From Methanosphaerula palustris E1-9c (lineage in GTDB: Archaea; Halobacteriota; Methanomicrobia; Methanomicrobiales; Methanospirillaceae): 64,000 nucleotides of DNA. Position numbers and translations under genes: made by a program. The stretch lies in the NCBI RefSeq assembly GCF_000021965.1, contig NC_011832.1, positions 620,001-684,000 on the forward strand, given 5' to 3'. The notes beneath the pieces were generated by a model, which was given only the letters and a program-made list of their open reading frames with translations, was not told the DNA's origin and did not search any database. This document shows, in pieces, positions 1 to 64,000 of the stretch (position 1 is its first letter; each line of letters begins with the position of its first letter).

Positions 1-223
1 TCCCCTATTGATCTTGTCACCGTCTCGAATAGGGGAATCCAGGCCCCGTTCTCGAAATGGCCTGATTCTCCCTGGTACTCTATCATCTTCATCTCATTCC
101 CTGGTATCGTCTTTTTTATAGGCCGTTATGGCCCGGAGAGGCAGCCTCTGGCTGGCTGCACCTGCCGGCATCAGGTCACACATGACCTGTCTGTCTCTGT
201 CTAGATGTAGGATGGCCAGTATA

Positions 224-3200
224 TTAGCCTTTCAGATCTGTACCACAGAGGGGTCGGTACGCACACCACTGGCATCTCTGATTGTCCGACTTGGGTGGAA
301 ACTCTTCCCTGGTGATCCCTCCGATCAGGGTGCTGAGTGTCCCAGTGAAGACCTGGATCGTCTCCTCGGTCGGGAGATACGAGACCCGTTTTCCATCCTT
401 TAAGTAGAAGAGCTCGGCCTTCTCCGGGAGTACCTGATACATCTGCTGGACAGCCATGGAGTAAAGGTTCAGCTGGATATGTTCGCCGACCGCTTTCTTC
501 GTGAGGGAGTCGGGTTTCTTGCCTGACTTGAAGTCGATCACCACATAATTTCCGTCCGGAGTTTGCTCGAGCCGGTCGATAAATCCATGGATGCTATGAC
601 CGGCGAAGGAGAAGGTGAACTCCTTCTCGACCCCGATCACGGTATTTGGGTTTCCTGCCTGCCATGCCAGATAGGTGTCGAGGAGAGCCGATGCCGAATC
701 GTGGGCCTCCGACTCCTGGGTCTTCGATTCGTACGGCTCTGGGGACCAGTACTCTTCGAGGAGTGCGAGCCCCTGGTCGCGGAGCGACTGTGAGGGGTCG
801 GGGTTCCTGGTGAGGTGCTCGATCACCGAATGGAGGGTGGAACCGAAGACCAGCTGGGGCTGCCTGGGCAGCGGGACCCGGTAGAGGTTGGCGAACTTGA
901 ACTGAAGCGGGCAGTCCTGGTAGGTCGAGAGGGCTGAGGCGGAGAACCGGTAGTTCGGTGGGATGAGCGACTGGTGGGGCGGGTCGAGGAGGGTTGTGAT
1001 CCTGGTGTCGGCCCCGACCCGGCTCCCTGCTTTCGCGAGGAAGGCGTCCCGGTCGAAGTCATCGGTACCCTGCTCTGCGTACTCCCGCACTCCTTCGAGG
1101 GTCACAAGGGTCTGGATGGCCGTGGAGATGCGCATCTCCGAGACAGCCCGGACCACCTCCTCCTGCAGCGAGGTTCGGAGATCCTCGACAGGGTCTCCTG
1201 CCGTCACCGGCAGGGCCGGGGCGCAGGCCGGGGGCTCGACGACCGTGATGAGCGGGTTCTCCCGGAAGTTGAGTTCCTCCAGGAACGGGGACGGCTTCCT
1301 CTCACGTTTGTTGTCACCGTACCACTTCGCATAGGTCAGGTACAGCCGCTCCTCGGCTCGGGTCATCGCGACGTACAGGAGCCGGCGTTCCTCCTGAACA
1401 AAGAGTGCCTTCTCATCGTCGCCGGTCCGGAGCCCCCGGGCCAGGTCGCCGGGGACCCGGAACCGCTTGGGACTGTACCTGAGTGGGAACTTCTCCCTGG
1501 CCAGGTCTGCGACGAAGACCACCGGGAACTCCTTCCCCTTGCTCTTGTGGGCGGTCAGGATCTGCACTGCGTCACCTGCCTCCTTCTGCTCTCTGACGAC
1601 TTCCACGGGGAAGGCGCCGAGCAGCTCCAAATACTGGAGAAGGCCGGGGATGGTCGCCTCGGGAGTCGTCCGGTCGAACTCCAGGACGATCTCGTGGAAG
1701 GTCGCGAGGTAGAGCCTGACCATGTCTGCCGTATCGGTGAGCGCCGAGCGGTACAGCCCGGAGGCCTGCATCATCACTGCATGGACCAGTTCCGGGAGGG
1801 TGTACCGCTCCTTCTGCTCGATGAAGGGGGCGAGCATCCGGACGACCTCTCCGACCGGCTCTGCATGATCAGGGACGATACTAGCCGCGTCCTGCATCGT
1901 CTCATAGACGCCGTCATCGTCGTCATCACCCCTCTTTATCGCTGCCGCATTGATCTTCTGCACCACGGTCTCAGGGATGGAGCAGATCTTCATGACCCGG
2001 TTCAGCGGGACGGCGGCCATCAGCGGGTTGTCGATGATCCGGAGGTATGCGACCATGTCCCTGACGACCGGCAGCTGCATGAAGTCCACGTTCGCCTGGT
2101 ACTCGCAGGGGATGGCGTGCCGCTGCAGGGCGGCCTGGAACTTCTTTCCGTCTGCCTTCGTGCGACAGAGGACTGTGAAGTCGCGGTATTCGAGCGGTCG
2201 GTCTCCTCCGTCCTGCCTTGAGTGGTAGGGGGTGCCGACCAGCTTCTCGATCTCGGCTGCCACGTACTCGGCCTCACCCGCATCGTTCCCGCAGGCGGCG
2301 ACGGTGACCGGTTCTCCATCGCCTTTCTCGGTGAAGAGGGCCTTTTCTCTCCGGCCTGGTGCGCCGGCCATCACCTGGAGGGCAAGGGAGAGAACTGCGC
2401 CTGAGTTCCTGTAATTCTGGTCGAGGAGGGTCTCGGTGTGGGTGGCGGCCCACTGCTTGAAGTCCCTGATGTTGGTGAGGTAGGCGCCCCGGAACCGGTA
2501 GATGGTCTGGTCGTCGTCTCCGACGACGCAGAGGTTTTCGCCGGCGATCTCCTTGATCAGCTGGAGCTGGGCATAGTTGGTGTCCTGGAACTCGTCGACC
2601 AGGATGTACCGGAACCGGGACCGGTACGATGAACGGAGAGCCGGGTCGGATCGAAAGAGGGTGACGGCCCCGTGGATCATATCGTCGAAGTCGATCAGGT
2701 TCCGCTCCCGCTTGTACTGCTCGTAGGCCCGGTAGACCTTCAGCAGGTCTCCGAGCTGCAGTAGGTACTCCTGCTCGGCCTCCTCGACCTGGACCGACTG
2801 TTTTTGGGTCAGGTAGTCGTCGAGCTCGTCCGGTGCGATCAGTTCGTCCCGGAACGCACTGATCCCATCGATGACCGCCTCGATCACGTCGGCCGCGTTG
2901 TTCCCGAGTTTGATGTGCTCAAAGTCGAAGATGTCGATATGCTGCAGCCCCCAGACGAGCTGGCTGGTCCGGCTGATCACCCCGCCCGAGACGTTCAGCC
3001 CGCTGCTCAGCATGTTGTCCTGGAGGACCTCCAGGCAGAAGGAGTGGAAGGTGTGGATCTCCAGGTCGAGGTTCGGGCGTTTCATCTCGATCCTGTCGTT
3101 CATCTCGGCGGCGGCCTTCTCTGAGAAGGTGAGGGCGAGGATCTCGGTGGGGGGAACGCCATGGTCGAGGAGGTGGAGGATCTTCTCGGTGATCACACGG

Positions 3201-3283
3201 GTCTTGCCTGAGCCTGGGCCGGCCAGGATCAGCTGGGTGCCGGCGTTCTCCACGGCGGTCTGCTGGGCGGGGTTGAGGGACAT
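224..3283 (-). CDS. UvrD/RecB-type DNA helicase fused to a PD-(D/E)XK nuclease
   Basis: A 1019-residue superfamily 1 helicase-nuclease, expected to unwind and degrade DNA ends in repair or against foreign DNA. The N-terminus carries Walker A GPGSGKT (about residue 22). Further motifs are VDEFQDTN (about 228) and VVGDDDQTIYRFRGA, and the UvrD C-terminal helicase block contains ILTAHKSKGKEF. The last 200 residues form a RecB-family nuclease with GFIDRLEQ and VVIDFKSGK near residue 914. A cysteine at DCPLQFKF and the terminal CQWCAYRPLC give the four cysteines of an AddB/Cas4-type iron-sulfur nuclease. The start MSLNPAQQTAVENA is canonical for UvrD and places the Q-motif correctly. It is transcribed alone, 147 bp downstream of the PKD gene. 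Family is certain; whether it acts in general repair or defence is open. Confidence 0.93.
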   Translation of the reverse strand: MSLNPAQQTAVENAGTQLILAGPGSGKTRVITEKILHLLDHGVPPTEILALTFSEKAAAEMNDRIEMKRPNLDLEIHTFHSFCLEVLQDNMLSSGLNVSGGVISRTSQLVWGLQHIDIFDFEHIKLGNNAADVIEAVIDGISAFRDELIAPDELDDYLTQKQSVQVEEAEQEYLLQLGDLLKVYRAYEQYKRERNLIDFDDMIHGAVTLFRSDPALRSSYRSRFRYILVDEFQDTNYAQLQLIKEIAGENLCVVGDDDQTIYRFRGAYLTNIRDFKQWAATHTETLLDQNYRNSGAVLSLALQVMAGAPGRREKALFTEKGDGEPVTVAACGNDAGEAEYVAAEIEKLVGTPYHSRQDGGDRPLEYRDFTVLCRTKADGKKFQAALQRHAIPCEYQANVDFMQLPVVRDMVAYLRIIDNPLMAAVPLNRVMKICSIPETVVQKINAAAIKRGDDDDDGVYETMQDAASIVPDHAEPVGEVVRMLAPFIEQKERYTLPELVHAVMMQASGLYRSALTDTADMVRLYLATFHEIVLEFDRTTPEATIPGLLQYLELLGAFPVEVVREQKEAGDAVQILTAHKSKGKEFPVVFVADLAREKFPLRYSPKRFRVPGDLARGLRTGDDEKALFVQEERRLLYVAMTRAEERLYLTYAKWYGDNKRERKPSPFLEELNFRENPLITVVEPPACAPALPVTAGDPVEDLRTSLQEEVVRAVSEMRISTAIQTLVTLEGVREYAEQGTDDFDRDAFLAKAGSRVGADTRITTLLDPPHQSLIPPNYRFSASALSTYQDCPLQFKFANLYRVPLPRQPQLVFGSTLHSVIEHLTRNPDPSQSLRDQGLALLEEYWSPEPYESKTQESEAHDSASALLDTYLAWQAGNPNTVIGVEKEFTFSFAGHSIHGFIDRLEQTPDGNYVVIDFKSGKKPDSLTKKAVGEHIQLNLYSMAVQQMYQVLPEKAELFYLKDGKRVSYLPTEETIQVFTGTLSTLIGGITREEFPPKSDNQRCQWCAYRPLCGTDLKG

Positions 3284-3430
3284 TGTGGAGATGTTGGCGG
3301 TGGGGACGTTAAGAGCGTCGGTTTGGTTGTGATGGTATCAGTTTGGGTCGAGAGGGTTGCACTCGCAGACGTCGTTCTATCGGTTGCCCACCCAGTGGGT
3401 CCTAAAAAAGGAGGGTTCGACCACCGTTGA

Positions 3431-4636
3431 TCAGGTGGCCTGAATATAGTCCGTCAGCTGGACCGTCTCGGTCGAGCCGTCCGTGTAGGTGAGTTTCACG
3501 AGTGGGGTGAAGGTGCCCGCCCTCGGATAGAAGAATGTCGGGTTGACGGCCCGTGAGTTCCAGGTGTTCATGTGGGTCGTGGCATCGAACGACCACCAGG
3601 CCGAGCTGATGATCTTGCCGCTCGCCGGGGTCACGGTGAACTTCACTGCGCTGCCCTTCTCGGCGTTCGTCGGCGTCGCGACGAAGCTCGCATCAGAGGA
3701 GGGAGCCGGCGTGGATGAGGATGTCAGATCGTATACCACGATCTGGTAGACGTTACTGGTCCACCGGCCGTTGACGTTGTCGCCGGGGATAACGAGGCGG
3801 GCAAAACCGTTGTCCGATTCGTTTTTGGCTACGTTGAGCGTGTTGTCGCCCGTAATCGCCAGCATATCATACTGAGAATATGCGGGATCTGAATAAAGGC
3901 CGGACAACGCATGGGTCGCCTCGTACATGGAGAGCACCGTGGCGAAGCCGTCAGGTCCTGAAACGACGACATAACTGGTCATGTCAGTCGTGTTCACACC
4001 CGAGGCTTTGAGGGTGCTGAGCAATGTGGGTCCGGTCCAATCCGTCGTGACGTTGTTCTTCGTGTTTTTGATTCTGCTGGTTACCTGTGTCATCCCCTGC
4101 AGGTCAGAAAGGTTCAGGACCTTCGGAGTGATCCCCTCCCCGGAGACGATGAACTGCTGCGAGTAGAAGCGGGTCCCACCCTTTACGACATCGACCGCAT
4201 GGACGACATCGATGGAATTCACGTCTTTGATCTCTCTTCCCAAGCCGGCCAGGTCGACCTGACCGTTATTCTGTTCCGTGAGGGTGACGGTATTCCCCTG
4301 TGCGAACTTTGTGTCCAATTCGCCGTAGGAATAGAGGGCCGTCTCTCCGTTCTGACCGGTGACGAGCACATAATCGCCTTCTACCCAGTTATGGTTGGTC
4401 GGGTTTATTTGTAATTCCGGAGGATAGTAGTTATTTTTGTCATACACGGATCCCATGACGCCGCCACAGGTGCCGTTTATAATCGTTAACAGGTCTCCTC
4501 CTGTACTCAAACTTGCGGTGTAGGGTGCATCTTTGAAATCTCCTCTCACCGTATACGCCATGGCCGAGCCACTCGAAAGGAGCAGAACCAGGAGAGCAAC
4601 TGCCATGACAAAGCAAAATCTATTTTTCATAGTCAT
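3431..4636 (-). CDS. Secreted surface protein with C-terminal PKD domain
   Basis: About 401 residues. I chose the ATG at 4636 because GAGG lies six bases upstream of it; an ORF extension to 4663 lacks a good ribosome site. A signal peptide occupies residues 1 to about 26 (hydrophobic run VALLVLLLSSGSAMA). The middle contains a region resembling the molybdopterin-binding (sulfite-oxidase-like) fold as found in archaeal surface proteins (residues about 170-300, with LSDLQGMTQVT and YVVVSGPDGFATVLS), with no visible cofactor cysteine. The C-terminus is a PKD domain with WSFDATTHMNTWNSRAVNPT and FFYPRAGTFTPLVKLTY. It lacks an obvious C-terminal anchor. Role inferred: extracellular adhesion or envelope structure. 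Confidence 0.75.
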   Translation of the reverse strand: MTMKNRFCFVMAVALLVLLLSSGSAMAYTVRGDFKDAPYTASLSTGGDLLTIINGTCGGVMGSVYDKNNYYPPELQINPTNHNWVEGDYVLVTGQNGETALYSYGELDTKFAQGNTVTLTEQNNGQVDLAGLGREIKDVNSIDVVHAVDVVKGGTRFYSQQFIVSGEGITPKVLNLSDLQGMTQVTSRIKNTKNNVTTDWTGPTLLSTLKASGVNTTDMTSYVVVSGPDGFATVLSMYEATHALSGLYSDPAYSQYDMLAITGDNTLNVAKNESDNGFARLVIPGDNVNGRWTSNVYQIVVYDLTSSSTPAPSSDASFVATPTNAEKGSAVKFTVTPASGKIISSAWWSFDATTHMNTWNSRAVNPTFFYPRAGTFTPLVKLTYTDGSTETVQLTDYIQAT

Positions 4637-4815
4637 CTTCAACCTCAGATTTGGGTGCGACATCTTCCCGGTTCATCGAAGGAGGAACGATCTGAAATGC
4701 TGTTCTCCATCCCGGGATGTCGCCTTCATTGCTGCGGGCCTCTCTTTATCGATGGATATCACGACGGCAAAGACCCGCCCTTTTTATTTCGATAGGAGTA
4801 CTGATAAAGTACTAT

Positions 4816-4866
4816 GTTTTTAGTTTCACAATTTGAAATTGTTTAATATTTTTAGTTTACAAAAGA
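4816..4866. promoter_or_regulatory. Palindrome flanked by direct repeats upstream of the PKD gene
   Basis: ACAATTTGAAATTGT at 4828-4842 is a perfect 7+1+7 palindrome. It sits between two copies of TTTTTAGTTT(C)ACAA (about 4816 and 4849) spaced 33 bp apart, in a locally AT-rich stretch about 190 bp upstream of the PKD gene start. This looks like an operator or upstream activating site; the cognate protein is not visible in the sequence. Confidence 0.4.
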
Positions 4867-4869
4867 TGA

Positions 4870-5265
4870 GTTCAGGGATTGAGTGGAGAGACTCTATCCA
4901 CGAACCGGATCTCAAAAAACGAATGTCTGTTAAGATTCAGGTGGGGGGAACAGGGACAATTCGGTCCAGTTCATTATCGACCTGATGGGTGAATCCACAG
5001 GGAATGGCTTGCATGCTGTCACCTCACTCGATTGATAAACAGAATTCCCTGGAGAACCTCGTTTGGAAAATAGGTCCCCTTTTAATTCTCTGTCACCGGT
5101 TTTCACCACCCGACTCTCGTCTCCTCGAGCTCTGTCTCGGTCATTCCGATCTGCGTTTGGATGACTCCCTGTCGTTCGATCTCGCCCGGTCCCGGCTCGA
5201 CCTCAGATCTTCACGGTGCTCGGCATCACCGCGGAGGCGATCGGCGCCGGCTCCCGGTCCCGGTT
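4870..5265. other. Gene-free stretch leading into the repeat array
   Basis: No convincing gene. Open frames here have no recognisable domain and no ribosome site. From about 5170 onward the sequence resembles the flank of the second repeat copy (about 5790-5868), so the repeated unit is larger than its inverted-repeat core. Confidence 0.5.
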
Positions 5266-5607
5266 GTTTGCAGCAGGGGAGATGGTTTGCGGCACGTTTG
5301 CATCAGTTTGCGGCACGTTGCTGCAAACAAGCGGAGCCGGTTCAGAGTTCAGATCGCCAATTCTGGCGCAATAATCCAGTTCCTCATTTCGTTTGCAGCA
5401 GATCGCGGGATCGCGCACCCACCCACCACCGTCACCCTCTGCAATCGGGGGTCTGTGTGTTCTTCAGATCTGCTGCAAACAACGATCTTTCATTCTGTAC
5501 GCAGGATGATTCAGTATCCGTTCCGCCAACCGGTGCCTTCTCTGCGTTTTTGTTCTTTGCACCATCTGCCGCAAACGTGCTGCAATCGTGCTGCAACTGA
5601 TGCAAAC
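5266..5607 (+). repeat. Nested inverted-repeat element, copy 1
   Basis: A 342 bp non-coding unit. Outer arms: 5296-5317 matches the reverse complement of 5587-5607 at about 20 of 22 positions (shared core GTTTGCATCAGTT). Left-end hairpin: GTTTGCAGCA at 5266-5275 pairs perfectly with TGCTGCAAAC at 5319-5328. Inner arms: GTTTGCAGCAGATC at 5391-5404 pairs perfectly over 14 bp with GATCTGCTGCAAAC at 5467-5480. Between the inner arms lies a conserved CACCCACCCACCACCGTCA block. Overlapping open frames exist on both strands but are not conserved between copies. Confidence 0.75.
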
Positions 5608-5868
5608 CATCTTCACCCGGATCGGGGCCGGCGTCGTCATCCGATCAGAGCCGGACCGGCCCGCCTCGTGACCAGGAGGAAGGGATCTCCCGTTTGAACA
5701 TGAACGGCAGCGCTCGACGTCGAACCGGTCCGGCTTCATCGGGTGCCCGCCCTCTCTTCTCACAGGCCGGCCGTGGCAGGGGAACGAGAGCTACGGGGAA
5801 GAAACATGGCGAGCCGGTGCCACCTTGGGGAGGAGAGATATGTCCAGAGCTGCGGCCGGCTCCTGGTT

Positions 5869-6211
5869 GTTTGCAGCAGGAGGAGTTGTTTGCTGCACGT
5901 TTCCTGCAGTTTGCTGCAGACTGCAGCAAACTCACGGCGCCGGTTCCTGGTCCAGATTTTCGATCCTGGCGCAGTCCTTACGTTTTTCATTTTGTTTGCT
6001 GCAGATCCCGGGAGCACGCACCCACCCACCACCGTCACCCTCTACAATCAAGGGGGTCTCTGTGTTCTCTGATTTTGCAGCAAACATCGATCTTTCTTCC
6101 TGTACACACGATGATATTTCATCTGTTCCGTAAACAGAGGCTGGATTCGTGTTTTCATTCTTTGCTGCAGATGCAGCAAACATGCAGGAAACGTGCAGCA
6201 AATGCAGCAAA
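5869..6211 (+). repeat. Nested inverted-repeat element, copy 2
   Basis: A direct copy of the unit at 5266, about 600 bp downstream. Outer arms 5889-5930 and 6161-6202 are 42 nt each and near-perfect inverted repeats, differing by two small indels. 5909-5931 is by itself a perfect 11+1+11 palindrome (GTTTGCTGCAG arms). Inner arms GTTTGCTGCA at 5994-6003 and TGCAGCAAAC at 6076-6085 pair perfectly. The same CACCCACCCACCACCGTCA block lies between them. The arm words differ from copy 1 (GCTGCA instead of GCAGCA) but still pair within the copy. A 229-codon open frame crosses it (5694-6383), with no family resemblance. Confidence 0.75.
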
Positions 6212-6514
6212 TCATCTTCACCGGAATCTGGGTGATGTCTCCCTCTTCAGATTGAGCCGGCCGGCCGTTCCCGTGACAGAGGGAGACAGCCGATCCGTGC
6301 TTCTCGACAAATGCCGGGCTGTCAGTACGCTGGAGAAGTCAATCGGCACCGAGGACGAGGCCGGCGATGGTTCGATCCGGTGATGTGTTGTTGTGTACCC
6401 ACGTGATACCCGGGTGTATCGGCACTGAAGAACCGGCGGCCAGGTGATCTGATTGGACGAGCCCGGAGACAGGGAACCGGATCACAATCTGCGGTTGAGC
6501 AACTTGTCAGCAGC

Positions 6515-6827
6515 GTCAGCAGCCTAAACGCAGCCTATACGCAGTTTCAACTGCGACCATAAAAACTGATAATGCTGCCTCATCTGCGGAAACGGATGAT
6601 ACATCATTATGCGTACAGAGAGAAGGATCGTTGTACGCAGCAGAAATGAAGAGCACGCACCCCGCACCCTCACTGGAGTAGAGTGCGTGTGTGGGTGTGT
6701 GCTCCGGGAAAAAACTGCTGACTAACATAAAATAATTGTATTCGCCCCTGGATTCAGAAAAAAAGCCGGCAATACCTTTCGATAGTCAGCAGCAAAAACT
6801 GCAAAGATGCTGCGACCTCCTGCTGAT
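6515..6827 (-). repeat. Nested inverted-repeat element, copy 3 (inverted, diverged)
   Basis: Read on the minus strand, this matches the interior of copies 1 and 2: a CCCGGAGCACACACCCACAC block, then TCTGTACGCATAATGATG equivalent to the CTGTACACACGATGATATT of copy 2. The outer arms are 6516-6547 against the complement of 6796-6826, keeping TCAGCAG, CGCAGC and GCAGTTT in the same order with variable spacers. Inner arms are weaker: CAGCAG at 6639-6644 pairs with CTGCTG at 6715-6720. The TTTGC part of the word has been replaced in most motifs. Confidence 0.6.
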
Positions 6828-7033
6828 ACTGCGGAGATGCAGTGATCACCATCCCGGCGCATACAAATAATGAACACCAGGCACACCTCTAAAAAGCCGG
6901 CCCCACCCCTCTCAACCCGGCCAGCCCCTCACACGATTCACCGGCATGGCCGCCGTTCACCAGCGCAGGGATCCGGTCGTTGCCATGCGGTGAATGAAAA
7001 GGGGCTGCCGGCCGGTTCCTCTCATCGGCGTTT

Positions 7034-7315
7034 ATGATGGGGGGGTGGCGGTCGTTTTGTGAGGTGTTGTTTGTCGTCACGCTGGCTTCCGGGAAACGGG
7101 TCGCCGGGACGATCGACCGGTTATGCGAGCTCGCGGACGGGTTATGGGCGGTGATCGATTACAAGTCTGACCCGGTGACGCCGGCTGTGTATGCTTCGAA
7201 GGCGGAGGAGGATGGTCTTTCTCTGTTGGTTTACTGCGAGGCGGCCGGGCAGCTGGTTGGTTTGGAGGTTGCTGGGTGGTTGTACTTCACGGAGATGGGG
7301 GATTTTGAAAGGTAA
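7034..7315 (+). pseudogene. Fragment of a RecB/AddA-type nuclease domain
   Basis: A 93-codon frame reading LASGKRVAGTIDRL, then WAVIDYKSDPVTP, and SLLVYCEAAGQL near the end. This is the core of the PD-(D/E)XK nuclease domain at the C-terminus of AddA/UvrD-like helicase-nucleases: aspartate in IDRL, then D and K in IDYKS. Everything upstream (helicase domains) is missing, and the frame ends right where base composition switches to AT-rich. It is most simply the 3' remnant of a helicase-nuclease gene cut at the left border of the island. A free-standing mini-nuclease is unlikely, because the N-terminal part of the fold is absent. Confidence 0.7.
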
Positions 7316-7486
7316 ATATGAAGATCTCCTGAATAGTTCCGGAAATAAAAAATATATGTCGCATTGTGGATAAACATCAATTATTATTAATTTTAAGACC
7401 ACATAGAAAGAATAAATATCTTTAAATATTCAATACTTCGATAAACTTTTGGATAATCGAATTTCAGAATTGAGTTATGGGTAAAA

Positions 7487-8011
7487 ATGAAGTTCTGGGT
7501 TAATGTTGGATTATTCTTAAGCGCGTATCTACCATTTTTCGTAATTTTAGCGATCAAGAATTGGTATAATCAGTATGTAACGATTGTTTTTCTCATTGTA
7601 GCGTTGTACAGTTTTGTGTGGTTTTTAATAATATGGATAATTGAGAAAAACACGATTGAGTGCTATAAAGTAGTAAAAGCGGAAAATAAAACGAAGGATT
7701 CTTTGTCATATCTTGTACCATATATCATTTCTTTTGTAGGATTTGATCTAACTCGATGGCAAGACATATCTGCGCTTTCAATTCTTTTATTAATTTTATT
7801 TGCCGTCTATGTGAATTCAGATTTATTATATATTAATCCGATGCTATCTTTCTTTAAGTATCGTGTGTACCAAGTTGAAGTTTCTAAAATTGCTGCTGGA
7901 TGTGATGATTCACGTTGGGATATCACATTACTAACGAAGCGGGGGATCAAGAGTGATGATGTTATTCGTGTCTGGGATGTTTCTGACAATGTTTTTCTTG
8001 AGGTGAACTAA
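7487..8011 (+). CDS. kwaA: KwaA-like membrane protein (Kiwa anti-phage system)
   Basis: 174 residues with four predicted membrane helices (about residues 5-23, 31-52, 72-88 and 94-112), followed by a cytosolic tail containing YINPMLSFFKYRVYQV and ending in a short beta-rich domain. KwaA of the Kiwa defence system is a four-helix membrane protein of similar size, always encoded directly before kwaB. The Y(I)NP..SFF.Y..Y pattern after the last helix is the feature I associate with KwaA. The stop codon is two bases before the kwaB start, so the two are co-translated. In Kiwa the membrane protein is known to act with KwaB at the inner membrane during phage infection. Identification rests on topology, length and partner as much as on residues. 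Confidence 0.72.
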   Translation: MKFWVNVGLFLSAYLPFFVILAIKNWYNQYVTIVFLIVALYSFVWFLIIWIIEKNTIECYKVVKAENKTKDSLSYLVPYIISFVGFDLTRWQDISALSILLLILFAVYVNSDLLYINPMLSFFKYRVYQVEVSKIAAGCDDSRWDITLLTKRGIKSDDVIRVWDVSDNVFLEVN

Positions 8012-8013
8012 AA

Positions 8014-8967
8014 ATGGATGAAATTCTTCAATGCATAAAAAATGCTGATAATAATTATATTAAACTTTTTTTCATTACCCGGAAAAAAAGCCAAAAAAAT
8101 AAAGAAATTAAATACAATGTGCTAAAAGCAAAAATTAATTCGGATATCAGTGAGGATCTTAAAAATTCCGGATCCAATCAGATTGGAAGCATATTGAAAA
8201 AAGATCCTGAGTATATTGACTATGGTATTCTCTCTGATTTTGACAGAGTTACCATTGAAAAAATATCAACAGATGAAGTTCCTTATCTTTATGATATACT
8301 TCGTTCGATGGCTAATCCAAATCTTGATCTTGTTACTGATGAAGATCTTGAACAAGTGTGGGGTTATGTTGTTAGGATTGAATGTTTCACAAAAACGCTT
8401 TTCCTATTTAAAAAATACACCCCTAATAAACTACTTGTGAAAGGGAAAAAATTATTAAGGATGCAAGATGGACAATTCACAAACTTAAATACTCAAATTA
8501 TCACAATTGACTCATCGTATGATGCAGTCTTACTGATTGAGTCTTCTACTGAAATATCACAAAAGATTCCTTCCTCTGATGTATTTGTGTTATCTAGAGC
8601 ATCATTTGAATCTTTTTTTAGTTTCGTAGAAATTTATAAATCTGAAGTTGAAGCTAATAAAAAATATTTGATTGAAAAATCTCTTTTGAATAACGTCACT
8701 TTATTAATTGAGAATTGTATTAACGACGGAAGAAAAATACGAAAACTTGCTAGAATTATTAAAAATGATCAATTACAATCGATAACCATCGAAAAGATTA
8801 AAAAAATGGTTCAAGATTATAATCTTGATATATATTTTGACGCTACTGGGAAAATAGAATTTACACCTGAAAAGATTTGGGTTTTTCTTCGAATATTCGA
8901 TGATGATTATGTGAAATCAGAGATTACGGACATTAAATATGAAGTGCGATCAAAAGTGAAAAAATAA
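8014..8967 (+). CDS. kwaB: KwaB-like protein, DUF4868 family (Kiwa anti-phage system)
   Basis: 317 residues, matching the usual KwaB length of about 315. A DUF4868-type region spans roughly residues 125-300. It shows a long hydrophobic strand followed by LFLFKKYTPNKLLVKGKKLL, then ITIDSSYDAVLLIES, FVLSRASFESFFSFVEIYKSEVE, and a late IRKLARI helix. The start ATG at 8014 is preceded by GAGGTGA in the end of kwaA, about eight bases away. KwaB is the soluble DNA-binding partner of KwaA in Kiwa. Both genes share the island's AT-rich composition, unlike the chromosome. I see no catalytic motif. An archaeal Kiwa locus would be worth confirming by structure prediction. Confidence 0.75.
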   Translation: MDEILQCIKNADNNYIKLFFITRKKSQKNKEIKYNVLKAKINSDISEDLKNSGSNQIGSILKKDPEYIDYGILSDFDRVTIEKISTDEVPYLYDILRSMANPNLDLVTDEDLEQVWGYVVRIECFTKTLFLFKKYTPNKLLVKGKKLLRMQDGQFTNLNTQIITIDSSYDAVLLIESSTEISQKIPSSDVFVLSRASFESFFSFVEIYKSEVEANKKYLIEKSLLNNVTLLIENCINDGRKIRKLARIIKNDQLQSITIEKIKKMVQDYNLDIYFDATGKIEFTPEKIWVFLRIFDDDYVKSEITDIKYEVRSKVKK

Positions 8968-9295
8968 TTCGTTCATGATATTAAATGGAAGGACTTCACG
9001 ACAAAAGATATTATTATGCATGTCACGATAAATGAAAAATTCGTGTAATCTTTTTCCCAAGAGAATGCTGGGACACTAACAATACTATAGTAGTTTAGCA
9101 CGAAAATCCGAAAAATGGGTGTGGATAAGCGAGAATTTTCATCGATTGAGCCTGTGACTACAGGTCTCATCGTCGTTTTGGATGATCTCTTTGAATATCT
9201 GAAATTTTTTATCAATTTTTTTAGTTCTGGTGTGTATTTTGATTGATTATGAATCTCATCTTTCAACTCGAAAATTAATCGGTTTGAGTATTATC
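8968..9295. other. Unassigned AT-rich spacer, possible small minus-strand frame
   Basis: A 97-codon minus-strand frame (8973-9266) begins MKDEIHNQSKYTPELKKL. Its first half is basic and helical, and its C-terminus is a hydrophobic run. I recognise no family. The two halves look unlike each other, so it may be a decayed gene or chance. Confidence 0.25.
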
Positions 9296-10159
9296 TCATT
9301 TTCCAATCCCCGAGTCCGAACAAATCCTCGCAAACTGGCAGCTCAAGCATCCCTGGGGATTAGGCATCGTTGGATAATCATTATACTCATAACTCGTGTT
9401 CATTGCTTCATATTCCATTTTGATCGTATTCTGAACCTCACGTAACTGCTCTTCAAAAAATAGATATGGCTTTGTCTTTCCGTTCTTGAGGAACACGCTT
9501 TCACTCTGGATTTCATCGAGGCTTTTGTCGTAATACTGCATCGCCCAAAGAACATATGTGGCCATCTGCAACTCGGTCTCATTCTCATCATTATCCGTAC
9601 CGGTCTTCCAGTCACTTAGGACTATCGTACCATTCTGCATCTTACTGACAAAATCTACCTTGACTGTTACTTTAACATTTCCAGTTCTGAAATAATCGAA
9701 TTCCTCATGCTTCAAGCATTCCTGGTTTTCATAGTTCGGCCAGATGTTCTGGAAGAACATATTCAGGCATGCCTTCCCGCTATCATCTATTGTTGTGAAA
9801 AAAGTATCACTGACTGGCTCTCCATGACGATATTCAGTGAACATTTCGGAAGCCATCATTTTATTCTGGGCAATCTGTCGAGAGTAGAAACTCAAAGATC
9901 CGGCAGGATCCATTGGGATTGTATTACTACAGCCTTTGATTTGCTCATTGAGGATATTGTGAATGAGTTTCCCCTGTAGAACAAACCTGGAATTATATTC
10001 TTTCAGCATTATGATTTTGTTGACATCAACAGGTGCAGGGGGTTTGAGATGCTGAGCAATATATTTATAGAAATACTGGCGCCGGCACTGGTTCCATATG
10101 CGATGTTTTGTGAAGGACCAGGAATTAAATTGAAAGAAGGAATTCTCTAGTTCTGGCAT
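9296..10159 (-). CDS. Cas4-like PD-(D/E)XK nuclease with four-cysteine cluster site
   Basis: 287 residues of the PDDEXK_1/RecB-Cas4 superfamily. Asp169 in VKVDFVSK, Asp183 and Lys185 in LSDWKTG form the nuclease triad, followed by a helix with QMATYVLW as the QxxxY motif. Cys25 at the N-terminus and Cys271, Cys274 and Cys280 (CLSCQFARIC) match the 4Fe-4S arrangement of Cas4 and AddB nucleases. No CRISPR array or other cas gene lies nearby, so this is a stand-alone nuclease of the kind often found in defence islands. It is convergent with kwaB and divergent from the HEPN gene, so it has its own promoter in 10160-10426. Role in DNA-end processing or defence is inferred. Confidence 0.8.
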   Translation of the reverse strand: MPELENSFFQFNSWSFTKHRIWNQCRRQYFYKYIAQHLKPPAPVDVNKIIMLKEYNSRFVLQGKLIHNILNEQIKGCSNTIPMDPAGSLSFYSRQIAQNKMMASEMFTEYRHGEPVSDTFFTTIDDSGKACLNMFFQNIWPNYENQECLKHEEFDYFRTGNVKVTVKVDFVSKMQNGTIVLSDWKTGTDNDENETELQMATYVLWAMQYYDKSLDEIQSESVFLKNGKTKPYLFFEEQLREVQNTIKMEYEAMNTSYEYNDYPTMPNPQGCLSCQFARICSDSGIGK

Positions 10160-10426
10160 AAGATTTTTATTGGGGGGCGTTACGAAATAGTTTTGCTTTT
10201 TATTCTGTCAGCGAATATTATGAATGTCCTCTAAATTTTTGGGTTTTAATCGTGATCTTTAACCAGTTGATTCTGTCGAGGGAATTTAGATAGACTCCTA
10301 AAATGGGGTGTGATGCTAAGACTGCTTTACTGGTGATGGCGTTAGTTTATTCAAAAATATTGCGCAGCAGCTTTTACTGGAAATAGATATAAAAAGTAAT
10401 TAAATTAGCGAAGTTGAATAAACAAC

Positions 10427-11656
10427 ATGGCATCTGTAGGCGGGATATATGTCGGTGGGGGGGAAGGAAGTCCGAATACTGGCGAAATATTTTTTAGTGG
10501 AATTTGTTTTTTCTTAGATCGAATCCCAGAAAACTCAGATATTAACACCTCAATTTCAGAGGACTGGGAGATTGAAGTTAATAATCATCAGAATCAGATC
10601 GTTGCCAGATCAAAGAAATGCTACGATTATGAAGAAATAATTACTCATGGTTATGATTGTTGCCAAATATTTCTTGATTTGAAGTCTGTGCTTCATCACG
10701 AATCATATCTCATCAAAAATGCCGAATTTGAATATATCATTGTTTACAATGAGAATGGATCTTTTTGTGTTCGAGATGTATCGAAATCTGATTTTATCAT
10801 GGGTTCATCAGTGTCCATTCAAATTTTAGATAAAGATGGTAGCGCTAAAGAGTTACCAAAAGAAGAGGAACCTAAATGGATTCAGGCATTTCGGTATTAT
10901 CGATTATCGCAGACAGATCTCGACATTTATAACGCATATCGAAATCTTTTTTTGAGTTTTGAATCCCTCATCGATGCGATTTTTCCATATGTAAAAGTTG
11001 GAGAGAAAAATTGGTTAATTGGATCAATTCATAAAATCCATAAAACATATCCGCTTGACTCATTTATTCCCAAACAGTATCCCAAAGGTCCTGTTGATTA
11101 TATAATCGAAGAACAATATGAAAAAATCCGATGTGGTTTGTTTCATGCAAAAAATCGGGATATAATCGTTCCTCTAACAAAACCGAATCCTTCAGAGATC
11201 CTTGAAGCCTATCAATATTTAATACCGATATGGAGACATGTCCTTACTCATTACAAAGATACCCTTATTGGTGGTGGCGAAATGACTTATGATGGTTTTA
11301 GAGATCTCATGGAATATTTTGGAAAAAAAATTACGAAATTTGTAGTTTCCAACGATCCAACGCCTATAAAAAATGATAATAATTGTATTTCTCCGGCAAA
11401 TTATACTGTAATTATCGGAGATGAAATTGGCTATGATGCGAAATATGGGCCGGGATTATCCCTGATCTATGGAAAAATATCTACGAGCAGGATCTCAGAA
11501 AAAGAATATCTGCATCGATTTTGGTTCGAAAACCAAGACAATCTGGTCCAATTAAATTATCGAGACGATGGGATTAATCCAAAAGGGACTGAACGACTTG
11601 AATGTTATCAAATCACTCGGTTGATTAATAAAAATACTTCGAAAACCACATTTTGA
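10427..11656 (+). CDS. HEPN-domain protein of unknown function
   Basis: 409 residues, AT-rich codon use. Residues 150-275 look like a HEPN domain. They include FRYYRLSQTDLDIYNAYRNL and FLSFESLIDAIFP, then Arg235-x4-His240 in IRCGLFHAKN, which fits the Rx4-6H ribonuclease signature. The layout recalls MauJ-like and ApeA-like HEPN proteins, in which an N-terminal beta domain (here 1-145) precedes the HEPN helices. The C-terminal 110 residues are a separate beta-rich domain I do not recognise. HEPN ribonucleases commonly act as toxins or abortive-infection effectors, and the island setting supports that. No antitoxin-like partner is adjacent. Family-level call only. Confidence 0.6.
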   Translation: MASVGGIYVGGGEGSPNTGEIFFSGICFFLDRIPENSDINTSISEDWEIEVNNHQNQIVARSKKCYDYEEIITHGYDCCQIFLDLKSVLHHESYLIKNAEFEYIIVYNENGSFCVRDVSKSDFIMGSSVSIQILDKDGSAKELPKEEEPKWIQAFRYYRLSQTDLDIYNAYRNLFLSFESLIDAIFPYVKVGEKNWLIGSIHKIHKTYPLDSFIPKQYPKGPVDYIIEEQYEKIRCGLFHAKNRDIIVPLTKPNPSEILEAYQYLIPIWRHVLTHYKDTLIGGGEMTYDGFRDLMEYFGKKITKFVVSNDPTPIKNDNNCISPANYTVIIGDEIGYDAKYGPGLSLIYGKISTSRISEKEYLHRFWFENQDNLVQLNYRDDGINPKGTERLECYQITRLINKNTSKTTF

Positions 11657-12140
11657 TAAAATTTCCCATTTTTATTTCTCTTCCGCCAGTTCTCAACACA
11701 TGACCTTCGCCCCCTCGAGCATCGTCTCTATCGTCCAGATCTGAGCTTCCATGCTCTCCTTTCACAGCCTAGGTGATCGTGATGTTCATCCGGATAGAAA
11801 TTACGATGTCCCAAGCGATTGTCTTCTGGGAGCCCCTCATTTCCAGCGTCTCCCTCTTCACCATCGCTGTCGGCCTCCTCTGCTCATCGAAGACCATCGG
11901 TGAGCACGGCCGGCTCTATCTATACAATATAACCATGGCGATTGAGCCACTCATCGGGAATCCCGCGAATGAGTCGACCCTCCGGAAAACCAGGGTTTAA
12001 ATGCCTTGAACATCTGAACTGTGTTGATAGCAACGGTGCCGGCGCCGAAGAACCAGGCCGGGGAAGAATCATCGAAGAACGAAATAAAACCCTGCGTGAA
12101 GCACTGCAGGGAAATAATTCAGGTTGAAACGGAGCGGAAG
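11657..12140. repeat. Mosaic repeat C: permease-gene scrap plus 93 bp repeated tail
   Basis: No intact gene. About 11815-11905 resembles, at roughly 70 percent by eye, part of the permease gene at 19582 (CTCTTCACC and CGGCCTCCTCT blocks). 11950-12042 is a 93 bp tail repeated without indels at 16560-16652 with 9 differences. Both copies of the tail sit downstream of the same permease-derived scrap (shared CTCCTCTGCTC block), so the scrap and tail moved or duplicated together. Copy C ends about 100 bp before gpmA. Confidence 0.65.
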
Positions 12141-12890
12141 ATGTACACACTGGTATTGCTGCGACACGGAGAGAGTGCATGGAACAAAGAGAACCGGTTC
12201 ACCGGGTGGACGGACGTCGACCTCTCCCCCCAGGGGATCGAAGAGGCCCACCGGGCGGCCACGCTCCTCCACGACGGCGGCTACTCCTTCGACCTCGCCT
12301 ACACCTCGGTCCTGAAACGGGCGATCCGGACCCTCTGGATCGTCCTCGACGACCTGGACCTCATGTACCTCCCGGTCCATCACACCTGGCGGCTGAACGA
12401 ACGCCACTACGGCGCTCTGCAGGGGCTGGACAAGCGCGAGACCACCGAGAAGTTCGGGAAGGACCAGGTCCAGGCCTGGCGCCGGGGATATGCGGTCCGG
12501 CCCCCGGCCCTGGAGGAGACCGACCCCCGGCACCCGCGCTTCGACCCCCGCTACGCCGGCCTGAAGAAAGATGACCTGCCGGCCACCGAATCGCTGGAGG
12601 ACACACTGGCCCGGGTGGTCCCCTACTGGAACGAGACGATCGTTCCGACGCTACAGGACGGGAAACGGATCCTGATCGCCGCCCACGGCAACAGCATCCG
12701 TGCCCTCGTCAAGTACCTCGACGGGGTTCCCGACGACGTGATCACCGGCCTCAACATCCCGACCGGGTTCCCCCTCGTCTACGAGCTCGACGACGACCTG
12801 CACCCCATCCGCCACTATTACCTGGGCGATGAAGAGGAGATCCGGCGTGCGACAGAGTCGGTCGCGAGCCAGACCGCGACGAAGAAATGA
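12141..12890 (+). CDS. gpmA: 2,3-bisphosphoglycerate-dependent phosphoglycerate mutase
   Basis: 249 residues, the normal length. It interconverts 3- and 2-phosphoglycerate in glycolysis and gluconeogenesis. Start [20 protein letters not shown] contains the phospho-histidine motif LLRHGES, followed by [24 protein letters not shown], and the second catalytic histidine in [13 protein letters not shown] placed the start at 12141 because this is where the family begins and GGAG lies 10-13 bases upstream; the frame extends further upstream without homology. This is the bacterial type, and many methanogens instead use the cofactor-independent ApgM, so the gene could have been acquired. It is isolated, between a mosaic repeat and a gene-free stretch. 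Confidence 0.95.
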
Positions 12891-13286
12891 GCAGAGGCCG
12901 GCATACTCCCCCGACCTCCTCGTGCTGAGGATCGGCCCGGGCAGCCCCTCCTCCCCGTTCCTGCCGATAGACGACACGCCTGCCCGCCCCGGGAGTGCCG
13001 CCCGTTCCGGCATCGTCAGACCAGGATATTCTCCAGACTGAGCGTAAGGTATAGATGACGTCGGGAGAAATGAGAGATTTGACTACAGATACAGTCAGGA
13101 TAGAATCGTGGAGATGCGTGCCTGGTCGGCCGTGATCGATGAGATCGTCACGAACGAATACAACCCGAACCATTCTGAAGAGGATCCGATCGACGTCCGG
13201 TCTGCGAGGTGCCGCAGGTTTGAGGGAAAGCAGGGTCCGGTCCGGGAAAAGGTCGGCGACGACATGGAAACTCGTGGGGAGATGCG
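12891..13286. other. Gene-free spacer with a doubtful small frame
   Basis: A 60-codon plus frame (13108-13290, GTG start) ends in an ATGA overlap with the next gene, which could mean coupling, but the sequence matches nothing I know. Otherwise the stretch holds short AT-rich patches near 13050-13100 suitable for the promoter of the downstream gene. Confidence 0.3.
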
Positions 13287-14657
13287 ATGACGCTGAAGAT
13301 CGAAGATCTGCTGGCGGGTATTGAAGGGACGACCGTCGAGTTCAAGGAGATACCCAACAACAAGTTCTACAGGACCATTGCTGCGTTTGCGAACACCCGG
13401 GGTGGTACGGTCCTGCTCGGAGTCTCCGATGCGAAGGTGCCCGTCGGCTTCTCCTGCACAGACGGAGCGATAAATAAACTCTCGGATACGATCGTCAACA
13501 AACTTCAGGTCCACCCGACCATCACCCCGATCACCATCAATGGCAGAGAGATCGTCAGGATCGACGTCAGGACCAGCAGGACGCCGATCGCCTACGAGGG
13601 TCGGTACCCGACCCGGGTCGGGAACACGACGCGGGACATGCTGGCCGAGGATCTTCGCAGCTTCTTCCTCTCGTCGGTCGAGTGGGACGGGCTGACGAAC
13701 GATATCTCTCTGAGCGAGATCGACGAACCGACGGTCCGGGTCTTTCTCGCACAGGCACGGGCAAAGGGCCGGCTGGACGTCGTCGATCCCCAAGAGCCGG
13801 TCGAGTCGGTCCTTCGCCGGCTCGGGCTGTTTCGGGATGGCCAGCTGACGAATGCCGCGGTTCTCCTCTTTGGAAAGGAGCCGCAACAGTCATTTATCGG
13901 GGCTGTTACAAGGATCGGACGGTTCAGAAAGGAGACGATCATCACCGGCGACCGTCTGATCGCCGGGAACCTCTTCAACCAGCTCGCAAAGGGGGAGGAG
14001 GCCATCCTCGAGTTCATCAACGTCCAGTACGACCTCTCTGAGGAGGCGATGCGGGAGTCGTTCGTCCGCAAGGAGATCTGGGACTACCCGCTGCCGGCGA
14101 TGCGCGAGGCGCTGCTGAACGCGCTGGTCCACCGGGACTATCTCCATCAGAACGAGCAGACGACGATCAAGGTCTACGACGATCGGATCCGGTTCTCCAA
14201 TGCAGGCGGGCTTCCCTGGGGAGTGACCGTGGAGGAACTCCTGGCCGAGCCGCGTTCAGTGCCGCGGAACCCGCTCATCGCCCACGTCCTCTACCTGGCC
14301 GGGCTCGTCGAGCGGTTCGGGTCGGGGATGGAACGGATCGTAGCCGTCCTCCAGGAGGCCGGGCTGCCGGCTCCGGAGTTCAAGAGTTCAGCGGCCGGCT
14401 TCTCGTTGGTGATGCGGAAGGATCCGTTCTCTGAGAAGGTGCTGAAGAAGAAGGGCCTGTCCGAGCGGCAGATCATGGTGATCCTCTCCATCAGGGAGAC
14501 CGGTCGGATCACCACAGCGGAATACCGGCAGCTGGTGGGGGGGACCCGGAAGGCGACCAACCGGGACCTCCGGGAGCTCACGGCATCCGGGGTGCTGTAC
14601 GAGGCCGGCGTCCACGGCAAGAGCATCCAGTACCGGCTGAGGAATAACGGGGCCTGA
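13287..14657 (+). CDS. AlbA_2 / Schlafen-type ATP-binding transcriptional regulator
   Basis: 456 residues. The N-terminal AlbA_2 (divergent AAA_4, Schlafen-like) domain includes GIEGTTVEFKEIPNNKFYRT and IAAFANTRGGTVLLGVSD. The middle has the GHKL-like ATPase region typical of this family, with EALLNALVHRDY, YDDRIRFSNAGGLPWG and PRNPLIAHVLYLAGLVERFGSG. A winged helix at about 395-450 (LSERQIMVILSIRETGRIT) should bind DNA. Such proteins are annotated as RecG-like or predicted HTH regulators and are frequent in archaeal genomes, including defence regions. Targets cannot be read from sequence. Confidence 0.85.
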   Translation: MTLKIEDLLAGIEGTTVEFKEIPNNKFYRTIAAFANTRGGTVLLGVSDAKVPVGFSCTDGAINKLSDTIVNKLQVHPTITPITINGREIVRIDVRTSRTPIAYEGRYPTRVGNTTRDMLAEDLRSFFLSSVEWDGLTNDISLSEIDEPTVRVFLAQARAKGRLDVVDPQEPVESVLRRLGLFRDGQLTNAAVLLFGKEPQQSFIGAVTRIGRFRKETIITGDRLIAGNLFNQLAKGEEAILEFINVQYDLSEEAMRESFVRKEIWDYPLPAMREALLNALVHRDYLHQNEQTTIKVYDDRIRFSNAGGLPWGVTVEELLAEPRSVPRNPLIAHVLYLAGLVERFGSGMERIVAVLQEAGLPAPEFKSSAAGFSLVMRKDPFSEKVLKKKGLSERQIMVILSIRETGRITTAEYRQLVGGTRKATNRDLRELTASGVLYEAGVHGKSIQYRLRNNGA

Positions 14658-14715
14658 ACCGAAAATTGGCGTGTACCCTTCTGCTGGACCGGATCAAACC
14701 GATCCCGGCCCGGGA

Positions 14716-14862
14716 GATCAACGACGTCATTCCGCCTCGTGCGGTGGTCGCCACCAGCCAGATCGCCCCCGACGCAATCCCCTTCCTCTTCTGAGATTTT
14801 CGTCGTCGGTGAGGTCCTCGTTGCCAGCGGTCCTCTCTTCATCGTCGGGGAATGGATCTCCC
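14716..14862 (+). pseudogene. Permease-gene fragment A
   Basis: Recognisable pieces of the SLC13/ArsB-type permease gene at 19582: CCAGATCGCCCC, CTTCCTCTTC and GTCGTCGGTGAGG followed by GCCAGCGG, in the same order as at 19690-19800 but with internal deletions and stops. Not translatable. It lies just beyond the 3' end of the Cache lipoprotein gene, which is encoded on the other strand. Confidence 0.6.
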
Positions 14863-14900
14863 CCGGCCCGGACGATTCAAAAAAAGGGATCATCGCCGAT

Positions 14901-15467
14901 TCATTTCGACACAGCCTGAGCATTCGCTGTGGCCGGGGCTGCCGGCCCGGTGTAGATCCCCGAACCCAGGTACCAGGTATCGTCCACCTTCTCCACATAA
15001 CTCAGTTTGGACTCGACCGTATTGTTGTGGGCGGGATTGAGGTACGTATAATTGACAAAGCCGCTCCCGTTCCTGGCGACATCACGCTGGTCCCGAACAA
15101 AGAATTCTCCCTGTGAGTCAGTCACATCCAGACGGTTGACGCCGACCAGCTCCGGTTGGAACGGGAGGGCCAGGGTGGTGCCATTGAAGTCATAGGCAAA
15201 GACGTAGATATCGCCCTTCACAAACGGACCCGATTGGTTGGAAAATGCTGCAAGGGCCTTGTCCTTATCATGTGCCTGTGCATAGGCGACCGCAGTATCG
15301 ACAAAGGAGACGAGTGCTTCCTGCGAGTTGACGTTCGTCTGCAAAGGGATACTGATCTGTGCCGGTGTCGTGTTGCTCACACCGGGTTGACTCTGTACGC
15401 AGCCGGCGATGAGGAGTGATGCGCCGATGACAAGCAGGACCAGAAACGAGAGTGACCGTGTTCTCAT
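14901..15467 (-). CDS. Exported lipoprotein with single Cache domain
   Basis: 188 residues from the ATG at 15467; a GTG eight codons upstream is possible. A lipoprotein signal (SFLVLLVIGASLLIAGC) places the protein outside the membrane, anchored by a lipidated cysteine. Residues about 40-170 form a Cache_2-type sensor domain: VSFVDTAVAYAQAHDKDKALAAF, then GDIYVFAYDFNGTTLALPF, GSGFVNYTYLNP and KLSYVEKVDDTWYLGSGIYTG. Cache domains bind small organic ligands outside the cell. With no kinase attached, this is probably a binding or accessory protein. Its C-terminal half is duplicated as a pseudogene at 16200-16400. Confidence 0.82.
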   Translation of the reverse strand: MRTRSLSFLVLLVIGASLLIAGCVQSQPGVSNTTPAQISIPLQTNVNSQEALVSFVDTAVAYAQAHDKDKALAAFSNQSGPFVKGDIYVFAYDFNGTTLALPFQPELVGVNRLDVTDSQGEFFVRDQRDVARNGSGFVNYTYLNPAHNNTVESKLSYVEKVDDTWYLGSGIYTGPAAPATANAQAVSK

Positions 15468-15666
15468 ACGGCATGGATGAGATCTTTTCACAAATAAATC
15501 TGATAGGTATCAGTACTGATCGTATTCCCCTCTTCTCCATGACCTGATGCTGGATGGGGAAGGTAGGGTTCATCATCTCGACCAGGTATCCAGGGATTGT
15601 TCGTGATCGTCTGGAGCGAACGGTGAACCCACGTTGGCACTCGGCGATCGAGTGCTCTTCCTGGAC

Positions 15667-16014
15667 TCACTTCTTCTTCGCCATCTTCGCAATCTTTTCA
15701 TTGATATTGGGACTGTTCTCCATCCGGTGCCAGTCCTCATTACTCATCCCCAGGAAAAAATTGCATGACGAACATTTGAGCCAGACTTCATATTGATCCG
15801 GGAACTCTGCACGAAGGGTCGACTCTCCGCATTGCGGGCAGATCAGTTTCACCTTGTCGATCGATTCGGTGACATCACTGTCCATGGTGTGAGGTTCGAT
15901 CGGTGTTTTTTCAGTTACCGGCTCCAGGGATTGAACCTCGTCTGATCCTGAATCTGCAGTCATCTGTTCTTCGTCGACGGCTTTACTGGCCTTATCCAAT
16001 AATTCTTCAGTCAT
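15667..16014 (-). CDS. Zinc-ribbon protein
   Basis: 115 residues. The N-terminal half is acidic and low-complexity. The C-terminal half has a zinc ribbon with ICPQCGEST and LKCSSCNFFLG (CxxC-x20ish-CxxC), then a basic tail ending KMAKKK. No enzymatic motif. Such proteins are probably nucleic-acid or protein-binding; function unknown. It stands alone between the Cache gene and the Cache pseudogene. Confidence 0.7.
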   Translation of the reverse strand: MTEELLDKASKAVDEEQMTADSGSDEVQSLEPVTEKTPIEPHTMDSDVTESIDKVKLICPQCGESTLRAEFPDQYEVWLKCSSCNFFLGMSNEDWHRMENSPNINEKIAKMAKKK

Positions 16015-16199
16015 AAATCTTCAACACCTTGATATGAAGTTCATAAGGGATCTGTGAGGGTATATAAAAAATTGTCCTTACTCAGAGCAATCCCCTGATC
16101 GTGATGACTGACGAGTAGAGATTGGGCGCCGGCGGTGGGCCCGATGATGATCCTTCCGGCACTGCACCTGGGGTCTGATCTTTTGCCGGCCCAGTACGA

Positions 16200-16400
16200 A
16201 TCAAAAAGGGATTATCTCTGAATTATTTGGATGCACCCTGAGCATTCGTTATGACTGGAGTTACTGGCCCATAGTAGATGCCCGAACCCAGGAACCAGGT
16301 GTCGTCCACCTTCTCCACAGAGCCCAGTTCTAATTCGGCTGCAATGTTGTGTGCTGGATTGATGTACAGGAACTGAACAAAGTCGGTTCCATTCCTGGCC
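16200..16400 (-). pseudogene. Truncated second copy of the Cache lipoprotein gene
   Basis: Reads like the C-terminal half of the lipoprotein at 14901: YINPAHNIAAELELGSVEKV, then DDTWFLGSGIYYGP and NAQGASK. Even the 3' flank is shared (TCAAAAA GGGAT followed by the CCTGAGCATTCG block). The 5' half is missing and is replaced at about 16400 by a permease-gene scrap in the opposite orientation. Confidence 0.75.
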
Positions 16401-16652
16401 GCAACAATCAGGTTTCGGATCTTCTGCCATACGAAGACCCCAGATCTGGTCGTCTTTGCGATCCTCTTCGGCGCCGACCTCCTCTGCTCGTCGACGGCCA
16501 TCACGATCAGGTACTCATAGATCCAGCCGGCTCCATCATCAGAGAAGGCATTCGCTCTCCTCATCGAGAATCCCGCGAATGAGTCGACTCTCTGGAAAAC
16601 CCGGGTTTAGATGTCGTGAACATCTGAACTGTGTTGACACCAACGGTGCCGG
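16400..16652 (+). repeat. Mosaic repeat B: permease-gene scrap plus 93 bp repeated tail
   Basis: 16405-16500 matches the permease gene at about 19812-19900 (GCCATACGAAGACCCC and CTCTTCGG blocks). 16560-16652 is the second copy of the 93 bp tail also found at 11950-12042 (84 of 93 identical). The scrap-tail arrangement parallels copy C. Confidence 0.7.
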
Positions 16653-17995
16653 AAGGGTCCGGCCCTTTATCCATCCCAGGGAGGCGATGATCTGGGTATA
16701 TCAGATCGAGCGCCGCACCGGAATGGTGCACCAGCCGGAAATCTCACCCTCGGACCCGGTCATGGTGGCGGCCATCACCGGCAACGCAGTTCTTCGGCGG
16801 CTCATCATTCCTCTACCTTGTGGAAATACATCCCACATTCTTCCGGAGATCAACTAGGCGTCAAAATTTCGACATCTGTCTGAGCAGAGATATCTGATGA
16901 CTGGTGACAGTCCTGGTTAAAGACAGGATCCCCAAGTGATTTTTTCCTGGGGACCCGGCAGTTTCTTCTCCTCGCACTCCAGGATTGTATCAAATTGGCA
17001 CGCATGATATCGAGATCGTCCCGCAGTGCCATCAGAACCTCATCTCTCCTGGCGATTGGCAGGGGTTGGCTTCTCGCGCGGCCTTCTGGCTGAGATATGT
17101 GGCGCTCCACAGGCTCAGAAGTTTAAGTACACCAGCCTCTTTCCTGAGAGGGTAAGTGCGTATTCCACTTTTTTGGGGACTCTAGGGTAGACTGTTCTTG
17201 TCACCAACCCGTTTTCTCCGGTTCCCACAGTTGCCTGACAAGCACACTCCTGGTGATAGTGGTAATCCGATGTGCGATCTCGCTGTACCGCAACGTCCAG
17301 GTACTCAGTGCATGGATTATCAATACCTTTTTTTGCCCTCAATCATGTTAAGGGCCGCTTCTCCCCAGATGATTCATCGTCATTGTTTCTTATTACAGGA
17401 TATCTCCGTTCAGGCTCACTCAACTCAATGATAGTATGTACCGAATGTGATACTATGTTCTGATTGGTATAGCGTGTTTATAAATAAAATCCCATTCTAA
17501 TTGAACAAAAAAACCCAGATGGACCCTTGAAATTATCAATAGTTTTCTCTCTCAATCCGGGATTTTAGGGGAAGTTTATGGAAATAATATTACAACTACA
17601 CACTCCTGTCGAAAGGCCAGTATCCCTGATCCCCATTTCACCGGGATGGCCCGGTGGGTTTGAGGAGTCCTGGATGAGAGAACCCGGGCTATGGCAGCAT
17701 TCGAAAGGTGAATTGAAGATCAGATCTTGCGTACCTTGCCTTCGCTGTATCGCAACAGATAATGAAAGCAGGGACCGAATGTCGCCACCGTGTGGGAGAC
17801 ACCGACTGGCCGGCAAGGTTGCAGGGTGTGGGATTATGGATCCGTACGTGGGTGCATGACGATGGGATATTCCCCTGATCACGGGAGTGTAAATGATCTC
17901 CTGGAATTGAATTATCCTTGGAGCAGGTCGTCTGATCTTCACTGGAATCGGAACGAACGACCGGTAAATGAACATTATTTATCGGAGATGAGCGC
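16653..17995. other. Gene-poor 1.3 kb stretch
   Basis: No intact gene seen. Small frames at 16850-17110 (minus) and 17578-17859 (plus) match nothing. The one recognisable item is a decayed HxlR-type regulator piece at 17115-17215. An AT-rich patch at 17460-17580 and another just before 17996 may carry the promoter of the radical SAM gene. Confidence 0.5.
17115..17215 (-). pseudogene. Remnant of an HxlR-family winged-helix regulator
   Basis: The minus strand reads GENGLVTRTVYPRVPKKVEY followed by ALTLSGKRL, the wing and final helix of HxlR-type regulators (consensus like DGLVTRTVYPEVPPRVEYSLT). The N-terminal helices are not recognisable upstream and the frame stops shortly after, so only a scrap survives. 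Confidence 0.65.
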
Positions 17996-19465
17996 ATGAC
18001 CCGGGTCGTCTTTGTCAACCCCCTCGATTCGTCCATTACAACAACAGGCCTCGGCCTCAAAGCACCGCCTCTGAATCTTATGTATCTTGCCGGTGCGGTT
18101 GAACAGGCAGGATTCTCCCCCAGTATCGTTGACGCGAATCTCCTCAATGCCCCCCCGGAGAAGATAACAGAGATCGTAGCACGGCTGCATCCTGACCTGG
18201 TCGGTCTGACGGCTACAACAGCAACGATCTCAAAGGCGTTCCAGTACGTCAGGAAAATTCGTGATGCGGTACCTGAGTGTTTTATTTTCATAGGTGGCCC
18301 GCATGTTACCTTCCTCCCCTCTGAGACCCTTGCCGAATGCCGCGAACTCAATGCCGTCGTCATCGGAGAAGGTGAGGAGACAGTCGTTGATCTGGTCACG
18401 TCATTCTCCATGACCGACCCTCACTGGCCGGAAACGGTTCGGGGGATTGCGTACAGGCGTAATGACGGAGATAGGGAACGGATCGTCGTCACACCGGCAA
18501 GAGAATTGATTCAGAATCTGGATGCATTGCCGTTTCCCGCCCGTCATCTGGTCCCATTCAACGAATACAAACTGTTTGACAAGGATGCAACAATCGGATA
18601 TATGATCACCAGCCGTGGCTGCACGTTTGCCTCCAATTACTGCTCCTCCTCGCACCTGATGGGTGGGATGTTTCGGGCGCGGTCTCCAAAAAATGTGGTT
18701 GACGAGGTGGAGGAACTCGTTTCAACCTACCATGTGGACACCATTGAGTTTCTTGATGACAATTTTATGCTCAATCGTTCCCGGGCCATCGATATCGCCC
18801 ATGAAATTCGATCGAGGGGACTTGATATCTCCTTCGTCGCCTCTTCCCGGGTGAACGCGGTCAATCGCGATCTGTTGATGGAATTAAAAAAGGCCGGTCT
18901 CTCTACAATATATTATGGTGTCGAATCGGGTTCTTTGCGCACCCTGAAGTTGATGAACAAGCGAATCACGTTATCCATGGCTGAGGATGCGGTCAGGATT
19001 GCAAAAGACTGCGGTATCAGCGTACTCACCTCGTTCATTATCGGGTATCCTGGGGAAACGTATGAGGATATGAATGCAACAATCAGGTTTGCGATCCGTC
19101 TCGACCCCGATTATGCACAGTTCACCATTCTCACCCCGTACCCGGGAACCCCGATATTTCAGGAATTGAAGAAGAACAACCTCCTAGCCACTGAAGATTG
19201 GGACCGCTACACTGTACTTGAGCCCATTATTCGATACGAAGCGTACGGGCTGACTTCGCGGAAGATCTCCCGCAAGCTCAAGGAGGCATATCTGCGGTTT
19301 TACCTGCGTCCAGGATACCTGTTCAGGCGGTCCGGTCTTTTAAAAACTGTACTCTATACCCTGTACCACAGTTACTTCCGACCTGCATTCCTGCACTCCG
19401 ATCCTCAGGGTTGGTACCGTAATTTTCCTGGCAACGAGCTCTCGGATTGCGAGAAGGGGACATAA
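17996..19465 (+). CDS. B12-binding-domain radical SAM protein with altered cluster motif
   Basis: 489 residues. Residues 1-140 form a cobalamin-binding-type Rossmann domain (PPLNLMYLAGAVEQAGF, then GLTATTATISKA and VVIGEGEETV). Residues 200-400 form the radical SAM barrel, with YYGVESGS and FIIGYPGET as expected. The cluster motif is TSRGCTFASNYCSSS: Cys209, Ser213, Cys216 where the family has Cys-x3-Cys-x2-Cys. The codon at 18632-18634 is TCC, one base from TGC. Relatives include HpnJ-like and other lipid- or antibiotic-modifying enzymes; the substrate here is unknown. The rest of the protein is intact and in frame, so it is either a recently inactivated enzyme, a sequence variant, or one using a non-standard ligand. 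Confidence 0.85.
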   Translation: MTRVVFVNPLDSSITTTGLGLKAPPLNLMYLAGAVEQAGFSPSIVDANLLNAPPEKITEIVARLHPDLVGLTATTATISKAFQYVRKIRDAVPECFIFIGGPHVTFLPSETLAECRELNAVVIGEGEETVVDLVTSFSMTDPHWPETVRGIAYRRNDGDRERIVVTPARELIQNLDALPFPARHLVPFNEYKLFDKDATIGYMITSRGCTFASNYCSSSHLMGGMFRARSPKNVVDEVEELVSTYHVDTIEFLDDNFMLNRSRAIDIAHEIRSRGLDISFVASSRVNAVNRDLLMELKKAGLSTIYYGVESGSLRTLKLMNKRITLSMAEDAVRIAKDCGISVLTSFIIGYPGETYEDMNATIRFAIRLDPDYAQFTILTPYPGTPIFQELKKNNLLATEDWDRYTVLEPIIRYEAYGLTSRKISRKLKEAYLRFYLRPGYLFRRSGLLKTVLYTLYHSYFRPAFLHSDPQGWYRNFPGNELSDCEKGT

Positions 19466-19581
19466 CTCCAGTACCTGGGGAAGACCTGGAACCCCTTACT
19501 TTCCTGAAATTTCTTGACAGCCCCCCGATCCCAACGCTCATCCCCCGGCACCTCGAACACTGATCCACGTATTTCTCCGTC

Positions 19582-20826
19582 GTGGTCCTGGCCGCCGTCT
19601 TCCTGCTGATCGCCGTCCGGCAGGTCGGCCGGCTCAACCTGAAGATCTGGCAGGTCATGCTCGGGGGAGCTGTTGCCGTCCTCGTCACCGGCCAGATCGC
19701 CCCTATCGATGCCCTGGGGGCCGTCGACCCCGACGTGATGCTCTTCCTCTTCGGGATGTTCATCGTCGGTGAGGCCTTCGTCGCCAGCGGGTACCTCTTC
19801 ACCGTCGGAGACCGGATTTTTTGCCATACGAAGACCCCCGACCAGGTCGTCCTTGCGGTCCTCTTCGGTGCCGGCCTCCTCTCCGCCCTGCTGATGAACG
19901 ACACGCTCGCGATCATCGGCACCCCCCTGGTCCTCGGGATCGCCTCCCGCACCCGGATCTCCCCGAAACTGCTGCTGCTGACCCTCGCGGTGGCGATCAC
20001 CACCGGCAGCCTGGCCAGCCCGGTCGGCAACCCCCAGAACCTGCTCGTCGCGGTGAACGGCGGGATCCCCTCCCCGTTCATTACCTTCGGCACCTACCTG
20101 CTCGTCCCGACCCTGATCGGCCTCCTGCTCGCCTACCTGGTCCTCCGGCTCGCATACCGCAGAGAGTTCCAACCCGGCAAATCCGTCGACAGGCCGGCCT
20201 GCCTCCCGACTCCCGCCGGTGACCCCCCCGCCTTCGATCGGCACCTGGCCTTGCTCGCGAAGTCCTCGATCGTTATCATCGTCCTCCTCGCCGGGGTGAA
20301 TATCGCGGCCTCGACGATGGGCGGCGGGATGACCGTCCCGCTTCCGCTGATCGCCCTCGCCGCCGCCCTCCCGATAATCCTCCTCTCCCCGCGGCGATTC
20401 GAGGTCATCAGGACGATCGACTGGCCGACACTCGTCTTCTTCGCCGCCATGTTCGTGCTTATGGAGAGCGTCTGGCGGACGGGCTTCTTCCAGCAGTTCG
20501 TTTCGGCCGGCGGCCTCACCACGGTGCCGGCCCTCCTCGCCACCAGCGTCCTCTTCAGTCAGTTCATCTCCAACGTGCCGTTCGTCGCTCTCTTCCTGCC
20601 GATGGTCCTGCAGGCCGGCGGGACACCCGCCCAGTTGATGGCCCTCGCGGCCGGCAGCACCCTGGCCGGCAACCTCACCATCCTCGGGGCTGCCAGCAAT
20701 GTGATCATCGTCCAGAACGCCGAGAAGCAGGGGGAGACCCTGACCTTCGCCGAGTTTGCCCGCGTGGGTGTACCCCTGACCCTCCTGCAGATGGCGGTCT
20801 ACTGGGTGTTTCTCGATCTCCTCTGA
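19582..20826 (+). CDS. SLC13/ArsB-type anion permease
   Basis: About 414 residues with roughly ten to twelve hydrophobic helices. Signature motifs: DPDVMLFLFGMFIVGEAF, then NDTLAIIGTP, GSLASPVGNPQNLL, and SNVPFVALFLP plus NLTILGAASNVI in the second repeat. These are the inverted-repeat hairpin signatures of the DASS/ArsB ion-transporter superfamily. The substrate could be arsenite, a divalent anion or Na+/H+; it cannot be decided here. The frame opens with GTG at 19582 and the first helix is short, so the true start may be slightly different. Three broken scraps of this gene lie at 11815, 14716 and 16405. Confidence 0.85.
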   Translation: MVLAAVFLLIAVRQVGRLNLKIWQVMLGGAVAVLVTGQIAPIDALGAVDPDVMLFLFGMFIVGEAFVASGYLFTVGDRIFCHTKTPDQVVLAVLFGAGLLSALLMNDTLAIIGTPLVLGIASRTRISPKLLLLTLAVAITTGSLASPVGNPQNLLVAVNGGIPSPFITFGTYLLVPTLIGLLLAYLVLRLAYRREFQPGKSVDRPACLPTPAGDPPAFDRHLALLAKSSIVIIVLLAGVNIAASTMGGGMTVPLPLIALAAALPIILLSPRRFEVIRTIDWPTLVFFAAMFVLMESVWRTGFFQQFVSAGGLTTVPALLATSVLFSQFISNVPFVALFLPMVLQAGGTPAQLMALAAGSTLAGNLTILGAASNVIIVQNAEKQGETLTFAEFARVGVPLTLLQMAVYWVFLDLL

Positions 20827-20863
20827 CCCATAGATTCAAAAACATGCAGACCCAGTTCCGTGC

Positions 20864-21715
20864 ATGACGACACAGGTCCGTGCAGTGGAAGACGTCCGAA
20901 CGGCGACTCCGACGATCGAGGGTGCAGGGGTTCACCTGCACCGGGCCTTCGGCAGTGCCGAGTTCGATCCGTTTTTGATGCTCGACGACTTCCGGGGAGA
21001 CCGGCCTGAGGAGTACCTGCCCGGTTTCCCCACCCACCCGCATCGGGGGATGGAGACGGTCACCTACATGCTCGAGGGGATCATGGCGCACCGGGACAGC
21101 ATGGGGAACGCCGGCAATATCAATGCCGGGGATCTCCAGTGGATGACCGCAGGCTCCGGTATCGTCCATTCGGAGATGCCCCGGCCGGTGAACGGACGTA
21201 TGGGTGGGTTCCAGCTCTGGGTGAACCTGCCCCGGTCAGAGAAGATGATGGACCCGCGGTACCAGGAGATCATCAGCGACCAGGTGCCGGTCGTCTCCCC
21301 GGCCGAAGGGGTCACGGTCCGGGTGATCGCCGGATCGGTGGCCGGCGTCATCGGACCTGTGCGGGGGATCGTCGCCGACCCCGAGTATCTCGATGTCTCG
21401 CTGGGTCCGGAGGTCATCTTCTCTCACCCGGTGAAGGAGGGGTACACTGTCTTCGCCTACATCATCGGTGGAGGAGGAATGTTCGGGACCAGGCGGGGAG
21501 ACCTGGTGAAGAATCGCGACCTGGTCCGGTTTGGTGATGGTGCCTCGGTGGGGGCCCGGTCCGGTGAGATGGGGATGCGGTTCCTCCTCCTCTCCGGGCG
21601 ACCGATCCATGAACCGGTGGCCTGGCAGGGGCCGATCGTCATGAACACGGCCGAGGAACTCCGCCAGGCGTTTAAAGAATACCGGGAGGGGACCTTCATC
21701 CGGAAGAAGGCTTGA
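20864..21715 (+). CDS. Pirin family protein
   Basis: 283 residues, a two-cupin pirin. The N-terminal pirin domain has FDPFLMLDDFRG, the metal-binding FPTHPHRGMETVTYMLEG with histidines, HRDSMGN, and WMTAGSGIVHSEMP. The C-terminal cupin runs from about residue 170. Pirins bind iron; some have quercetinase activity and others regulatory roles. The start at 20864 sits 37 bp after the permease stop with a short AT-rich leader, so the two could be co-transcribed. Specific function unknown. Confidence 0.92.
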   Translation: MTTQVRAVEDVRTATPTIEGAGVHLHRAFGSAEFDPFLMLDDFRGDRPEEYLPGFPTHPHRGMETVTYMLEGIMAHRDSMGNAGNINAGDLQWMTAGSGIVHSEMPRPVNGRMGGFQLWVNLPRSEKMMDPRYQEIISDQVPVVSPAEGVTVRVIAGSVAGVIGPVRGIVADPEYLDVSLGPEVIFSHPVKEGYTVFAYIIGGGGMFGTRRGDLVKNRDLVRFGDGASVGARSGEMGMRFLLLSGRPIHEPVAWQGPIVMNTAEELRQAFKEYREGTFIRKKA

Positions 21716-21774
21716 TGGGGCTGGTGAGGCCCTGGGATTCCGGAGTCCGCGTACACCTGGTGCGATCTGCCCCT

Positions 21775-22455
21775 TTACCGGGGTAATGTTTCTGCAAACT
21801 CGCGGACCGTATCCCCTGCCCCTGTCCTGAGGGGGATTCCATGGCCAGGGAGGAGAATGTCGAAATCAAGGGTGGCGATCCTCCGGATAGATTTCTGTTC
21901 CTGGTCGATGTCCTGGGTGAAATTTTTCGGACCTTCTGATAGTATTTTCCCGTCATACCGGAGGATATCTCCTCCCCAAAAGGTCCGGGTTGCCTCATCG
22001 AGCAGACCCAGGCTTCCTGGGGTGTGGCCTGGAATATGGACAGAGACCAGTCCATCGATCCGGTCGCCATCTGTAAGAAGGATATCTGGCTCGAAAAAAT
22101 TCTGTTTTATAACCAGATTCATGATACGCGTCAGAAGTCCGATCATTCCTCTGGGTGGCGGGATCGGAATTTTTCCCCTGAAATATTCCGCTTCCGCCGA
22201 ATGAACAGCGACCTTTGCCCTGGGGGCTGCCTGTTTGAGTTTCATGACCCCGCCGACATGGTCCATGTGGGCATGGGTCAGGATGATGGAACTGATCTCA
22301 GATGGATCTCTCCCGAGATCTTTTGTGATGTACTCGATGATCTTCGCACCGCTGCCCGGCATGCCGGTATCGATGATCGTCAGGGACTCCCGTGCGACGA
22401 TGTAACAGTTCGCGTTCACCCCGTCCACCTGATGAATCCCTGATAAAATCTCCAT
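21775..22455 (-). CDS. MBL-fold metallo-hydrolase
   Basis: 226 residues from MEILSGIHQVDG at 22455. The ATG shares one base with the TAA of the upstream methyltransferase (TAATG), which decides the start and implies translational coupling. The metal site is complete: LTHAHMDHVGG, HSAEAEYF, HIPGHTPGSLGLLDE and the late LLPGHG. Closest in style to glyoxalase II-like or lactonase-like hydrolases; the substrate is not evident. Coupling to a methyltransferase suggests a shared pathway. Confidence 0.9.
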   Translation of the reverse strand: MEILSGIHQVDGVNANCYIVARESLTIIDTGMPGSGAKIIEYITKDLGRDPSEISSIILTHAHMDHVGGVMKLKQAAPRAKVAVHSAEAEYFRGKIPIPPPRGMIGLLTRIMNLVIKQNFFEPDILLTDGDRIDGLVSVHIPGHTPGSLGLLDEATRTFWGGDILRYDGKILSEGPKNFTQDIDQEQKSIRRIATLDFDILLPGHGIPLRTGAGDTVREFAETLPR

Positions 22456-23273
22456 TATGCTTCCCTCCGGGCAATGACGTCCCAGATGGGGCGTCCACTC
22501 CATCTGTTCTCAAGACTCTGCTGCTGGGGAGATGCCGATTTGCCCGATCGGAACCGCTGCCAGAGTTCAAGGGGAATGACGACGGTCTGGATATCGATAT
22601 CCGCAAAACCGTGACTGGCGAGCATCCCGGTTATCTCCTCGCGGGAGTATCCCCTCCGGTACCCGAAGACGGGAACCTGTTCCCCATTTTCGTTTGTTGT
22701 GAACCCTGCCGGCTGGACCTCAGTCCCGATCTGTCTTCTCTTTTTCGTCACCAGCTGCCGATTCAGGCCGGCATCATAGTCTCCCGAATGGCTGAAGAAT
22801 TCAAAGTCTCCGACTGTAAAACGGAGGAACCCTCCGGGTCGCAGCGCAGTTCTGAACTGCTCAAGGGCGGTGTCCGGGTCGAGATAACCGAAGACATTGA
22901 GGAGGATGATCCTGTCGATCGATGCAGGAGGGAGTGTATGGAGAGCGTCAGGTCTATTCAGGTCGGCCTGGAGTGTGGTGACGGTTGTCGATCCTTTCAC
23001 TGGTTCCAGTCGGGCTAAAACATAGGCGAGAATGTCAGGGGATACATCAGCTAGATGATAGTCTCTAATGGTTGATCTCTCCGAGAGGGTTCTAAACGCG
23101 AGGTCGCCCCGTCCGGGACCGATCTCCAGGACGGATGCGCCTTCACCCAGCCACCGGGCGGTCCCTGAAGCCCACTCCGGAATATTGACCGGACTCGGGC
23201 AGACAAATTCATCCAGGTTCTGGGAAATTGCCCCCCAGTATCTGGCATTTATTGAATATTCGTTCGCTTCCAT
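22455..23273 (-). CDS. SAM-dependent methyltransferase
   Basis: 272 residues from MEANEYSINARYWGAISQNL. The frame continues upstream to 23555 but without family character. Class I methyltransferase: motif I VLEIGPGRGDLAFRTL, a later acidic strand, and PPASIDRIILLNVFGYLDPD followed by the motif FRTALRPGGFLRFTVGDFEF. The small-molecule or lipid substrate is not predictable. It is the first gene of a coupled pair with the metallo-hydrolase. Confidence 0.82.
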   Translation of the reverse strand: MEANEYSINARYWGAISQNLDEFVCPSPVNIPEWASGTARWLGEGASVLEIGPGRGDLAFRTLSERSTIRDYHLADVSPDILAYVLARLEPVKGSTTVTTLQADLNRPDALHTLPPASIDRIILLNVFGYLDPDTALEQFRTALRPGGFLRFTVGDFEFFSHSGDYDAGLNRQLVTKKRRQIGTEVQPAGFTTNENGEQVPVFGYRRGYSREEITGMLASHGFADIDIQTVVIPLELWQRFRSGKSASPQQQSLENRWSGRPIWDVIARREA

Positions 23274-23656
23274 GCGATCACTTCTATAGTTAGTATACAG
23301 GTATACAGATTTTTTGATGATGTGGTGATCATTGTTCTTCGACATCGCAGGTTTGTATTGTTGAGAGTGGTATACTCTGCAGGAAGGGATCGTGCTCTCG
23401 TACCTTCTGGGTCTGGCTGTCTCTTCCCAAACGGCCATGGGTGAATGTGCCTGCCCTGGGCGCCTGGAATCCCCGGACCGAATGCGGCAACAATTGCCCG
23501 GAGATGCGGAACTATTCCCTCTCCCGCTCAACAGAGATGTAATAATTAGAATCACTCTCGGGTCACCCCGTCAGTCTCCATGCACCAGCCCCTGTCGGTA
23601 CCTGCCTCGGGACTTCCACGGCTGGTGTTTCCAGTACATTATCCGGAAATGACACC
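23274..23656. promoter_or_regulatory. Divergent promoter region with GTATAC repeats
   Basis: 383 bp between the methyltransferase (minus) and the PLP enzyme (plus). GTATACAG occurs twice in tandem at 23293-23308, and the palindrome GTATAC recurs at 23370-23375. AT-rich sequence around 23308-23325 could hold a TATA box for the minus-strand pair. No gene seen. Confidence 0.4.
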
Positions 23657-24871
23657 ATGACTGAAAAAACTGCTCCCCGTCGGGGACTGATGACCGATGC
23701 GATCCATGCGGGGGAGACCCCCGATCCTGTGACCCGGGCATCGGCCCCCGGTATTGTAATGTCGACTGCATTCCTTGCCGATGCCGGCGCTTCGTTCTCT
23801 GCTGAAGACTTCGGCGATGAGACCCCGTACCTGTACACCCGCTGGAAGAATCCGACCGTCGACCAGCTCGAACAGAAACTCGCCGTCCTCGAGGGGGCGG
23901 AGGCGGCCGTGGCTTTTGGAAGCGGCATGGCCGCCATCACGGCCCTGCTCCTGTACAACCTCTCTGCAGGGGATCATCTCGTCATCAGTGACGTCTCCTA
24001 TGCAGCAACTGCAGAGATGACGGACGAACTGATCCCACGTCTGGGTATATCGGTCACCAAGGTCGACATGTCTGACCCGGAGAATGTCCGGAATGCGCTC
24101 CGCCCGAATACCCGGCTCATCTATGCAGAGACTCCGGCGAACCCGATCATCCGCCTGACCGATGTTGAAGCCATCGCAGCCATCGCACGGGAGAACGGAT
24201 CGAAGTTCGCCGTGGATGCCACCTTCGCTTCCCCCCTGGGTATCCACCCGCTCGCCCTTGGAGCGGATTATGTGATCCATTCCCTGACCAAATATGTCTG
24301 CGGCCATGGTGACGCCATCGGCGGTGCGGTCCTTGGGAATAAGATGGACATGGCCGGCATCAAGAAGGGGATCGCGATCCGGACCGGCGGGATCCTGAGT
24401 CCGTTCAATGCCTGGCTGATCCAGCGGGGTGCGTCTACCCTTCCCCTCCGGATGAAGGCCCATGAAGAGGGAGCCCTGATCGTTGCACAGTTCCTCGAAG
24501 ATCATCCGAAGGTGACCCGGGTCATCTATCCGGGTCTTGCTTCGCATCCCCAGCATGCGCTGGCCAGCCGGCAGCTCGAGAATTTCTCCGGAATGCTGAC
24601 ATTCCAAGTCGCAGACGGAGCAAAGGCCGCAACGATCATCGCCGACCGGCTTTCGATCATCCATTACGCGGTCTCGCTCGGTCATGTGCGGAGCCTCGTC
24701 TTCTACCTCTCCACCGACGAGATGCTCAGGACTTCCTTCCGGATGACGCCGGCACAGGAACAGTCGTACCGGGAGTTTGCAGGTGATGGAATCTTCCGGC
24801 TCTCGGTCGGTCTTGAGGATCCACAGGATCTCATTGCAGATCTCGAGTACGCCCTTGCAGGGATTCCGTGA
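23657..24871 (+). CDS. Cys/Met-metabolism PLP-dependent enzyme (cystathionine gamma-synthase/lyase family)
   Basis: 404 residues. Fold type I PLP enzyme with YLYTRWKNPTVDQLEQKLA, GAEAAVAFGSGMAAITALL, YAETPANPIIRLTDVEAIA, and the lysine-containing HSLTKYVCGHGDAIGGAV. The C-terminus has HVRSLVFYLSTDEMLRTSFR in place of the usual SLG..ESL motif. Family members make cystathionine, O-acetylhomoserine-derived homocysteine, or cleave methionine; residues alone do not separate them. The start at 23657 follows GAAATGACACC and matches family length. Probably acts in transsulfuration or sulfur assimilation. Confidence 0.9.
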   Translation: MTEKTAPRRGLMTDAIHAGETPDPVTRASAPGIVMSTAFLADAGASFSAEDFGDETPYLYTRWKNPTVDQLEQKLAVLEGAEAAVAFGSGMAAITALLLYNLSAGDHLVISDVSYAATAEMTDELIPRLGISVTKVDMSDPENVRNALRPNTRLIYAETPANPIIRLTDVEAIAAIARENGSKFAVDATFASPLGIHPLALGADYVIHSLTKYVCGHGDAIGGAVLGNKMDMAGIKKGIAIRTGGILSPFNAWLIQRGASTLPLRMKAHEEGALIVAQFLEDHPKVTRVIYPGLASHPQHALASRQLENFSGMLTFQVADGAKAATIIADRLSIIHYAVSLGHVRSLVFYLSTDEMLRTSFRMTPAQEQSYREFAGDGIFRLSVGLEDPQDLIADLEYALAGIP

Positions 24872-24955
24872 ATCACTTCATGGTGTTGACGGGTCTTCTT
24901 CAGGATGAGATAGGTGAATGTGATTCAGAACCGGGAATATTGGGATTGACGACAT

Positions 24956-25240
24956 ATGACAGACATACGATCTGAAACGAAACGTGGCGTGCCTCTTCAC
25001 GATGATCTGATTGAAGAGCGGATGCAGGAACTGCGGGACACGCAATCCTCCTGTCCGGCCTGCCAGGTGAATGCCCCCTTCGATGACCTGGAGACCTACC
25101 AGAAGAAGATTGAAACGAAGATTGGTATCGAAACAATGAAACACGGCGATCTCGATCACCCGGACGATGTGGAGATCGAGGTGTCGACATCGGTGCGAAT
25201 CCAAACATCGACCGGATCCGGTTCTGGCGGAGAAGAATAA
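24956..25240 (+). CDS. Small acidic protein with CPAC motif
   Basis: 94 residues, strongly acidic, with a single SSCPACQVNAPFDDLETY segment and a Ser/Gly-rich tail. No known domain. The CxxC could bind metal or be redox active, but only one pair is present, so a zinc site would need dimerisation. Weak ribosome site; coding character judged from codon use only. Confidence 0.5.
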   Translation: MTDIRSETKRGVPLHDDLIEERMQELRDTQSSCPACQVNAPFDDLETYQKKIETKIGIETMKHGDLDHPDDVEIEVSTSVRIQTSTGSGSGGEE

Positions 25241-25263
25241 TGTTCTTTTCAGCGTGGGCCTGT

Positions 25264-25410
25264 TTAGAATTTTATCTTCAGATCCACCAGTGCGATGGCG
25301 ATGCTCACACCGATCGCGACCCAGTAGAGAACCATCAATCCGATCTCAATCCAGGTCCACCGAGCAGAACGGTTCTTATGGTGGCCTGGTTCATCGTTGA
25401 TGCAGTTCAT
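25264..25410 (-). CDS. Small single-span membrane protein
   Basis: A 48-residue frame: MNCINDEPGHHKNRSARW, then a hydrophobic helix (IGLMVLYWVAIGVSIAIAL), then VDLKIKF and stop. A basic, tryptophan-rich cytosolic segment precedes one membrane span, a plausible functional microprotein. No strong ribosome site precedes the ATG, so a leaderless transcript is possible. It is convergent with the acidic protein gene, 23 bp away. Confidence 0.5.
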   Translation of the reverse strand: MNCINDEPGHHKNRSARWTWIEIGLMVLYWVAIGVSIAIALVDLKIKF

Positions 25411-25692
25411 AGCAGGTACTTGGGTATGGGTTCGTTCATATCACTTGACGCTCCGGCAAATTTTGTCGTCAATTCCCTGTTTTTGTAATACCTGGTAGTG
25501 AAAAATATCATTCATACAACCGGCATTCTTGCAGCAATGACCTGTCCTCAGAAACACCGTTAACGGCTCTCCTGTTACCGGTTAGCGAGCTCCCTCTGCA
25601 GGCGATCGATCCATCAGTCTATCTCAATCCTCAAAAAAGATCTGCCACCTCTTTTGCCGGAATGTTTATGTTCCTTAAACCGGGAAGCAGAT
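25411..25692. other. Intergenic region upstream of the marker 8 gene
   Basis: No gene seen. AT-rich around 25480-25510; may hold promoters for the genes on either side. Confidence 0.4.
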
Positions 25693-26574
25693 ATGATTAA
25701 GAGCAGGCATCTTATGACAGCAGAACACGATGAACATGTCATAGAGGCGATCGGAAGAAGCCGGATCGTCATACGGGGAGGAGAAGTGGTCGAGGTCGGT
25801 GAGGCACGGATAACAACGTGTCCTCTTGCAAAACGGTTCGCCCTTCCTGTTCCAACAATTAATAAAGACGCCGTGAAGGCAAACATCGAATACCGCATTC
25901 GGACCTGGGGAATGTGTACGCCACAACGGGACGTGCTCGATACCCGGGAGTTTGTCGGATTCGGGGCATCCGAGATCCTGAGTTTCGGGCTTCACACCGG
26001 CCTGATCGATGCGGTTGTCCTCGCCTGCGATGGCGCCGGAACCGTCATCGTGACAACACCCGCCCTCGTGCAGGGGATCGGCGGAAGAATGTCCGGGCTC
26101 GTTTCCACGACCCCCTATCCTGAGGTAATTCACCGGATCGAGGAGAACGGCGGGGTTGTGATCGATAAGGCCCACGCTCGCCTGAACCAGACCGCCGGCG
26201 TCAAACGGGCCCTTGAATTGGGATATAAAAAGGTAGCCGTGACGGTTACGCTGCCAAATGACGCAAAAACGATCCGGAATCTCTATCCCGATACGATCAT
26301 CTTCGGCGTCCATGTCACCGGGTTGACCCCCGATGAGGCAGAGACGTTCGCCGCCTCGGCGGACCTGATGACCTCATGCGCCTCAAAAACGGTCCGGGAG
26401 ATCATCGGCAGGCACGCTCTCATGCAGGCCGGCGTCGCAATCCCGATCTTTGTCCTGACATCGAAAGCAAAAGATCTCATCATCGAAAAACTTCACCAGG
26501 GCACCGAGCAAGTGCTGATCAAAACCACGAAACTTCCGTCACTTGGGGATCAGCAGCCGGATCCGCTGGTCTGA
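25693..26574 (+). CDS. Methanogenesis marker protein 8 (DUF2099 family)
   Basis: About 293 residues from MIKSRHLMTAEHDEHVIEAI; the frame extends 13 codons upstream. The family, restricted to methanogens and relatives, is recognised by HVIEAIGRSRIVIRGGEVVEVGE, CPLAKRF, RIRTWGMCTPQRDVLD and FVGFGASEILSFGLHTG. Two conserved cysteines (CPLAKR and GMCT) plus a later TSCASKTVREIIG hint at metal or cofactor binding. It is genetically tied to methanogenesis, but its biochemical role is not established to my knowledge. Monocistronic here. Confidence 0.8.
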   Translation: MIKSRHLMTAEHDEHVIEAIGRSRIVIRGGEVVEVGEARITTCPLAKRFALPVPTINKDAVKANIEYRIRTWGMCTPQRDVLDTREFVGFGASEILSFGLHTGLIDAVVLACDGAGTVIVTTPALVQGIGGRMSGLVSTTPYPEVIHRIEENGGVVIDKAHARLNQTAGVKRALELGYKKVAVTVTLPNDAKTIRNLYPDTIIFGVHVTGLTPDEAETFAASADLMTSCASKTVREIIGRHALMQAGVAIPIFVLTSKAKDLIIEKLHQGTEQVLIKTTKLPSLGDQQPDPLV

Positions 26575-26747
26575 TACTCCCTCATTTTTTAAGAAATTTG
26601 GACCCCCTGGAACTGGTCGATCGTTCCATCGCGGGGGCCGATCGCTTTGAACCCGGTCCGTCACCGAACACTCTTATGCCCAGGACACTATTCTACTGAA
26701 GATAGACGTGGATCTCTTCAGAGCTCCCCGATCTTGTGGATGATATC

Positions 26748-27497
26748 ATGGTTCCACTCTGGGTGATGGCCGGGCTCTGGGGATCGGTGGCGGGCTCAGC
26801 CCTTCTGATCGGGGCGGCAACTGGCTATTATCTGAAGATTCCGCAGCGAATCGTCGCCCTGGTCATGGCTTTCGGTGCCGGCGTCCTCCTCTCTGCCATC
26901 TCCTTTGAACTGCTCGACGACGCCTATTCCCTGGGAGGCATCGGCCCGGTGATCACGGGCTTCATCGCCGGCGCCCTGATCTTCACCGTGGCAAATATTC
27001 TGCTGGCCCGAAACGGGGCCAGACATCGAAAGCGGTCGGGGCTGCCCCCTGGAGACGAATTAGAGAGTAACGGTGCTGCCATCGCCGTGGGTTCTGTGAT
27101 CGATGGGATCCCCGAGTCGATCGCCATCGGGTTGACGATGATTGGGGGAGGGACAGTCAGTACGGCGACGGTCATCGCCATCTTCCTCTCTAACATTCCC
27201 GAGGGGCTCTCCAGTTCTGTCGGCCTGAAGGCCCGTGGATGGCACGCGGCACGGGTCTTTCTGATGTGGGGCGGTATCGCTGTCTGTTCAGGCCTCTCGT
27301 CGCTGGCTGGGTACTCGATCTTCAGTCATTTCAGCCCGAATATCATTGCCGCGGTGCTGGCTCTCGCGGCAGGGGGTATCCTCGCGATGCTCGTCGATAC
27401 CATGATCCCCGAGGCGTTCTCAAAGACCCATAACCTGACCGGCCTGGTGACGGTCCTCGGTTTTATCACGTCGTTCATTCTTTCAAAACTGGGGTGA
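26748..27497 (+). CDS. ZIP family metal transporter
   Basis: 249 residues from the in-frame ATG at 26748; a GTG at 26736 is the alternative. Eight hydrophobic helices. Metal-site helices are recognisable: VGSVIDGIPESIAIGL (helix 4, usually HN..DG, here with D and E retained) and SNIPEGLSSSVGLK (helix 5, NxPEG). The histidine-rich loop is modest (NGARHRKRSG). ZIP proteins import zinc, iron or manganese; this one is closest to GufA/ZupT-like members by length. Not visibly operonic. Confidence 0.88.
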   Translation: MVPLWVMAGLWGSVAGSALLIGAATGYYLKIPQRIVALVMAFGAGVLLSAISFELLDDAYSLGGIGPVITGFIAGALIFTVANILLARNGARHRKRSGLPPGDELESNGAAIAVGSVIDGIPESIAIGLTMIGGGTVSTATVIAIFLSNIPEGLSSSVGLKARGWHAARVFLMWGGIAVCSGLSSLAGYSIFSHFSPNIIAAVLALAAGGILAMLVDTMIPEAFSKTHNLTGLVTVLGFITSFILSKLG

Positions 27498-27528
27498 TTC
27501 AGAATGGGGAGGGCAGGTGGTCATCCAA

Positions 27529-28944
27529 TCAGGGATCGTGGCTGGCCGTGATCGCTCCTGTCTGCTCGGCCACCACGAGGGTCTGATGATCGAGGTCGGT
27601 CTGTCTGGAGTATGCCGCTGCAAACGCGGTGATCGCCGTATCGAATTGATCGGTCTTTCCCAGGTATCCGCTGATCAGGGCTGCATCCCCTGCCTTCGCA
27701 TGGGCCCGGGCCAGGGTCTTGCCACAGATCGTGGCATACGTCGCGAAGGCTGCCGGGGTGAACCCCTCGATCGTGAATGCATATTTCATGTCCCGCAGTT
27801 GCCGGACGTAATAGTTCAGATCCCCTTTTGGGGTTGTCGTCCAGCCGAGGAAGATGTCGCTCGCTGCCTGGAGGAGCCGCTGCCCCTGCACGACCCGTTC
27901 CCCCTGGTTTATGAACTCGCTGGGGGCGGTGTAGGGTTCGAGGACCGAGGGCTGGGCCTCTTTGATCTGGAGCAGGAGTGGCTCGCCTTCTGAGGAGAGC
28001 AGGATCACTCCGCATCTGGTCCCGACCGACCCCACCCCAACCACCTTCATCACGAAATCGTCGACCTGGTACCGGGCCAGCAGGCACTGCCGATCATAGG
28101 TGAGTGTCTCTCTATACTGCTCGAATCCTTCGATAAATGTCTCCTCAGCCCTCAGTTCAGACGGTGGATGGTAGATCAACGGTGGTTGATCGATGATCCG
28201 TCGTCGTCCGTCGACCACCTCCGTGATCTTTGGAAAGAGATGTTCGGCGATCCTTTTTCTGGCTTTGAGAGCAATGATTTCGTCTTCATGTCTCGTCGCC
28301 CTGTCCGGGGCGGTTGCGATCAGGTCATCGATCTTCAGTTCGGTGTACCAGACCGCCAGAAGCGGCATACTGCTGAACTCGATCATCGCCTCGCGATAGG
28401 CTCTGACCATCGTCCTGACCACGGACTCACACTTCTTCTGGGTACACCCGTTTCCCCTGGCTGCCACGTAAAAACTGGCCGCAAGCCGTTTCACATCCCA
28501 TTCGAAGGGGGCAGGGTGGGTCTCATCGAAGTCATTGAGATCGAAGATCAGGTTCCGCTCGGGGGTTGCGAAGAGGCCGAAGTTGGCGAGGTGGCAGTCG
28601 CCACAACACTGGACTGTGATCCCTGAGTTCGGTGTCTGCGAGAGATCATAAGCCATCACAGCCGCTGAACCCCTCAAAAATGTAAACGGCGTCTTCAGCA
28701 TCCGTTCGTACCTGATTGGGACAAGGTTCGCAAGCCTGGAGAGATTCGATTTCGCAAGAATCCCAAGGATGTCATGCCGTTCGGCCGATACCTCCCATTT
28801 GGCGTGTTCTGCGAGCGGGACATTTGCACGCAGTGCCTTCCCCTGTTTATATCGTTCCTTCCGGATCATCTGTTCGCCGATGAATATGGCTGTTCCTTCG
28901 GTGTCTCTCCTCACTCTGGTATGTAGTCCCTGTCCAGATCTCAT
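27529..28944 (-). CDS. DUF2252 family protein
   Basis: 471 residues. Kinase-like fold family with KALRANVPLAEHAKWEVSAERHDILGIL, then RYERMLKTPFTFLRGSAAVMAYDL, VQCCGDCHLANFGLFATPERNLIF, and DLNDFDETHPAPFEWDVKRLAAS. The HLANFG and DLNDFDE segments correspond to the catalytic-loop and metal-binding aspartates of aminoglycoside-phosphotransferase-like kinases. Substrate unknown. The start may instead be the internal MIRKERYKQGK (25 codons later), where conservation with the family begins. Confidence 0.85.
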   Translation of the reverse strand: MRSGQGLHTRVRRDTEGTAIFIGEQMIRKERYKQGKALRANVPLAEHAKWEVSAERHDILGILAKSNLSRLANLVPIRYERMLKTPFTFLRGSAAVMAYDLSQTPNSGITVQCCGDCHLANFGLFATPERNLIFDLNDFDETHPAPFEWDVKRLAASFYVAARGNGCTQKKCESVVRTMVRAYREAMIEFSSMPLLAVWYTELKIDDLIATAPDRATRHEDEIIALKARKRIAEHLFPKITEVVDGRRRIIDQPPLIYHPPSELRAEETFIEGFEQYRETLTYDRQCLLARYQVDDFVMKVVGVGSVGTRCGVILLSSEGEPLLLQIKEAQPSVLEPYTAPSEFINQGERVVQGQRLLQAASDIFLGWTTTPKGDLNYYVRQLRDMKYAFTIEGFTPAAFATYATICGKTLARAHAKAGDAALISGYLGKTDQFDTAITAFAAAYSRQTDLDHQTLVVAEQTGAITASHDP

Positions 28945-29026
28945 GTCATCATGCTCTGCTTGGGATCTGGCCGAGGGAACTGAAATAGGTTGGTGTCATC
29001 GGTTGGGAATAGAGATCCTGAAAAGA

Positions 29027-29400
29027 TCAGGGAACACCTGGCTGGTAGATCTGTTTCCGCTGGGCGATCCGGTAGGCCTCCTCGTCGACATCCATCACCT
29101 CGGCATCGCGGAGGGTGTACTGCGTTGGGCTATCGATGATCTCCGCTGCCGTGGCCGGGTCGATGGCGAAGAGGGCGGAGTACATCTTCACCCCTGCCGG
29201 TATCCCGAGGATCGGAATCTCCCGGCCGGCGACAACGAAGATCTCCCGGGCCGTGCCGTCCCCCGGCAGAAGAGGATCGTCTTGGACTCCCCGGTAATTC
29301 TGCACTTCAGCGCCTCATCGATGGCCCCCTTCACTGCATGGGAGGTCTTGGGGGCGACGATGATCCCTTCGGTGCGGGGGAAGGGAAGGGGTGAGATATC
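29027..29400 (-). pseudogene. Chimeric pseudogene from the NAD-kinase-like gene and trpB2
   Basis: From 29040 to about 29290 the sequence is almost identical to two non-adjacent parts of the kinase-like gene at 35384: its extreme C-terminus (matching 35395-35431) joined directly to an internal part (matching 35961-36176). From about 29270 to 29390 it continues with an internal part of trpB2 (matching 36640-36755). At both joints the parents share short identical words: TCCGGTAG, and GAAGAGGATC. A 92-codon frame survives across the first joint but has lost most of the protein. No promoter or start context remains. Confidence 0.85.
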
Positions 29401-29409
29401 ACCCCATCT

Positions 29410-29889
29410 CTAACTGCTCTCGACGATGAGTTTGCCGTTGCCGATACCCATGTTGCAGTGAATGGGAAAGGTCCCAACCCTGTCTGCGGTGAACTCGATC
29501 ACGTTATCACCAGATCTGATCGCCTTGCTGATACCATACGTATCGATGTTGACCACGAGCATGCATCCCTGGAGAGTTGTGGGATCCCCTTCGATACGAA
29601 CCTTTGTTCCCTGCTTCACACGGATCTCGGCCGGTGAATACTGGGAACCATCGTAACTCAATTTGATGGTCTTGGTCTGTCCGGTCTCCGTTCCTCCGTC
29701 CGTGGAATTAGATGTATTTCCGCCAATCACTCCGGTTGGATTTGGAGATCCTGATTGTTGCAGAGCCGCTGCACCGGTTGTCGGAGTGTTCTGAACACTT
29801 CCTGTCGCGATACCTCCGCAATGCAGGATATGTATCGCAATGACTGCTACAATGATGATCCCAATCGCTGCTTTCGTTGTTGAATTCAT
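29410..29889 (-). CDS. Exported cupredoxin-domain protein
   Basis: 159 residues from MNSTTKAAIG; AAGGAGGAG sits nine bases upstream of this ATG, which fixes the start. An N-terminal signal or anchor helix (IGIIIVAVIAIHIL) is followed by a Ser/Thr/Gly linker, then a cupredoxin fold at residues 75-159: YSPAEIRVKQGTKVRIEG, then GCMLVVNI, and TFPIHCNMGIGNGKLIVE. The GCM, HC and M residues are candidate copper ligands. It ends the copper operon, 16 bp after the internally duplicated protein. Likely an extracytoplasmic copper binder delivering to or receiving from the ATPase. Confidence 0.8.
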   Translation of the reverse strand: MNSTTKAAIGIIIVAVIAIHILHCGGIATGSVQNTPTTGAAALQQSGSPNPTGVIGGNTSNSTDGGTETGQTKTIKLSYDGSQYSPAEIRVKQGTKVRIEGDPTTLQGCMLVVNIDTYGISKAIRSGDNVIEFTADRVGTFPIHCNMGIGNGKLIVESS

Positions 29890-29905
29890 TTTCGTTATCT
29901 CCTCC

Positions 29906-30742
29906 TTATCCAAGCTGGGTTTCATTCAACGGTACAACGTGCATCATATCGAAACTCGAGTTCGTCGTTTCGAGCACTCCGACCACGACCACATTCTTTC
30001 CGAAGAAACCCCGTATTTCGTCCCCGACTGTCCCGAACAACCCCTCTTCACGCATCATCTTTGCCTCGTTCGCGCCGAGGACAATCGGATAAAAATCTAC
30101 TCCCCCGAGATCGTGTACCGAATAGCCGCTCATGTTGCCCTCCGCGAGCACGAACTTCGTGGGCACGGTCTCGTTCACTCCGAGGGTGTAGAAGAGCTTC
30201 GGCACCTTTTCTGGCGTCAGTTTCGAGTAGACCCGTCCCTCCTCGCCCGTAAGATTGCCATAGTCGTGCGTGCTCAGGAAGTGCAGGTCGTCGACGAATG
30301 TTCCGGTGCGGTTGAAAGTTCCGCCGATCTCAATCCTGTCCAATCCGAAGAAATTCGTCAGGGCGTCTCCGGGTTTCGCGAACAACTTCTCTTCTTTCAT
30401 CATCTCACCTTCGGTATACCCGAGGATCATGGAGTTTCCATCGGGGATCCTCTCGCCTTCTGCCACGCTCAGGTTTGCGAGCGCGTTGCTCTTTGCATGG
30501 GCGAAGACCTTGGGCGTGCCGTCCGGGGTGAATGCAATCTTGTACGTGATCCCGTCGAAGACCGACGGATCGACCGGTGCCGGCGTCATGCCGGTTATCT
30601 TCGACATCGTGCCGTTTGCCGTGCCGCCACCCATGCCGGCCGGGGCCCCGAGTGCGAAATACCCGAAGGATCCGAGGATCATGATCACCGCTGCGAACGC
30701 AAATGCGCCCCTGTTCTCCCTGAACCATAGACCTATCTTCAT
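29906..30742 (-). CDS. Exported protein with internal duplication, copper operon
   Basis: 278 residues from MKIGLWFRENRG. ATGA overlap with the ATPase gene fixes this start and implies coupling. One N-terminal membrane helix (FAAVIMILGSFGYFALG), then an extracellular part. Residues about 104-156 and 218-270 are repeats of each other: ILGYTEGEMMKEEKLFAKPG against VLGANEAKMMREEGLFGTVG, then ALTNFFG against EIRGFFG. The paired MM(K/R)EE segments suggest methionine-rich metal binding. I recognise no named family. Its position between a copper ATPase and a cupredoxin makes a copper chaperone or efflux partner likely. Confidence 0.75.
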   Translation of the reverse strand: MKIGLWFRENRGAFAFAAVIMILGSFGYFALGAPAGMGGGTANGTMSKITGMTPAPVDPSVFDGITYKIAFTPDGTPKVFAHAKSNALANLSVAEGERIPDGNSMILGYTEGEMMKEEKLFAKPGDALTNFFGLDRIEIGGTFNRTGTFVDDLHFLSTHDYGNLTGEEGRVYSKLTPEKVPKLFYTLGVNETVPTKFVLAEGNMSGYSVHDLGGVDFYPIVLGANEAKMMREEGLFGTVGDEIRGFFGKNVVVVGVLETTNSSFDMMHVVPLNETQLG

Positions 30743-32913
30743 GGTGTCACCTGGAGTTTGACCCACCTGAGGGTGAGCGCGTTCGTCACGACCGATACAC
30801 TGGAGAGCGCCATAGCGCCGCCTGCGATGATGGGTGAGAGCAGAATGCCGTATGATGGATACAGGATCCCTGCAGCGATTGGAATTCCAATGATGTTGTA
30901 CATCAGAGCCCAAGCCATATTCTGTCGAATTTTTTTGATCGTTGCCCTCCCAAGCCGTATCGCCTGTGGCACATCAAGCGGGTCGGAACGCATCAGGACC
31001 ACGGAGCCGGCCTCCATCGCCACGTCTGTTCCCGAACCCATCGCGATCCCGATGTCTGCCTGCGCAAGGGCGGGAGCATCATTGATGCCGTCGCCGACCA
31101 TCACGACCTTGAGTCCCTTCTCCTGGAGTCGTTTCACATATTCGGCCTTGTCCTGGGGAAGAACCCCGGCAAAGACGTTCTCGATACCGGCAATACGGGC
31201 GATCGCTCGGGCGGTCTTCTCGTTGTCCCCGGTGATCATCCAGGTCTCGATCCCCAGGCGTTTCAGATCCTCGACCGCCCTGGCGCTCGTCGCCTTGATG
31301 GTGTCTGCGACACCGATGACCGCACGGGGAACGTTGTCGACCTTCAGGATCATCGCCGTCTTTCCCTCGCTCTGGAGACGGCTGACCTTAGTCTCCATAT
31401 CAGCGCCGAGGACGCCCGGTTCGGGTTTTCCGAGGTAGACCGATCTGCCGTCGACGGTCGCGGCCACGCCGAAGCCGGGTATGGCCCGAAATTCTGAGAC
31501 GTCCCCGGGATTTACGCCCCGCTCCCGTCCGTACTCAGTGACGGCGTCGGCAAGCGGGTGCTCGGAGTTCCGTTCGACCGCATACGCATACCCGATCAGG
31601 GTCGGGACCTCGTCCTCAGATTCGGTGAGGAAGTTCGTCACCCGGGGTTTGCCCTCGGTGATGGTCCCTGTCTTATCGAAGACGACCGCGTTCACTGCGT
31701 GCATCATCTCAAGGCTCTCGGCACTCTTGATCAGAATGCCCTTCTGTGCACCAACCCCGGTGCCGACCATGATCGACGTCGGTGTCGCAAGACCGAGTGC
31801 GCACGGGCAGGCGACCACGAGCACGGCCACGGCCACCATGAGGGCGAACGGAAACGACATACCGAAGACGAAGTACCACGCGACGAAGGTGAGCACGGAG
31901 ATTCCGATCACAGCCGGGACGAATATACCGCTGATCCGGTCCGCGAACCGCTGGATATCGGCCTTGCTCCCCTGTGCATCCTCGACGAGCCGGACAATCT
32001 GCGAGAGGACCGTATCCGTTCCGACCCTGGTCGCCTCGAACCGGATCATCCCGTTCTTGTTGATCGTCCCGCCGATGACCGTCGACCCCACGGTCTTCTC
32101 GACCGGAATGCTCTCCCCGGTGATCATGCTCTCGTCGACGGCCGATCCGCCCTCGACAACGGTTCCGTCGACCGGAACCCTTTCGCCGGGTTTCACCAGC
32201 AGGAGATCGCCCACCATCACCTCTTCGATCGGGATCTCGATCTCGCGCCCTTCCCGCACGATGGTCGCGACCTTTGGCGTGAGCCCCATCAGCTTCCGGA
32301 TCGCATCGCTCGTTCTCCCCTTGGTCACCGCCTCGAGATACTTCCCGAGGACCACCAGCGTGATCAGGACGGCCGCGGTCTCGAAGTACTGCTCGGTGAC
32401 CAGTCCGAACATCGCAGCGACACTGTAGAAGTACGCTGCGCTCGTCCCGACGGTGATGAGCGTATCCATGGTCCCGATCCGGTTCTTGAGTGCGCTCCAG
32501 GCTCCAAGGTAGAAGTTTTTTCCCACCACGAACTGAACCGGGGTCGCCAGCAGGAAGAGCAGGAGCACCCGGTACGGCACGTCCATGAAGACCATCCCGA
32601 GCAGGAGTGCGGGAACAGCAAACAGGGCACTGAAGATCAGGGAGATCTTCAGATCCGAGATCTCCTTCTCCCGAACGAGCCGTTCGGTGTCGGGGTCGAC
32701 TCCTATCTTCGCTCCATACCCTTTCGACACGATCAGGTCGATGAGTCTCTGCTCGTCGAGCAGCGACTCGTCGAACTCCACTCGCGCCTTTCGGGACGCG
32801 TAGTTCACGTTGGCCGTGACAATCCCGGGCGTTTTTGTGAGCGCCCGTGAGATCAGAGTGGCGCACGACCCGCAGTGCATACCGTCGATGTTTATCTCAA
32901 CTTTCTTCATCAT
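30739..32913 (-). CDS. copA: P1B-type copper-translocating ATPase
   Basis: 724 residues from MMKKVEINIDGMHCGSC. The frame runs on upstream into the neighbouring gene, which I reject as a start. One N-terminal HMA domain (GMHCGSC), then helices, actuator-domain TGES (DESMITGESIPVEK), the ion-binding CPC in VVACPCALGLATP, phosphorylation site DKTGTITEGKP, nucleotide-binding HP (SEHPLADAV) and hinge MVGDGINDAPAL. After CPC the later helices carry YN (LMYNIIGIP) and MALSSVSVV, the Cu(I) P1B-1 pattern. Exports copper from the cytosol. It is the central gene of the operon. Confidence 0.97.
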   Translation of the reverse strand: MMKKVEINIDGMHCGSCATLISRALTKTPGIVTANVNYASRKARVEFDESLLDEQRLIDLIVSKGYGAKIGVDPDTERLVREKEISDLKISLIFSALFAVPALLLGMVFMDVPYRVLLLFLLATPVQFVVGKNFYLGAWSALKNRIGTMDTLITVGTSAAYFYSVAAMFGLVTEQYFETAAVLITLVVLGKYLEAVTKGRTSDAIRKLMGLTPKVATIVREGREIEIPIEEVMVGDLLLVKPGERVPVDGTVVEGGSAVDESMITGESIPVEKTVGSTVIGGTINKNGMIRFEATRVGTDTVLSQIVRLVEDAQGSKADIQRFADRISGIFVPAVIGISVLTFVAWYFVFGMSFPFALMVAVAVLVVACPCALGLATPTSIMVGTGVGAQKGILIKSAESLEMMHAVNAVVFDKTGTITEGKPRVTNFLTESEDEVPTLIGYAYAVERNSEHPLADAVTEYGRERGVNPGDVSEFRAIPGFGVAATVDGRSVYLGKPEPGVLGADMETKVSRLQSEGKTAMILKVDNVPRAVIGVADTIKATSARAVEDLKRLGIETWMITGDNEKTARAIARIAGIENVFAGVLPQDKAEYVKRLQEKGLKVVMVGDGINDAPALAQADIGIAMGSGTDVAMEAGSVVLMRSDPLDVPQAIRLGRATIKKIRQNMAWALMYNIIGIPIAAGILYPSYGILLSPIIAGGAMALSSVSVVTNALTLRWVKLQVTP

Positions 32914-32921
32914 CGTCTCAC

Positions 32922-33872
32922 CTATCCGCCGAGGACGTAGCCTGTCTTCGGCCCGAAGACATACACAACGGTCAGGGCAAGGTTGAGCGCGAGCGCCAGG
33001 ACGGCGAACTCCATCCCGCTCACCCTGAGATCCTGCTTTGTCATGTTCCCGAACTCCTTGTACAGCATGTAACTGAACGCTACCAGGATGACACCCTCGG
33101 TCCCTACCAGAATGAAGAGGAACGGGACGAGCCGATCGTAGATCAGCATGGCCGAGAGCATCGCTCCCATCGTGCCGGCCATCAGACCGCCCATCATCCC
33201 CTCCATCACGCCCATGACCCCGCACGACCGTCCTGTGACATAACCGAGACTCATCCCGGCTCCCATTCCAATGATGCTCCCGAGGAACATTCCGTTCGTC
33301 GCACCTACGAACGCACCGATCAGAAACCCTCCGGCCATTCCGAAGGTCATGCCGGTCATCATGCCGGTCATGCACGACGAACTCTTCCGAAATGCATTCG
33401 AATGGTAATAGGCGAAGAGGAATGCCACGACCGAGACCGTGGTGAGGAGCATGACGCTCCAGTAGGTATTCAGGTATCCAGGAGTGTTTTTGAAGAGTAC
33501 ACCGAAGAGCACTGCCTGTACTACGAGCACAAGGGCGATCGCTCCGAGGGCATACCGAAAGAGTGTGTGTTCTACCTCGAAACCCCGGGCATTGAAGATC
33601 ACCTTCTTCAGGACATCGATTCCACGACGGAACGAGCCGGCCTCGAAGCCTTCCGCTGCCCTCTCGCCGGGAAGAAGCAACTGATAACCCTTCCCACGAA
33701 GTTCATCGCGTATTTCTTCGAGATGACCCCTCCTGCTCTCGATGATCAATCGATTGTTCGCCATGTCGACTGATGTGACTCGTGCTCCCGCATGTCGTGA
33801 GACCGTCCGCTCGATTATCCTCGCACAGGACTCGCAGTGCATGCCGTGGAGCGTGAGGTCGGAGACGATCAC
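32922..33872 (-). CDS. HMA-domain membrane protein, methionine/glycine-rich
   Basis: About 316 residues from a GTG at 33872 (VIVSDLTLHGMHCESCARII), chosen because the HMA domain begins there; the frame continues into the upstream gene. An N-terminal copper-binding HMA domain (GMHCESC) is fused to a membrane domain with about six helices, including glycine- and methionine-dense segments (SSCMTGMMTGMTFGMAGG and VMEGMMGGLMAGTMGAM) that could line a copper path. Ends eight bases before the ATPase gene. I know of no characterised homologue; the fusion and context point to copper transport or sensing in the membrane. Confidence 0.75.
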   Translation of the reverse strand: MIVSDLTLHGMHCESCARIIERTVSRHAGARVTSVDMANNRLIIESRRGHLEEIRDELRGKGYQLLLPGERAAEGFEAGSFRRGIDVLKKVIFNARGFEVEHTLFRYALGAIALVLVVQAVLFGVLFKNTPGYLNTYWSVMLLTTVSVVAFLFAYYHSNAFRKSSSCMTGMMTGMTFGMAGGFLIGAFVGATNGMFLGSIIGMGAGMSLGYVTGRSCGVMGVMEGMMGGLMAGTMGAMLSAMLIYDRLVPFLFILVGTEGVILVAFSYMLYKEFGNMTKQDLRVSGMEFAVLALALNLALTVVYVFGPKTGYVLGG

Positions 33873-33915
33873 GCCATCGGCCCGATCCTGCCCGGTCCGG
33901 CTCTCTGGAACGGGT

Positions 33916-34113
33916 TCAGAGGGTGAACCCTTCGCTCTGGATTGCCTGTCCAATCGCCTCAAGCGTCGCCTCCGAATCGTGAGTGACAACCACTGTTCCG
34001 CTCACATGGTCGACCGAGAGCACCTGTGCACCCGGTATTTCACTTATCGCGTCTTCAATCAACATCGCACAGCTCGCGCAGTGCATCCCATAAACCTTGA
34101 GAGTCGTTTCCAT
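33916..34113 (-). CDS. copZ: CopZ-like copper chaperone
   Basis: 65 residues, a single HMA domain: TTLKVYGMHCASCAMLIEDA with the MxCxxC copper site, then a classic beta-alpha-beta pattern. Start ATG at 34113 has GGAG nine bases upstream; a TTG at 34128 is less likely. It leads the operon copZ, HMA-membrane protein, copA, duplicated protein, cupredoxin. Delivers Cu(I) to the ATPase in homologous systems. Confidence 0.88.
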   Translation of the reverse strand: METTLKVYGMHCASCAMLIEDAISEIPGAQVLSVDHVSGTVVVTHDSEATLEAIGQAIQSEGFTL

Positions 34114-34500
34114 GCTGTTGTTCTCCAAAGCCCTGCCTGGTCCCCGTGCTCGTGACTGAGGTGAGCCTATGAACCGTCAGGGGAATTTGTACATCTTGTG
34201 AAACGTGATCCCTGTCTGCACCGACGGCGTGTTCTTCTCGCACCTTCGGGGGCAGGGATTGAATCACAATTGTGATGAGAAGTCGGCACAGTCGGTATAA
34301 CGTGTTCTCACCGGATCCTCTCCCGATTCCATGCCACGGTGCACCTTTCTGTTCCGGGTCTGATCTGGCCAGAAGTAACGATGAGGGGACCGTGCAGATC
34401 GTTTGGAATCAAGCGGAAGAAGAACGAGTGGAGAAGAAGAGCGAATGCGGACAGTATCTCTAAAAAATGGGTGGTCTGGAAGGGATCAGCGATGATCCTT
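34114..34500. promoter_or_regulatory. Copper operon promoter region with perfect palindrome
   Basis: 387 bp without a gene, upstream of copZ. TCACAATTGTGA at 34264-34275 is a perfect 12 bp palindrome and the best operator candidate; TTTCACAAG occurs nearby on the minus strand (about 34195-34203). The regulator gene starts further upstream in the same direction. Confidence 0.45.
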
Positions 34501-35289
34501 TCAGGTCACGGTGCAGGGGGTTGCGGCAACCTGATGCATCGCCGCACTCCCGTCATCGGTCAGGCGGTACAGGGTGTTTCTCCCCCGGTGCTCCGCCGTC
34601 ACGATTCCGTCGTCGAGGAGACGATGCATATGCCAGCGGACGGTTGGGGCCGAGCATTCGATCTGTGCGGCGATCATCGACTGCGTGATCCCGGGGTTCG
34701 ATCGAATGAGGGCAAGGATCGTGCCTGCCGTCGGGCTCCTGATATGGAGGAGGAGACGCTGTTCGATAGCCCCATACCGTCCACTGTTTTCGAAGTACCG
34801 GGTCGTCCCCCGCTCTCGCATGACGGTTATCTTATGGAAGGACTCCAGCAGGTCGAGATGGTACCTGAGTGTCTGTCGGTTCATTACGACCATCTGGGAG
34901 ATCGCTGCGAGGTCGATTCCGGGGTTCGATACGATCGTCGTGTAGATCGCCGCCCGCATGGGGTGTTCGAGGAGATTTTTTCGATAGATCCGGCGCTGGC
35001 CGGAGAGACGTTCCTCCTCTGTTCCACGAGGACCTCTGAAGGTCTCCCTCGGGTCACCGACTGCGGTACAGGGATTTGGCATCGGACAGGGACGGTCTGA
35101 GGTAGATTTGGCCTGGGCAGAATCAGCGAACCCTTCGCACGAGCCCATGGGAGAACTCATACTCCCGGTCGAGCACGGGAGACGGAGAACTCCTGATGAA
35201 ATGCAGAAGAGCGAGACAGGAGACGCCGCAACGGCCAGGCAGAACGCGATAACGATCCAGGCGATCCTCTTGTTCGTTGACATCACCAT
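34501..35289 (-). CDS. Membrane-anchored double winged-helix regulator
   Basis: About 262 residues from MVMSTNKRIAWIVIAF (an ATG six bases later is also possible). One N-terminal membrane helix, a variable extracellular or linker segment with several cysteines (LFCISSGVLRLPCSTG, SDRPCPMPNPC), then two consecutive ArsR-like winged helices: DLAAISQMVVMNRQTLRYHL at about residue 125 and ITQSMIAAQIECSAPTVRWH at about 200. Such membrane-tethered wHTH regulators are common in Methanomicrobiales and haloarchaea. The cysteine-rich loop outside the membrane could sense metal directly. It lies upstream of the copper operon, same strand. Confidence 0.78.
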   Translation of the reverse strand: MVMSTNKRIAWIVIAFCLAVAASPVSLFCISSGVLRLPCSTGSMSSPMGSCEGFADSAQAKSTSDRPCPMPNPCTAVGDPRETFRGPRGTEEERLSGQRRIYRKNLLEHPMRAAIYTTIVSNPGIDLAAISQMVVMNRQTLRYHLDLLESFHKITVMRERGTTRYFENSGRYGAIEQRLLLHIRSPTAGTILALIRSNPGITQSMIAAQIECSAPTVRWHMHRLLDDGIVTAEHRGRNTLYRLTDDGSAAMHQVAATPCTVT

Positions 35290-35383
35290 GTACTTCAGGG
35301 AATTCTCAATATAGTATCTCTTATTGTGGCAGTTGTTGCAGTGGAACACTTCTGGCAGGTTGGAGATGATCTTTGAAGCGCGA

Positions 35384-36493
35384 TCATCCCTGCCCTGGCT
35401 GGTAGATCCGTTTCCGCTGGGCGATCCGGTAGCCGGAGATGACCTGGACCGACGGGCCGAATGACCGGTCGAGGGCCGGGTCCCCTGAGTCAACGTACAG
35501 CATGGGAGTCTCGCGGAGTTTGTGCGGCGTGGCCACGATGATGATATGGTTCACCCCCACCCGCTCTACGACCCGCGGACTGATCTGCTGGTTCCCCCGT
35601 CCGAGGATGAACCCCTGGGCTCCGATCGGACTGATGACGATCCGTGCGTCGTCTTCGGTTTCGAGCAGGTCGACGAGGGTCTTCTCGTCTGCATCCACGG
35701 CGATGACCGATCCGTTCTTCACCACGTCCACACCCAGCAGCGTCTTCTTCACGCCGATGTGGCTGGCGATCGCTTCGGTCGTCGTCCCGGCACCGAGGAT
35801 GTAGACGGTGTCCGGGAGGATCACCTCCCCGATGAACCGGGCGATCTCCTTCTTTGCCCGTTCCTCATCCCCCTCTTCGAAGACCTGTTTGCTGACCTGG
35901 GTCAGGTTGGGGAGGGCCGGCGTCCGGGCCACTCCATAGAGCCGGGTCTGGAGGTCGCCCCTCCGGTAGGCCTCCTCGTCGACATCCATCACCTCGGCAT
36001 CGCGGAGGGTGTACTGCGTTGGGCTATCGATGATCTCCGCTGCCGTGGCCGGGTCGATGGCGAAGAGGGCGGAGTACATCTTCACCCCTGCCGGTATCCC
36101 GAGGATCGGGACCTCCCGCCCGGCGACATCGAAGATCTCCCGGGCCGTGCCGTCTCCCCCGCAGAAGAGGATCAGGTCCACGCCCTCCTCCAGAAACCGG
36201 CGGACTGCCATTCTCGTATCCTCTGCGGCGCTCTCCCCTCTGTAGTGGTGCACCACTTGGAACTGTGTGATGCCGGCCTTGGCGAGGAGAGACTCCCCCA
36301 TCTCCCCTGAAGCGGTGAAGAAGAGGAGGTCCGGGTTCCCGGCCAGGATATCCAGGGGGATCCGGGCTCGTCTCTCTGCCTGGGGCACGGCACCCCGCCT
36401 CCGTGCCTCCTCCACCTGGCCGTCGGTCCCCTTCAGCCCAACGGCCCCGCCCATCCCGGCGACGGGGTTGATGAGAAAGCCGATCCTGCGCAT
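35384..36493 (-). CDS. ATP-NAD kinase family protein
   Basis: 369 residues, starting MRRIGFLINPVAGMGGAVGLKGTDG, the canonical start of the archaeal ATP-NAD kinase-like family (also called AcoX-like). The diacylglycerol-kinase-type signature [19 protein letters not shown] carries the GGDGT motif. A later ILGAGTTTEAIASHIG and TLLGVDVVKNG complete the fold. Predicted to phosphorylate NAD or a related molecule. It follows trpB2 by 14 bp on the same strand, so both are probably one transcript. Parts of it are duplicated in the pseudogene at 29027. Confidence 0.87.
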   Translation of the reverse strand: MRRIGFLINPVAGMGGAVGLKGTDGQVEEARRRGAVPQAERRARIPLDILAGNPDLLFFTASGEMGESLLAKAGITQFQVVHHYRGESAAEDTRMAVRRFLEEGVDLILFCGGDGTAREIFDVAGREVPILGIPAGVKMYSALFAIDPATAAEIIDSPTQYTLRDAEVMDVDEEAYRRGDLQTRLYGVARTPALPNLTQVSKQVFEEGDEERAKKEIARFIGEVILPDTVYILGAGTTTEAIASHIGVKKTLLGVDVVKNGSVIAVDADEKTLVDLLETEDDARIVISPIGAQGFILGRGNQQISPRVVERVGVNHIIIVATPHKLRETPMLYVDSGDPALDRSFGPSVQVISGYRIAQRKRIYQPGQG

Positions 36494-36507
36494 GGTCCCT
36501 CTGGCGA

Positions 36508-37866
36508 TCAGGCGATCTTTGGAATCCGGTCCAGCGCTTCCTTGATCAGGGCGTCCGGGTACTCGTAGTCCACCAGGGTGCCTGCAGAGTAGGCGTCATA
36601 CGCCGACATGTCGAAGTTGCCGTGGCCCGAGCAGTTGAAGAGGATCGTCTTGGATTCCCCGGTCTGTCTGCACTTCAGCGCCTCGTCGATGGCCCCTTTT
36701 ACGGCGTGGGAGGTCTCGGGGGCGACGATGATCCCTTCGGTGCGGGCGAAGGTCTGGGCTGCGTCGAAGACCTCGCTCTGGTGGTAGGCTACGGCCCGCA
36801 TCACGCCGTCGTGCACCAGCCTTGAGACGATCGGCGAGTCCCCGTGGTACCGGAGGCCGCCGGCGTGCATGGACGGGGGCACGAAGTCATGCCCGAGGGT
36901 GAACATCTTCAGCAGCGGGGTATACCCGGCTTCGTCTGCGAGGTCGTAGGTGTACAGTCCCCTGGTCAGGGTCGGACAGGAGGCCGGCTCGACACCGATG
37001 ATATCGATGTCCGGATGCTTACCGGTCAGTTTGTCCCCTGCGAACGGGAACGAGATCCCGGCGAAGTTGGTCCCCCCGCCGACGCACCCGATCACGACGT
37101 CGGGGTAGTCGTCGACCATCGCCAGCTGCTCGCGGCACTCGAGTCCGATCACGGTCTGGTGGAGACAGACATGGTTCAGCACCGAACCGAGCGCGTAGTT
37201 GGTCTTCTCATGGTTGACCGCGTCCTCGACCGCCTCGGAGATGGCGATCCCCAGGCTGCCGGGGGTATCGGGATCCTTCTTAAGGACGGTCCGGCCGGAT
37301 TCTGTCCTGGTGCTCGGGCTGGGGATGCACTCGGCACCCCAGACACGCATCATCGACTTCCGGTACGGCTTCTGTTCATAGCTCGACCTGACCATGTAGA
37401 TGGTGCAGTCCATGTCGTAGAGCATCGTCGCGAAGGCGATGGAGGATCCCCACTGTCCTGCTCCGGTCTCGGATGCGATCCGCTCGACCCCAGCCTTCAT
37501 ATTGTAGTAGGCCTGCGGAACCGCGGTGTTCACCTTGTGGCTTCCTGCCGGGCTGACCCCTTCCCACTTGTAGTAGATCTTCGCCGGTGTCTTCAGGAAC
37601 TTCTCCAGCCGGTGGGCCCGGTACAGGGGGGTCGGCCTCCAGAGCCTGAAAACGTCCCGCACCTCCTCAGGGATGTCGACATACCGATCGGTGGTGACCT
37701 CCTGCCGGATCAGTTCCATCGGGAAGATGGCTGAGAGATCCTCAGGGACGATCGGCTTCTGGGTCCTGGGGTTCAGCGGCGGGTCCAGGGGGGACGGCAG
37801 GTCTGCCTGGACGTTATACCATTGCTTGGGAATCTGCTCCTCATCGAGAAGGATCTTAGTCTGCAT
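36508..37866 (-). CDS. trpB2: Tryptophan synthase beta chain, TrpB2 type
   Basis: 452 residues from [20 protein letters not shown]; the frame extends 14 codons upstream without homology. The longer TrpB2 form (about 50 residues more than TrpB1) with the N-terminal block [20 protein letters not shown]-binding lysine in [18 protein letters not shown], then [14 protein letters not shown], and the phosphate-binding [13 protein letters not shown]. Condenses indole with serine or phosphoserine; TrpB2 acts without a tight TrpA partner. First gene of a two-gene unit with the NAD-kinase-like protein. Confidence 0.95.
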
Positions 37867-37915
37867 ACAGTATACTCGAACTGTACAAATATATACATTG
37901 TGGATCACAAATGTT
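37867..37915 (-). promoter_or_regulatory. trpB2 promoter with TATA element and TGTACA box
   Basis: On the minus strand TATATATT lies about 22-30 bases before the ATG at 37866, implying a short or absent leader. TGTACA at 37882-37887 sits just downstream of the TATA element. TGTACA is the TRP-box word bound by the archaeal repressor TrpY, which is reported to act on trpB2 in Methanothermobacter. A GTATAC palindrome (37870-37875) adjoins the start. Confidence 0.5.
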
Positions 37916-38018
37916 TATGTCCGGTCGAATACTCCGTTCTTCAGTACAGATGGAACGATCTGATCGGGTGCTCCGGGAAACCGGGGACGGGGAGAACCCT
38001 GTCGGGCTCTTACCTGTC

Positions 38019-38786
38019 CTACGCCGTCATCAGGCTGGGCGGTGTACAGGGTGTGTTGAGGTTCTCAAGGTCGGTCGTGGCGTTCCCAAACTCCGGCCAG
38101 GGGAGGGTATAATCCGGATTGATCGCAATGGACTGCCTGAACGCATCGGCCGCACCTGAACAATTCCCTGAAGCTGCCAGTACTTTCCCTTTCAGATGCC
38201 AGTACAGGGGGTTCTCCGGGTCAAGCAACCTGGCGGCGTCGACTGCCTGTAAAGCCCCGGTCAGGTTGCCGGTATGGAGCAGGGCGAATGATCTGATCCC
38301 AAGCGCCGGGGGATAGGACCCGTTGAGGGAGAGTGCGGCATTCGCATCCTTCAGAGCGTCATCGTAGTGCCCCAGCGCGAGCAGGGCATATCCCCGGTTT
38401 GCATACCTGACCGGCCGTGGGTCCAGCGGTATAGCATGAGAGACATTATCGGCAGCTTCGGCATAATGGCCGGTTTTGCGGAGTGCGTATCCCTTCAGGC
38501 AGTACAGTTCGGGGTCGTCGGGATACAGGGCCAGCCCTGCATCGGTGGTTGCAATCAGCCGGCTCCAGTTCTCCTCTGCCATCAGGGCCATTCCCATCTT
38601 CTCATAGGCCGCAGCACTCAGCGGGCTGCCAACTGGAGGTACGGTACTGTTCCCTGCAGAGAGAAGGACAGCCTGTGTCGGTACACAGAGAAGCGTTACA
38701 AGAAGAAGTACGATAAGGGCGGTAACCGGCATTCTTAGCCAAAAAACCTTCCCAGTCACCTTCCTCGTGTCGGCCGGTTCGATCAT
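38019..38786 (-). CDS. Exported TPR-repeat protein
   Basis: 255 residues. N-terminal signal or anchor helix (MPVTALIVLLLVTLLCVPTQAV), then about five TPR units from residue 55: NWSRLIATTDAGLALYPDDP, ELYCLKGYALRKTGHYAEAA, GYALLALGHYDDALKDANAA, and a last unit ending with AADAFRQSIAINPDY. TPRs mediate protein-protein contact. Abundant in this order; partner unknown. Confidence 0.82.
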   Translation of the reverse strand: MIEPADTRKVTGKVFWLRMPVTALIVLLLVTLLCVPTQAVLLSAGNSTVPPVGSPLSAAAYEKMGMALMAEENWSRLIATTDAGLALYPDDPELYCLKGYALRKTGHYAEAADNVSHAIPLDPRPVRYANRGYALLALGHYDDALKDANAALSLNGSYPPALGIRSFALLHTGNLTGALQAVDAARLLDPENPLYWHLKGKVLAASGNCSGAADAFRQSIAINPDYTLPWPEFGNATTDLENLNTPCTPPSLMTA

Positions 38787-38824
38787 GAGAAATATGAATC
38801 ACCTGAGGGAAAAAAAATATTGGT

Positions 38825-39070
38825 CTATGATGCACCAGGAAGAGATCCGCGGTAATGCCAGCAGATCCGGGCGAGCGGGACTGTGACGGCGAGTGCAGCC
38901 CAGCCGAACTCCCTGAGGATCAGGGGATAATGCCAGAGGGCAAAAATCGCTCCGCTAATCAGACCGACCCGGGTGAAGATCATGAACTTCGACATATCAG
39001 GGACAAGGAGCCCCCGCCACCCGAGTTCATCCCCAAGGGCGGCCAGGCTGGTGACGATGCCCCAGGGCGT
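38825..39070 (-). pseudogene. Fragment of a CPBP intramembrane protease
   Basis: The minus strand reads ALGDELGWRGLLVPDMSKFM followed by ISGAIFALWHYPLIL, matching CPBP (CAAX protease-like) motif EExxxR as DELGWRG, with FALWHYP as motif 2. Codons upstream of about 39070 are unrelated, because they read backwards through a kinase fragment on the other strand. The C-terminal motifs are also missing. Confidence 0.7.
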
Positions 39071-39079
39071 CTTTTCGGG

Positions 39080-39314
39080 ATTTGGTGGTCTGCGAAGACG
39101 ATGGCAACGGTATCTCTGTGAACGAGAAGGAACCGATCTTCGACCGGGGTATGGGAAGAACACCGGGCTTGGTTTTGCCACATCACGGGAGATCCTCGAA
39201 ATCACTGGTATGACGATCCATGAAGTCGGTGAACTGGGGAAGGGAGCACGGTTCGAGATCACGATCCCCCAGGAATATACCGATAATCTCTGCCGGCTTA
39301 TCGGATCCGGTTGA
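39080..39314 (+). pseudogene. Fragment of a histidine kinase ATPase domain
   Basis: The plus strand reads NEKEPIFDRGMGRTPGLGFA, then TSREILEITGMTIHEVGELG and GARFEITIP, the last third of a HATPase domain (N box remnant, F box, G2 box). A one-codon oddity in RGMGRTPGLG where RG.GKNTGLG is expected suggests decay. Upstream parts are missing and it abuts the CPBP fragment in opposite orientation. Confidence 0.72.
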
Positions 39315-40656
39315 TGTCGTGGATTGCCGTTGGATACGCCCAGTCCATCTCCTGCAGATCGGCGAGCGTCAATCCTCTCCGAATCGCCAGGGCAAAGACG
39401 TTGATCATCTCGTCGGCATTGTATCCCAGAAGATGAGCCCCGAGGATCCTGCCTTTCGGGCTGTCGGTCAGCACCGTATACCCTGATCGGCCGAGTTCGA
39501 GCCTCCGGGTGGTATACCAGTCCCGGGTATCGGCCCTGTAGACGGTGACCGGAATGTCACGCATGGTCGCCTCCTCCTCCCCGAGGCCGACTGCCGCAAG
39601 CACCGGGGCGGTGAAGACCGCGGTCGGCACGGCCGAGTAGTCTGGCACAACCGTGTTTCCATGGAGGATATTCTCGGCGACGCTCTTTCCATCGCGGCTC
39701 GCCACTGGAGAGAGGGGTCTTCCCCGGGGATTCGCGTCTCCGGCGACGTATACCGACGGATTGGAAACACTCTGGAGATATGGATTCACCACGATTCCCT
39801 TTCTATCGGTCGTAACCCCCCCGCGGGCGAGGTCGAGACCGGCGGTGTTTGGCACCCGCCCGGCTCCGTGCACAATCATGTCAGCCTCGAAGATCCGGTC
39901 CCTGCTCAGAACACGAAGGTGTCCGCCGGCCTGCTCCACGGCCGAGACCGGCATATCCGTCTCGATGCAGATCCCCATCTCCCGGCAGGACTCGACCAGG
40001 AGGCCCACCAGGAACGGGTCGAACCCCTTAAGGAGTCGTTCACTCCGGTGGAGGATGGTCACGCTGGCCCCGGCGGCCGCGGCGATGAACCCGAACTCAA
40101 AGGAGATGAGCCCTCCGCCGATGAAGAGGATTCGTTTTGGCAACGATTCCATTGCAAGAAAATCGTCGCTCGTGGCTACCAGTTCCTCTCCCGGGATGGA
40201 GAGTTTTAGGGGGACGGCGCCGGTGGCGATGCCGATAAACCGTGCGGTGACACGTTCGTCCCCGACCTTGAGTTCATTCCTGCCAGTGAACCGGGCCTGG
40301 CCATGAAGGCAGACGATGCCATCCTTCGCAAGAGTCGCAGTGCGCCTTGCTTCGACGGGCCCGGTAAACCTGCGTTTGAACTGGATCAGGTCCGCCCACT
40401 CGATATGACACTCGCCACCAATCCCGTCTCCTTTCAGCCGCCGGGCCCGGTCGACGGTCTCAGCCACGCCATTCAGCACTTTCTTCGGAACACAACCTCT
40501 CTGTCCGCAGGTCCCCCCGTACGAGCGTTCATCGGTGATGGCCACCGACCAGCCCTCCCGTCGGCATCGGCGGGCTATGGTCGGTCCGGCCTCCCCTGTT
40601 CCGATCACCATGAGGTCATAGTGCTTACTTCCTTTCGCGTCGTTCTCTTCTGTCAT
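39298..40656 (-). CDS. FAD-dependent NAD(P)-disulfide oxidoreductase
   Basis: 452 residues. Class I pyridine-nucleotide disulfide reductase: FAD site LMVIGTGEAGPTIARRC, redox pair YGGTCGQRGCVPKKVL (CxxxxC), NAD site RILFIGGGLISFEFGFIAAA, second FAD motif NPSVYVAGDANPRG, and the dimerisation domain with ILGAHLLGYNADEMINVF. The usual C-terminal His-x4-Glu of dihydrolipoamide dehydrogenase is replaced (YPTAIHDINRIR keeps only a shortened version), so it is closer to mycothione, mercuric or glutathione-type reductases. The electron acceptor is not determined. Its 3' end overlaps the kinase fragment on the other strand. Confidence 0.9.
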   Translation of the reverse strand: MTEENDAKGSKHYDLMVIGTGEAGPTIARRCRREGWSVAITDERSYGGTCGQRGCVPKKVLNGVAETVDRARRLKGDGIGGECHIEWADLIQFKRRFTGPVEARRTATLAKDGIVCLHGQARFTGRNELKVGDERVTARFIGIATGAVPLKLSIPGEELVATSDDFLAMESLPKRILFIGGGLISFEFGFIAAAAGASVTILHRSERLLKGFDPFLVGLLVESCREMGICIETDMPVSAVEQAGGHLRVLSRDRIFEADMIVHGAGRVPNTAGLDLARGGVTTDRKGIVVNPYLQSVSNPSVYVAGDANPRGRPLSPVASRDGKSVAENILHGNTVVPDYSAVPTAVFTAPVLAAVGLGEEEATMRDIPVTVYRADTRDWYTTRRLELGRSGYTVLTDSPKGRILGAHLLGYNADEMINVFALAIRRGLTLADLQEMDWAYPTAIHDINRIR

Positions 40657-40765
40657 GCTCTCCTATCAACTCCATTCTCTGGTCGTTCTTCAACCGGGAA
40701 TCCCAGTCGGTTCTTGGAGAGGCAGGGGGTATAAGTATATTGGGGGAGAGGGGCGGAGACCTGAA

Positions 40766-43555
40766 TTACACCACCGGCAGCGTGAAGAAGAATGTACTCC
40801 CCTCACCCAGCTCTGACTCGATCCGGATCCGGCCTCCGTGTCGTTCGACGATCTTCTTGACGATCGCAAGTCCGATCCCGGTCCCCTCGTACTCGTCGAT
40901 CGTGTGGAGCCGGCGGAACATCTCGAAGATTCGGTCGAAGAACTCAGCCTTGATCCCGATCCCATTATCCCTGACTGAGAACTCCCACCAGTTGCCGTGT
41001 CGCTCTGCTGATACGGTGATCGCTGGCGGCATTTCTGGACGATGATACTTGATCGCATTCCCGATCAGGTTTGTGAAGATCTGTTCGAGCTGTGACGGAT
41101 CGGCCATGACGATCGGCAGCGGGTCGACGGTCACCCTGGCATTGTTATCATGGATTGGTGTTTTAAGCGAGCGAATGGAATCGGCGACCACTGCATTCGC
41201 GTCGGTGGGGGCGAGCGGCTGTGCCTGTGTCTCGATCCGGGAGACCTGGAGCAGGTCTTTGATCAGGGCCTGCATCCGCACCCCGCCATCGACGATAAAC
41301 TTGATGTATTCGTCGGCGTCCTTATCGAGCTTCCCCCTATATCGGCGATCGAGGAGCTGGCTGAAACTGACGATCGAGCGCAGTGGCTCCTGGAGATCGT
41401 GGCTCGCCACGTAGGCGTACCGTTGCAGTTCCTCGTTGCTTGCCATCAGTTTCTCGGCATACTTTTTCTGGGTTGTCTCGAACTGTTTTCGCTCGGTGAT
41501 GTCCAGGAGAAGTCCGAGTACCCGGAGCGGACGCCCGGCATCGTCGTACTGTCCCAGACCTGTCTTTTCGATCCATCGGATCTCGCCGTCAGTCCGTCGT
41601 ATCCGACATTCGAAGCGCCAGTCGCTCTGGCTTGCGAAGGCATCGGAAAAAATCTTCCTGACCATCTCCTGGTCTTCAGGAAGAACGTGGTCGATGAAGA
41701 TCTTCAGGTTCCAGGTGGATGGTGGCGTCTTGTACCCGAAGATCTGGTCGTGTCGGAGGGACCGCCATGAGGTGTGGTTGACCATGTCGCAGTCCAACGT
41801 CCCCATCCCGGAGATGTCGAGGGCAAGGGCGAGGCGCGCCTCGCTCTCGCGGAGCATCTTTTCGGCGGTCATGAGTTCCTCGTTGTTCATCTTCATCTCC
41901 TCCTCGGTGGCGGTGAGCTCCTCGTTGAGTTCGTTGAGTTCCTCGTTTGAACGGATCAGAGCCTCTTCTGCACGCTTTCGCTCGGTGATATCCCGGAGGA
42001 TATGAACGCTTCCGCGGACGTTACCCAGAGGATCCTGGATTGGAGATACGGTCAGGAAGAAGTCCTTGTTCGAGGTATCCTCATGCAAATCCGTTGAATG
42101 ACTCTGGTAGTCCTGGAGGAGTTTCTGGTGTGGACATATGGTCGGGGGGGTGCTGGAGTGATGAATAACTTCATAACAGGTCATCCCCACTACCTCTTCG
42201 GGCGAAATACCAATACTGTCGGCCATCGCCCTGTTCACCTGAACGATCCGGAAATGCTTGTCGACGATGGCGATCATATCCGGAACGGCGTCGAAGGTTC
42301 GTTCCCACCGGTTCTTTGCCTTCAGGATCTCATTCTGGAACCGCTGGCGCTCGGTGATATCGTGGGCTATGTCTGATATCCCAATAAAATCCCCATCACT
42401 GCTCAGGATTGGAGAGAGTGAAAGGGAGATCAGTCGGCGTGAACCGTCTTTTGTGACCCGTTCGGTCTCAACACGCTCGATCGTCTCCCCCTGTCTGATT
42501 TTTTCCAGTTGGTGGAGTATCTCTTCCTTTTGTTCGAAGGGGAAGATGCAGGAGATTGGGCTGCCGACCATTTCCTCTGATGTATACCCGTACAGGCGTT
42601 CAGCACCGGTATTCCAGAGGATGACCCGAAATGCAGGATCGAGGACGATGATGGCGTCGACGGCTGTCTGGATCAACTGCCGGTACCTGGTTTCAGCCTC
42701 GGCGAAGAACCTCGTGAGCATCTCCTGGTCTGAGACGTTCCCGGTCGACGCCCGATGCTGGAGCGCCATGAACGCGACGAGAATAAAACAGGCTCCGAGA
42801 TACTCCCCGATCCGAGCAGCCCAGTTGAGCGGACCGTCGAAGACCATGATGATGGTCGCGGCAAGGAGGCCGAGGCCGATCATCGCCATACCGATGGAAT
42901 ACCAGAAGAAGAAATCCTCGTCACGCTTCCGGAACAGTACAAAGAACAGCCCTGATGCGAGCAGGAGGAATTCGATCCCGCCAGCGAGGACGAAGTCGCG
43001 TAAGATCGTCGAGCCGGAGCCCGGGACAAAGAACGTCGGGGTCAGCCCCAGGAGGGCGGCGAGCATGAACCCGGCGGACCCCGTGACGACCACTCCGTAC
43101 ACCGTTGCTGCGATCACCGTTCGGCGCCCGGCCGGTCGGAAGGTCCAGCCGACCAGCGCTATCAGCGCGCCAGCAAACTGGAGAAAGGCGCTGATTCCGG
43201 CGCTGAGGTTGAAGATAGTGATGCTCATATTGGATGAATCCGGCAGGAGCCCGACCAGTCCTGTGGCGATGGCACCCAGGCCAAGGAAGAGCATCCCGGC
43301 GCCCATCATCAGGATATTGACGAGACCGCTGCGCTGAAACGATAAAACCGAGACATATGCGACGTACAGGGGGATCAGGCCGAGGAAGATCGAGTTCAGG
43401 AGCAGGAGGAGGAGGGGCTGGGCAAAGACAGCCGTTCTGTCCGTGAGGAAGAGGAGCGCGATGATCACGAGGTACGAAGGGACGATGAGGAGACTGATGA
43501 TCTTCCGCTGGTTGACGTTCGTCGTCGCGGAGTCGAACGGGTGATGACGCGCCAT
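40766..43555 (-). CDS. Membrane PAS-sensor histidine kinase
   Basis: 929 residues. Residues 15-270: about eight membrane helices forming a MASE-like sensor. Then three PAS domains: ETRYRQLIQTAVDAIIVLDP (about 290), KNRWERTFDAVPDMIAIVDK (about 415) and a PAS_3-type domain with SWRSLRHDQIFGY (about 600). A coiled-coil (NEELNELNEELTATEEEMKM) links the second and third. HisKA phospho-acceptor SHDLQEPLRSIVSFSQLLDR, then HATPase N box (LIGNAIKYH), DNGIGIK, and GTGIGLAIVKKIVERHGG. No response regulator is adjacent. It likely senses a membrane or redox signal through PAS. Confidence 0.92.
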   Translation of the reverse strand: MARHHPFDSATTNVNQRKIISLLIVPSYLVIIALLFLTDRTAVFAQPLLLLLLNSIFLGLIPLYVAYVSVLSFQRSGLVNILMMGAGMLFLGLGAIATGLVGLLPDSSNMSITIFNLSAGISAFLQFAGALIALVGWTFRPAGRRTVIAATVYGVVVTGSAGFMLAALLGLTPTFFVPGSGSTILRDFVLAGGIEFLLLASGLFFVLFRKRDEDFFFWYSIGMAMIGLGLLAATIIMVFDGPLNWAARIGEYLGACFILVAFMALQHRASTGNVSDQEMLTRFFAEAETRYRQLIQTAVDAIIVLDPAFRVILWNTGAERLYGYTSEEMVGSPISCIFPFEQKEEILHQLEKIRQGETIERVETERVTKDGSRRLISLSLSPILSSDGDFIGISDIAHDITERQRFQNEILKAKNRWERTFDAVPDMIAIVDKHFRIVQVNRAMADSIGISPEEVVGMTCYEVIHHSSTPPTICPHQKLLQDYQSHSTDLHEDTSNKDFFLTVSPIQDPLGNVRGSVHILRDITERKRAEEALIRSNEELNELNEELTATEEEMKMNNEELMTAEKMLRESEARLALALDISGMGTLDCDMVNHTSWRSLRHDQIFGYKTPPSTWNLKIFIDHVLPEDQEMVRKIFSDAFASQSDWRFECRIRRTDGEIRWIEKTGLGQYDDAGRPLRVLGLLLDITERKQFETTQKKYAEKLMASNEELQRYAYVASHDLQEPLRSIVSFSQLLDRRYRGKLDKDADEYIKFIVDGGVRMQALIKDLLQVSRIETQAQPLAPTDANAVVADSIRSLKTPIHDNNARVTVDPLPIVMADPSQLEQIFTNLIGNAIKYHRPEMPPAITVSAERHGNWWEFSVRDNGIGIKAEFFDRIFEMFRRLHTIDEYEGTGIGLAIVKKIVERHGGRIRIESELGEGSTFFFTLPVV

Positions 43556-43769
43556 GGAAATAATCTATCAAAAATCGTGCAGAGGTGGGTAATAAGACTA
43601 TGCAGCAAAGCAGGTGGAAAAAAACGTTTTGTATCGTTCGGGATATTTTGAATGGGACCTGCCGACGGGAGACTACAGCCTGAAACCATCCATATCGATA
43701 ATTCCCGTTATTGAACCAGTGAGCATTTCAGTCAAGAGATACTATCATCCGCCACGAGAAAGAGAGACC

Positions 43770-46286
43770 ATGGATCAGGAACCCCCGAAGATTGTCGTCG
43801 CCGGTGATATCGCCCTCGACTGGCTGCAGGTCGACTCCCCCCTCAGGGAGGACGACCCTCTGAACTGGCGTAAATACCCCGGTTATCGCTGGCACCAGTT
43901 CCCCGGTGGCGCCCTGCTTGTCGCCCAGATGCTCGTCGCAGCGATTGACGATCCTGTGCATACTTACAATCTCGGAGATCTGATGGGTTCTACCTCCGCT
44001 ACTGTCCTCCACTCCCTCGCCAGGGTTGGAACTGATCCGGACCGAAAAGATAGTACAGTCCTCCGCGTCCAGCAGTATCTTGGTTACTCGGGGCCAGCTG
44101 ACGGGACTGGTGTCATCCCTGAACTCAATGACGATCCTGAGGATGCGACCATCGTCGTCCTTGACGACGCCGGCAATGGGTTCCGCGATCAGGAAACCGC
44201 CTGGCCTTCGATCATCAGGAACTCTGAATCCCGGCCCTTCGTCGTCCTGAAGATGGGTCATCCCCTTGCTAAAGGTAAACTCTGGGACCTCCTCCTCAAC
44301 GATCATGCCGATCGCCTGATCGTCGTGATCTCGGCCAATGATCTCCGGACCCTCGGGGCGAACATCAGCCGCCGGCTCTCATGGGAACGGACCGTCACCG
44401 ACCTCGCCTGGCAGATCGCCTACAACCCGGCCCTCCGCCCGCTGACTGCGGTCGCGACCCTGGTCATTCGGATCGGGATCGACGGTGCGCTGGTCCTCCG
44501 GCGCACTGGGGAAGGATCGGTCGCAACGTTCCTTTTCGATCCTCAGGGGTACGAGGACGCCTACAAGGATCAGGGTCAGTACCCTGGCGATATGCAGGGA
44601 CTGACCCCGGCTTTTATCGCCGCCCTCACCCGCCGTCTTGCCCGCGATGGGGAGGTCGGGATCCTCGACGGTGTCAGGGAGGGTATCATCGCCTCCCGCC
44701 GCCTCTTCCGCCTCGGGTACGGAACGGACCCGCATAACCCCACGTATCCCGGGCCCGAACTCTTTACTGACCCTGTTCCCGAGGACGGTATGATCGAACG
44801 CGTCGACCTCGACGATCTCCAGGCCCTCGAAGACGACCCTCACTGGACGATCCTCCACCACCTCGAACAGACACAGTTCGAGGATATCGCCCGCCGAATC
44901 GTGCGGGAAGGTGTGGGGGCGCTGCAGAGGCCCGTCCCGATCGCCCGGTTCAACAACCTGGTCGTCGTCGACCGGGACGAGATCGAGAGTTACCAGAGCA
45001 TCCGGAACCTGCTGGTGGAGTACATCAATAACACGCAGATCCGCCGACCACTCTCGTTTGCCGTCTTCGGCCCCCCTGGCTCGGGCAAGTCGTTCGGGGT
45101 CAGCGAGCTCTCGAAGGGGCTGGCCCCGGAGCAGATCGAGTCCATGACCTTCAACCTGTCGCAGTTCGAATCGACGCGGGATCTTGTCGGTGCATTTCAT
45201 CTGATCCGGGATGCGTCCCTTGAGGGGAAGATCCCCCTTGTCTTCTTCGACGAGTTCGACGCCCGGTTCGGGGACCAGCCGCTCGGATGGCTCCGGTTCT
45301 TCCTCGCCCCGATGCAGGACGGGATCTTCAAGGACGGCGAATCGTCGCATCCGATCGGCCGGGCGGTCTTCGTCTTCGCCGGCGGGACGAGTATCTCATT
45401 CGATGAGTTCGCGAAGAGGGTTATTGATCCGGATGACCCTGTGCTGAAGGATGCGAAGGCAACCGATTTCATCAGCCGTCTTCGGGGACGGATTGACATC
45501 CGGGGGTGTAACGCCGGCCCGGACGATGAAGGTCGGTATCTGGTGCGACGGGCACTCCTCCTCCGCTCGATCATCGAGCGGACGGCAAAACATCTGGTCA
45601 CCGCTTCCGGGATGGTCCCGATCGATTCAGGGGTCCTTCGGGCGTTTCTGAAGGTGCCCGCCTATCGGCACGGCGTGCGGTCGATGCAGGCGATTGTTGA
45701 GATGAGCACGCTGACCGATAAGAAGATCTTCGCTCCTGCATCGATACCGCCGATAGAACAGCTCGCGCTTCATGTGGATGCGGACCTCTTCCGGCTGCTG
45801 ATGCTGCAGGACATCCTCTTCGAGCGCATGGTGGAACCCATGGCCCTGGCCATCCATGCAGAATACCTGGCCCATGTGACCCCCGGCCCTGCAGGTCAAC
45901 TTCCACCGATGGCATTACCCTGGGAGACACTCCCGGAGGAGTTCAGGGAGTCCACCCGTGACCAGGCGCGGGAGATCCGCCAGAAACTGCGGATGGTGAA
46001 CTGTGGGATCATGCCGAAGGCTATGGGTGTCGACCGCGTTGTGATGGCTTTCACCGATACCCAGGTTGAACTGCTCGCAAGGACGGAGCACGACCGCTGG
46101 ATGAGGGAGATGAAGCGGAATGGTTGGGTCGCAGGGGTGGTGCATGACGATGAAAGGAAGGTGCATCCCGACCTCATCCCCTGGAGGGGACTTTCTGATG
46201 ATGTCAGGGAGAAGGACCGGGACGTCGTCCGGACGATTCCCCAGTTCCTTGAGGAAGCCGGGTTCGCGATCTATTCAATACTCTGA
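43770..46286 (+). CDS. AAA+ ATPase with N-terminal ribokinase-like and C-terminal RyR domains
   Basis: 838 residues from MDQEPPKIVVAGDIALDWLQ; the frame runs upstream without similarity. Residues 1-340 resemble a degenerate PfkB/ribokinase fold: VVAGDIALDW, QFPGGALLVAQML, VISANDLRTLG and VIRIGIDGALVLRR, while the catalytic GAGD is replaced by GLTPAF. Residues about 400-640 are an AAA+ module with Walker A GPPGSGKSFG (434) and Walker B PLVFFDEFDARFG (490). Residues 755-838 match the RyR domain: LARTEHDRWMREMKRNGWVA, then KVHPDLIPWRGL. In prokaryotes RyR domains are described mostly in nucleotide-linked conflict or signalling proteins. Isolated gene; ligand unknown. Confidence 0.8.
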   Translation: MDQEPPKIVVAGDIALDWLQVDSPLREDDPLNWRKYPGYRWHQFPGGALLVAQMLVAAIDDPVHTYNLGDLMGSTSATVLHSLARVGTDPDRKDSTVLRVQQYLGYSGPADGTGVIPELNDDPEDATIVVLDDAGNGFRDQETAWPSIIRNSESRPFVVLKMGHPLAKGKLWDLLLNDHADRLIVVISANDLRTLGANISRRLSWERTVTDLAWQIAYNPALRPLTAVATLVIRIGIDGALVLRRTGEGSVATFLFDPQGYEDAYKDQGQYPGDMQGLTPAFIAALTRRLARDGEVGILDGVREGIIASRRLFRLGYGTDPHNPTYPGPELFTDPVPEDGMIERVDLDDLQALEDDPHWTILHHLEQTQFEDIARRIVREGVGALQRPVPIARFNNLVVVDRDEIESYQSIRNLLVEYINNTQIRRPLSFAVFGPPGSGKSFGVSELSKGLAPEQIESMTFNLSQFESTRDLVGAFHLIRDASLEGKIPLVFFDEFDARFGDQPLGWLRFFLAPMQDGIFKDGESSHPIGRAVFVFAGGTSISFDEFAKRVIDPDDPVLKDAKATDFISRLRGRIDIRGCNAGPDDEGRYLVRRALLLRSIIERTAKHLVTASGMVPIDSGVLRAFLKVPAYRHGVRSMQAIVEMSTLTDKKIFAPASIPPIEQLALHVDADLFRLLMLQDILFERMVEPMALAIHAEYLAHVTPGPAGQLPPMALPWETLPEEFRESTRDQAREIRQKLRMVNCGIMPKAMGVDRVVMAFTDTQVELLARTEHDRWMREMKRNGWVAGVVHDDERKVHPDLIPWRGLSDDVREKDRDVVRTIPQFLEEAGFAIYSIL

Positions 46287-46439
46287 ACCTCGCCGTGGGG
46301 GCGTCGGATGAGGGATGTACCGATCTTCGCCAGTGTTCCATACGAGGATGTATGCTCTGGCCGATCATCCGCTCGGTCTTGAAGCATACCGCCTCGACCC
46401 GGCGGCGGTCCTTGCCGAAACTGAAATAAATACGATCCG

Positions 46440-46648
46440 TCCTCTTCTCGGGAACCCCGGTGCTCATGGATCGTGATGGTCGGTACAAGGACATGAACGG
46501 CAACGGTTCTGTCGATTTCAACGATATGGTCCTGTACTTCAATCAATTGAATTGGATCGCAGAGAACGAGCCACTCGTCGCCTTCGATCAGAGCGAGGAC
46601 AATCGGGTCGACTTCAACGACATGGTGGCGCTCTTTCATTCCCTCTGA
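46440..46648 (+). pseudogene. Dockerin-like C-terminal remnant of a surface protein
   Basis: Reads MDRDGRYKDMNGNGSVDFND, then MVLYFNQLNWIAENEP and NRVDFNDMVALFHSL: two calcium-loop half-repeats of the dockerin/EF-hand type that end many large methanogen PKD proteins. The rest of such a protein is not present upstream; 46287-46440 shows no open homologous frame. Most likely a leftover 3' end. Confidence 0.65.
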
Positions 46649-46664
46649 AGCATCGTCTCTGGTT

Positions 46665-47348
46665 TCAGACTCGATCGTCGGATTTTCTCTCGTCTATGCC
46701 GGCGTCTTGTGGGGGTGTCCGGGCTTCCACGGCCGGCCCGATGAACCGCAGGAAATTCCCGGCGAACGCCTCGCTGCTGATACCTCGTTCATCAAGGAGG
46801 GCTATCCACTTCTCTCCGAGTGACAGGATGCTCATGAAGGTGATCATCAGGTAGAGCGTGATCTCCATCGGATCGAGATCGTTCCGGATCGTCCCGTCGT
46901 CGATCCCCTGCTGCACCGCTGAGCAGATGAGATTGTGGGCTTCTCCCGATGCCGCAAGGATCTCGGCAGCTTCCGGGCTGGTGTCATTTCGGAATCGCTC
47001 TGATCCATAATACCGCATAGTCCTGACGTAATCCGGATACTGCCGGTTGAACCGGTAATATGCGTCCCCTAAGAGCCCTACCCTGGTGATGCCGGAGACC
47101 TCCATCTCCATACATTCGTGGTACATGCGGTTGAGGCGGGCAAATCCTCTCAGGACGATCGCCGAGAAGAGCGCCTCTTTGTTTTCAAAATAGAGGTACA
47201 GGGTTGCCTTGTTCAACTCGACTTCTTGAGCGATATCGTTCATAGCGACATCGTCATACCCACGGGAGAAGAAGAGTCGCTCGGCTGCTTCGAGGATCTC
47301 AGTTCTCCGTTGCTCCTTCTCCCGCTGTCTCCTGTCTGCTATTGCCAT
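46665..47348 (-). CDS. TetR-family transcriptional regulator
   Basis: 227 residues. N-terminal HTH: RTEILEAAERLFFSRGYDDV, then MNDIAQEVELNKATLYLYFENKE. The ligand-binding C-terminus is unassigned. It lies downstream of, and in the same direction as, two flavodoxin-fold reductase genes and may control them; such pairs often respond to xenobiotics or redox compounds. The first codons MAIADRRQREKEQRR are basic, normal for the family. Confidence 0.92.
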   Translation of the reverse strand: MAIADRRQREKEQRRTEILEAAERLFFSRGYDDVAMNDIAQEVELNKATLYLYFENKEALFSAIVLRGFARLNRMYHECMEMEVSGITRVGLLGDAYYRFNRQYPDYVRTMRYYGSERFRNDTSPEAAEILAASGEAHNLICSAVQQGIDDGTIRNDLDPMEITLYLMITFMSILSLGEKWIALLDERGISSEAFAGNFLRFIGPAVEARTPPQDAGIDERKSDDRV

Positions 47349-47512
47349 TGTTGAGATCCCTACCCTCTGATCTGAGTTCTGGTTTTGCCAGAACTGATGA
47401 TCTGTTTATCCCTGTTATTTCTCATGAACACCTTCCCAGGTATTCTCGTGCCACTGGAAAAAAGGTACTTCCTTTCAGGACACTTCTTTCAGTACAGATC
47501 TATCTGTGCCGC

Positions 47513-48232
47513 TCACAGGTTTTTTTTGAGTATTTCTGAGAAGTTCTGGTTGGAGATCTTCTGGTATTCATCCTTAGGGATGAGCGGGCGGCTGATCGTT
47601 TTAAGCAGTGAGGGATTGATGCTTCCCTCCTGAACGAGCTGGCGGCCGGCTTCCCGGGCTGCATCGAGGACGTCCTGGACCGGTGCGCCCTGTTCGATCA
47701 TTTCCCTGAGGACCGGCCCGTGGGGACGGAGGAGCGCCCCGGCAAACTGCACGTTTCCGTGCGTGCTCCTGGCCTTGAACTGGGCGAGGAGCGGATCGAA
47801 GTTGTCCATCTCCCAGAAGCCGCAGTTCGAGACGAGCACCGTCTGATGGGATTTTGTCTCCTCCCTTTGGAGGTGGCGCATCTTGCCGTCACTCTCTTCG
47901 ATGAACGGCTGGACCAGTGAGACCATTCGGTCCATCATGATCTTCATCGGTCCGGTGACGCCCCAGACATAGATCGGTGAGGCCAGGACCTGGATGTCCG
48001 CATCCCTCATCTTTGGAATGAGCCAGGTCATGTCGTCGTCATGGATGCACCGGCCAGGGGTTTTCAACCAGCAGGTGTAACAGCCGGTGCAGGGCTGAAT
48101 CGTGAGATCTCTGGGATATACGATGTCGACCTCAGCCCCTGCCTCTTTCATTCCTTCAAGGAACGGGGTGAGAATTAAAGCGGTGTTTCCTTTGTCTCGG
48201 TTGGGACTTGCATTGATGGCGAGTACTTTCAT
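47513..48232 (-). CDS. Flavodoxin-fold NAD(P)H-dependent FMN reductase-like protein
   Basis: 239 residues. FMN phosphate loop INASPNRDKGNTALIL, then the cysteine segment QPCTGCYTCWLKTPGRCIHD, recalling iron-sulfur flavoproteins (compact CxxCxxC, plus a fourth cysteine), and SPIYVWGVTGPMKIMMDRMV. Probably reduces quinones, metals or drugs, or transfers electrons. It is a paralogue of the next gene, sharing the C-terminal EGSINPSLLKTISRPLIP-type tail. Confidence 0.88.
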   Translation of the reverse strand: MKVLAINASPNRDKGNTALILTPFLEGMKEAGAEVDIVYPRDLTIQPCTGCYTCWLKTPGRCIHDDDMTWLIPKMRDADIQVLASPIYVWGVTGPMKIMMDRMVSLVQPFIEESDGKMRHLQREETKSHQTVLVSNCGFWEMDNFDPLLAQFKARSTHGNVQFAGALLRPHGPVLREMIEQGAPVQDVLDAAREAGRQLVQEGSINPSLLKTISRPLIPKDEYQKISNQNFSEILKKNL

Positions 48233-48299
48233 TCGTATGCTCCGTGTAAAATGGTGATATCGGGTTGGTGGGATACCTGTAGACCTGGCGCACCGATTT

Positions 48300-49091
48300 T
48301 CATGACCGGTCCTCTCTGCCGAGTTTTGCTGTCAGGCTTTCAATCATCGGGGTGGAGATCTGGATAAACTGCTCGTAGGAGAGCATCTCCCGGCTGACGG
48401 TGGCCAGGGTCTCCTCTGCGATGATCCCATCCTCCACAATCTGATGACCTGCCTTTCCGGCGGCCTCCAGGATATCTTCAAAGGGAAGTCCGAGCGCTGC
48501 CGCACTTCTCATGAACGTTCCATGGGGACGGATGAGCGCCCCGGCAAATTCCGCGTTCATGTTCTTTGAGAGGGCCTGCATATGCATGATGAGGGGATCG
48601 AAGTTGTCCCTCTCCCAGAAACCACAGTTGGAGACCAGCATGATCCGGCGCACCTTCGTGTCCTTCGGGGTATGCCGGCTGTGGCCGTCCCGGGTTTCAA
48701 TAGACATATGCAGGAGGGGGACCAGCCGGTCGATGAGGGTCTTCATCGGCCCGTTGACCCCGTCGACGTAGAGAGGTGATGCAAAGACCAGGATATCGGC
48801 CTCCCGGATCTCCGGCATCAGCCATTCCATATCGTCGGATTGAATGCATCGTCCTGATGGACGGCAGAAGCAGGTTAAGTCACCCCGGCAGGGAAGGACC
48901 GAGAGGTCTTCCGTGTAATAGAGGTCGACGTCTGCACCTGCTTCCTTCATCCCTGTGAGGAGTGGGTTGAGGATCAGGGCGGTGTTTCCCCTCTCCTTGC
49001 GAGGGCTTGAGTTGATGGCAATAACCTTGGTCCGTTCACCTGGTTTCGATGAAGACGGCTGATGGGTTTGATCGGTGTTCCAGGTATCCAT
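48300..49091 (-). CDS. Flavodoxin-fold iron-sulfur-type reductase, paralogue
   Basis: 263 residues from MDTWNTDQTHQPSSSKPGER; the frame extends upstream without homology. After a 20-residue extension: VIAINSSPRKERGNTALILN, LPCRGDLTCFCRPSGRCIQS and ASPLYVDGVNGPMKTLIDRL. Same architecture and tail (IAEETLATVSREMLSYEQF) as the neighbour at 47513, so an old tandem duplication. The cysteine spacing differs (CRGDLTCFC against CTGCYTCW), suggesting altered cluster binding. Confidence 0.85.
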   Translation of the reverse strand: MDTWNTDQTHQPSSSKPGERTKVIAINSSPRKERGNTALILNPLLTGMKEAGADVDLYYTEDLSVLPCRGDLTCFCRPSGRCIQSDDMEWLMPEIREADILVFASPLYVDGVNGPMKTLIDRLVPLLHMSIETRDGHSRHTPKDTKVRRIMLVSNCGFWERDNFDPLIMHMQALSKNMNAEFAGALIRPHGTFMRSAAALGLPFEDILEAAGKAGHQIVEDGIIAEETLATVSREMLSYEQFIQISTPMIESLTAKLGREDRS

Positions 49092-49116
49092 TGGCACCAC
49101 ACAACAATATGTACCT

Positions 49117-49152
49117 CTGGTTAAATTATAACTTACGGTTAGTTTGTAACTT
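49117..49152 (-). promoter_or_regulatory. Tandem 18 bp repeat in the promoter of the flavodoxin gene
   Basis: 49117-49134 and 49135-49152 are adjacent 18 bp direct repeats matching at 13 of 18 positions; the shared word on the minus strand is AAGTTAYAA. The copy nearer the gene includes a TATA-like AGTTATAATTTAA about 30-42 bases before the ATG at 49091, so a repressor bound here would cover the promoter. TetR is a candidate. Confidence 0.45.
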
Positions 49153-49249
49153 TTGGTATTTGCTGCGATAGAATTTGTATGCCCACCATCACTGTCTGGT
49201 ATCTCTCCGTGCAAGGAGGGGAGTACTGCGTGATCTCTTCCATCCACCT

Positions 49250-49663
49250 CAATAGACAGGGTTGACGATCCCTTCAGTGATGGGGAGAAACATGACTGAG
49301 TGGAAGACTATGGCGCCGGAGAATGCCGAACACGAGAAGGTGTTCGTAGGGAAATCTTCAATACCGGCGACCCAGGACTTCTTGCAGGTACGGACGTGGA
49401 CCTGTCGACAAAAGCATCTCTTCAAAGGTTTGGGTAGGAATGAGGACGACCAGCGGCGGCTCGGCGCTGCGTGGTGCGGCACCTTCGAGACGATTGGAGC
49501 CGGCACGAGGGTTGGGGTGGGAGGTGTCGTGGTTCTTGATATCCCGACCGGCGTGCTGGCCGTGAGCTACCCGTGCAGTGTGGTGCGGCTGGTGTAGTTC
49601 GGTCATGACGTTCCTTCCCGTTCCCCTGGGCCTACCAGCCTCTGATTGCGAGTCTCCACCAGA
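49250..49663. other. Unassigned stretch
   Basis: About 400 bp with open frames on both strands but no recognisable domain; none has a good ribosome site. It may be decayed sequence like the truncated reductase next to it. Confidence 0.4.
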
Positions 49664-50059
49664 TCAGGTCGGTTCGACCGCTTCAATACCCAGGAAGTAT
49701 TCATGCCGGATCTGCTCTTCCGGCACCTCCATCTCTCTTAAAATTGTCGTCATCGCGTCGACCGTGGCCGCCGGCCCGGAGATGAAGAAGACCCGACCCT
49801 GCCGATCCGGGTCGTCGCCTCGTCCCCCGGCGAACGGGTGGCCGGTCAGTTCCTTCGTCATATCGAGCATCGGTTCGGTTGGACTGCTCGAGATGGTGAG
49901 GTGTCGGACCTGGTTCTCTCCGCCCCTCGCGAGCGTGATGAACATGTACTGCCCGGGGTGGTACAAGAACCCCTCCGGTCGCTCGAACCAGACCGAGACC
50001 GCGTGCCCCGACTGCCATACCACCTCGATCACCCGCGTGGGCATACTCCCTGACATCAT
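49664..50059 (-). pseudogene. Internally deleted ferredoxin-NADP reductase-like gene
   Basis: 131 codons. The first part is the FAD domain: FERPEGFLYHPGQYMFITLA, then VRHLTISSSPTEP and MTKELTGHPF. It then jumps to the C-terminal end of the NAD domain: VFFISGPAATVDAMTTILRE followed by VPEEQIRHEYFLGIE. About 100 residues (the FAD-domain end and most of the NAD-binding fold, including the GGIGITP motif) are missing, yet the frame is open throughout. Probably non-functional, though an expressed stub cannot be excluded. Confidence 0.75.
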
Positions 50060-50399
50060 CCATACGTCCTGCTCTTTCTCTGATCTGATAATTATCCCTT
50101 CGTGGTCGACACCCTGCGACTGATGTCAGGAGGTTGTTGTCGGTGATTTCTGTGCAGATACGTTTTCTGTTTGGATTATTTCTGATTTTTTCCAGGATTG
50201 AGTTTCGGCGACGGACTCAAAGCGGGTTTTTAGGTTCCACCGGGGGTTATGAACCTGCTGTTCCCGGTCTCCTGCAAAGTCCCCGAGTGCATCAGGGACT
50301 GTCACACGAGAGTGTATGTCAACCCCCGCCCCCGGGAACGTAATGACTGGTCTCATTCTGAGAAAATTTATATATAATAAGGGGCCGTCTGAGCCACCC
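50060..50399. promoter_or_regulatory. Upstream region and promoter of the secreted dehydrogenase
   Basis: No gene. A clear TATA-like element TTTATATATAATAAGG at about 50369-50384 lies roughly 20-30 bases before the ATG at 50400, implying a very short leader. Confidence 0.5.
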
Positions 50400-52943
50400 A
50401 TGAAGAGAAGTACGATTGCCCTCATCGCCGTGCTCTGCATGGCAATGGTGGCATTGACCGTGGCGGCAATCCCCACGGGAACGAGTTCCCCCAGCGGGAA
50501 CGTAACCTCCACGGAGCACCTGTTCCATCCATTTACAGGAACCCCATCCGCGATCCCCGGCATGATCGAGGCAGAGAACTACGACACCGGCGGCCAGGGA
50601 ATTGCCTGGTTCGACCGGACCCCCGGTAATGAAGGGGGTGCCTATCGCCAGGATGACGTCGACATCGAGACCGGCGGATCCGGGCATGTGGTCGCGTTCG
50701 TCAAGTCCTCTGAATGGCTGATCTACACGGTCGACGTTCAGGAATCTGGAAAGTACCTGGCGACGTTCCATGCCTCAAGTCCATGGGCTGAGCGCGAGGT
50801 CTGGGTCTGGGTTGACGGCGTCTTGGAGGCGCAGGTCAAAGTCCCGGACACGAAATCCTTCGATATCTACGAGGACGCGACGGCCAACATCAGCCTGACG
50901 GCGGGGAGTCACTACATCCGGCTCCAGTTTGTCGGAGATTCGCAGAACCTCGACTACATGGCCCTTGCGATGGCGCAGGGAAGTGGTGGAACCGAGAGCA
51001 CTCCAACACCGACCATTATCCCGACCCTGACTCCGACATCGACGCCCGAGGGCAACGTGACCCCAACACCCACAGGTAACGTGACTCCAACGCCGACATC
51101 AGACGGGGGCGGGGGTAATGTCACTCCAACACCCACGGGTAACGTGACCCCAACCCTGGTCACGAACACCACCGACCTGACGAACCAGAACTCATCCGAG
51201 GCCGCGACCTCCACCGCGAATCTGTCCACGACGATGCTGAAGGCACCTACCGTGCCGATCGGCCTTCAGCGCATCGCCGGCAACTTTACATCGCCGCTCT
51301 TCGTCGCGAATCCCGATGACGGGAGCAGCCGGCTCTTCCTCGTCGACCAGAACGGGTACGTAAAGATCTTCTACATGAACGGGACCGTCATCGACCAGCC
51401 GTTCCTCGACGTCCGCGATCGGATGGTCAACCTGAGCTCGGCGTACGACGAGCGGGGGCTCCTCTCGATCGCGTTCCACCCGAACTTCTCGACGAATGGA
51501 AAGGTCTATGCTTACTATAGCGCACCGCTCCGTGCCGGCGCCGACCCTGCTTGGTCCTGCACCAACCGCCTCTCCGAGTTCCAGGTCTCGCCGGATAACC
51601 CGAATCAGGTGAACATGTCATCAGAGCGGATCCTCCTTGAGATCGACAAGCCGTACGAGAACCACAACGGCGGTATCCTCCTCTTCGGGCCGACGGACCA
51701 CTACCTCTACCTGACCCTTGGTGATGGAGGAGGTGCCGATGACACCGGCATGGGCCATACGCCGGGCATCGGCAACAGCCAGGACCTCACCACGCTTCTC
51801 GGCAAGGTGATCCGGATCGATGTGGACACTACGAGCCCGGGCAAGGAGTATGGCATCCCGGCGGATAACCCGTTCCTCTCGAACGCGACCATCCGGCCTG
51901 AGATCTACGCTTACGGCTTCCGCAACCCGGCCTTCGCCACCTTCGACTCGGGCGGGAGCAACCGGATGTTCATTGCGATGGCCGGGCAGAATCTCTTTGA
52001 GTCCGCACAGGTCATCTACAAAGGTGGCGCCTACCCCTGGAACATCCGTGAGGGGACGCACAGCTTCGACCCGGCCAACGACACAGAGGTGCCGAACACC
52101 AGCAGTAGGATCACCAGCTACAGCGGGCAGCCACTGATCGGCCCGGTGGTCGAACTCGGTCATGACGTCGGCAACGTCATCGTCGGTGGCATCGTCTACC
52201 GCGGCAGCATCCTTTCCTCTCTTCAGGGATCGTACATCTTCGGCACCTGGTCCAACAGTTTTTCCACGGGCAACGGGACGCTCCTCGTCGCCACTCCACC
52301 AGCCGGCCTTGATTTGACGACCTTGCCCGATGATGCAGCGAACCTGACCGCAGCAGAGAACACGATGTGGACGACCTCGGAGATGACCGTCGCGAACAAC
52401 GCGAACGGCCGGATCAATGCCTTCATTCGAGGTATGTACGAGAACGCCGACCATGAGGTCCTCGTCCTGATAAACCAGAACGGCGGCCCCGGAATCACGC
52501 CGCAGAACTCGGGCGAAGTCTGGAAGATGGTCCCCGCGAATACCTCCGGCCTCGTCCCCATCGGCAATGCCAGCGCGGAGTCAACCCCAACAACTACGAC
52601 CACGGTGACTACGACTTCGGTCACAACCACGGCGACGACGCCTGCCAGCCTCAACACTTCGATCAATCTCACGGCCCAGAACCTCGCATTCAACCAGTCA
52701 ACGATCACAGTTCCTGCCGGGGCGCAGGTCACGGTCACCTTCAACAACATGGACTCCGGGATGCCGCACAACTTCGCGCTGTACACGGATTCATCAGCCG
52801 CTACCACCATCTTTAAAGGATCGGTCATCACAGGTCCGGCGACCACGACCTACACCTTCACCGCACCGAGCACGCCGGGGACGTACTTCTTCCGGTGCGA
52901 CGTGCATCCAACACTCATGTTTGGTCAATTCATCGTCCAGTAG
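50400..52943 (+). CDS. Secreted CBM6 / glucose-sorbosone dehydrogenase / cupredoxin fusion
   Basis: 847 residues. Signal peptide 1-23 (MKRSTIALIAVLCMAMVALT). Residues about 54-187: CBM6-type carbohydrate-binding module (MIEAENYDTGGQG, then DYMALAMAQG). A Thr/Pro linker with repeated TPTPTGNVT follows to about 257. Residues about 285-710: PQQ-dependent soluble glucose/sorbosone dehydrogenase-like propeller (FTSPLFVANPDDGSSRLFLV, ERGLLSIAFHP, LYLTLGDGGGADD, YAYGFRNPAFATFD). A second Thr linker precedes a plastocyanin-like cupredoxin at 750-847 with ligands His in MPHNF and Cys, His, Met in FRCDVHPTLMFG. Fusion of a sugar-oxidising propeller to its own blue-copper acceptor suggests electron delivery outside the cell. 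Unusual for a methanogen. Confidence 0.88.
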   Translation: MKRSTIALIAVLCMAMVALTVAAIPTGTSSPSGNVTSTEHLFHPFTGTPSAIPGMIEAENYDTGGQGIAWFDRTPGNEGGAYRQDDVDIETGGSGHVVAFVKSSEWLIYTVDVQESGKYLATFHASSPWAEREVWVWVDGVLEAQVKVPDTKSFDIYEDATANISLTAGSHYIRLQFVGDSQNLDYMALAMAQGSGGTESTPTPTIIPTLTPTSTPEGNVTPTPTGNVTPTPTSDGGGGNVTPTPTGNVTPTLVTNTTDLTNQNSSEAATSTANLSTTMLKAPTVPIGLQRIAGNFTSPLFVANPDDGSSRLFLVDQNGYVKIFYMNGTVIDQPFLDVRDRMVNLSSAYDERGLLSIAFHPNFSTNGKVYAYYSAPLRAGADPAWSCTNRLSEFQVSPDNPNQVNMSSERILLEIDKPYENHNGGILLFGPTDHYLYLTLGDGGGADDTGMGHTPGIGNSQDLTTLLGKVIRIDVDTTSPGKEYGIPADNPFLSNATIRPEIYAYGFRNPAFATFDSGGSNRMFIAMAGQNLFESAQVIYKGGAYPWNIREGTHSFDPANDTEVPNTSSRITSYSGQPLIGPVVELGHDVGNVIVGGIVYRGSILSSLQGSYIFGTWSNSFSTGNGTLLVATPPAGLDLTTLPDDAANLTAAENTMWTTSEMTVANNANGRINAFIRGMYENADHEVLVLINQNGGPGITPQNSGEVWKMVPANTSGLVPIGNASAESTPTTTTTVTTTSVTTTATTPASLNTSINLTAQNLAFNQSTITVPAGAQVTVTFNNMDSGMPHNFALYTDSSAATTIFKGSVITGPATTTYTFTAPSTPGTYFFRCDVHPTLMFGQFIVQ

Positions 52944-53189
52944 GCCGGGAGAATCCTCCCTTCCCCCTTTTTTTCTCGACGCGATCCATCGATCCTGCTG
53001 GTGATCAGCGGCGATGGGAGCGGTGCCGGCATGGTCACCGTATGCACGATCAATGGCGTGACGGTGAACCTGACGTCACCGTTCTCTTTCAACACGCTGG
53101 AGATCGGTCGATTTTGAGACTGTGGAAGATATATACGTGGAATATTCCCTTCTCAGCCCCTGCCCCGTTTCGGGGTGAGGGGTATGGAT
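52944..53189. other. Intergenic region with T-rich terminator
   Basis: A CCCCC-T7 run at 52962-52973 immediately after the dehydrogenase gene is a likely terminator. 53000-53117 reads like a short surface-protein scrap on the plus strand (VISGDGSGAGMVTVC, INGVTVNLTSPF), too short to name. Confidence 0.35.
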
Positions 53190-53486
53190 ATGACGAAAGA
53201 ACTGGTGTTGGGGATCCTGCTGCTCATCGGAGGGATCGTTGTCGTTTCCGTTGGTGTAGCCGACCCCCATACGACAAGTAAGGGCCAACCCAATCAAAAC
53301 TGCGAGGAAATTTTCCCTGGCGGGGATGTGGCGCCACCGGTTTTCACCACGGCAGGTTTCGCTCACGCGACAACCGTTTATGCTGGAGCCGGGCAGTCTC
53401 TCGAGCATGCCAACAGTCCGCATGCTGTCTCGCAGTACGACGTGGCCTGCTTTCAACAAGCGCAGAGAATGTTGCGGACCGGCTGA
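53190..53486 (+). CDS. Small exported protein
   Basis: 98 residues from MTKELVLGILLLIGGIVVVS; GAGGGG ends seven bases before the ATG at 53190, favouring it over the ATG at 53184 or GTG at 53175. One N-terminal membrane or signal helix, then a soluble part with two cysteines (NQNCEEIFPGGD and YDVACFQQAQRM). The closing motif SQYDVACFQQ is distinctive but I cannot name the family. Likely anchored outside. Confidence 0.6.
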   Translation: MTKELVLGILLLIGGIVVVSVGVADPHTTSKGQPNQNCEEIFPGGDVAPPVFTTAGFAHATTVYAGAGQSLEHANSPHAVSQYDVACFQQAQRMLRTG

Positions 53487-53626
53487 TCTCTTCTCCTCCA
53501 GCAATCCGTGGTGATGACGGGTCGGCACCACCTGAATCGGCATCATCCCGTCACTCGATCGGACGTACTCCCACGAGTGACAGACCCAGCCTTAACTCTT
53601 CTGAAAAACGAAATCACAAAATCGGA

Positions 53627-53701
<75 letters not shown>

Positions 53702-53727
53702 GATTGCTCTACTTAATCTCACGCTCG

Positions 53728-53740
53728 GAAATAAATAGGT
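53728..53740 (-). promoter_or_regulatory. TATA box of the tRNA-Glu gene
   Basis: CCTATTTATTTCC on the minus strand, about 30-37 bases before the tRNA 5' end, the expected position for an archaeal TATA box. A T-rich run after the tRNA 3' end (minus strand, 53600-53615) should terminate transcription. Confidence 0.55.
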
Positions 53741-53760
53741 TGTGATGCCGGCTACCGTGA

Positions 53761-54627
53761 TCAGTAGACCGGAGTTCCTTCTTTATCGGTGACAGCGGTG
53801 AACGCCTTCATCATCTGGGACGTCACCGGGCCGGGGCGCCCGTTCCCGATCGACCGGCCGTCGATCGTCACGATCGGAGCGACCTCAGCGGCTGTGCCGG
53901 TGACGAAGACCTCGTCGGCGGTGTACAGATCGAAGTAGCCCATGTTCTGCTCCTTGACCGTGAACCCGAGGGAGACGGCCAGTTCCAGCACGACGAGCCT
54001 GGTGACCCCGCGCAGGTTGTTGACGGTCGGCGGGACGAAGAGCACGCCGTTTTTGATGACATAGATGTTGTCCCCTGACCCCTCGGCCAGGTAGCCGTTG
54101 GTGTCGAAGAAGATCGCCTCATCGCCGCCCTTGTAGTTGGCCTCGATCTTGGCCAGAATATTGTTCAGGTAGTTCAGACTCTTCACGTTCGGCGGAAGCG
54201 CATCGGCCGAGTTCCGCCGGACCGAGACCGTGATCGCGGTCAGCCCCTTTTCGTAGAGATCGCCGTACATCGCTCCCCATTCGACCGCAATGACGATCAC
54301 GGTCGGAACCGGACACTTCCGGGGGTCGAGGCCGAGATCCCCGTTGCCACGGGTGACGATCGGGCGGATATAGCAGTCCTTGAGGTTGTTCCTCCGGATC
54401 GTCTCCTTGATCGCCTCGGCCATCTCCTCCTTTGAGATAGGAACCTTAAGGTCGATCGTCTTGGCCGAGTCGTACATCCGGTCGAGGTGCTCCTCGAGGC
54501 GGAATATCCGGCCGCTGTACGCCCGGATCCCCTCAAAGACTCCGTCTCCGTAGAGAAGACCGTGATCGAAAACAGAGACCTTGGCCTCCTCCTTTGGGAC
54601 ATATGCTCCATTGAGATAGATGATCAT
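53761..54627 (-). CDS. ilvE: Branched-chain amino acid aminotransferase
   Basis: 288 residues. Class IV PLP aminotransferase: [20 protein letters not shown], then [27 protein letters not shown]-like region, [20 protein letters not shown] (PLP lysine NVKSLNYL), and [20 protein letters not shown]. Transfers the last amino group in valine, leucine and isoleucine synthesis. It follows the F430 genes (33 bp after cfbB) on the same strand, so probably co-transcribed. Confidence 0.95.
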
Positions 54628-54660
54628 AGTTACACAATTGGGGGTCTGATCTAGTATCCT

Positions 54661-56043
54661 TTACGCTTCGGTCCTGCCAGACCTGCAGGCGTGAAGAAAG
54701 GCCGCGAACATCTCCCTGCTGCTGACCGGGTGGAGATGGCAGTAGGCACCGAGCGTATTGTTGAAGAGCGCACCGTCGGCGTCCCCGGTGATCCCGACTC
54801 CCCGGGTCAGGGTGTAGGCGTACCGGGTCTCCTTGGTCAGGTCGACGTCTGAGTAGTGGAACGCATGGCCCCGGAACCGGGACGCCCCCATCGGGGAGTC
54901 GGCGGCGCTGCTCCCCTCGATATAGGTGACCACGCGGGCCGCCGGCATCACGGTCCTGCCGGCATAGACACCACACATCCGGTACGTCTGCTCCTGGGTG
55001 CTCTGCTGCCACCCCTGCTTCAGCACGATCGCCTCGGTCAGGTACATCAGCCCCCCGCACTCGGCATAGATCGGCGTCCCGGCCAGAGCTGCGGCCCTGA
55101 CCGCCTCCCGCATCTGGGTGTTCGCCGCAAGTTCGGCCCCGAAGAGTTCGGGGTATCCTCCGCCGAAGATGTAGCCGTCTGCTCTGGGCAGGGCGTCATG
55201 GACCGGACTGAACCGGACGACCTCGGCACCCCCGGCGGCGAGGATGTCGAAGAGTTCGGCATAGTAGAAGTTGAAGGCCTCGTCGTAGGCCACGCCGATC
55301 GTCAGATCCCTGTTTACGGCAGGGCGGAGATACTCCGGGGACGGGGCGGGCGTGACGTCGCCGGCCAGTTCCAGGAGACGGTCGACCGAGACGTACTGCC
55401 CGATCAGGTCGGTGATCGCCTGGATCCGGTCGCGGAACTCGCTGCCCTCCTCCCCTTCCCGGAACGGGACCAGCCCGAGGTGGCGCATCGCGAGGTGCAT
55501 CTCCTCGAGTCGCGGGATCGCTCCGATCACCGGCACCCCGCAGTAGTGCTCGACGGCGGTGATCGCCTTCTCCTTATGCCGTTCCCCCATCACGTTGTTG
55601 AGGATCACCCCGCAGATCTTCACCTCCGGGTCGAAGGCCATGAACCCCTTGACGATCGCGGCCGCGCTCCGGGTGATCGAGCGGGCATTGATCACCAGCA
55701 CCACGTTCAGATCGAGCAGCCTGGCCACCTCGGCGGTCGAGCCCTTGTTGGAGAGGGCCTCCGCCCCCTCGTAGAGCCCCCGGACCCCCTCGACGAGGGC
55801 CACCTCGGCTCCCTGGCAGCCGTGGTTGTAGATCCCCCGGATCTCGTCGGCGGTCATCACGTAGCCGTCCAGGTTTCTGCAGGGCCGGCCGGTCACGCCC
55901 GTCAGGTACGAGGGATCGATGTAGTCCATCCCGACCTTGAAGGTCTGGACTGAGAACCGTTTCCTGAGCAGCGCCGCCAGCGCAAGCGTGATCGAGGTCT
56001 TGCCGCTCCCCGACCGGTCGCCGGCGATCAGCAGCGTCTTCAT
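54661..56043 (-). CDS. cfbB: Ni-sirohydrochlorin a,c-diamide synthase
   Basis: 460 residues, CobB/CbiA-like. N-terminal ATPase: AGDRSGSGKTSITLALAALL. C-terminal glutamine amidotransferase: YAECGGLMYLTEAIV with the nucleophilic cysteine, and FRGHAFHYSDVD. In the F430 pathway it amidates the a and c side chains of Ni-sirohydrochlorin. Distinguished from cobyrinate synthase by its neighbours. ATG overlaps the cfbD stop (ATGA), so translation is coupled. Confidence 0.94.
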   Translation of the reverse strand: MKTLLIAGDRSGSGKTSITLALAALLRKRFSVQTFKVGMDYIDPSYLTGVTGRPCRNLDGYVMTADEIRGIYNHGCQGAEVALVEGVRGLYEGAEALSNKGSTAEVARLLDLNVVLVINARSITRSAAAIVKGFMAFDPEVKICGVILNNVMGERHKEKAITAVEHYCGVPVIGAIPRLEEMHLAMRHLGLVPFREGEEGSEFRDRIQAITDLIGQYVSVDRLLELAGDVTPAPSPEYLRPAVNRDLTIGVAYDEAFNFYYAELFDILAAGGAEVVRFSPVHDALPRADGYIFGGGYPELFGAELAANTQMREAVRAAALAGTPIYAECGGLMYLTEAIVLKQGWQQSTQEQTYRMCGVYAGRTVMPAARVVTYIEGSSAADSPMGASRFRGHAFHYSDVDLTKETRYAYTLTRGVGITGDADGALFNNTLGAYCHLHPVSSREMFAAFLHACRSGRTEA

Positions 56044-57098
56044 CGAAGGGACCTCAGCACCGCTCCGAACTCGCTCTCCACGATCGAACGGACGCCTAAG
56101 GTCTTTGGGTGCAGGTCCACCTCGACGAGCACGTGCTGGTGCCCCAGCTCCCGAAGGGGAGCCACCTGCCGGGGGCCGTTGGTGATCGAGAAGACCTCCC
56201 GCCCCTCGGTATACCGGGCTGGGACGGCGTGCGGAACCCCGACGAGCAGAATGAACTCCGGGTCGGTCTTTATGATCTCCTCCCCAATCTGGTCGCCGAG
56301 GGCCCCGTACTCGTCGAGCGCCCCGACCAGTTCGGGGGTCAGCCCCCCGGCCTCCAGCCCCTGGAGGATCCGCTCTGCATCCAACCGGACCTTGGGGAGG
56401 CCGCGCTGCTCCAGGTTGGCCAGGTACCGGACGGGTGCGTCGGGCGCCACCTCGTGCAGGGCGAGCAGTTCGTCAGCGAACATGTAGGCCGTCTCCTTCT
56501 TGGCGTTCATGACGGCCATCCCTCGGGCCCCACTTCTGGCCAGTTCGAGCAGCCGCTGTGCCGCGGTATGCTTCAGGTCCCCGCGCTCGGGTTCGATATA
56601 GGTCCTGCTCGCGGCTCCACGGAGCCGTTCGACTTCATTGGCCGCGGCCAGCAGCCTCCGCTGCCGTTCCAGTTCCTCACCGCTGATCCAGCCGGCCTCT
56701 GCGGCGGCGACCAGAGTGAGGATCACCCCTTCAATGTTCTCCTTGAACCCGGCATGGACATCGACCGCGATCGAGGGGACCGTCGTCGCATGCAGTGCAG
56801 ACTGCAGGTCCTCGCCGATGATCATCGAGACGCAGGTGCCGATCACCGCCATCCTCTTTGGGTGGAACGTCTCTTCTGCACGGATGAGCACCCGCTCCAA
56901 CGCCTCCTGGCCGCCGAAGATGAACTCGTTGTCCGCCAGCGAGGTGGTCAGCACCCGCATCCCGTCCTCCTCCAGCAGCCGGGCGTGTTTGAATGAGCAT
57001 CCCGAAGGGCCGTGCAGGATCGCCACATCGACCTTCAGGTCCCTGGCGGTATAGAGTGCCGCTACGATTGAACTTGGTCTTGGTTGGATATAGTCCAT
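56040..57098 (-). CDS. cfbD: Ni-sirohydrochlorin a,c-diamide reductive cyclase, NifD-like subunit
   Basis: 352 residues, a short nitrogenase-alpha-like protein. Conserved cysteine segments: LHGPSGCSFKHARLLEED and GTCVSMIIGEDLQS; also YIQPRPSSIVAALY at the start. With the NifH-like reductase CfbC it performs the six-electron reduction and gamma-lactam formation giving seco-F430. cfbC is not in this window. Stop overlaps cfbB by four bases; start is three bases after the cfbE stop. Confidence 0.94.
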   Translation of the reverse strand: MDYIQPRPSSIVAALYTARDLKVDVAILHGPSGCSFKHARLLEEDGMRVLTTSLADNEFIFGGQEALERVLIRAEETFHPKRMAVIGTCVSMIIGEDLQSALHATTVPSIAVDVHAGFKENIEGVILTLVAAAEAGWISGEELERQRRLLAAANEVERLRGAASRTYIEPERGDLKHTAAQRLLELARSGARGMAVMNAKKETAYMFADELLALHEVAPDAPVRYLANLEQRGLPKVRLDAERILQGLEAGGLTPELVGALDEYGALGDQIGEEIIKTDPEFILLVGVPHAVPARYTEGREVFSITNGPRQVAPLRELGHQHVLVEVDLHPKTLGVRSIVESEFGAVLRSLR

Positions 57099-57101
57099 AG
57101 G

Positions 57102-58307
57102 TCATCTCCACATCTTCACAGCGAGGACAATGGACCCTCCCTGTGGTGTCAGTTTCTCTGCCATCGGCACGGCTTCTGCGAGCGTCTCCGCCGCCAGGAA
57201 TTGATCGTCCGGCAGGCCGGACAGCAGCGCCCGGGCCTTCTCCCCGACCAGCACCACCGATGCCGGCCAGGTCTCTGCGATCGCCGCCCTGATCTCCCGG
57301 GGGGAGAACCCCTCGCAGACGGCGTGGGCCTCCTCCCCTATCACCAGGGTCACCGGCATCTTCGGGTTCATGCTGCGGGCTGTATTTACAGCCTCTCTGG
57401 TCGTGACCCTGCTGACCCCGCTGTTTGCATTGTCCACGATCAGGGTCTGGCCTCTTGTACTGATCTTCATCCTCCCGTCGAGCGGTTCGAACCCCCCGAG
57501 CCCGGATGGGTCAAGGCCGAGGATCAGCGCTGCAGTGGTCGCCAGGGCTAGCGGAGAATGGTAGGCGGGCAGAAGGAGGAGGGTGTTCTTGAAATGACCC
57601 GTCGTTCTCTGGTAGGTAAACTGGCACTGGTCGTCGCGGATCGTGGTCGCCTGGTCGACACTGACCTGGTGCGGGTGGGCGGTCTGAACATCGAGGGGTG
57701 CAACGACGATCGATGCCGTAGCGACGGACCTGATCTTCTCTTCGAGCGCCGATCGCGTCCCGGCTGCACATCGGTAGTCATTCCCTGAGGTGAGTATAGC
57801 AAGGTCACCGGCCCCGGTCACCCCAAGGGAGACCTCTGCGATCATCCAGCCATCGATCGCAAGCGCTGCTTCTGCCGCTGCTATCTCTGAAGCTGGGGTG
57901 ATGCTCGACTGAAAGAGGAGTTTCTTTTCCGGGTACTGGTAGGTGCCCGTCGAGGTGTGGAGGATCCCCGGCCCCTTCATCAGAAAGGCCAGGGCCGTTG
58001 CAGTCGTCGTCTTTCCCTGTGCCCCGGTCACCTCGATGAACGGATGGGGTACCTGGTTGCCGAGGATCCACCTGACCGCCTGGTGGTGGGTGATCGCCGG
58101 GCATCGATGGTGGTGGAGGAGGGGATGTGTCGGATCGAGGTGAACCGGTGCGATCAGCAGATCGTACTGCTGTTCCATCGCTACCTCCTCTGGAACCCCG
58201 CCTTCGCCGCGGTACACGTCCACCGCATCCACCTGGTGCCCCTGTGCGGCGAGCGCGGCTGCGATCACCCCGCCGCCGTGGATCGTATCCAGCACAAGGA
58301 GACGCAT
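57102..58307 (-). CDS. cfbE: Coenzyme F430 synthase, MurF-like
   Basis: 401 residues, Mur-ligase family. P-loop VTGAQGKTTTATALAFLMKG, then SLGVTGAGDLAILTSG, and the C-terminal LIVDNANSGVSRVTTREAVN region. Uses ATP to close the ring E carbocycle of seco-F430, giving F430, the methyl-coenzyme M reductase cofactor. Starts eight bases after the cfbA stop. A short hydrophobic stretch precedes the P-loop as in other MurF-like CfbE. Confidence 0.93.
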   Translation of the reverse strand: MRLLVLDTIHGGGVIAAALAAQGHQVDAVDVYRGEGGVPEEVAMEQQYDLLIAPVHLDPTHPLLHHHRCPAITHHQAVRWILGNQVPHPFIEVTGAQGKTTTATALAFLMKGPGILHTSTGTYQYPEKKLLFQSSITPASEIAAAEAALAIDGWMIAEVSLGVTGAGDLAILTSGNDYRCAAGTRSALEEKIRSVATASIVVAPLDVQTAHPHQVSVDQATTIRDDQCQFTYQRTTGHFKNTLLLLPAYHSPLALATTAALILGLDPSGLGGFEPLDGRMKISTRGQTLIVDNANSGVSRVTTREAVNTARSMNPKMPVTLVIGEEAHAVCEGFSPREIRAAIAETWPASVVLVGEKARALLSGLPDDQFLAAETLAEAVPMAEKLTPQGGSIVLAVKMWR

Positions 58308-58314
58308 ACCGGGT

Positions 58315-58716
58315 TCAGACCAGTTTCAGTGCGTTCTCTGCGTTCTTCAGCATCAGGTCGGCGAGCAGCGGGTCGACCCCAATCGGCTCTGCATAGACCA
58401 GGGGGATGGTCCCGTTATCGGTCTTGAACGTGCCCTTCCGTCCCCCCTCGGGGAGGCCGAGCAGGGATGGGATGTCCTTCTCGATATGGACGCCCTTTGC
58501 CAGGAAGAGGGGTACCACGACGAGCACGTCGATGGCTGTATGCGAGAACTCCTCAAGCATTTTTTCGACGCTCGGCTCGTTCATCGACATGAACCCGCAC
58601 TTCACCATGAATTCTGAGGACTTGCCGGTGATCATCTTTCCTGTCTCAAGGATCAGTTCTTTATTATATTGTAACTTGGAGCCATGCCCCACCAGTAGTA
58701 ATCCTTTGCTACTCAT
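58315..58716 (-). CDS. cfbA: Sirohydrochlorin nickelochelatase
   Basis: 133 residues, the small CbiX(S) form. Metal-binding histidines in LLVGHGSKLQYN and KGVHIEKDIPSLLG. Inserts nickel into sirohydrochlorin, the first committed F430 step (the same fold can insert cobalt for B12). First gene of the run cfbA-cfbE-cfbD-cfbB; its promoter lies in the 76 bp divergent gap before the Hjc-like gene. Confidence 0.95.
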   Translation of the reverse strand: MSSKGLLLVGHGSKLQYNKELILETGKMITGKSSEFMVKCGFMSMNEPSVEKMLEEFSHTAIDVLVVVPLFLAKGVHIEKDIPSLLGLPEGGRKGTFKTDNGTIPLVYAEPIGVDPLLADLMLKNAENALKLV

Positions 58717-58792
58717 GTGGTACTGTGTACGACATTATGATCTAAAAAATATTACCAATCCGTTTTTTTGATCAGGGACCCAATATACCTGT

Positions 58793-59245
58793 ATGGGTGA
58801 TTTTGAGCTGGAGGTGGTTCACTGCTTCAACCGGTTCTTCGCAGAGGAGGGGCTGCAGGGTTTTGCCTACCGGCTCAAGCAGCAGAAGTTCAATATGCAG
58901 TACGTGGACGTGCTGGTCGATTCGCTCGATCCGAAGTATTACCTCTCGGTGGAGTGCAAATCCTTGAAGGGGAAGAAGGTCTACTTCACCCAGCATTTCC
59001 ATGCCGACAAGCACAATGTCCATCAGGTCGACGGGATCTCGGCGTTCATGAAGAAGACCGGCCGGCGTGGGTACCTGGCCGTCGAGTTCCGACCGGGGCC
59101 CGGCAAGGCGAACGAGGCCTATCTGGTCCCCTGGGAGAAAGTGGTCCGCGCATATGGGACCTGCCCGGGGATCTCTATCGATGAGTGCAGGGAGGAGATC
59201 CCGCTGCAACGGTCCAGGGAGGGATACACCCTCCTCTCCCTCTGA
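58793..59245 (+). CDS. Hjc-like PD-(D/E)XK endonuclease
   Basis: 150 residues. Layout of archaeal Holliday junction resolvases: Glu in FELEVVHCFN, then AYRLKQQKF, the metal site YVDVLVDS and LSVECKSLKG (D..ECK), and a later helix HQVDGISAFMKKTGRRG. The catalytic serine-loop differs from crenarchaeal Hjc. It may resolve Holliday junctions or be a related nuclease specific to this order. Divergent from the F430 genes, 42 bp before the marker 9 gene. Confidence 0.7.
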   Translation: MGDFELEVVHCFNRFFAEEGLQGFAYRLKQQKFNMQYVDVLVDSLDPKYYLSVECKSLKGKKVYFTQHFHADKHNVHQVDGISAFMKKTGRRGYLAVEFRPGPGKANEAYLVPWEKVVRAYGTCPGISIDECREEIPLQRSREGYTLLSL

Positions 59246-59287
59246 CCCAAATAACTATCTCAATAAAAACCTAATGAATATCACCAC

Positions 59288-60406
59288 ATGAGCGAGCAGT
59301 ATGAGCGATTCGAACTCCTGATCAATGATCAGGTCGTCAAGACCCCGGTGGCCCTGGCATCGATGGCCGGAATGGTCGACGGTGCCTATGCGGCCGCCCG
59401 GGCAGCCCATGTCGGTGTTGCATTTCTTGGCGGATTCTCCATCGATAAACCGACGATGGAGGCCTCAGAGAGGTTGGTTGCGCAGGGACGGGCCGAATTC
59501 ATCTATCTGGACCCGGTAGAGGCACTGACAGAGGAGCTCGAACTGCTGGAAGGATCGGACCTGGTGATCGGTCTGAACCTCCGCGGGTCGACCCCAGAAG
59601 CGTTCACGCGCATCGCCGAAGCGTTTGGAACCCGGGTCATCTATGAGGTCGATGCCCACTGTCGTCAGCCGGAGATGATGGAAGCCGGCGCAGGGCAGTA
59701 CCTGCTCGAACACCCGGATAAACTCGATGCGATCATCCGCGCTCTGAAGAGTGCCGGTGTCGTGGTCTCCGTGAAAATTCGCGCTGGCGTCGTCCTCGAC
59801 GACCGTGTCCTGGCGAAACGGCTCTGGAAGGCCGGGGCTGATATCCTGCATGTCGACCTGATGGACTACGGCTACTCTAAACTGCGGCAGATCCGGAACT
59901 CCTGCCCGCTGATGTTGATCGCAAACAACTCCATCACCTCCTTCGATCGGATGCGCGACATGTTCACCCATGGCGCAGATCTTGTCTCGCTTGCGCGACA
60001 GGCCGATGAACGGACCCTTGCCGGTCTTGATGCCGCGATCACCCGATACGCCGATGAAGAGGGATGGTACAACTCTCCCAAACAACTCTGCAGGGGCGGG
60101 GATATCCGGGCCCTGACCTTCTGCTGCATGCCGGTCAAGGACTGCCCGCTCCTCCCTATGCTGGAGAAGATCGGAATGACTCGGGACGATTACCGGCAGT
60201 TCAAGGAGCAGGCGGTCGAGAAGACCCCTCTGAAGGAGGGGGAGCACACCTGTTTCGGGTCGCTGGCCTGGTGTTGCAAGTCGTCGTCCCCGTGTATGTT
60301 CCGGGACATGACGATCCAGCAGTTCGGTTTCACCAAGAAGGACTATATGCGCTATAAACACCGGCTCGCCGACAGGATCATGGATCGGGTCTTTCATGAG
60401 GAGTAA
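59288..60406 (+). CDS. Methanogenesis marker protein 9 (TIM barrel plus cysteine-rich domain)
   Basis: 372 residues. Residues 1-250: a TIM barrel resembling dihydrouridine synthase or dihydroorotate dehydrogenase (TPVALASMAGMVDGAYAAAR, ADILHVDLMDYGYSKLRQI, LIANNSITSFDRMRDMF). Residues 262-372: the marker 9 domain with about eight cysteines (LCRGGDIRALTFCCMPVKDC, HTCFGSLAWCC and SSPCMFRDM), probably binding iron-sulfur clusters. Confined to methanogens; role not established. Its last 11 bases overlap the next gene, so the three-gene run is coupled. Confidence 0.88.
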   Translation: MSEQYERFELLINDQVVKTPVALASMAGMVDGAYAAARAAHVGVAFLGGFSIDKPTMEASERLVAQGRAEFIYLDPVEALTEELELLEGSDLVIGLNLRGSTPEAFTRIAEAFGTRVIYEVDAHCRQPEMMEAGAGQYLLEHPDKLDAIIRALKSAGVVVSVKIRAGVVLDDRVLAKRLWKAGADILHVDLMDYGYSKLRQIRNSCPLMLIANNSITSFDRMRDMFTHGADLVSLARQADERTLAGLDAAITRYADEEGWYNSPKQLCRGGDIRALTFCCMPVKDCPLLPMLEKIGMTRDDYRQFKEQAVEKTPLKEGEHTCFGSLAWCCKSSSPCMFRDMTIQQFGFTKKDYMRYKHRLADRIMDRVFHEE

Positions 60407-61214
60407 AGGGGCAAGCAGGGCCGACCAGGCCCAGCTCGCGATGATGCTCGAGGTCTGTGCCTCCCCCAAGCCGGGAAATGTTGACCGATGCCATGATTAT
60501 CCCGACACCCGGCTGGAGCACTTTCTTGCGTCGACGCTGATGGTCAGACCTGTCCTCGAACGGGCTGAACAGCGGGCTACCGGGATCGGAACGCTGATCC
60601 GGGAGGCCGTACAGGCGACCTCCTTCCACCGCGGGGGAAACACCCATTTTGGTGCGTTCATCCTATTGATGCCGCTGATCTGCGGAGGCGACCTCGTTGG
60701 AGCAGTGAGGGAGGTCAGTACGACGACGGTCCAGGACGCGGTTGAATTCTACCGTGCGTTCGGGCTGACCGAGGTACGGGTCTGTGCTGAGGATGAACTC
60801 GATGTGCATGACCCGGCAGCCATCGAGCAGATCAGAACCCGGGAAATAACCCTTTATGACCTGATGGTCCACTCTGCAGAGAAGGACATGGTCGCCCGCG
60901 AGTGGGTGAACGGGTTCGCCCTGACCCGGCGTACCGCAGACTTCCTGCTCGCCTATGAGGATTCGCGAGCTGCGATCCCGGCGGCGTTTCTGAACCTGCT
61001 CGCCACCGAACAGGACTCCTTCATCGTCAAGAAGTTGGGACGGGCGAAGGCCGAACAGACCCGGTTGATGGCGGCTGAGGTGCTGCGTGGACAGAAGTCC
61101 GTCGAATCGCTCGATGCCTGGTGTATCGCCGAGAAGGTCAATCCCGGGTCACTCGCCGACATCATCATCGCCTCGATCTTTACCGCGCTCGGGGAGGGCT
61201 GGCAGTGGGACTGA
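60396..61214 (+). CDS. Triphosphoribosyl-dephospho-CoA synthase-like (CitG/MdcB) protein
   Basis: 272 residues. CitG-type motifs: MMLEVCASPKPGNVDRCHDY, then TSFHRGGNTHFGAFILLMPL, and LYDLMVHSAEKDMVAREWVN. In bacteria it makes the prosthetic group precursor of citrate or malonate lyase from ATP and dephospho-CoA. Methanogens lack those lyases, so a related ribosyl-transfer reaction in cofactor synthesis is more likely. Starts inside the marker 9 gene, and its TGA shares a base with the next ATG. Confidence 0.85.
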   Translation: MRSKGASRADQAQLAMMLEVCASPKPGNVDRCHDYPDTRLEHFLASTLMVRPVLERAEQRATGIGTLIREAVQATSFHRGGNTHFGAFILLMPLICGGDLVGAVREVSTTTVQDAVEFYRAFGLTEVRVCAEDELDVHDPAAIEQIRTREITLYDLMVHSAEKDMVAREWVNGFALTRRTADFLLAYEDSRAAIPAAFLNLLATEQDSFIVKKLGRAKAEQTRLMAAEVLRGQKSVESLDAWCIAEKVNPGSLADIIIASIFTALGEGWQWD

Positions 61215-61777
61215 TGAGGGATGGGATCAATGAGGTGATTGCGACCATTGCGATGAACGCCGCTCCGATTGGGATCATTTCACGCGCAGGTACTCTGCAG
61301 GCAGCGCTCTTCCTGACGAGCCACACGGCTGCACTGGTCGAGCGGGATCGTCGACTTGTCGCGAACCTGACTCATGACCCAGTCCTCTATGTCCAGACGG
61401 CGTTCTCTGATCTGGCACCTGGAGCGTTCACGCAGTTCACGGTCGACGGGGTCGATATGTGCCGGCTGGCTGATGCCGAGGCTTGGACCGCCTTCTCGGT
61501 TGAGGTGGTCCGGAAGACTGGAGCGACGCTGCTGGTGCATCTGATCCCGATCGCCGAGGAGATCTGCGATATGCAGGTATATCCGGTGAACCGCGGTTTC
61601 TCCAGCGTGATCGAGGCCACCGTACATGCAACCAGATACTGTGTCAACCGGGACCCCTGGTTGAAGCAACTGATAGACCATCACTCTGCTATCGTCAGAC
61701 GCTGTGGTGGTCCGCGTGAACTTGAGGCAATGACTCTGCTCGCCGATGAGATCAATCGATGCCTCTCTAAATCGTGA
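61214..61777 (+). CDS. DUF447 family protein (FMN-binding split-barrel type)
   Basis: 187 residues from MRDGINEVIATIAMNAAPIG, whose ATG overlaps the upstream TGA (TGATG). Family motifs: NEVIATIAMNAAPIGIISRA, then LVANLTHDPVLYVQTAF, and PVNRGFSSVIEATVHATRY. DUF447 proteins have a flavin-reductase-like split-barrel fold. They co-occur with CitG-like genes in methanogens and, as I recall, in C1-carrier (methanopterin) gene clusters of methylotrophic bacteria. A role in a methanopterin-linked step is inferred only. Confidence 0.85.
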   Translation: MRDGINEVIATIAMNAAPIGIISRAGTLQAALFLTSHTAALVERDRRLVANLTHDPVLYVQTAFSDLAPGAFTQFTVDGVDMCRLADAEAWTAFSVEVVRKTGATLLVHLIPIAEEICDMQVYPVNRGFSSVIEATVHATRYCVNRDPWLKQLIDHHSAIVRRCGGPRELEAMTLLADEINRCLSKS

Positions 61778-62002
61778 TCGTGGGTGACTTGATCTCTCTC
61801 ATCTACCTCAATGTCCTCTATTTACCGTTAATTTTTAAAAAAATCCCAAATTTTCCCGAATTTGATGAACAGGTGGGTGGGGGTAAAATAATAACACTAA
61901 TATGGACGTGTAACAAATACACATGCATTGCCACTGGTTTTCTTTTGAAGTTATACCGGTGATTCTGTTATTTATGATCGAGCAAGTGCATCTGGAGTGA
62001 AG
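61778..62002. promoter_or_regulatory. AT-rich leader before the NosD-CBM6 gene
   Basis: No gene. AT-rich at 61820-61910 with several TATA-like words; TGGAGTG just before the ATG at 62003 serves as ribosome site. Confidence 0.4.
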
Positions 62003-63388
62003 ATGAAGGGAAATTTGAGAACCAGAATTACAATGAGTGTGGTGCTGGGACTGCTCGTCGCCGGGTTGTTCCTCATCTCTTCAGCATCGGCAGTCGACGT
62101 AACTGGACCGGTGGTGATCGACAGCCCTGGGACCTATGAACTGCAGAAGGATATCACCAGCACCAGCGAACCAGTCTGCATTGAGATTCGATCCTCTGAT
62201 GTCAAACTTGAAGGAAACGGCCACATAATTTCGGGGAATGATGTCAGCAACTCGTGCGGTGTCCTCGTACACGGCTCGTCCGCCCTGAGCAATGTGACAG
62301 TCCGCAATATTGTGGTCAAGGACTGGTACTTCGGTGTCTACTTCTGGAACGTCAAATCGAGTTCCATCCGGAATGTTGACGCCAGAAGCGACTACTTTGG
62401 TATCTCCTTAAACCCGGGTACTGGTGTCTCGATCACAGGCAACATCCTGCGCGGCAACACCCACGGGCTTGTGCTCACCTCCTCGACTGGGACGACCATC
62501 ACCGATAATCATATCTTTGGGAATGAGGGTGATGGGATCTCCATCGTCTCATCCTCAGGGAACACCATCACCAACAATGAACTGAACAATGCCAAGAATG
62601 TCGGGTTCGTCGGGTCGACCGGGTCCAACACCTGGAGTGGATCGGTGACCAGCGGCAGAAATATCATTGGGGGACCAGTTACTGGCGGAAATTACTGGGC
62701 AACGCCGGCAGGGGATGGATTCTCCCAGGTCAATGTGGATAAGGAAGAGAACGGTATCTCCACCGTTCCTTACACACTGAAGTCCGGCAATGTGGACCAG
62801 TGCCCGCTCGTGATGGAGTCAGAGGACGGTGCTGTATCGAACGTCACTGCAAAGCCGGTCACGACCAAGCCGACCACCACGGCGAATGTCTCTCCGAACA
62901 CCACGTCGACCACTTCATCATCTACATTCCAGGTCCCCTATGTCGGACACATTCTCCCGTCCCAGATCGAGGCAGAGGACTATGATATGGGTGGTGAAGG
63001 GGTGGGGTACCACTACTCTGGTTCATCCAACAAGTACAGCATCTACCGTGTTGGTGGGGTGAAGATCGAGCGGAATGCCACTGAAAAGTTCTACTATGTT
63101 TCGAATCTCAAGTACGGTGACTGGTTGAAGTACACCGTGTCTGTTCCCCAGGATGGCACCTATCAACTCACCTTCCGCGCAGCGGCGGTCTCGGACAAGC
63201 AGTACGTAGTCGTCACCGATGATAACGATAAATCGGTCAGTGCCGCGGCCTGGCTCCGGCAGACCCTGAGTATGGACCGTTTCGCTACCTCTCCAGCAGT
63301 GTCGATCCATCTGACCAAGGGCACCCATGTGTTGAAGGTCTTCTCGTACGGGAACGAGAACATCGATTCCTTCACACTCTCCCGTTGA
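62003..63388 (+). CDS. Secreted NosD-type beta-helix protein with C-terminal CBM6
   Basis: 461 residues. Signal peptide 1-31 (MSVVLGLLVAGLFLISSASA). Residues about 45-255: right-handed beta-helix of the NosD/PbH1 type (VKLEGNGHIISGND, then VSITGNILRGNTHGLVLTSS, TITDNHIFGNEGDG). A Thr-rich linker follows, then a CBM6-like module at 315-461 (SQIEAEDYDMGGEGVGYHYS, then GTHVLKVFSYGNENIDSF). The module shares its IEAE.YD.GG pattern with the one in the dehydrogenase at 50400. Likely binds polysaccharide outside the cell. Confidence 0.85.
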   Translation: MKGNLRTRITMSVVLGLLVAGLFLISSASAVDVTGPVVIDSPGTYELQKDITSTSEPVCIEIRSSDVKLEGNGHIISGNDVSNSCGVLVHGSSALSNVTVRNIVVKDWYFGVYFWNVKSSSIRNVDARSDYFGISLNPGTGVSITGNILRGNTHGLVLTSSTGTTITDNHIFGNEGDGISIVSSSGNTITNNELNNAKNVGFVGSTGSNTWSGSVTSGRNIIGGPVTGGNYWATPAGDGFSQVNVDKEENGISTVPYTLKSGNVDQCPLVMESEDGAVSNVTAKPVTTKPTTTANVSPNTTSTTSSSTFQVPYVGHILPSQIEAEDYDMGGEGVGYHYSGSSNKYSIYRVGGVKIERNATEKFYYVSNLKYGDWLKYTVSVPQDGTYQLTFRAAAVSDKQYVVVTDDNDKSVSAAAWLRQTLSMDRFATSPAVSIHLTKGTHVLKVFSYGNENIDSFTLSR

Positions 63389-63517
63389 ACCCCAGGGCTC
63401 TGATGTCCTGCACAATTCTCTCTTTTTGATCGCCCTGCTGATGGTATCTCCTGGTTTTCATCTCCTGCAGGAGCACTAGACATAAACCAGAATACAGACA
63501 AGCAGTATCTGCAGATC

Positions 63518-64000
63518 ATGATGATAATCCCGCTTTTAATCGCGGCAGTGGCGATCGGGTTCACGCTGCTGTACGCTTCGGTTCTCGATATCAGAGATCG
63601 ACGTGTACCGTTTAAGACCTGGTACCCGATGCTGGTCATCTCGGTTCCTGCTGCAGTTCTCTTCTATCTGACTCTGTCGGACTGGACGCTCGGTGGGCGG
63701 TACCTGATCGCAGCCCTGATCTTTTCAGGTTTCTTCTATCTCTGTGCCTCGTTCGGTCTCTTCGGCGGGGCGGATGCCTGGGCTCTGATCTTCATCTCGC
63801 TCTTGATTCCGACTTTTCCGGCCCAGCCGTTGCTTGGTTATACCGCGACTGGCTTCTTCCCGTTCACCGTGCTGGTCAATTCGTTGATCTTCGCTCTGAT
63901 CGCTCCGGTCGGGATCTTTCTCATCAACCGGATCAGGGGGAACAGGGGTCCGCTCATCTGTCAGTTCATGGGATTCCCGGTCAACAGTGCAGATCTGACC
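63518..64000 (+). CDS. A24 family prepilin peptidase, truncated by the window end
   Basis: 161 codons without a stop; the gene continues beyond the window. Several membrane helices. The two catalytic aspartates of A24 peptidases are present: YASVLDIRDRRVPFKTWYPM and LFGGADAWALIF (GxGD-like GGAD). Cleaves signal peptides of type IV pilin-like or archaellin proteins. The start is one of two adjacent ATGs at 63518 and 63521; 129 bp after the NosD gene. Confidence 0.85.
   Translation, partial: MMIIPLLIAAVAIGFTLLYASVLDIRDRRVPFKTWYPMLVISVPAAVLFYLTLSDWTLGGRYLIAALIFSGFFYLCASFGLFGGADAWALIFISLLIPTFPAQPLLGYTATGFFPFTVLVNSLIFALIAPVGIFLINRIRGNRGPLICQFMGFPVNSADLT

Follow-up and report, generated by a model that had tools for sequence, protein, structure and literature searches.

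Frame-broken relics of a mobile-element initiator gene in Methanosphaerula palustris, and a predicted replication origin inside the intact gene

Three related repeat-rich units in the genome of Methanosphaerula palustris E1-9c are likely relics of a mobile-element initiator gene whose intact, linker-coding DNA doubles as the predicted replication origin of the element. The units lie in a 64,000-nucleotide stretch of contig NC_011832.1 (positions 620,001 to 684,000), hereafter the window. There the gene part is dead, whereas copies 1 and 2 retain complete repeat arrays. As an explanation of the window this is ordinary, namely relics of a mobile-element gene, yet it exposes something unusual in the intact family that can be tested.

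The three units are located at 5266-5607, 5869-6211 and 6515-6827, and the third is inverted. This arrangement, proposed in a first-pass annotation, was confirmed by direct repeats between copies 1 and 2 (5253-5460 versus 5856-6063, 76% identical; 5447-5627 versus 6052-6232, 72% identical) and by arms of 78% complementarity between 5454-5522 and 6591-6659. The inverted repeats reported within the units are real as well; 5889-5908 and 6183-6202 of copy 2, for example, are complementary at 20/20 positions. The nested arms are arrays of an iteron of ~9 nt with the general form NNNNCNNCA, present here as TTTGCTGCA or TTTGCAGCA. Iteron-like 9-mers occur 15, 16 and 6 times in copies 1, 2 and 3, far above the level in dinucleotide shuffles (mean 0.7, maximum 4). 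What had been described as arms that pair with each other is one short motif, repeated several times and facing both ways, and the arms are not uniquely matched. All 12 sites of the layout found in intact genes are filled in copies 1 and 2, and about half in copy 3 (Table 1).

The same annotation had treated the units as an independent non-coding element without a conserved reading frame. They are fragments of a coding gene: in tblastn searches with proteins of intact family genes all three units were matched (E down to 2.4e-25), at residues ~736-922 of the initiator protein only. No copy encodes an uninterrupted protein with the primase, AAA+ helicase, HTH and zinc-finger domains; each is broken by stops or frameshifts. 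The full extents are wider than previously given, ~5272-5740, 5765-6275 and 6276-6850. Copy 1, which carries a central frameshift and an in-frame stop, matches residues 769-861 of the L039 protein at 5731-5453 (frame -1) and residues 868-922 at 5433-5272 (frame -2). Copy 2 matches residues 806-924 of the same protein, and its detached unit (~5765-6275) is 81% identical at the DNA level to genome positions 946135-946649 over window positions 5765-6266. Copy 3, with stops and frameshifts, matches the L030 protein in three frames (residues 736-819, 806-876 and 861-922), with 76% amino-acid identity over the 71 residues of 806-876; its DNA is 83% identical to genome positions 393801-394240, and among the intact genes it is closest in sequence to that at 392 kb. 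The first three homologues from other genomes carried the repeats inside long ORFs, so that a reading frame does run through the repeats in homologues, an outcome that the annotation had itself named as refuting its reading. The count of three copies was also too low. The genome contains at least five further fragments (at 921, 946, 1,540, 1,660 and 2,439 kb), so that, with those of the window, linker arrays that are detached or broken number at least eight, and three intact genes.

Table 1. Iterons, initiator-gene fragments and flanking repeat in the window (positions in the 64,000-nucleotide stretch)
Feature	Iteron	Position	Strand	Basis or remark
Copy 1, broken initiator-gene fragment (winged helix end + linker with iteron array)		5272..5740	-	tblastn
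Copy 1 iteron, layout site 1	TTTGCATCA	5598..5606	-	
Copy 1 iteron, site 2	GTTGCAGCA	5589..5597	-	
Copy 1 iteron, site 3	ATTGCAGCA	5578..5586	-	
Copy 1 iteron, site 4	TTTGCGGCA	5567..5575	-	
Copy 1 iteron, site 5	TTTGCACCA	5556..5564	+	opposite orientation
Copy 1 iteron, site 6	TTTGCAGCA	5471..5479	-	central pair
Copy 1 iteron, site 7	TTTGCAGCA	5392..5400	+	central pair
Copy 1 iteron, site 8	TTTGCAGCA	5319..5327	-	
Copy 1 iteron, site 9	TTTGCGGCA	5307..5315	+	
Copy 1 iteron, site 10	TTTGCATCA	5297..5305	+	
Copy 1 iteron, site 11	TTTGCGGCA	5286..5294	+	
Copy 1 iteron, site 12	TTTGCAGCA	5267..5275	+	
Copy 2, broken initiator-gene fragment (linker only)		5866..6231	-	tblastn; one in-frame stop
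Copy 2 iteron, layout site 1	TTTGCTGCA	6203..6211	-	
Copy 2 iteron, site 2	TTTGCTGCA	6194..6202	-	
Copy 2 iteron, site 3	TTTCCTGCA	6183..6191	-	
Copy 2 iteron, site 4	TTTGCTGCA	6172..6180	-	
Copy 2 iteron, site 5	TTTGCTGCA	6161..6169	+	opposite orientation
Copy 2 iteron, site 6	TTTGCTGCA	6076..6084	-	central pair
Copy 2 iteron, site 7	TTTGCTGCA	5995..6003	+	central pair
Copy 2 iteron, site 8	TTTGCTGCA	5922..5930	-	
Copy 2 iteron, site 9	TTTGCTGCA	5910..5918	+	
Copy 2 iteron, site 10	TTTCCTGCA	5900..5908	+	
Copy 2 iteron, site 11	TTTGCTGCA	5889..5897	+	
Copy 2 iteron, site 12	TTTGCAGCA	5870..5878	+	
Copy 3, broken initiator-gene fragment (winged helix end + linker)		6276..6850	+	tblastn
Copy 3 decayed iteron	TCAGCAGCG	6507..6515	+	
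Copy 3 decayed iteron	TCAGCAGCC	6516..6524	+	
Copy 3 decayed iteron	AACGCAGCC	6527..6535	+	
Copy 3 iteron	TACGCAGCA	6634..6642	+	
Copy 3 iteron	TCAGCAGCA	6786..6794	+	
Copy 3 decayed iteron	TCAGCAGGA	6818..6826	-	
Flanking repeat R		6901..7016	+	also borders two detached copies in repeat array, genome 912-947 kb

The intact genes of the 2,922,917-bp genome, at 392, 1,423 and 2,155 kb, are ORFs of 1,061-1,118 codons. Relatives were found in 146 of 232 Methanomicrobiales genomes, among them Methanoregula, Methanolinea, Methanoculleus, Methanospirillum and Methanofollis. The protein consists of a primase-polymerase, an MCM-like AAA+ helicase, a winged helix, a linker and C-terminal zinc fingers, in this order, and the DxD, NGAH and Walker A motifs do not vary among nine aligned intact members. 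None of these domains was named above threshold by Pfam, NCBIfam or PHROGs, and no relative by sequence was found in the PDB. Structure prediction for the AAA+ plus winged-helix part reached a mean pLDDT of 82, and the best structural matches of the predicted fold were MCM helicases (Z 20.9, 256 residues, 3.3 A). Phages and plasmids yielded relatives of the primase end only; a first viral scan found nothing, and in viral contigs the relatives were confined to the primase domain, their matches covering about 400 residues at most. None of 42 whole contigs was circular or episomal. At four loci, defence-type genes were observed beside intact initiators (UvrD helicase with PD-DExK nuclease, SLFN/AlbA, HsdM, DUF4062 and HEPN), and at one of the four an integrase gene lies upstream of the initiator gene. 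Initiator elements may be carriers of defence cargo.

In intact genes the array occupies the DNA that codes for the linker, which follows the winged-helix domain and precedes the C-terminal zinc fingers. The linkers of 90 genes were compared with a null in which synonymous codons were permuted within each linker and the protein was kept. Inverted 8-mer repeat pairs numbered 2,496, against 359 in the codon-permuted linkers, a seven-fold excess over the protein-keeping null, and 436 where a stretch of equal length was taken from the same genes; for direct 8-mer repeat pairs the numbers were 2,367, 452 and 597. The NNNNCNNCA family exceeded the codon-permuted null in 58 of the 90 genes, with 26 iteron versions such as TTTGCAGCA, TTTACAGCA, TTTTCAGCA, CCTTCCGCA, TTTTCATCA and TTGACAGCA. 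A detectable NNNNCNNCA array was absent from 32 genes, some of which have other motifs (GTTACACA in one M. palustris paralogue, for example) and some of which may have no array at all. In two Methanoculleus-type genes the linker is 249-300 codons long and the iteron pattern recurs with a period of ~153 nt; these are expanded arrays.

The iterons follow a mirror-symmetric layout of ~340 nt with up to 12 sites, in which a block of four to five sites is followed by a convergent central pair and a mirrored block (plus-strand offsets 0, 8, 19, 30, 128 and 280; minus-strand offsets 41, 206, 291, 302, 312 and 332). At least seven of the 12 sites were filled in 39/58 genes, across 20 iteron sequences, compared with 32/174 permuted linkers. 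Mirrored opposite-strand pairs included 210 of 394 iterons, compared with 164 (maximum 186) when strands were shuffled and 147 (maximum 161) when positions were random. A+T content is ~0.35 ahead of the array and peaks at 0.68-0.70 between layout offsets 90 and 120, after the left block and before the central pair. A spaced three-iteron pattern gave 24 matches in 18 of the 232 genomes, and its reversed control none. Iterons occur in every reading frame and on either strand, and individual genes show 3 to 6 strand/frame states. Because the inverted repeats exceed the protein-keeping null, the iterons lie in all frames and on both strands, and many iteron sequences that co-vary with the recognition helix share one layout, the array is a signal kept at the DNA level within coding sequence. 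The nucleotide-level constraint and copy-specificity of the inverted repeats, as initially described, were thereby borne out.

Co-variation between protein and DNA suggests that the winged helix of the initiator reads the iterons of its own gene. Its recognition helix (residues 715-722) correlates with iteron sequence (partial r 0.52, p 0.0005), in a Mantel-type test on related sequences that handles relatedness only roughly, and the ten-residue window from residue 715 ranks second of nearly 800 tested along the protein; equally high scores were reached by a few windows in the helicase that distinguish the two main clades. Examples of helix-iteron pairs are SYMGIYRM with TTTACAGCA, SYSSIYRT with TTTGCAGCA, SYSGIYK with TTTGCTGCA and SYLSIYRM with TTTTCAGCA. 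At 20-30% background divergence, iterons differ by 0.6 nt between genes with the same helix and by 2.4 nt between genes with different helices. The zinc fingers could be the DNA-binding part instead, but their divergence showed no residual correlation with the iterons, and the winged helix was the only tested domain still correlated after correction (r 0.11, p 0.02). The divergence of the arms between the window copies is explained by such gene-specific iterons, which co-vary with the recognition helix of the initiator.

We propose the following mechanism for the intact genes. The initiator would bind the iterons in its own gene through its winged helix, and the two mirrored half-arrays would load two MCM-like helicase rings in opposite directions. 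The DNA would open nearby, probably at the A+T-rich stretch that separates the left block from the central pair, and primers would be made by the primase domain of the initiator. Iteron sequences specific to each paralogue would keep coexisting replicons compatible. Homology, broken frames, nucleotide-level constraint, layout, helix co-variation and the predicted fold were all established computationally; from these we infer binding, origin firing, double-ring loading and compatibility.

It is unlikely that the iterons, instead of being the origin itself, serve as operators through which the initiator gene is autoregulated or its copy number controlled. Plasmid iterons often serve both replication and autoregulation or copy-number control, and a protein bound to an array inside the gene could block transcription. 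However, an array that lies ~2.4 kb downstream of the initiator start codon, is mirror-symmetric and includes an A+T-rich stretch does not resemble a promoter operator, and the likely binding protein is itself a primase-helicase.

A structured RNA or a DNA cruciform, in which the arms are kept complementary to form a long nested hairpin, was among the explanations first offered for the units, together with self-correcting ends, and the evidence does not favour them; we regard the RNA or cruciform as quite unlikely. All three units do fold better than shuffles (z-scores of -4.0, -7.0 and -6.9 for copies 1, 2 and 3), some genes have a strong central hairpin, and in the related plasmid pRN1 the origin is a stem-loop of ~100 nt downstream of the primase-helicase gene (PMC4234260). 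The folding of the window copies is, however, accounted for by oppositely oriented copies of one motif. Mismatches per 9-mer amounted to 1.43 for mirrored sites, 1.44 for other opposite-strand sites and 1.47 for same-strand sites; since mirrored sites match no better than other pairs of the same array, positional base-pairing is not conserved, and RNA or cruciform pairing was rejected; nor does the array fit a pRN1-type stem-loop origin, also on account of its position inside the gene. A central hairpin as a general family feature was likewise rejected (mean z -0.7). Direct repeats are as enriched as inverted ones, Rfam gave no matching family up to E = 1, and co-variation with a DNA-reading helix is unexpected for an RNA.

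Still less probable is a mobile palindromic or MITE-like element that inserts in frame, as do the Rickettsia palindromic elements, with the window copies as free insertions. Copy 2 and the detached copies at 1,540, 1,660 and 2,439 kb do consist of little beyond the linker, and a linker-only copy was found in another genome. Against this, the array was found at one place in one gene family only, its sequence tracks the winged helix of the host gene, nearly all 90 genes have a linker of similar length (mostly 120-180 codons), and alignments inspected by eye revealed no terminal repeats or target duplications common to the detached copies. Plain protein-level repetition, whereby low-complexity linker residues alone would give repeated DNA, has practically no chance of being correct: the linker is variable and compositionally biased, but ~85% of the inverted repeats disappear when synonymous codons are permuted within it, and since either strand and each of the three frames can read the motif, no shared peptide explains it and the idea is already contradicted.

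The zinc-finger part was found on none of the detached arrays, and five of the six placed by tblastn end at residues 913-924. Copy 2 shares its detached boundaries with the 946-kb copy. Between these two, 109/110 iteron bases are identical, compared with 130/163 other linker positions (p 2.6e-7) and 161/176 flank bases (p 0.006 against the iterons). This suggests selection on the iterons after detachment, and no more than suggests it, because part of the wider linker difference is due to a replaced central segment and perhaps to conversion. Frame-broken or linker-only arrays are present in other genomes too; a search for detached arrays in a sister genus returned mostly gene regions. A longer initiator pseudogene with a broken frame (genome 2745811-2747242) has kept its linker. 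Zinc-finger-only initiator copies were observed at genome positions 2161246, 2167072 and 893643, and the last begins right at the linker end, so that the right edge of the array may be a point of recurrent breakage or exchange.

Detached arrays might act as decoy origins that titrate or mis-load the initiator of incoming related elements, a form of immunity based on incompatibility, or they might be mini-elements that consist of an origin only and are replicated in trans. We consider this doubtful, with hints for it in the fully occupied layouts of copies 1 and 2, their near-invariant iteron bases relative to the 946-kb copy in the case of copy 2, and the existence of several detached copies with little beyond the array. 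The window arrays are placed between repeats among defence genes. Flanking repeat R is GC-rich and ~100-115 bp long and occurs in about a dozen copies, in the window and at genome 912158-946738. In the 912-947 kb island its copies have one orientation and lie about 0.6-13 kb apart, separated by genes of toxin-antitoxin-like and defence-like type and bordering two detached iteron arrays; the island resembles a cassette array. The window copy of R folds into a hairpin better than shuffles, and three others do not. Direct repeats of ~130 bp flank the 946-kb detached array (17995-18147 and 18593-18741 of locus L129), and copy 2 has the same array boundaries but does not have both of them.

With a replication origin in the linker-coding DNA, a primase-helicase family that is widespread in archaea but uncharacterised would become a replicon open to direct tests, as the putative origin, its sites and the reading residues can be predicted from sequence for dozens of genes. 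The family would also provide a natural set of initiator/iteron pairs with differing specificity, a likely explanation for the coexistence of several related elements in one methanogen genome, and perhaps a starting point for vectors that replicate in Methanomicrobiales. Together with its MCM-like, primase-fused protein, the mirror-symmetric array would be a simple model of two-helicase loading in opposite directions.

The gene family itself is already known, and the iteron array inside the gene appears to be the new part; the first-pass annotation knew of no described family, which holds for the in-gene array, of which we found no description in the open-access literature consulted, and not for the gene. 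Judged from organism, domain order and neighbourhood, the genes appear to be arCOG07809 (Mpal_2033 type), for which Makarova et al. 2014 (PMC4158269) describe a role as replication protein in small integrative archaeal elements, with primase-polymerase, helicase, HTH and zinc finger, some elements having integrases. Domain order, an upstream gene for a Holliday-junction-resolvase-like nuclease and the occasional integrase agree. That text names a superfamily I helicase, whereas the model obtained here is MCM-like AAA+, and in the part consulted it deals with genes only and makes no mention of iterons or an in-gene origin.

Among other systems, SaPI Rep and SCC Cch/Cch2 are likewise initiator helicases of integrative elements, MCM-like in Cch, with short iterons read by a C-terminal domain and two hexamers proposed; they differ in being bacterial, in the origin downstream of the gene and in a separate primase (PMC7581432). 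The pRN1 protein of Sulfolobus (ORF904) is also an archaeal primase-polymerase, helicase and winged-helix protein with an origin tied to its gene and a layout kept while the sequence diverges, but it has an SF3 helicase, belongs to another arCOG and has no iteron array (PMC4234260). Origins inside initiator genes are known from repABC plasmids, with oriV within repC (PMC3155836), and from RepA_N plasmids such as pSK41 and pSK1. The initiator of the latter is an unrelated bacterial protein (RepA_N winged helix) without primase or helicase, and Pfam gave no match to the RepA_N (DnaD-like) N-terminal domain in the initiator proteins studied here; the RepA_N plasmids have four boxes and no large mirror-symmetric array. 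The in-gene arrangement appears nearest in kind to the pSK41-type plasmids. There the boxes bound by the initiator are in the middle of its own gene, the origin is within the part that codes for a dispensable linker, and incompatibility groups diverge (PMC5703833), to which we liken the array described here; in the intact archaeal genes, too, repeated sites inside the initiator coding sequence are kept at the DNA level.
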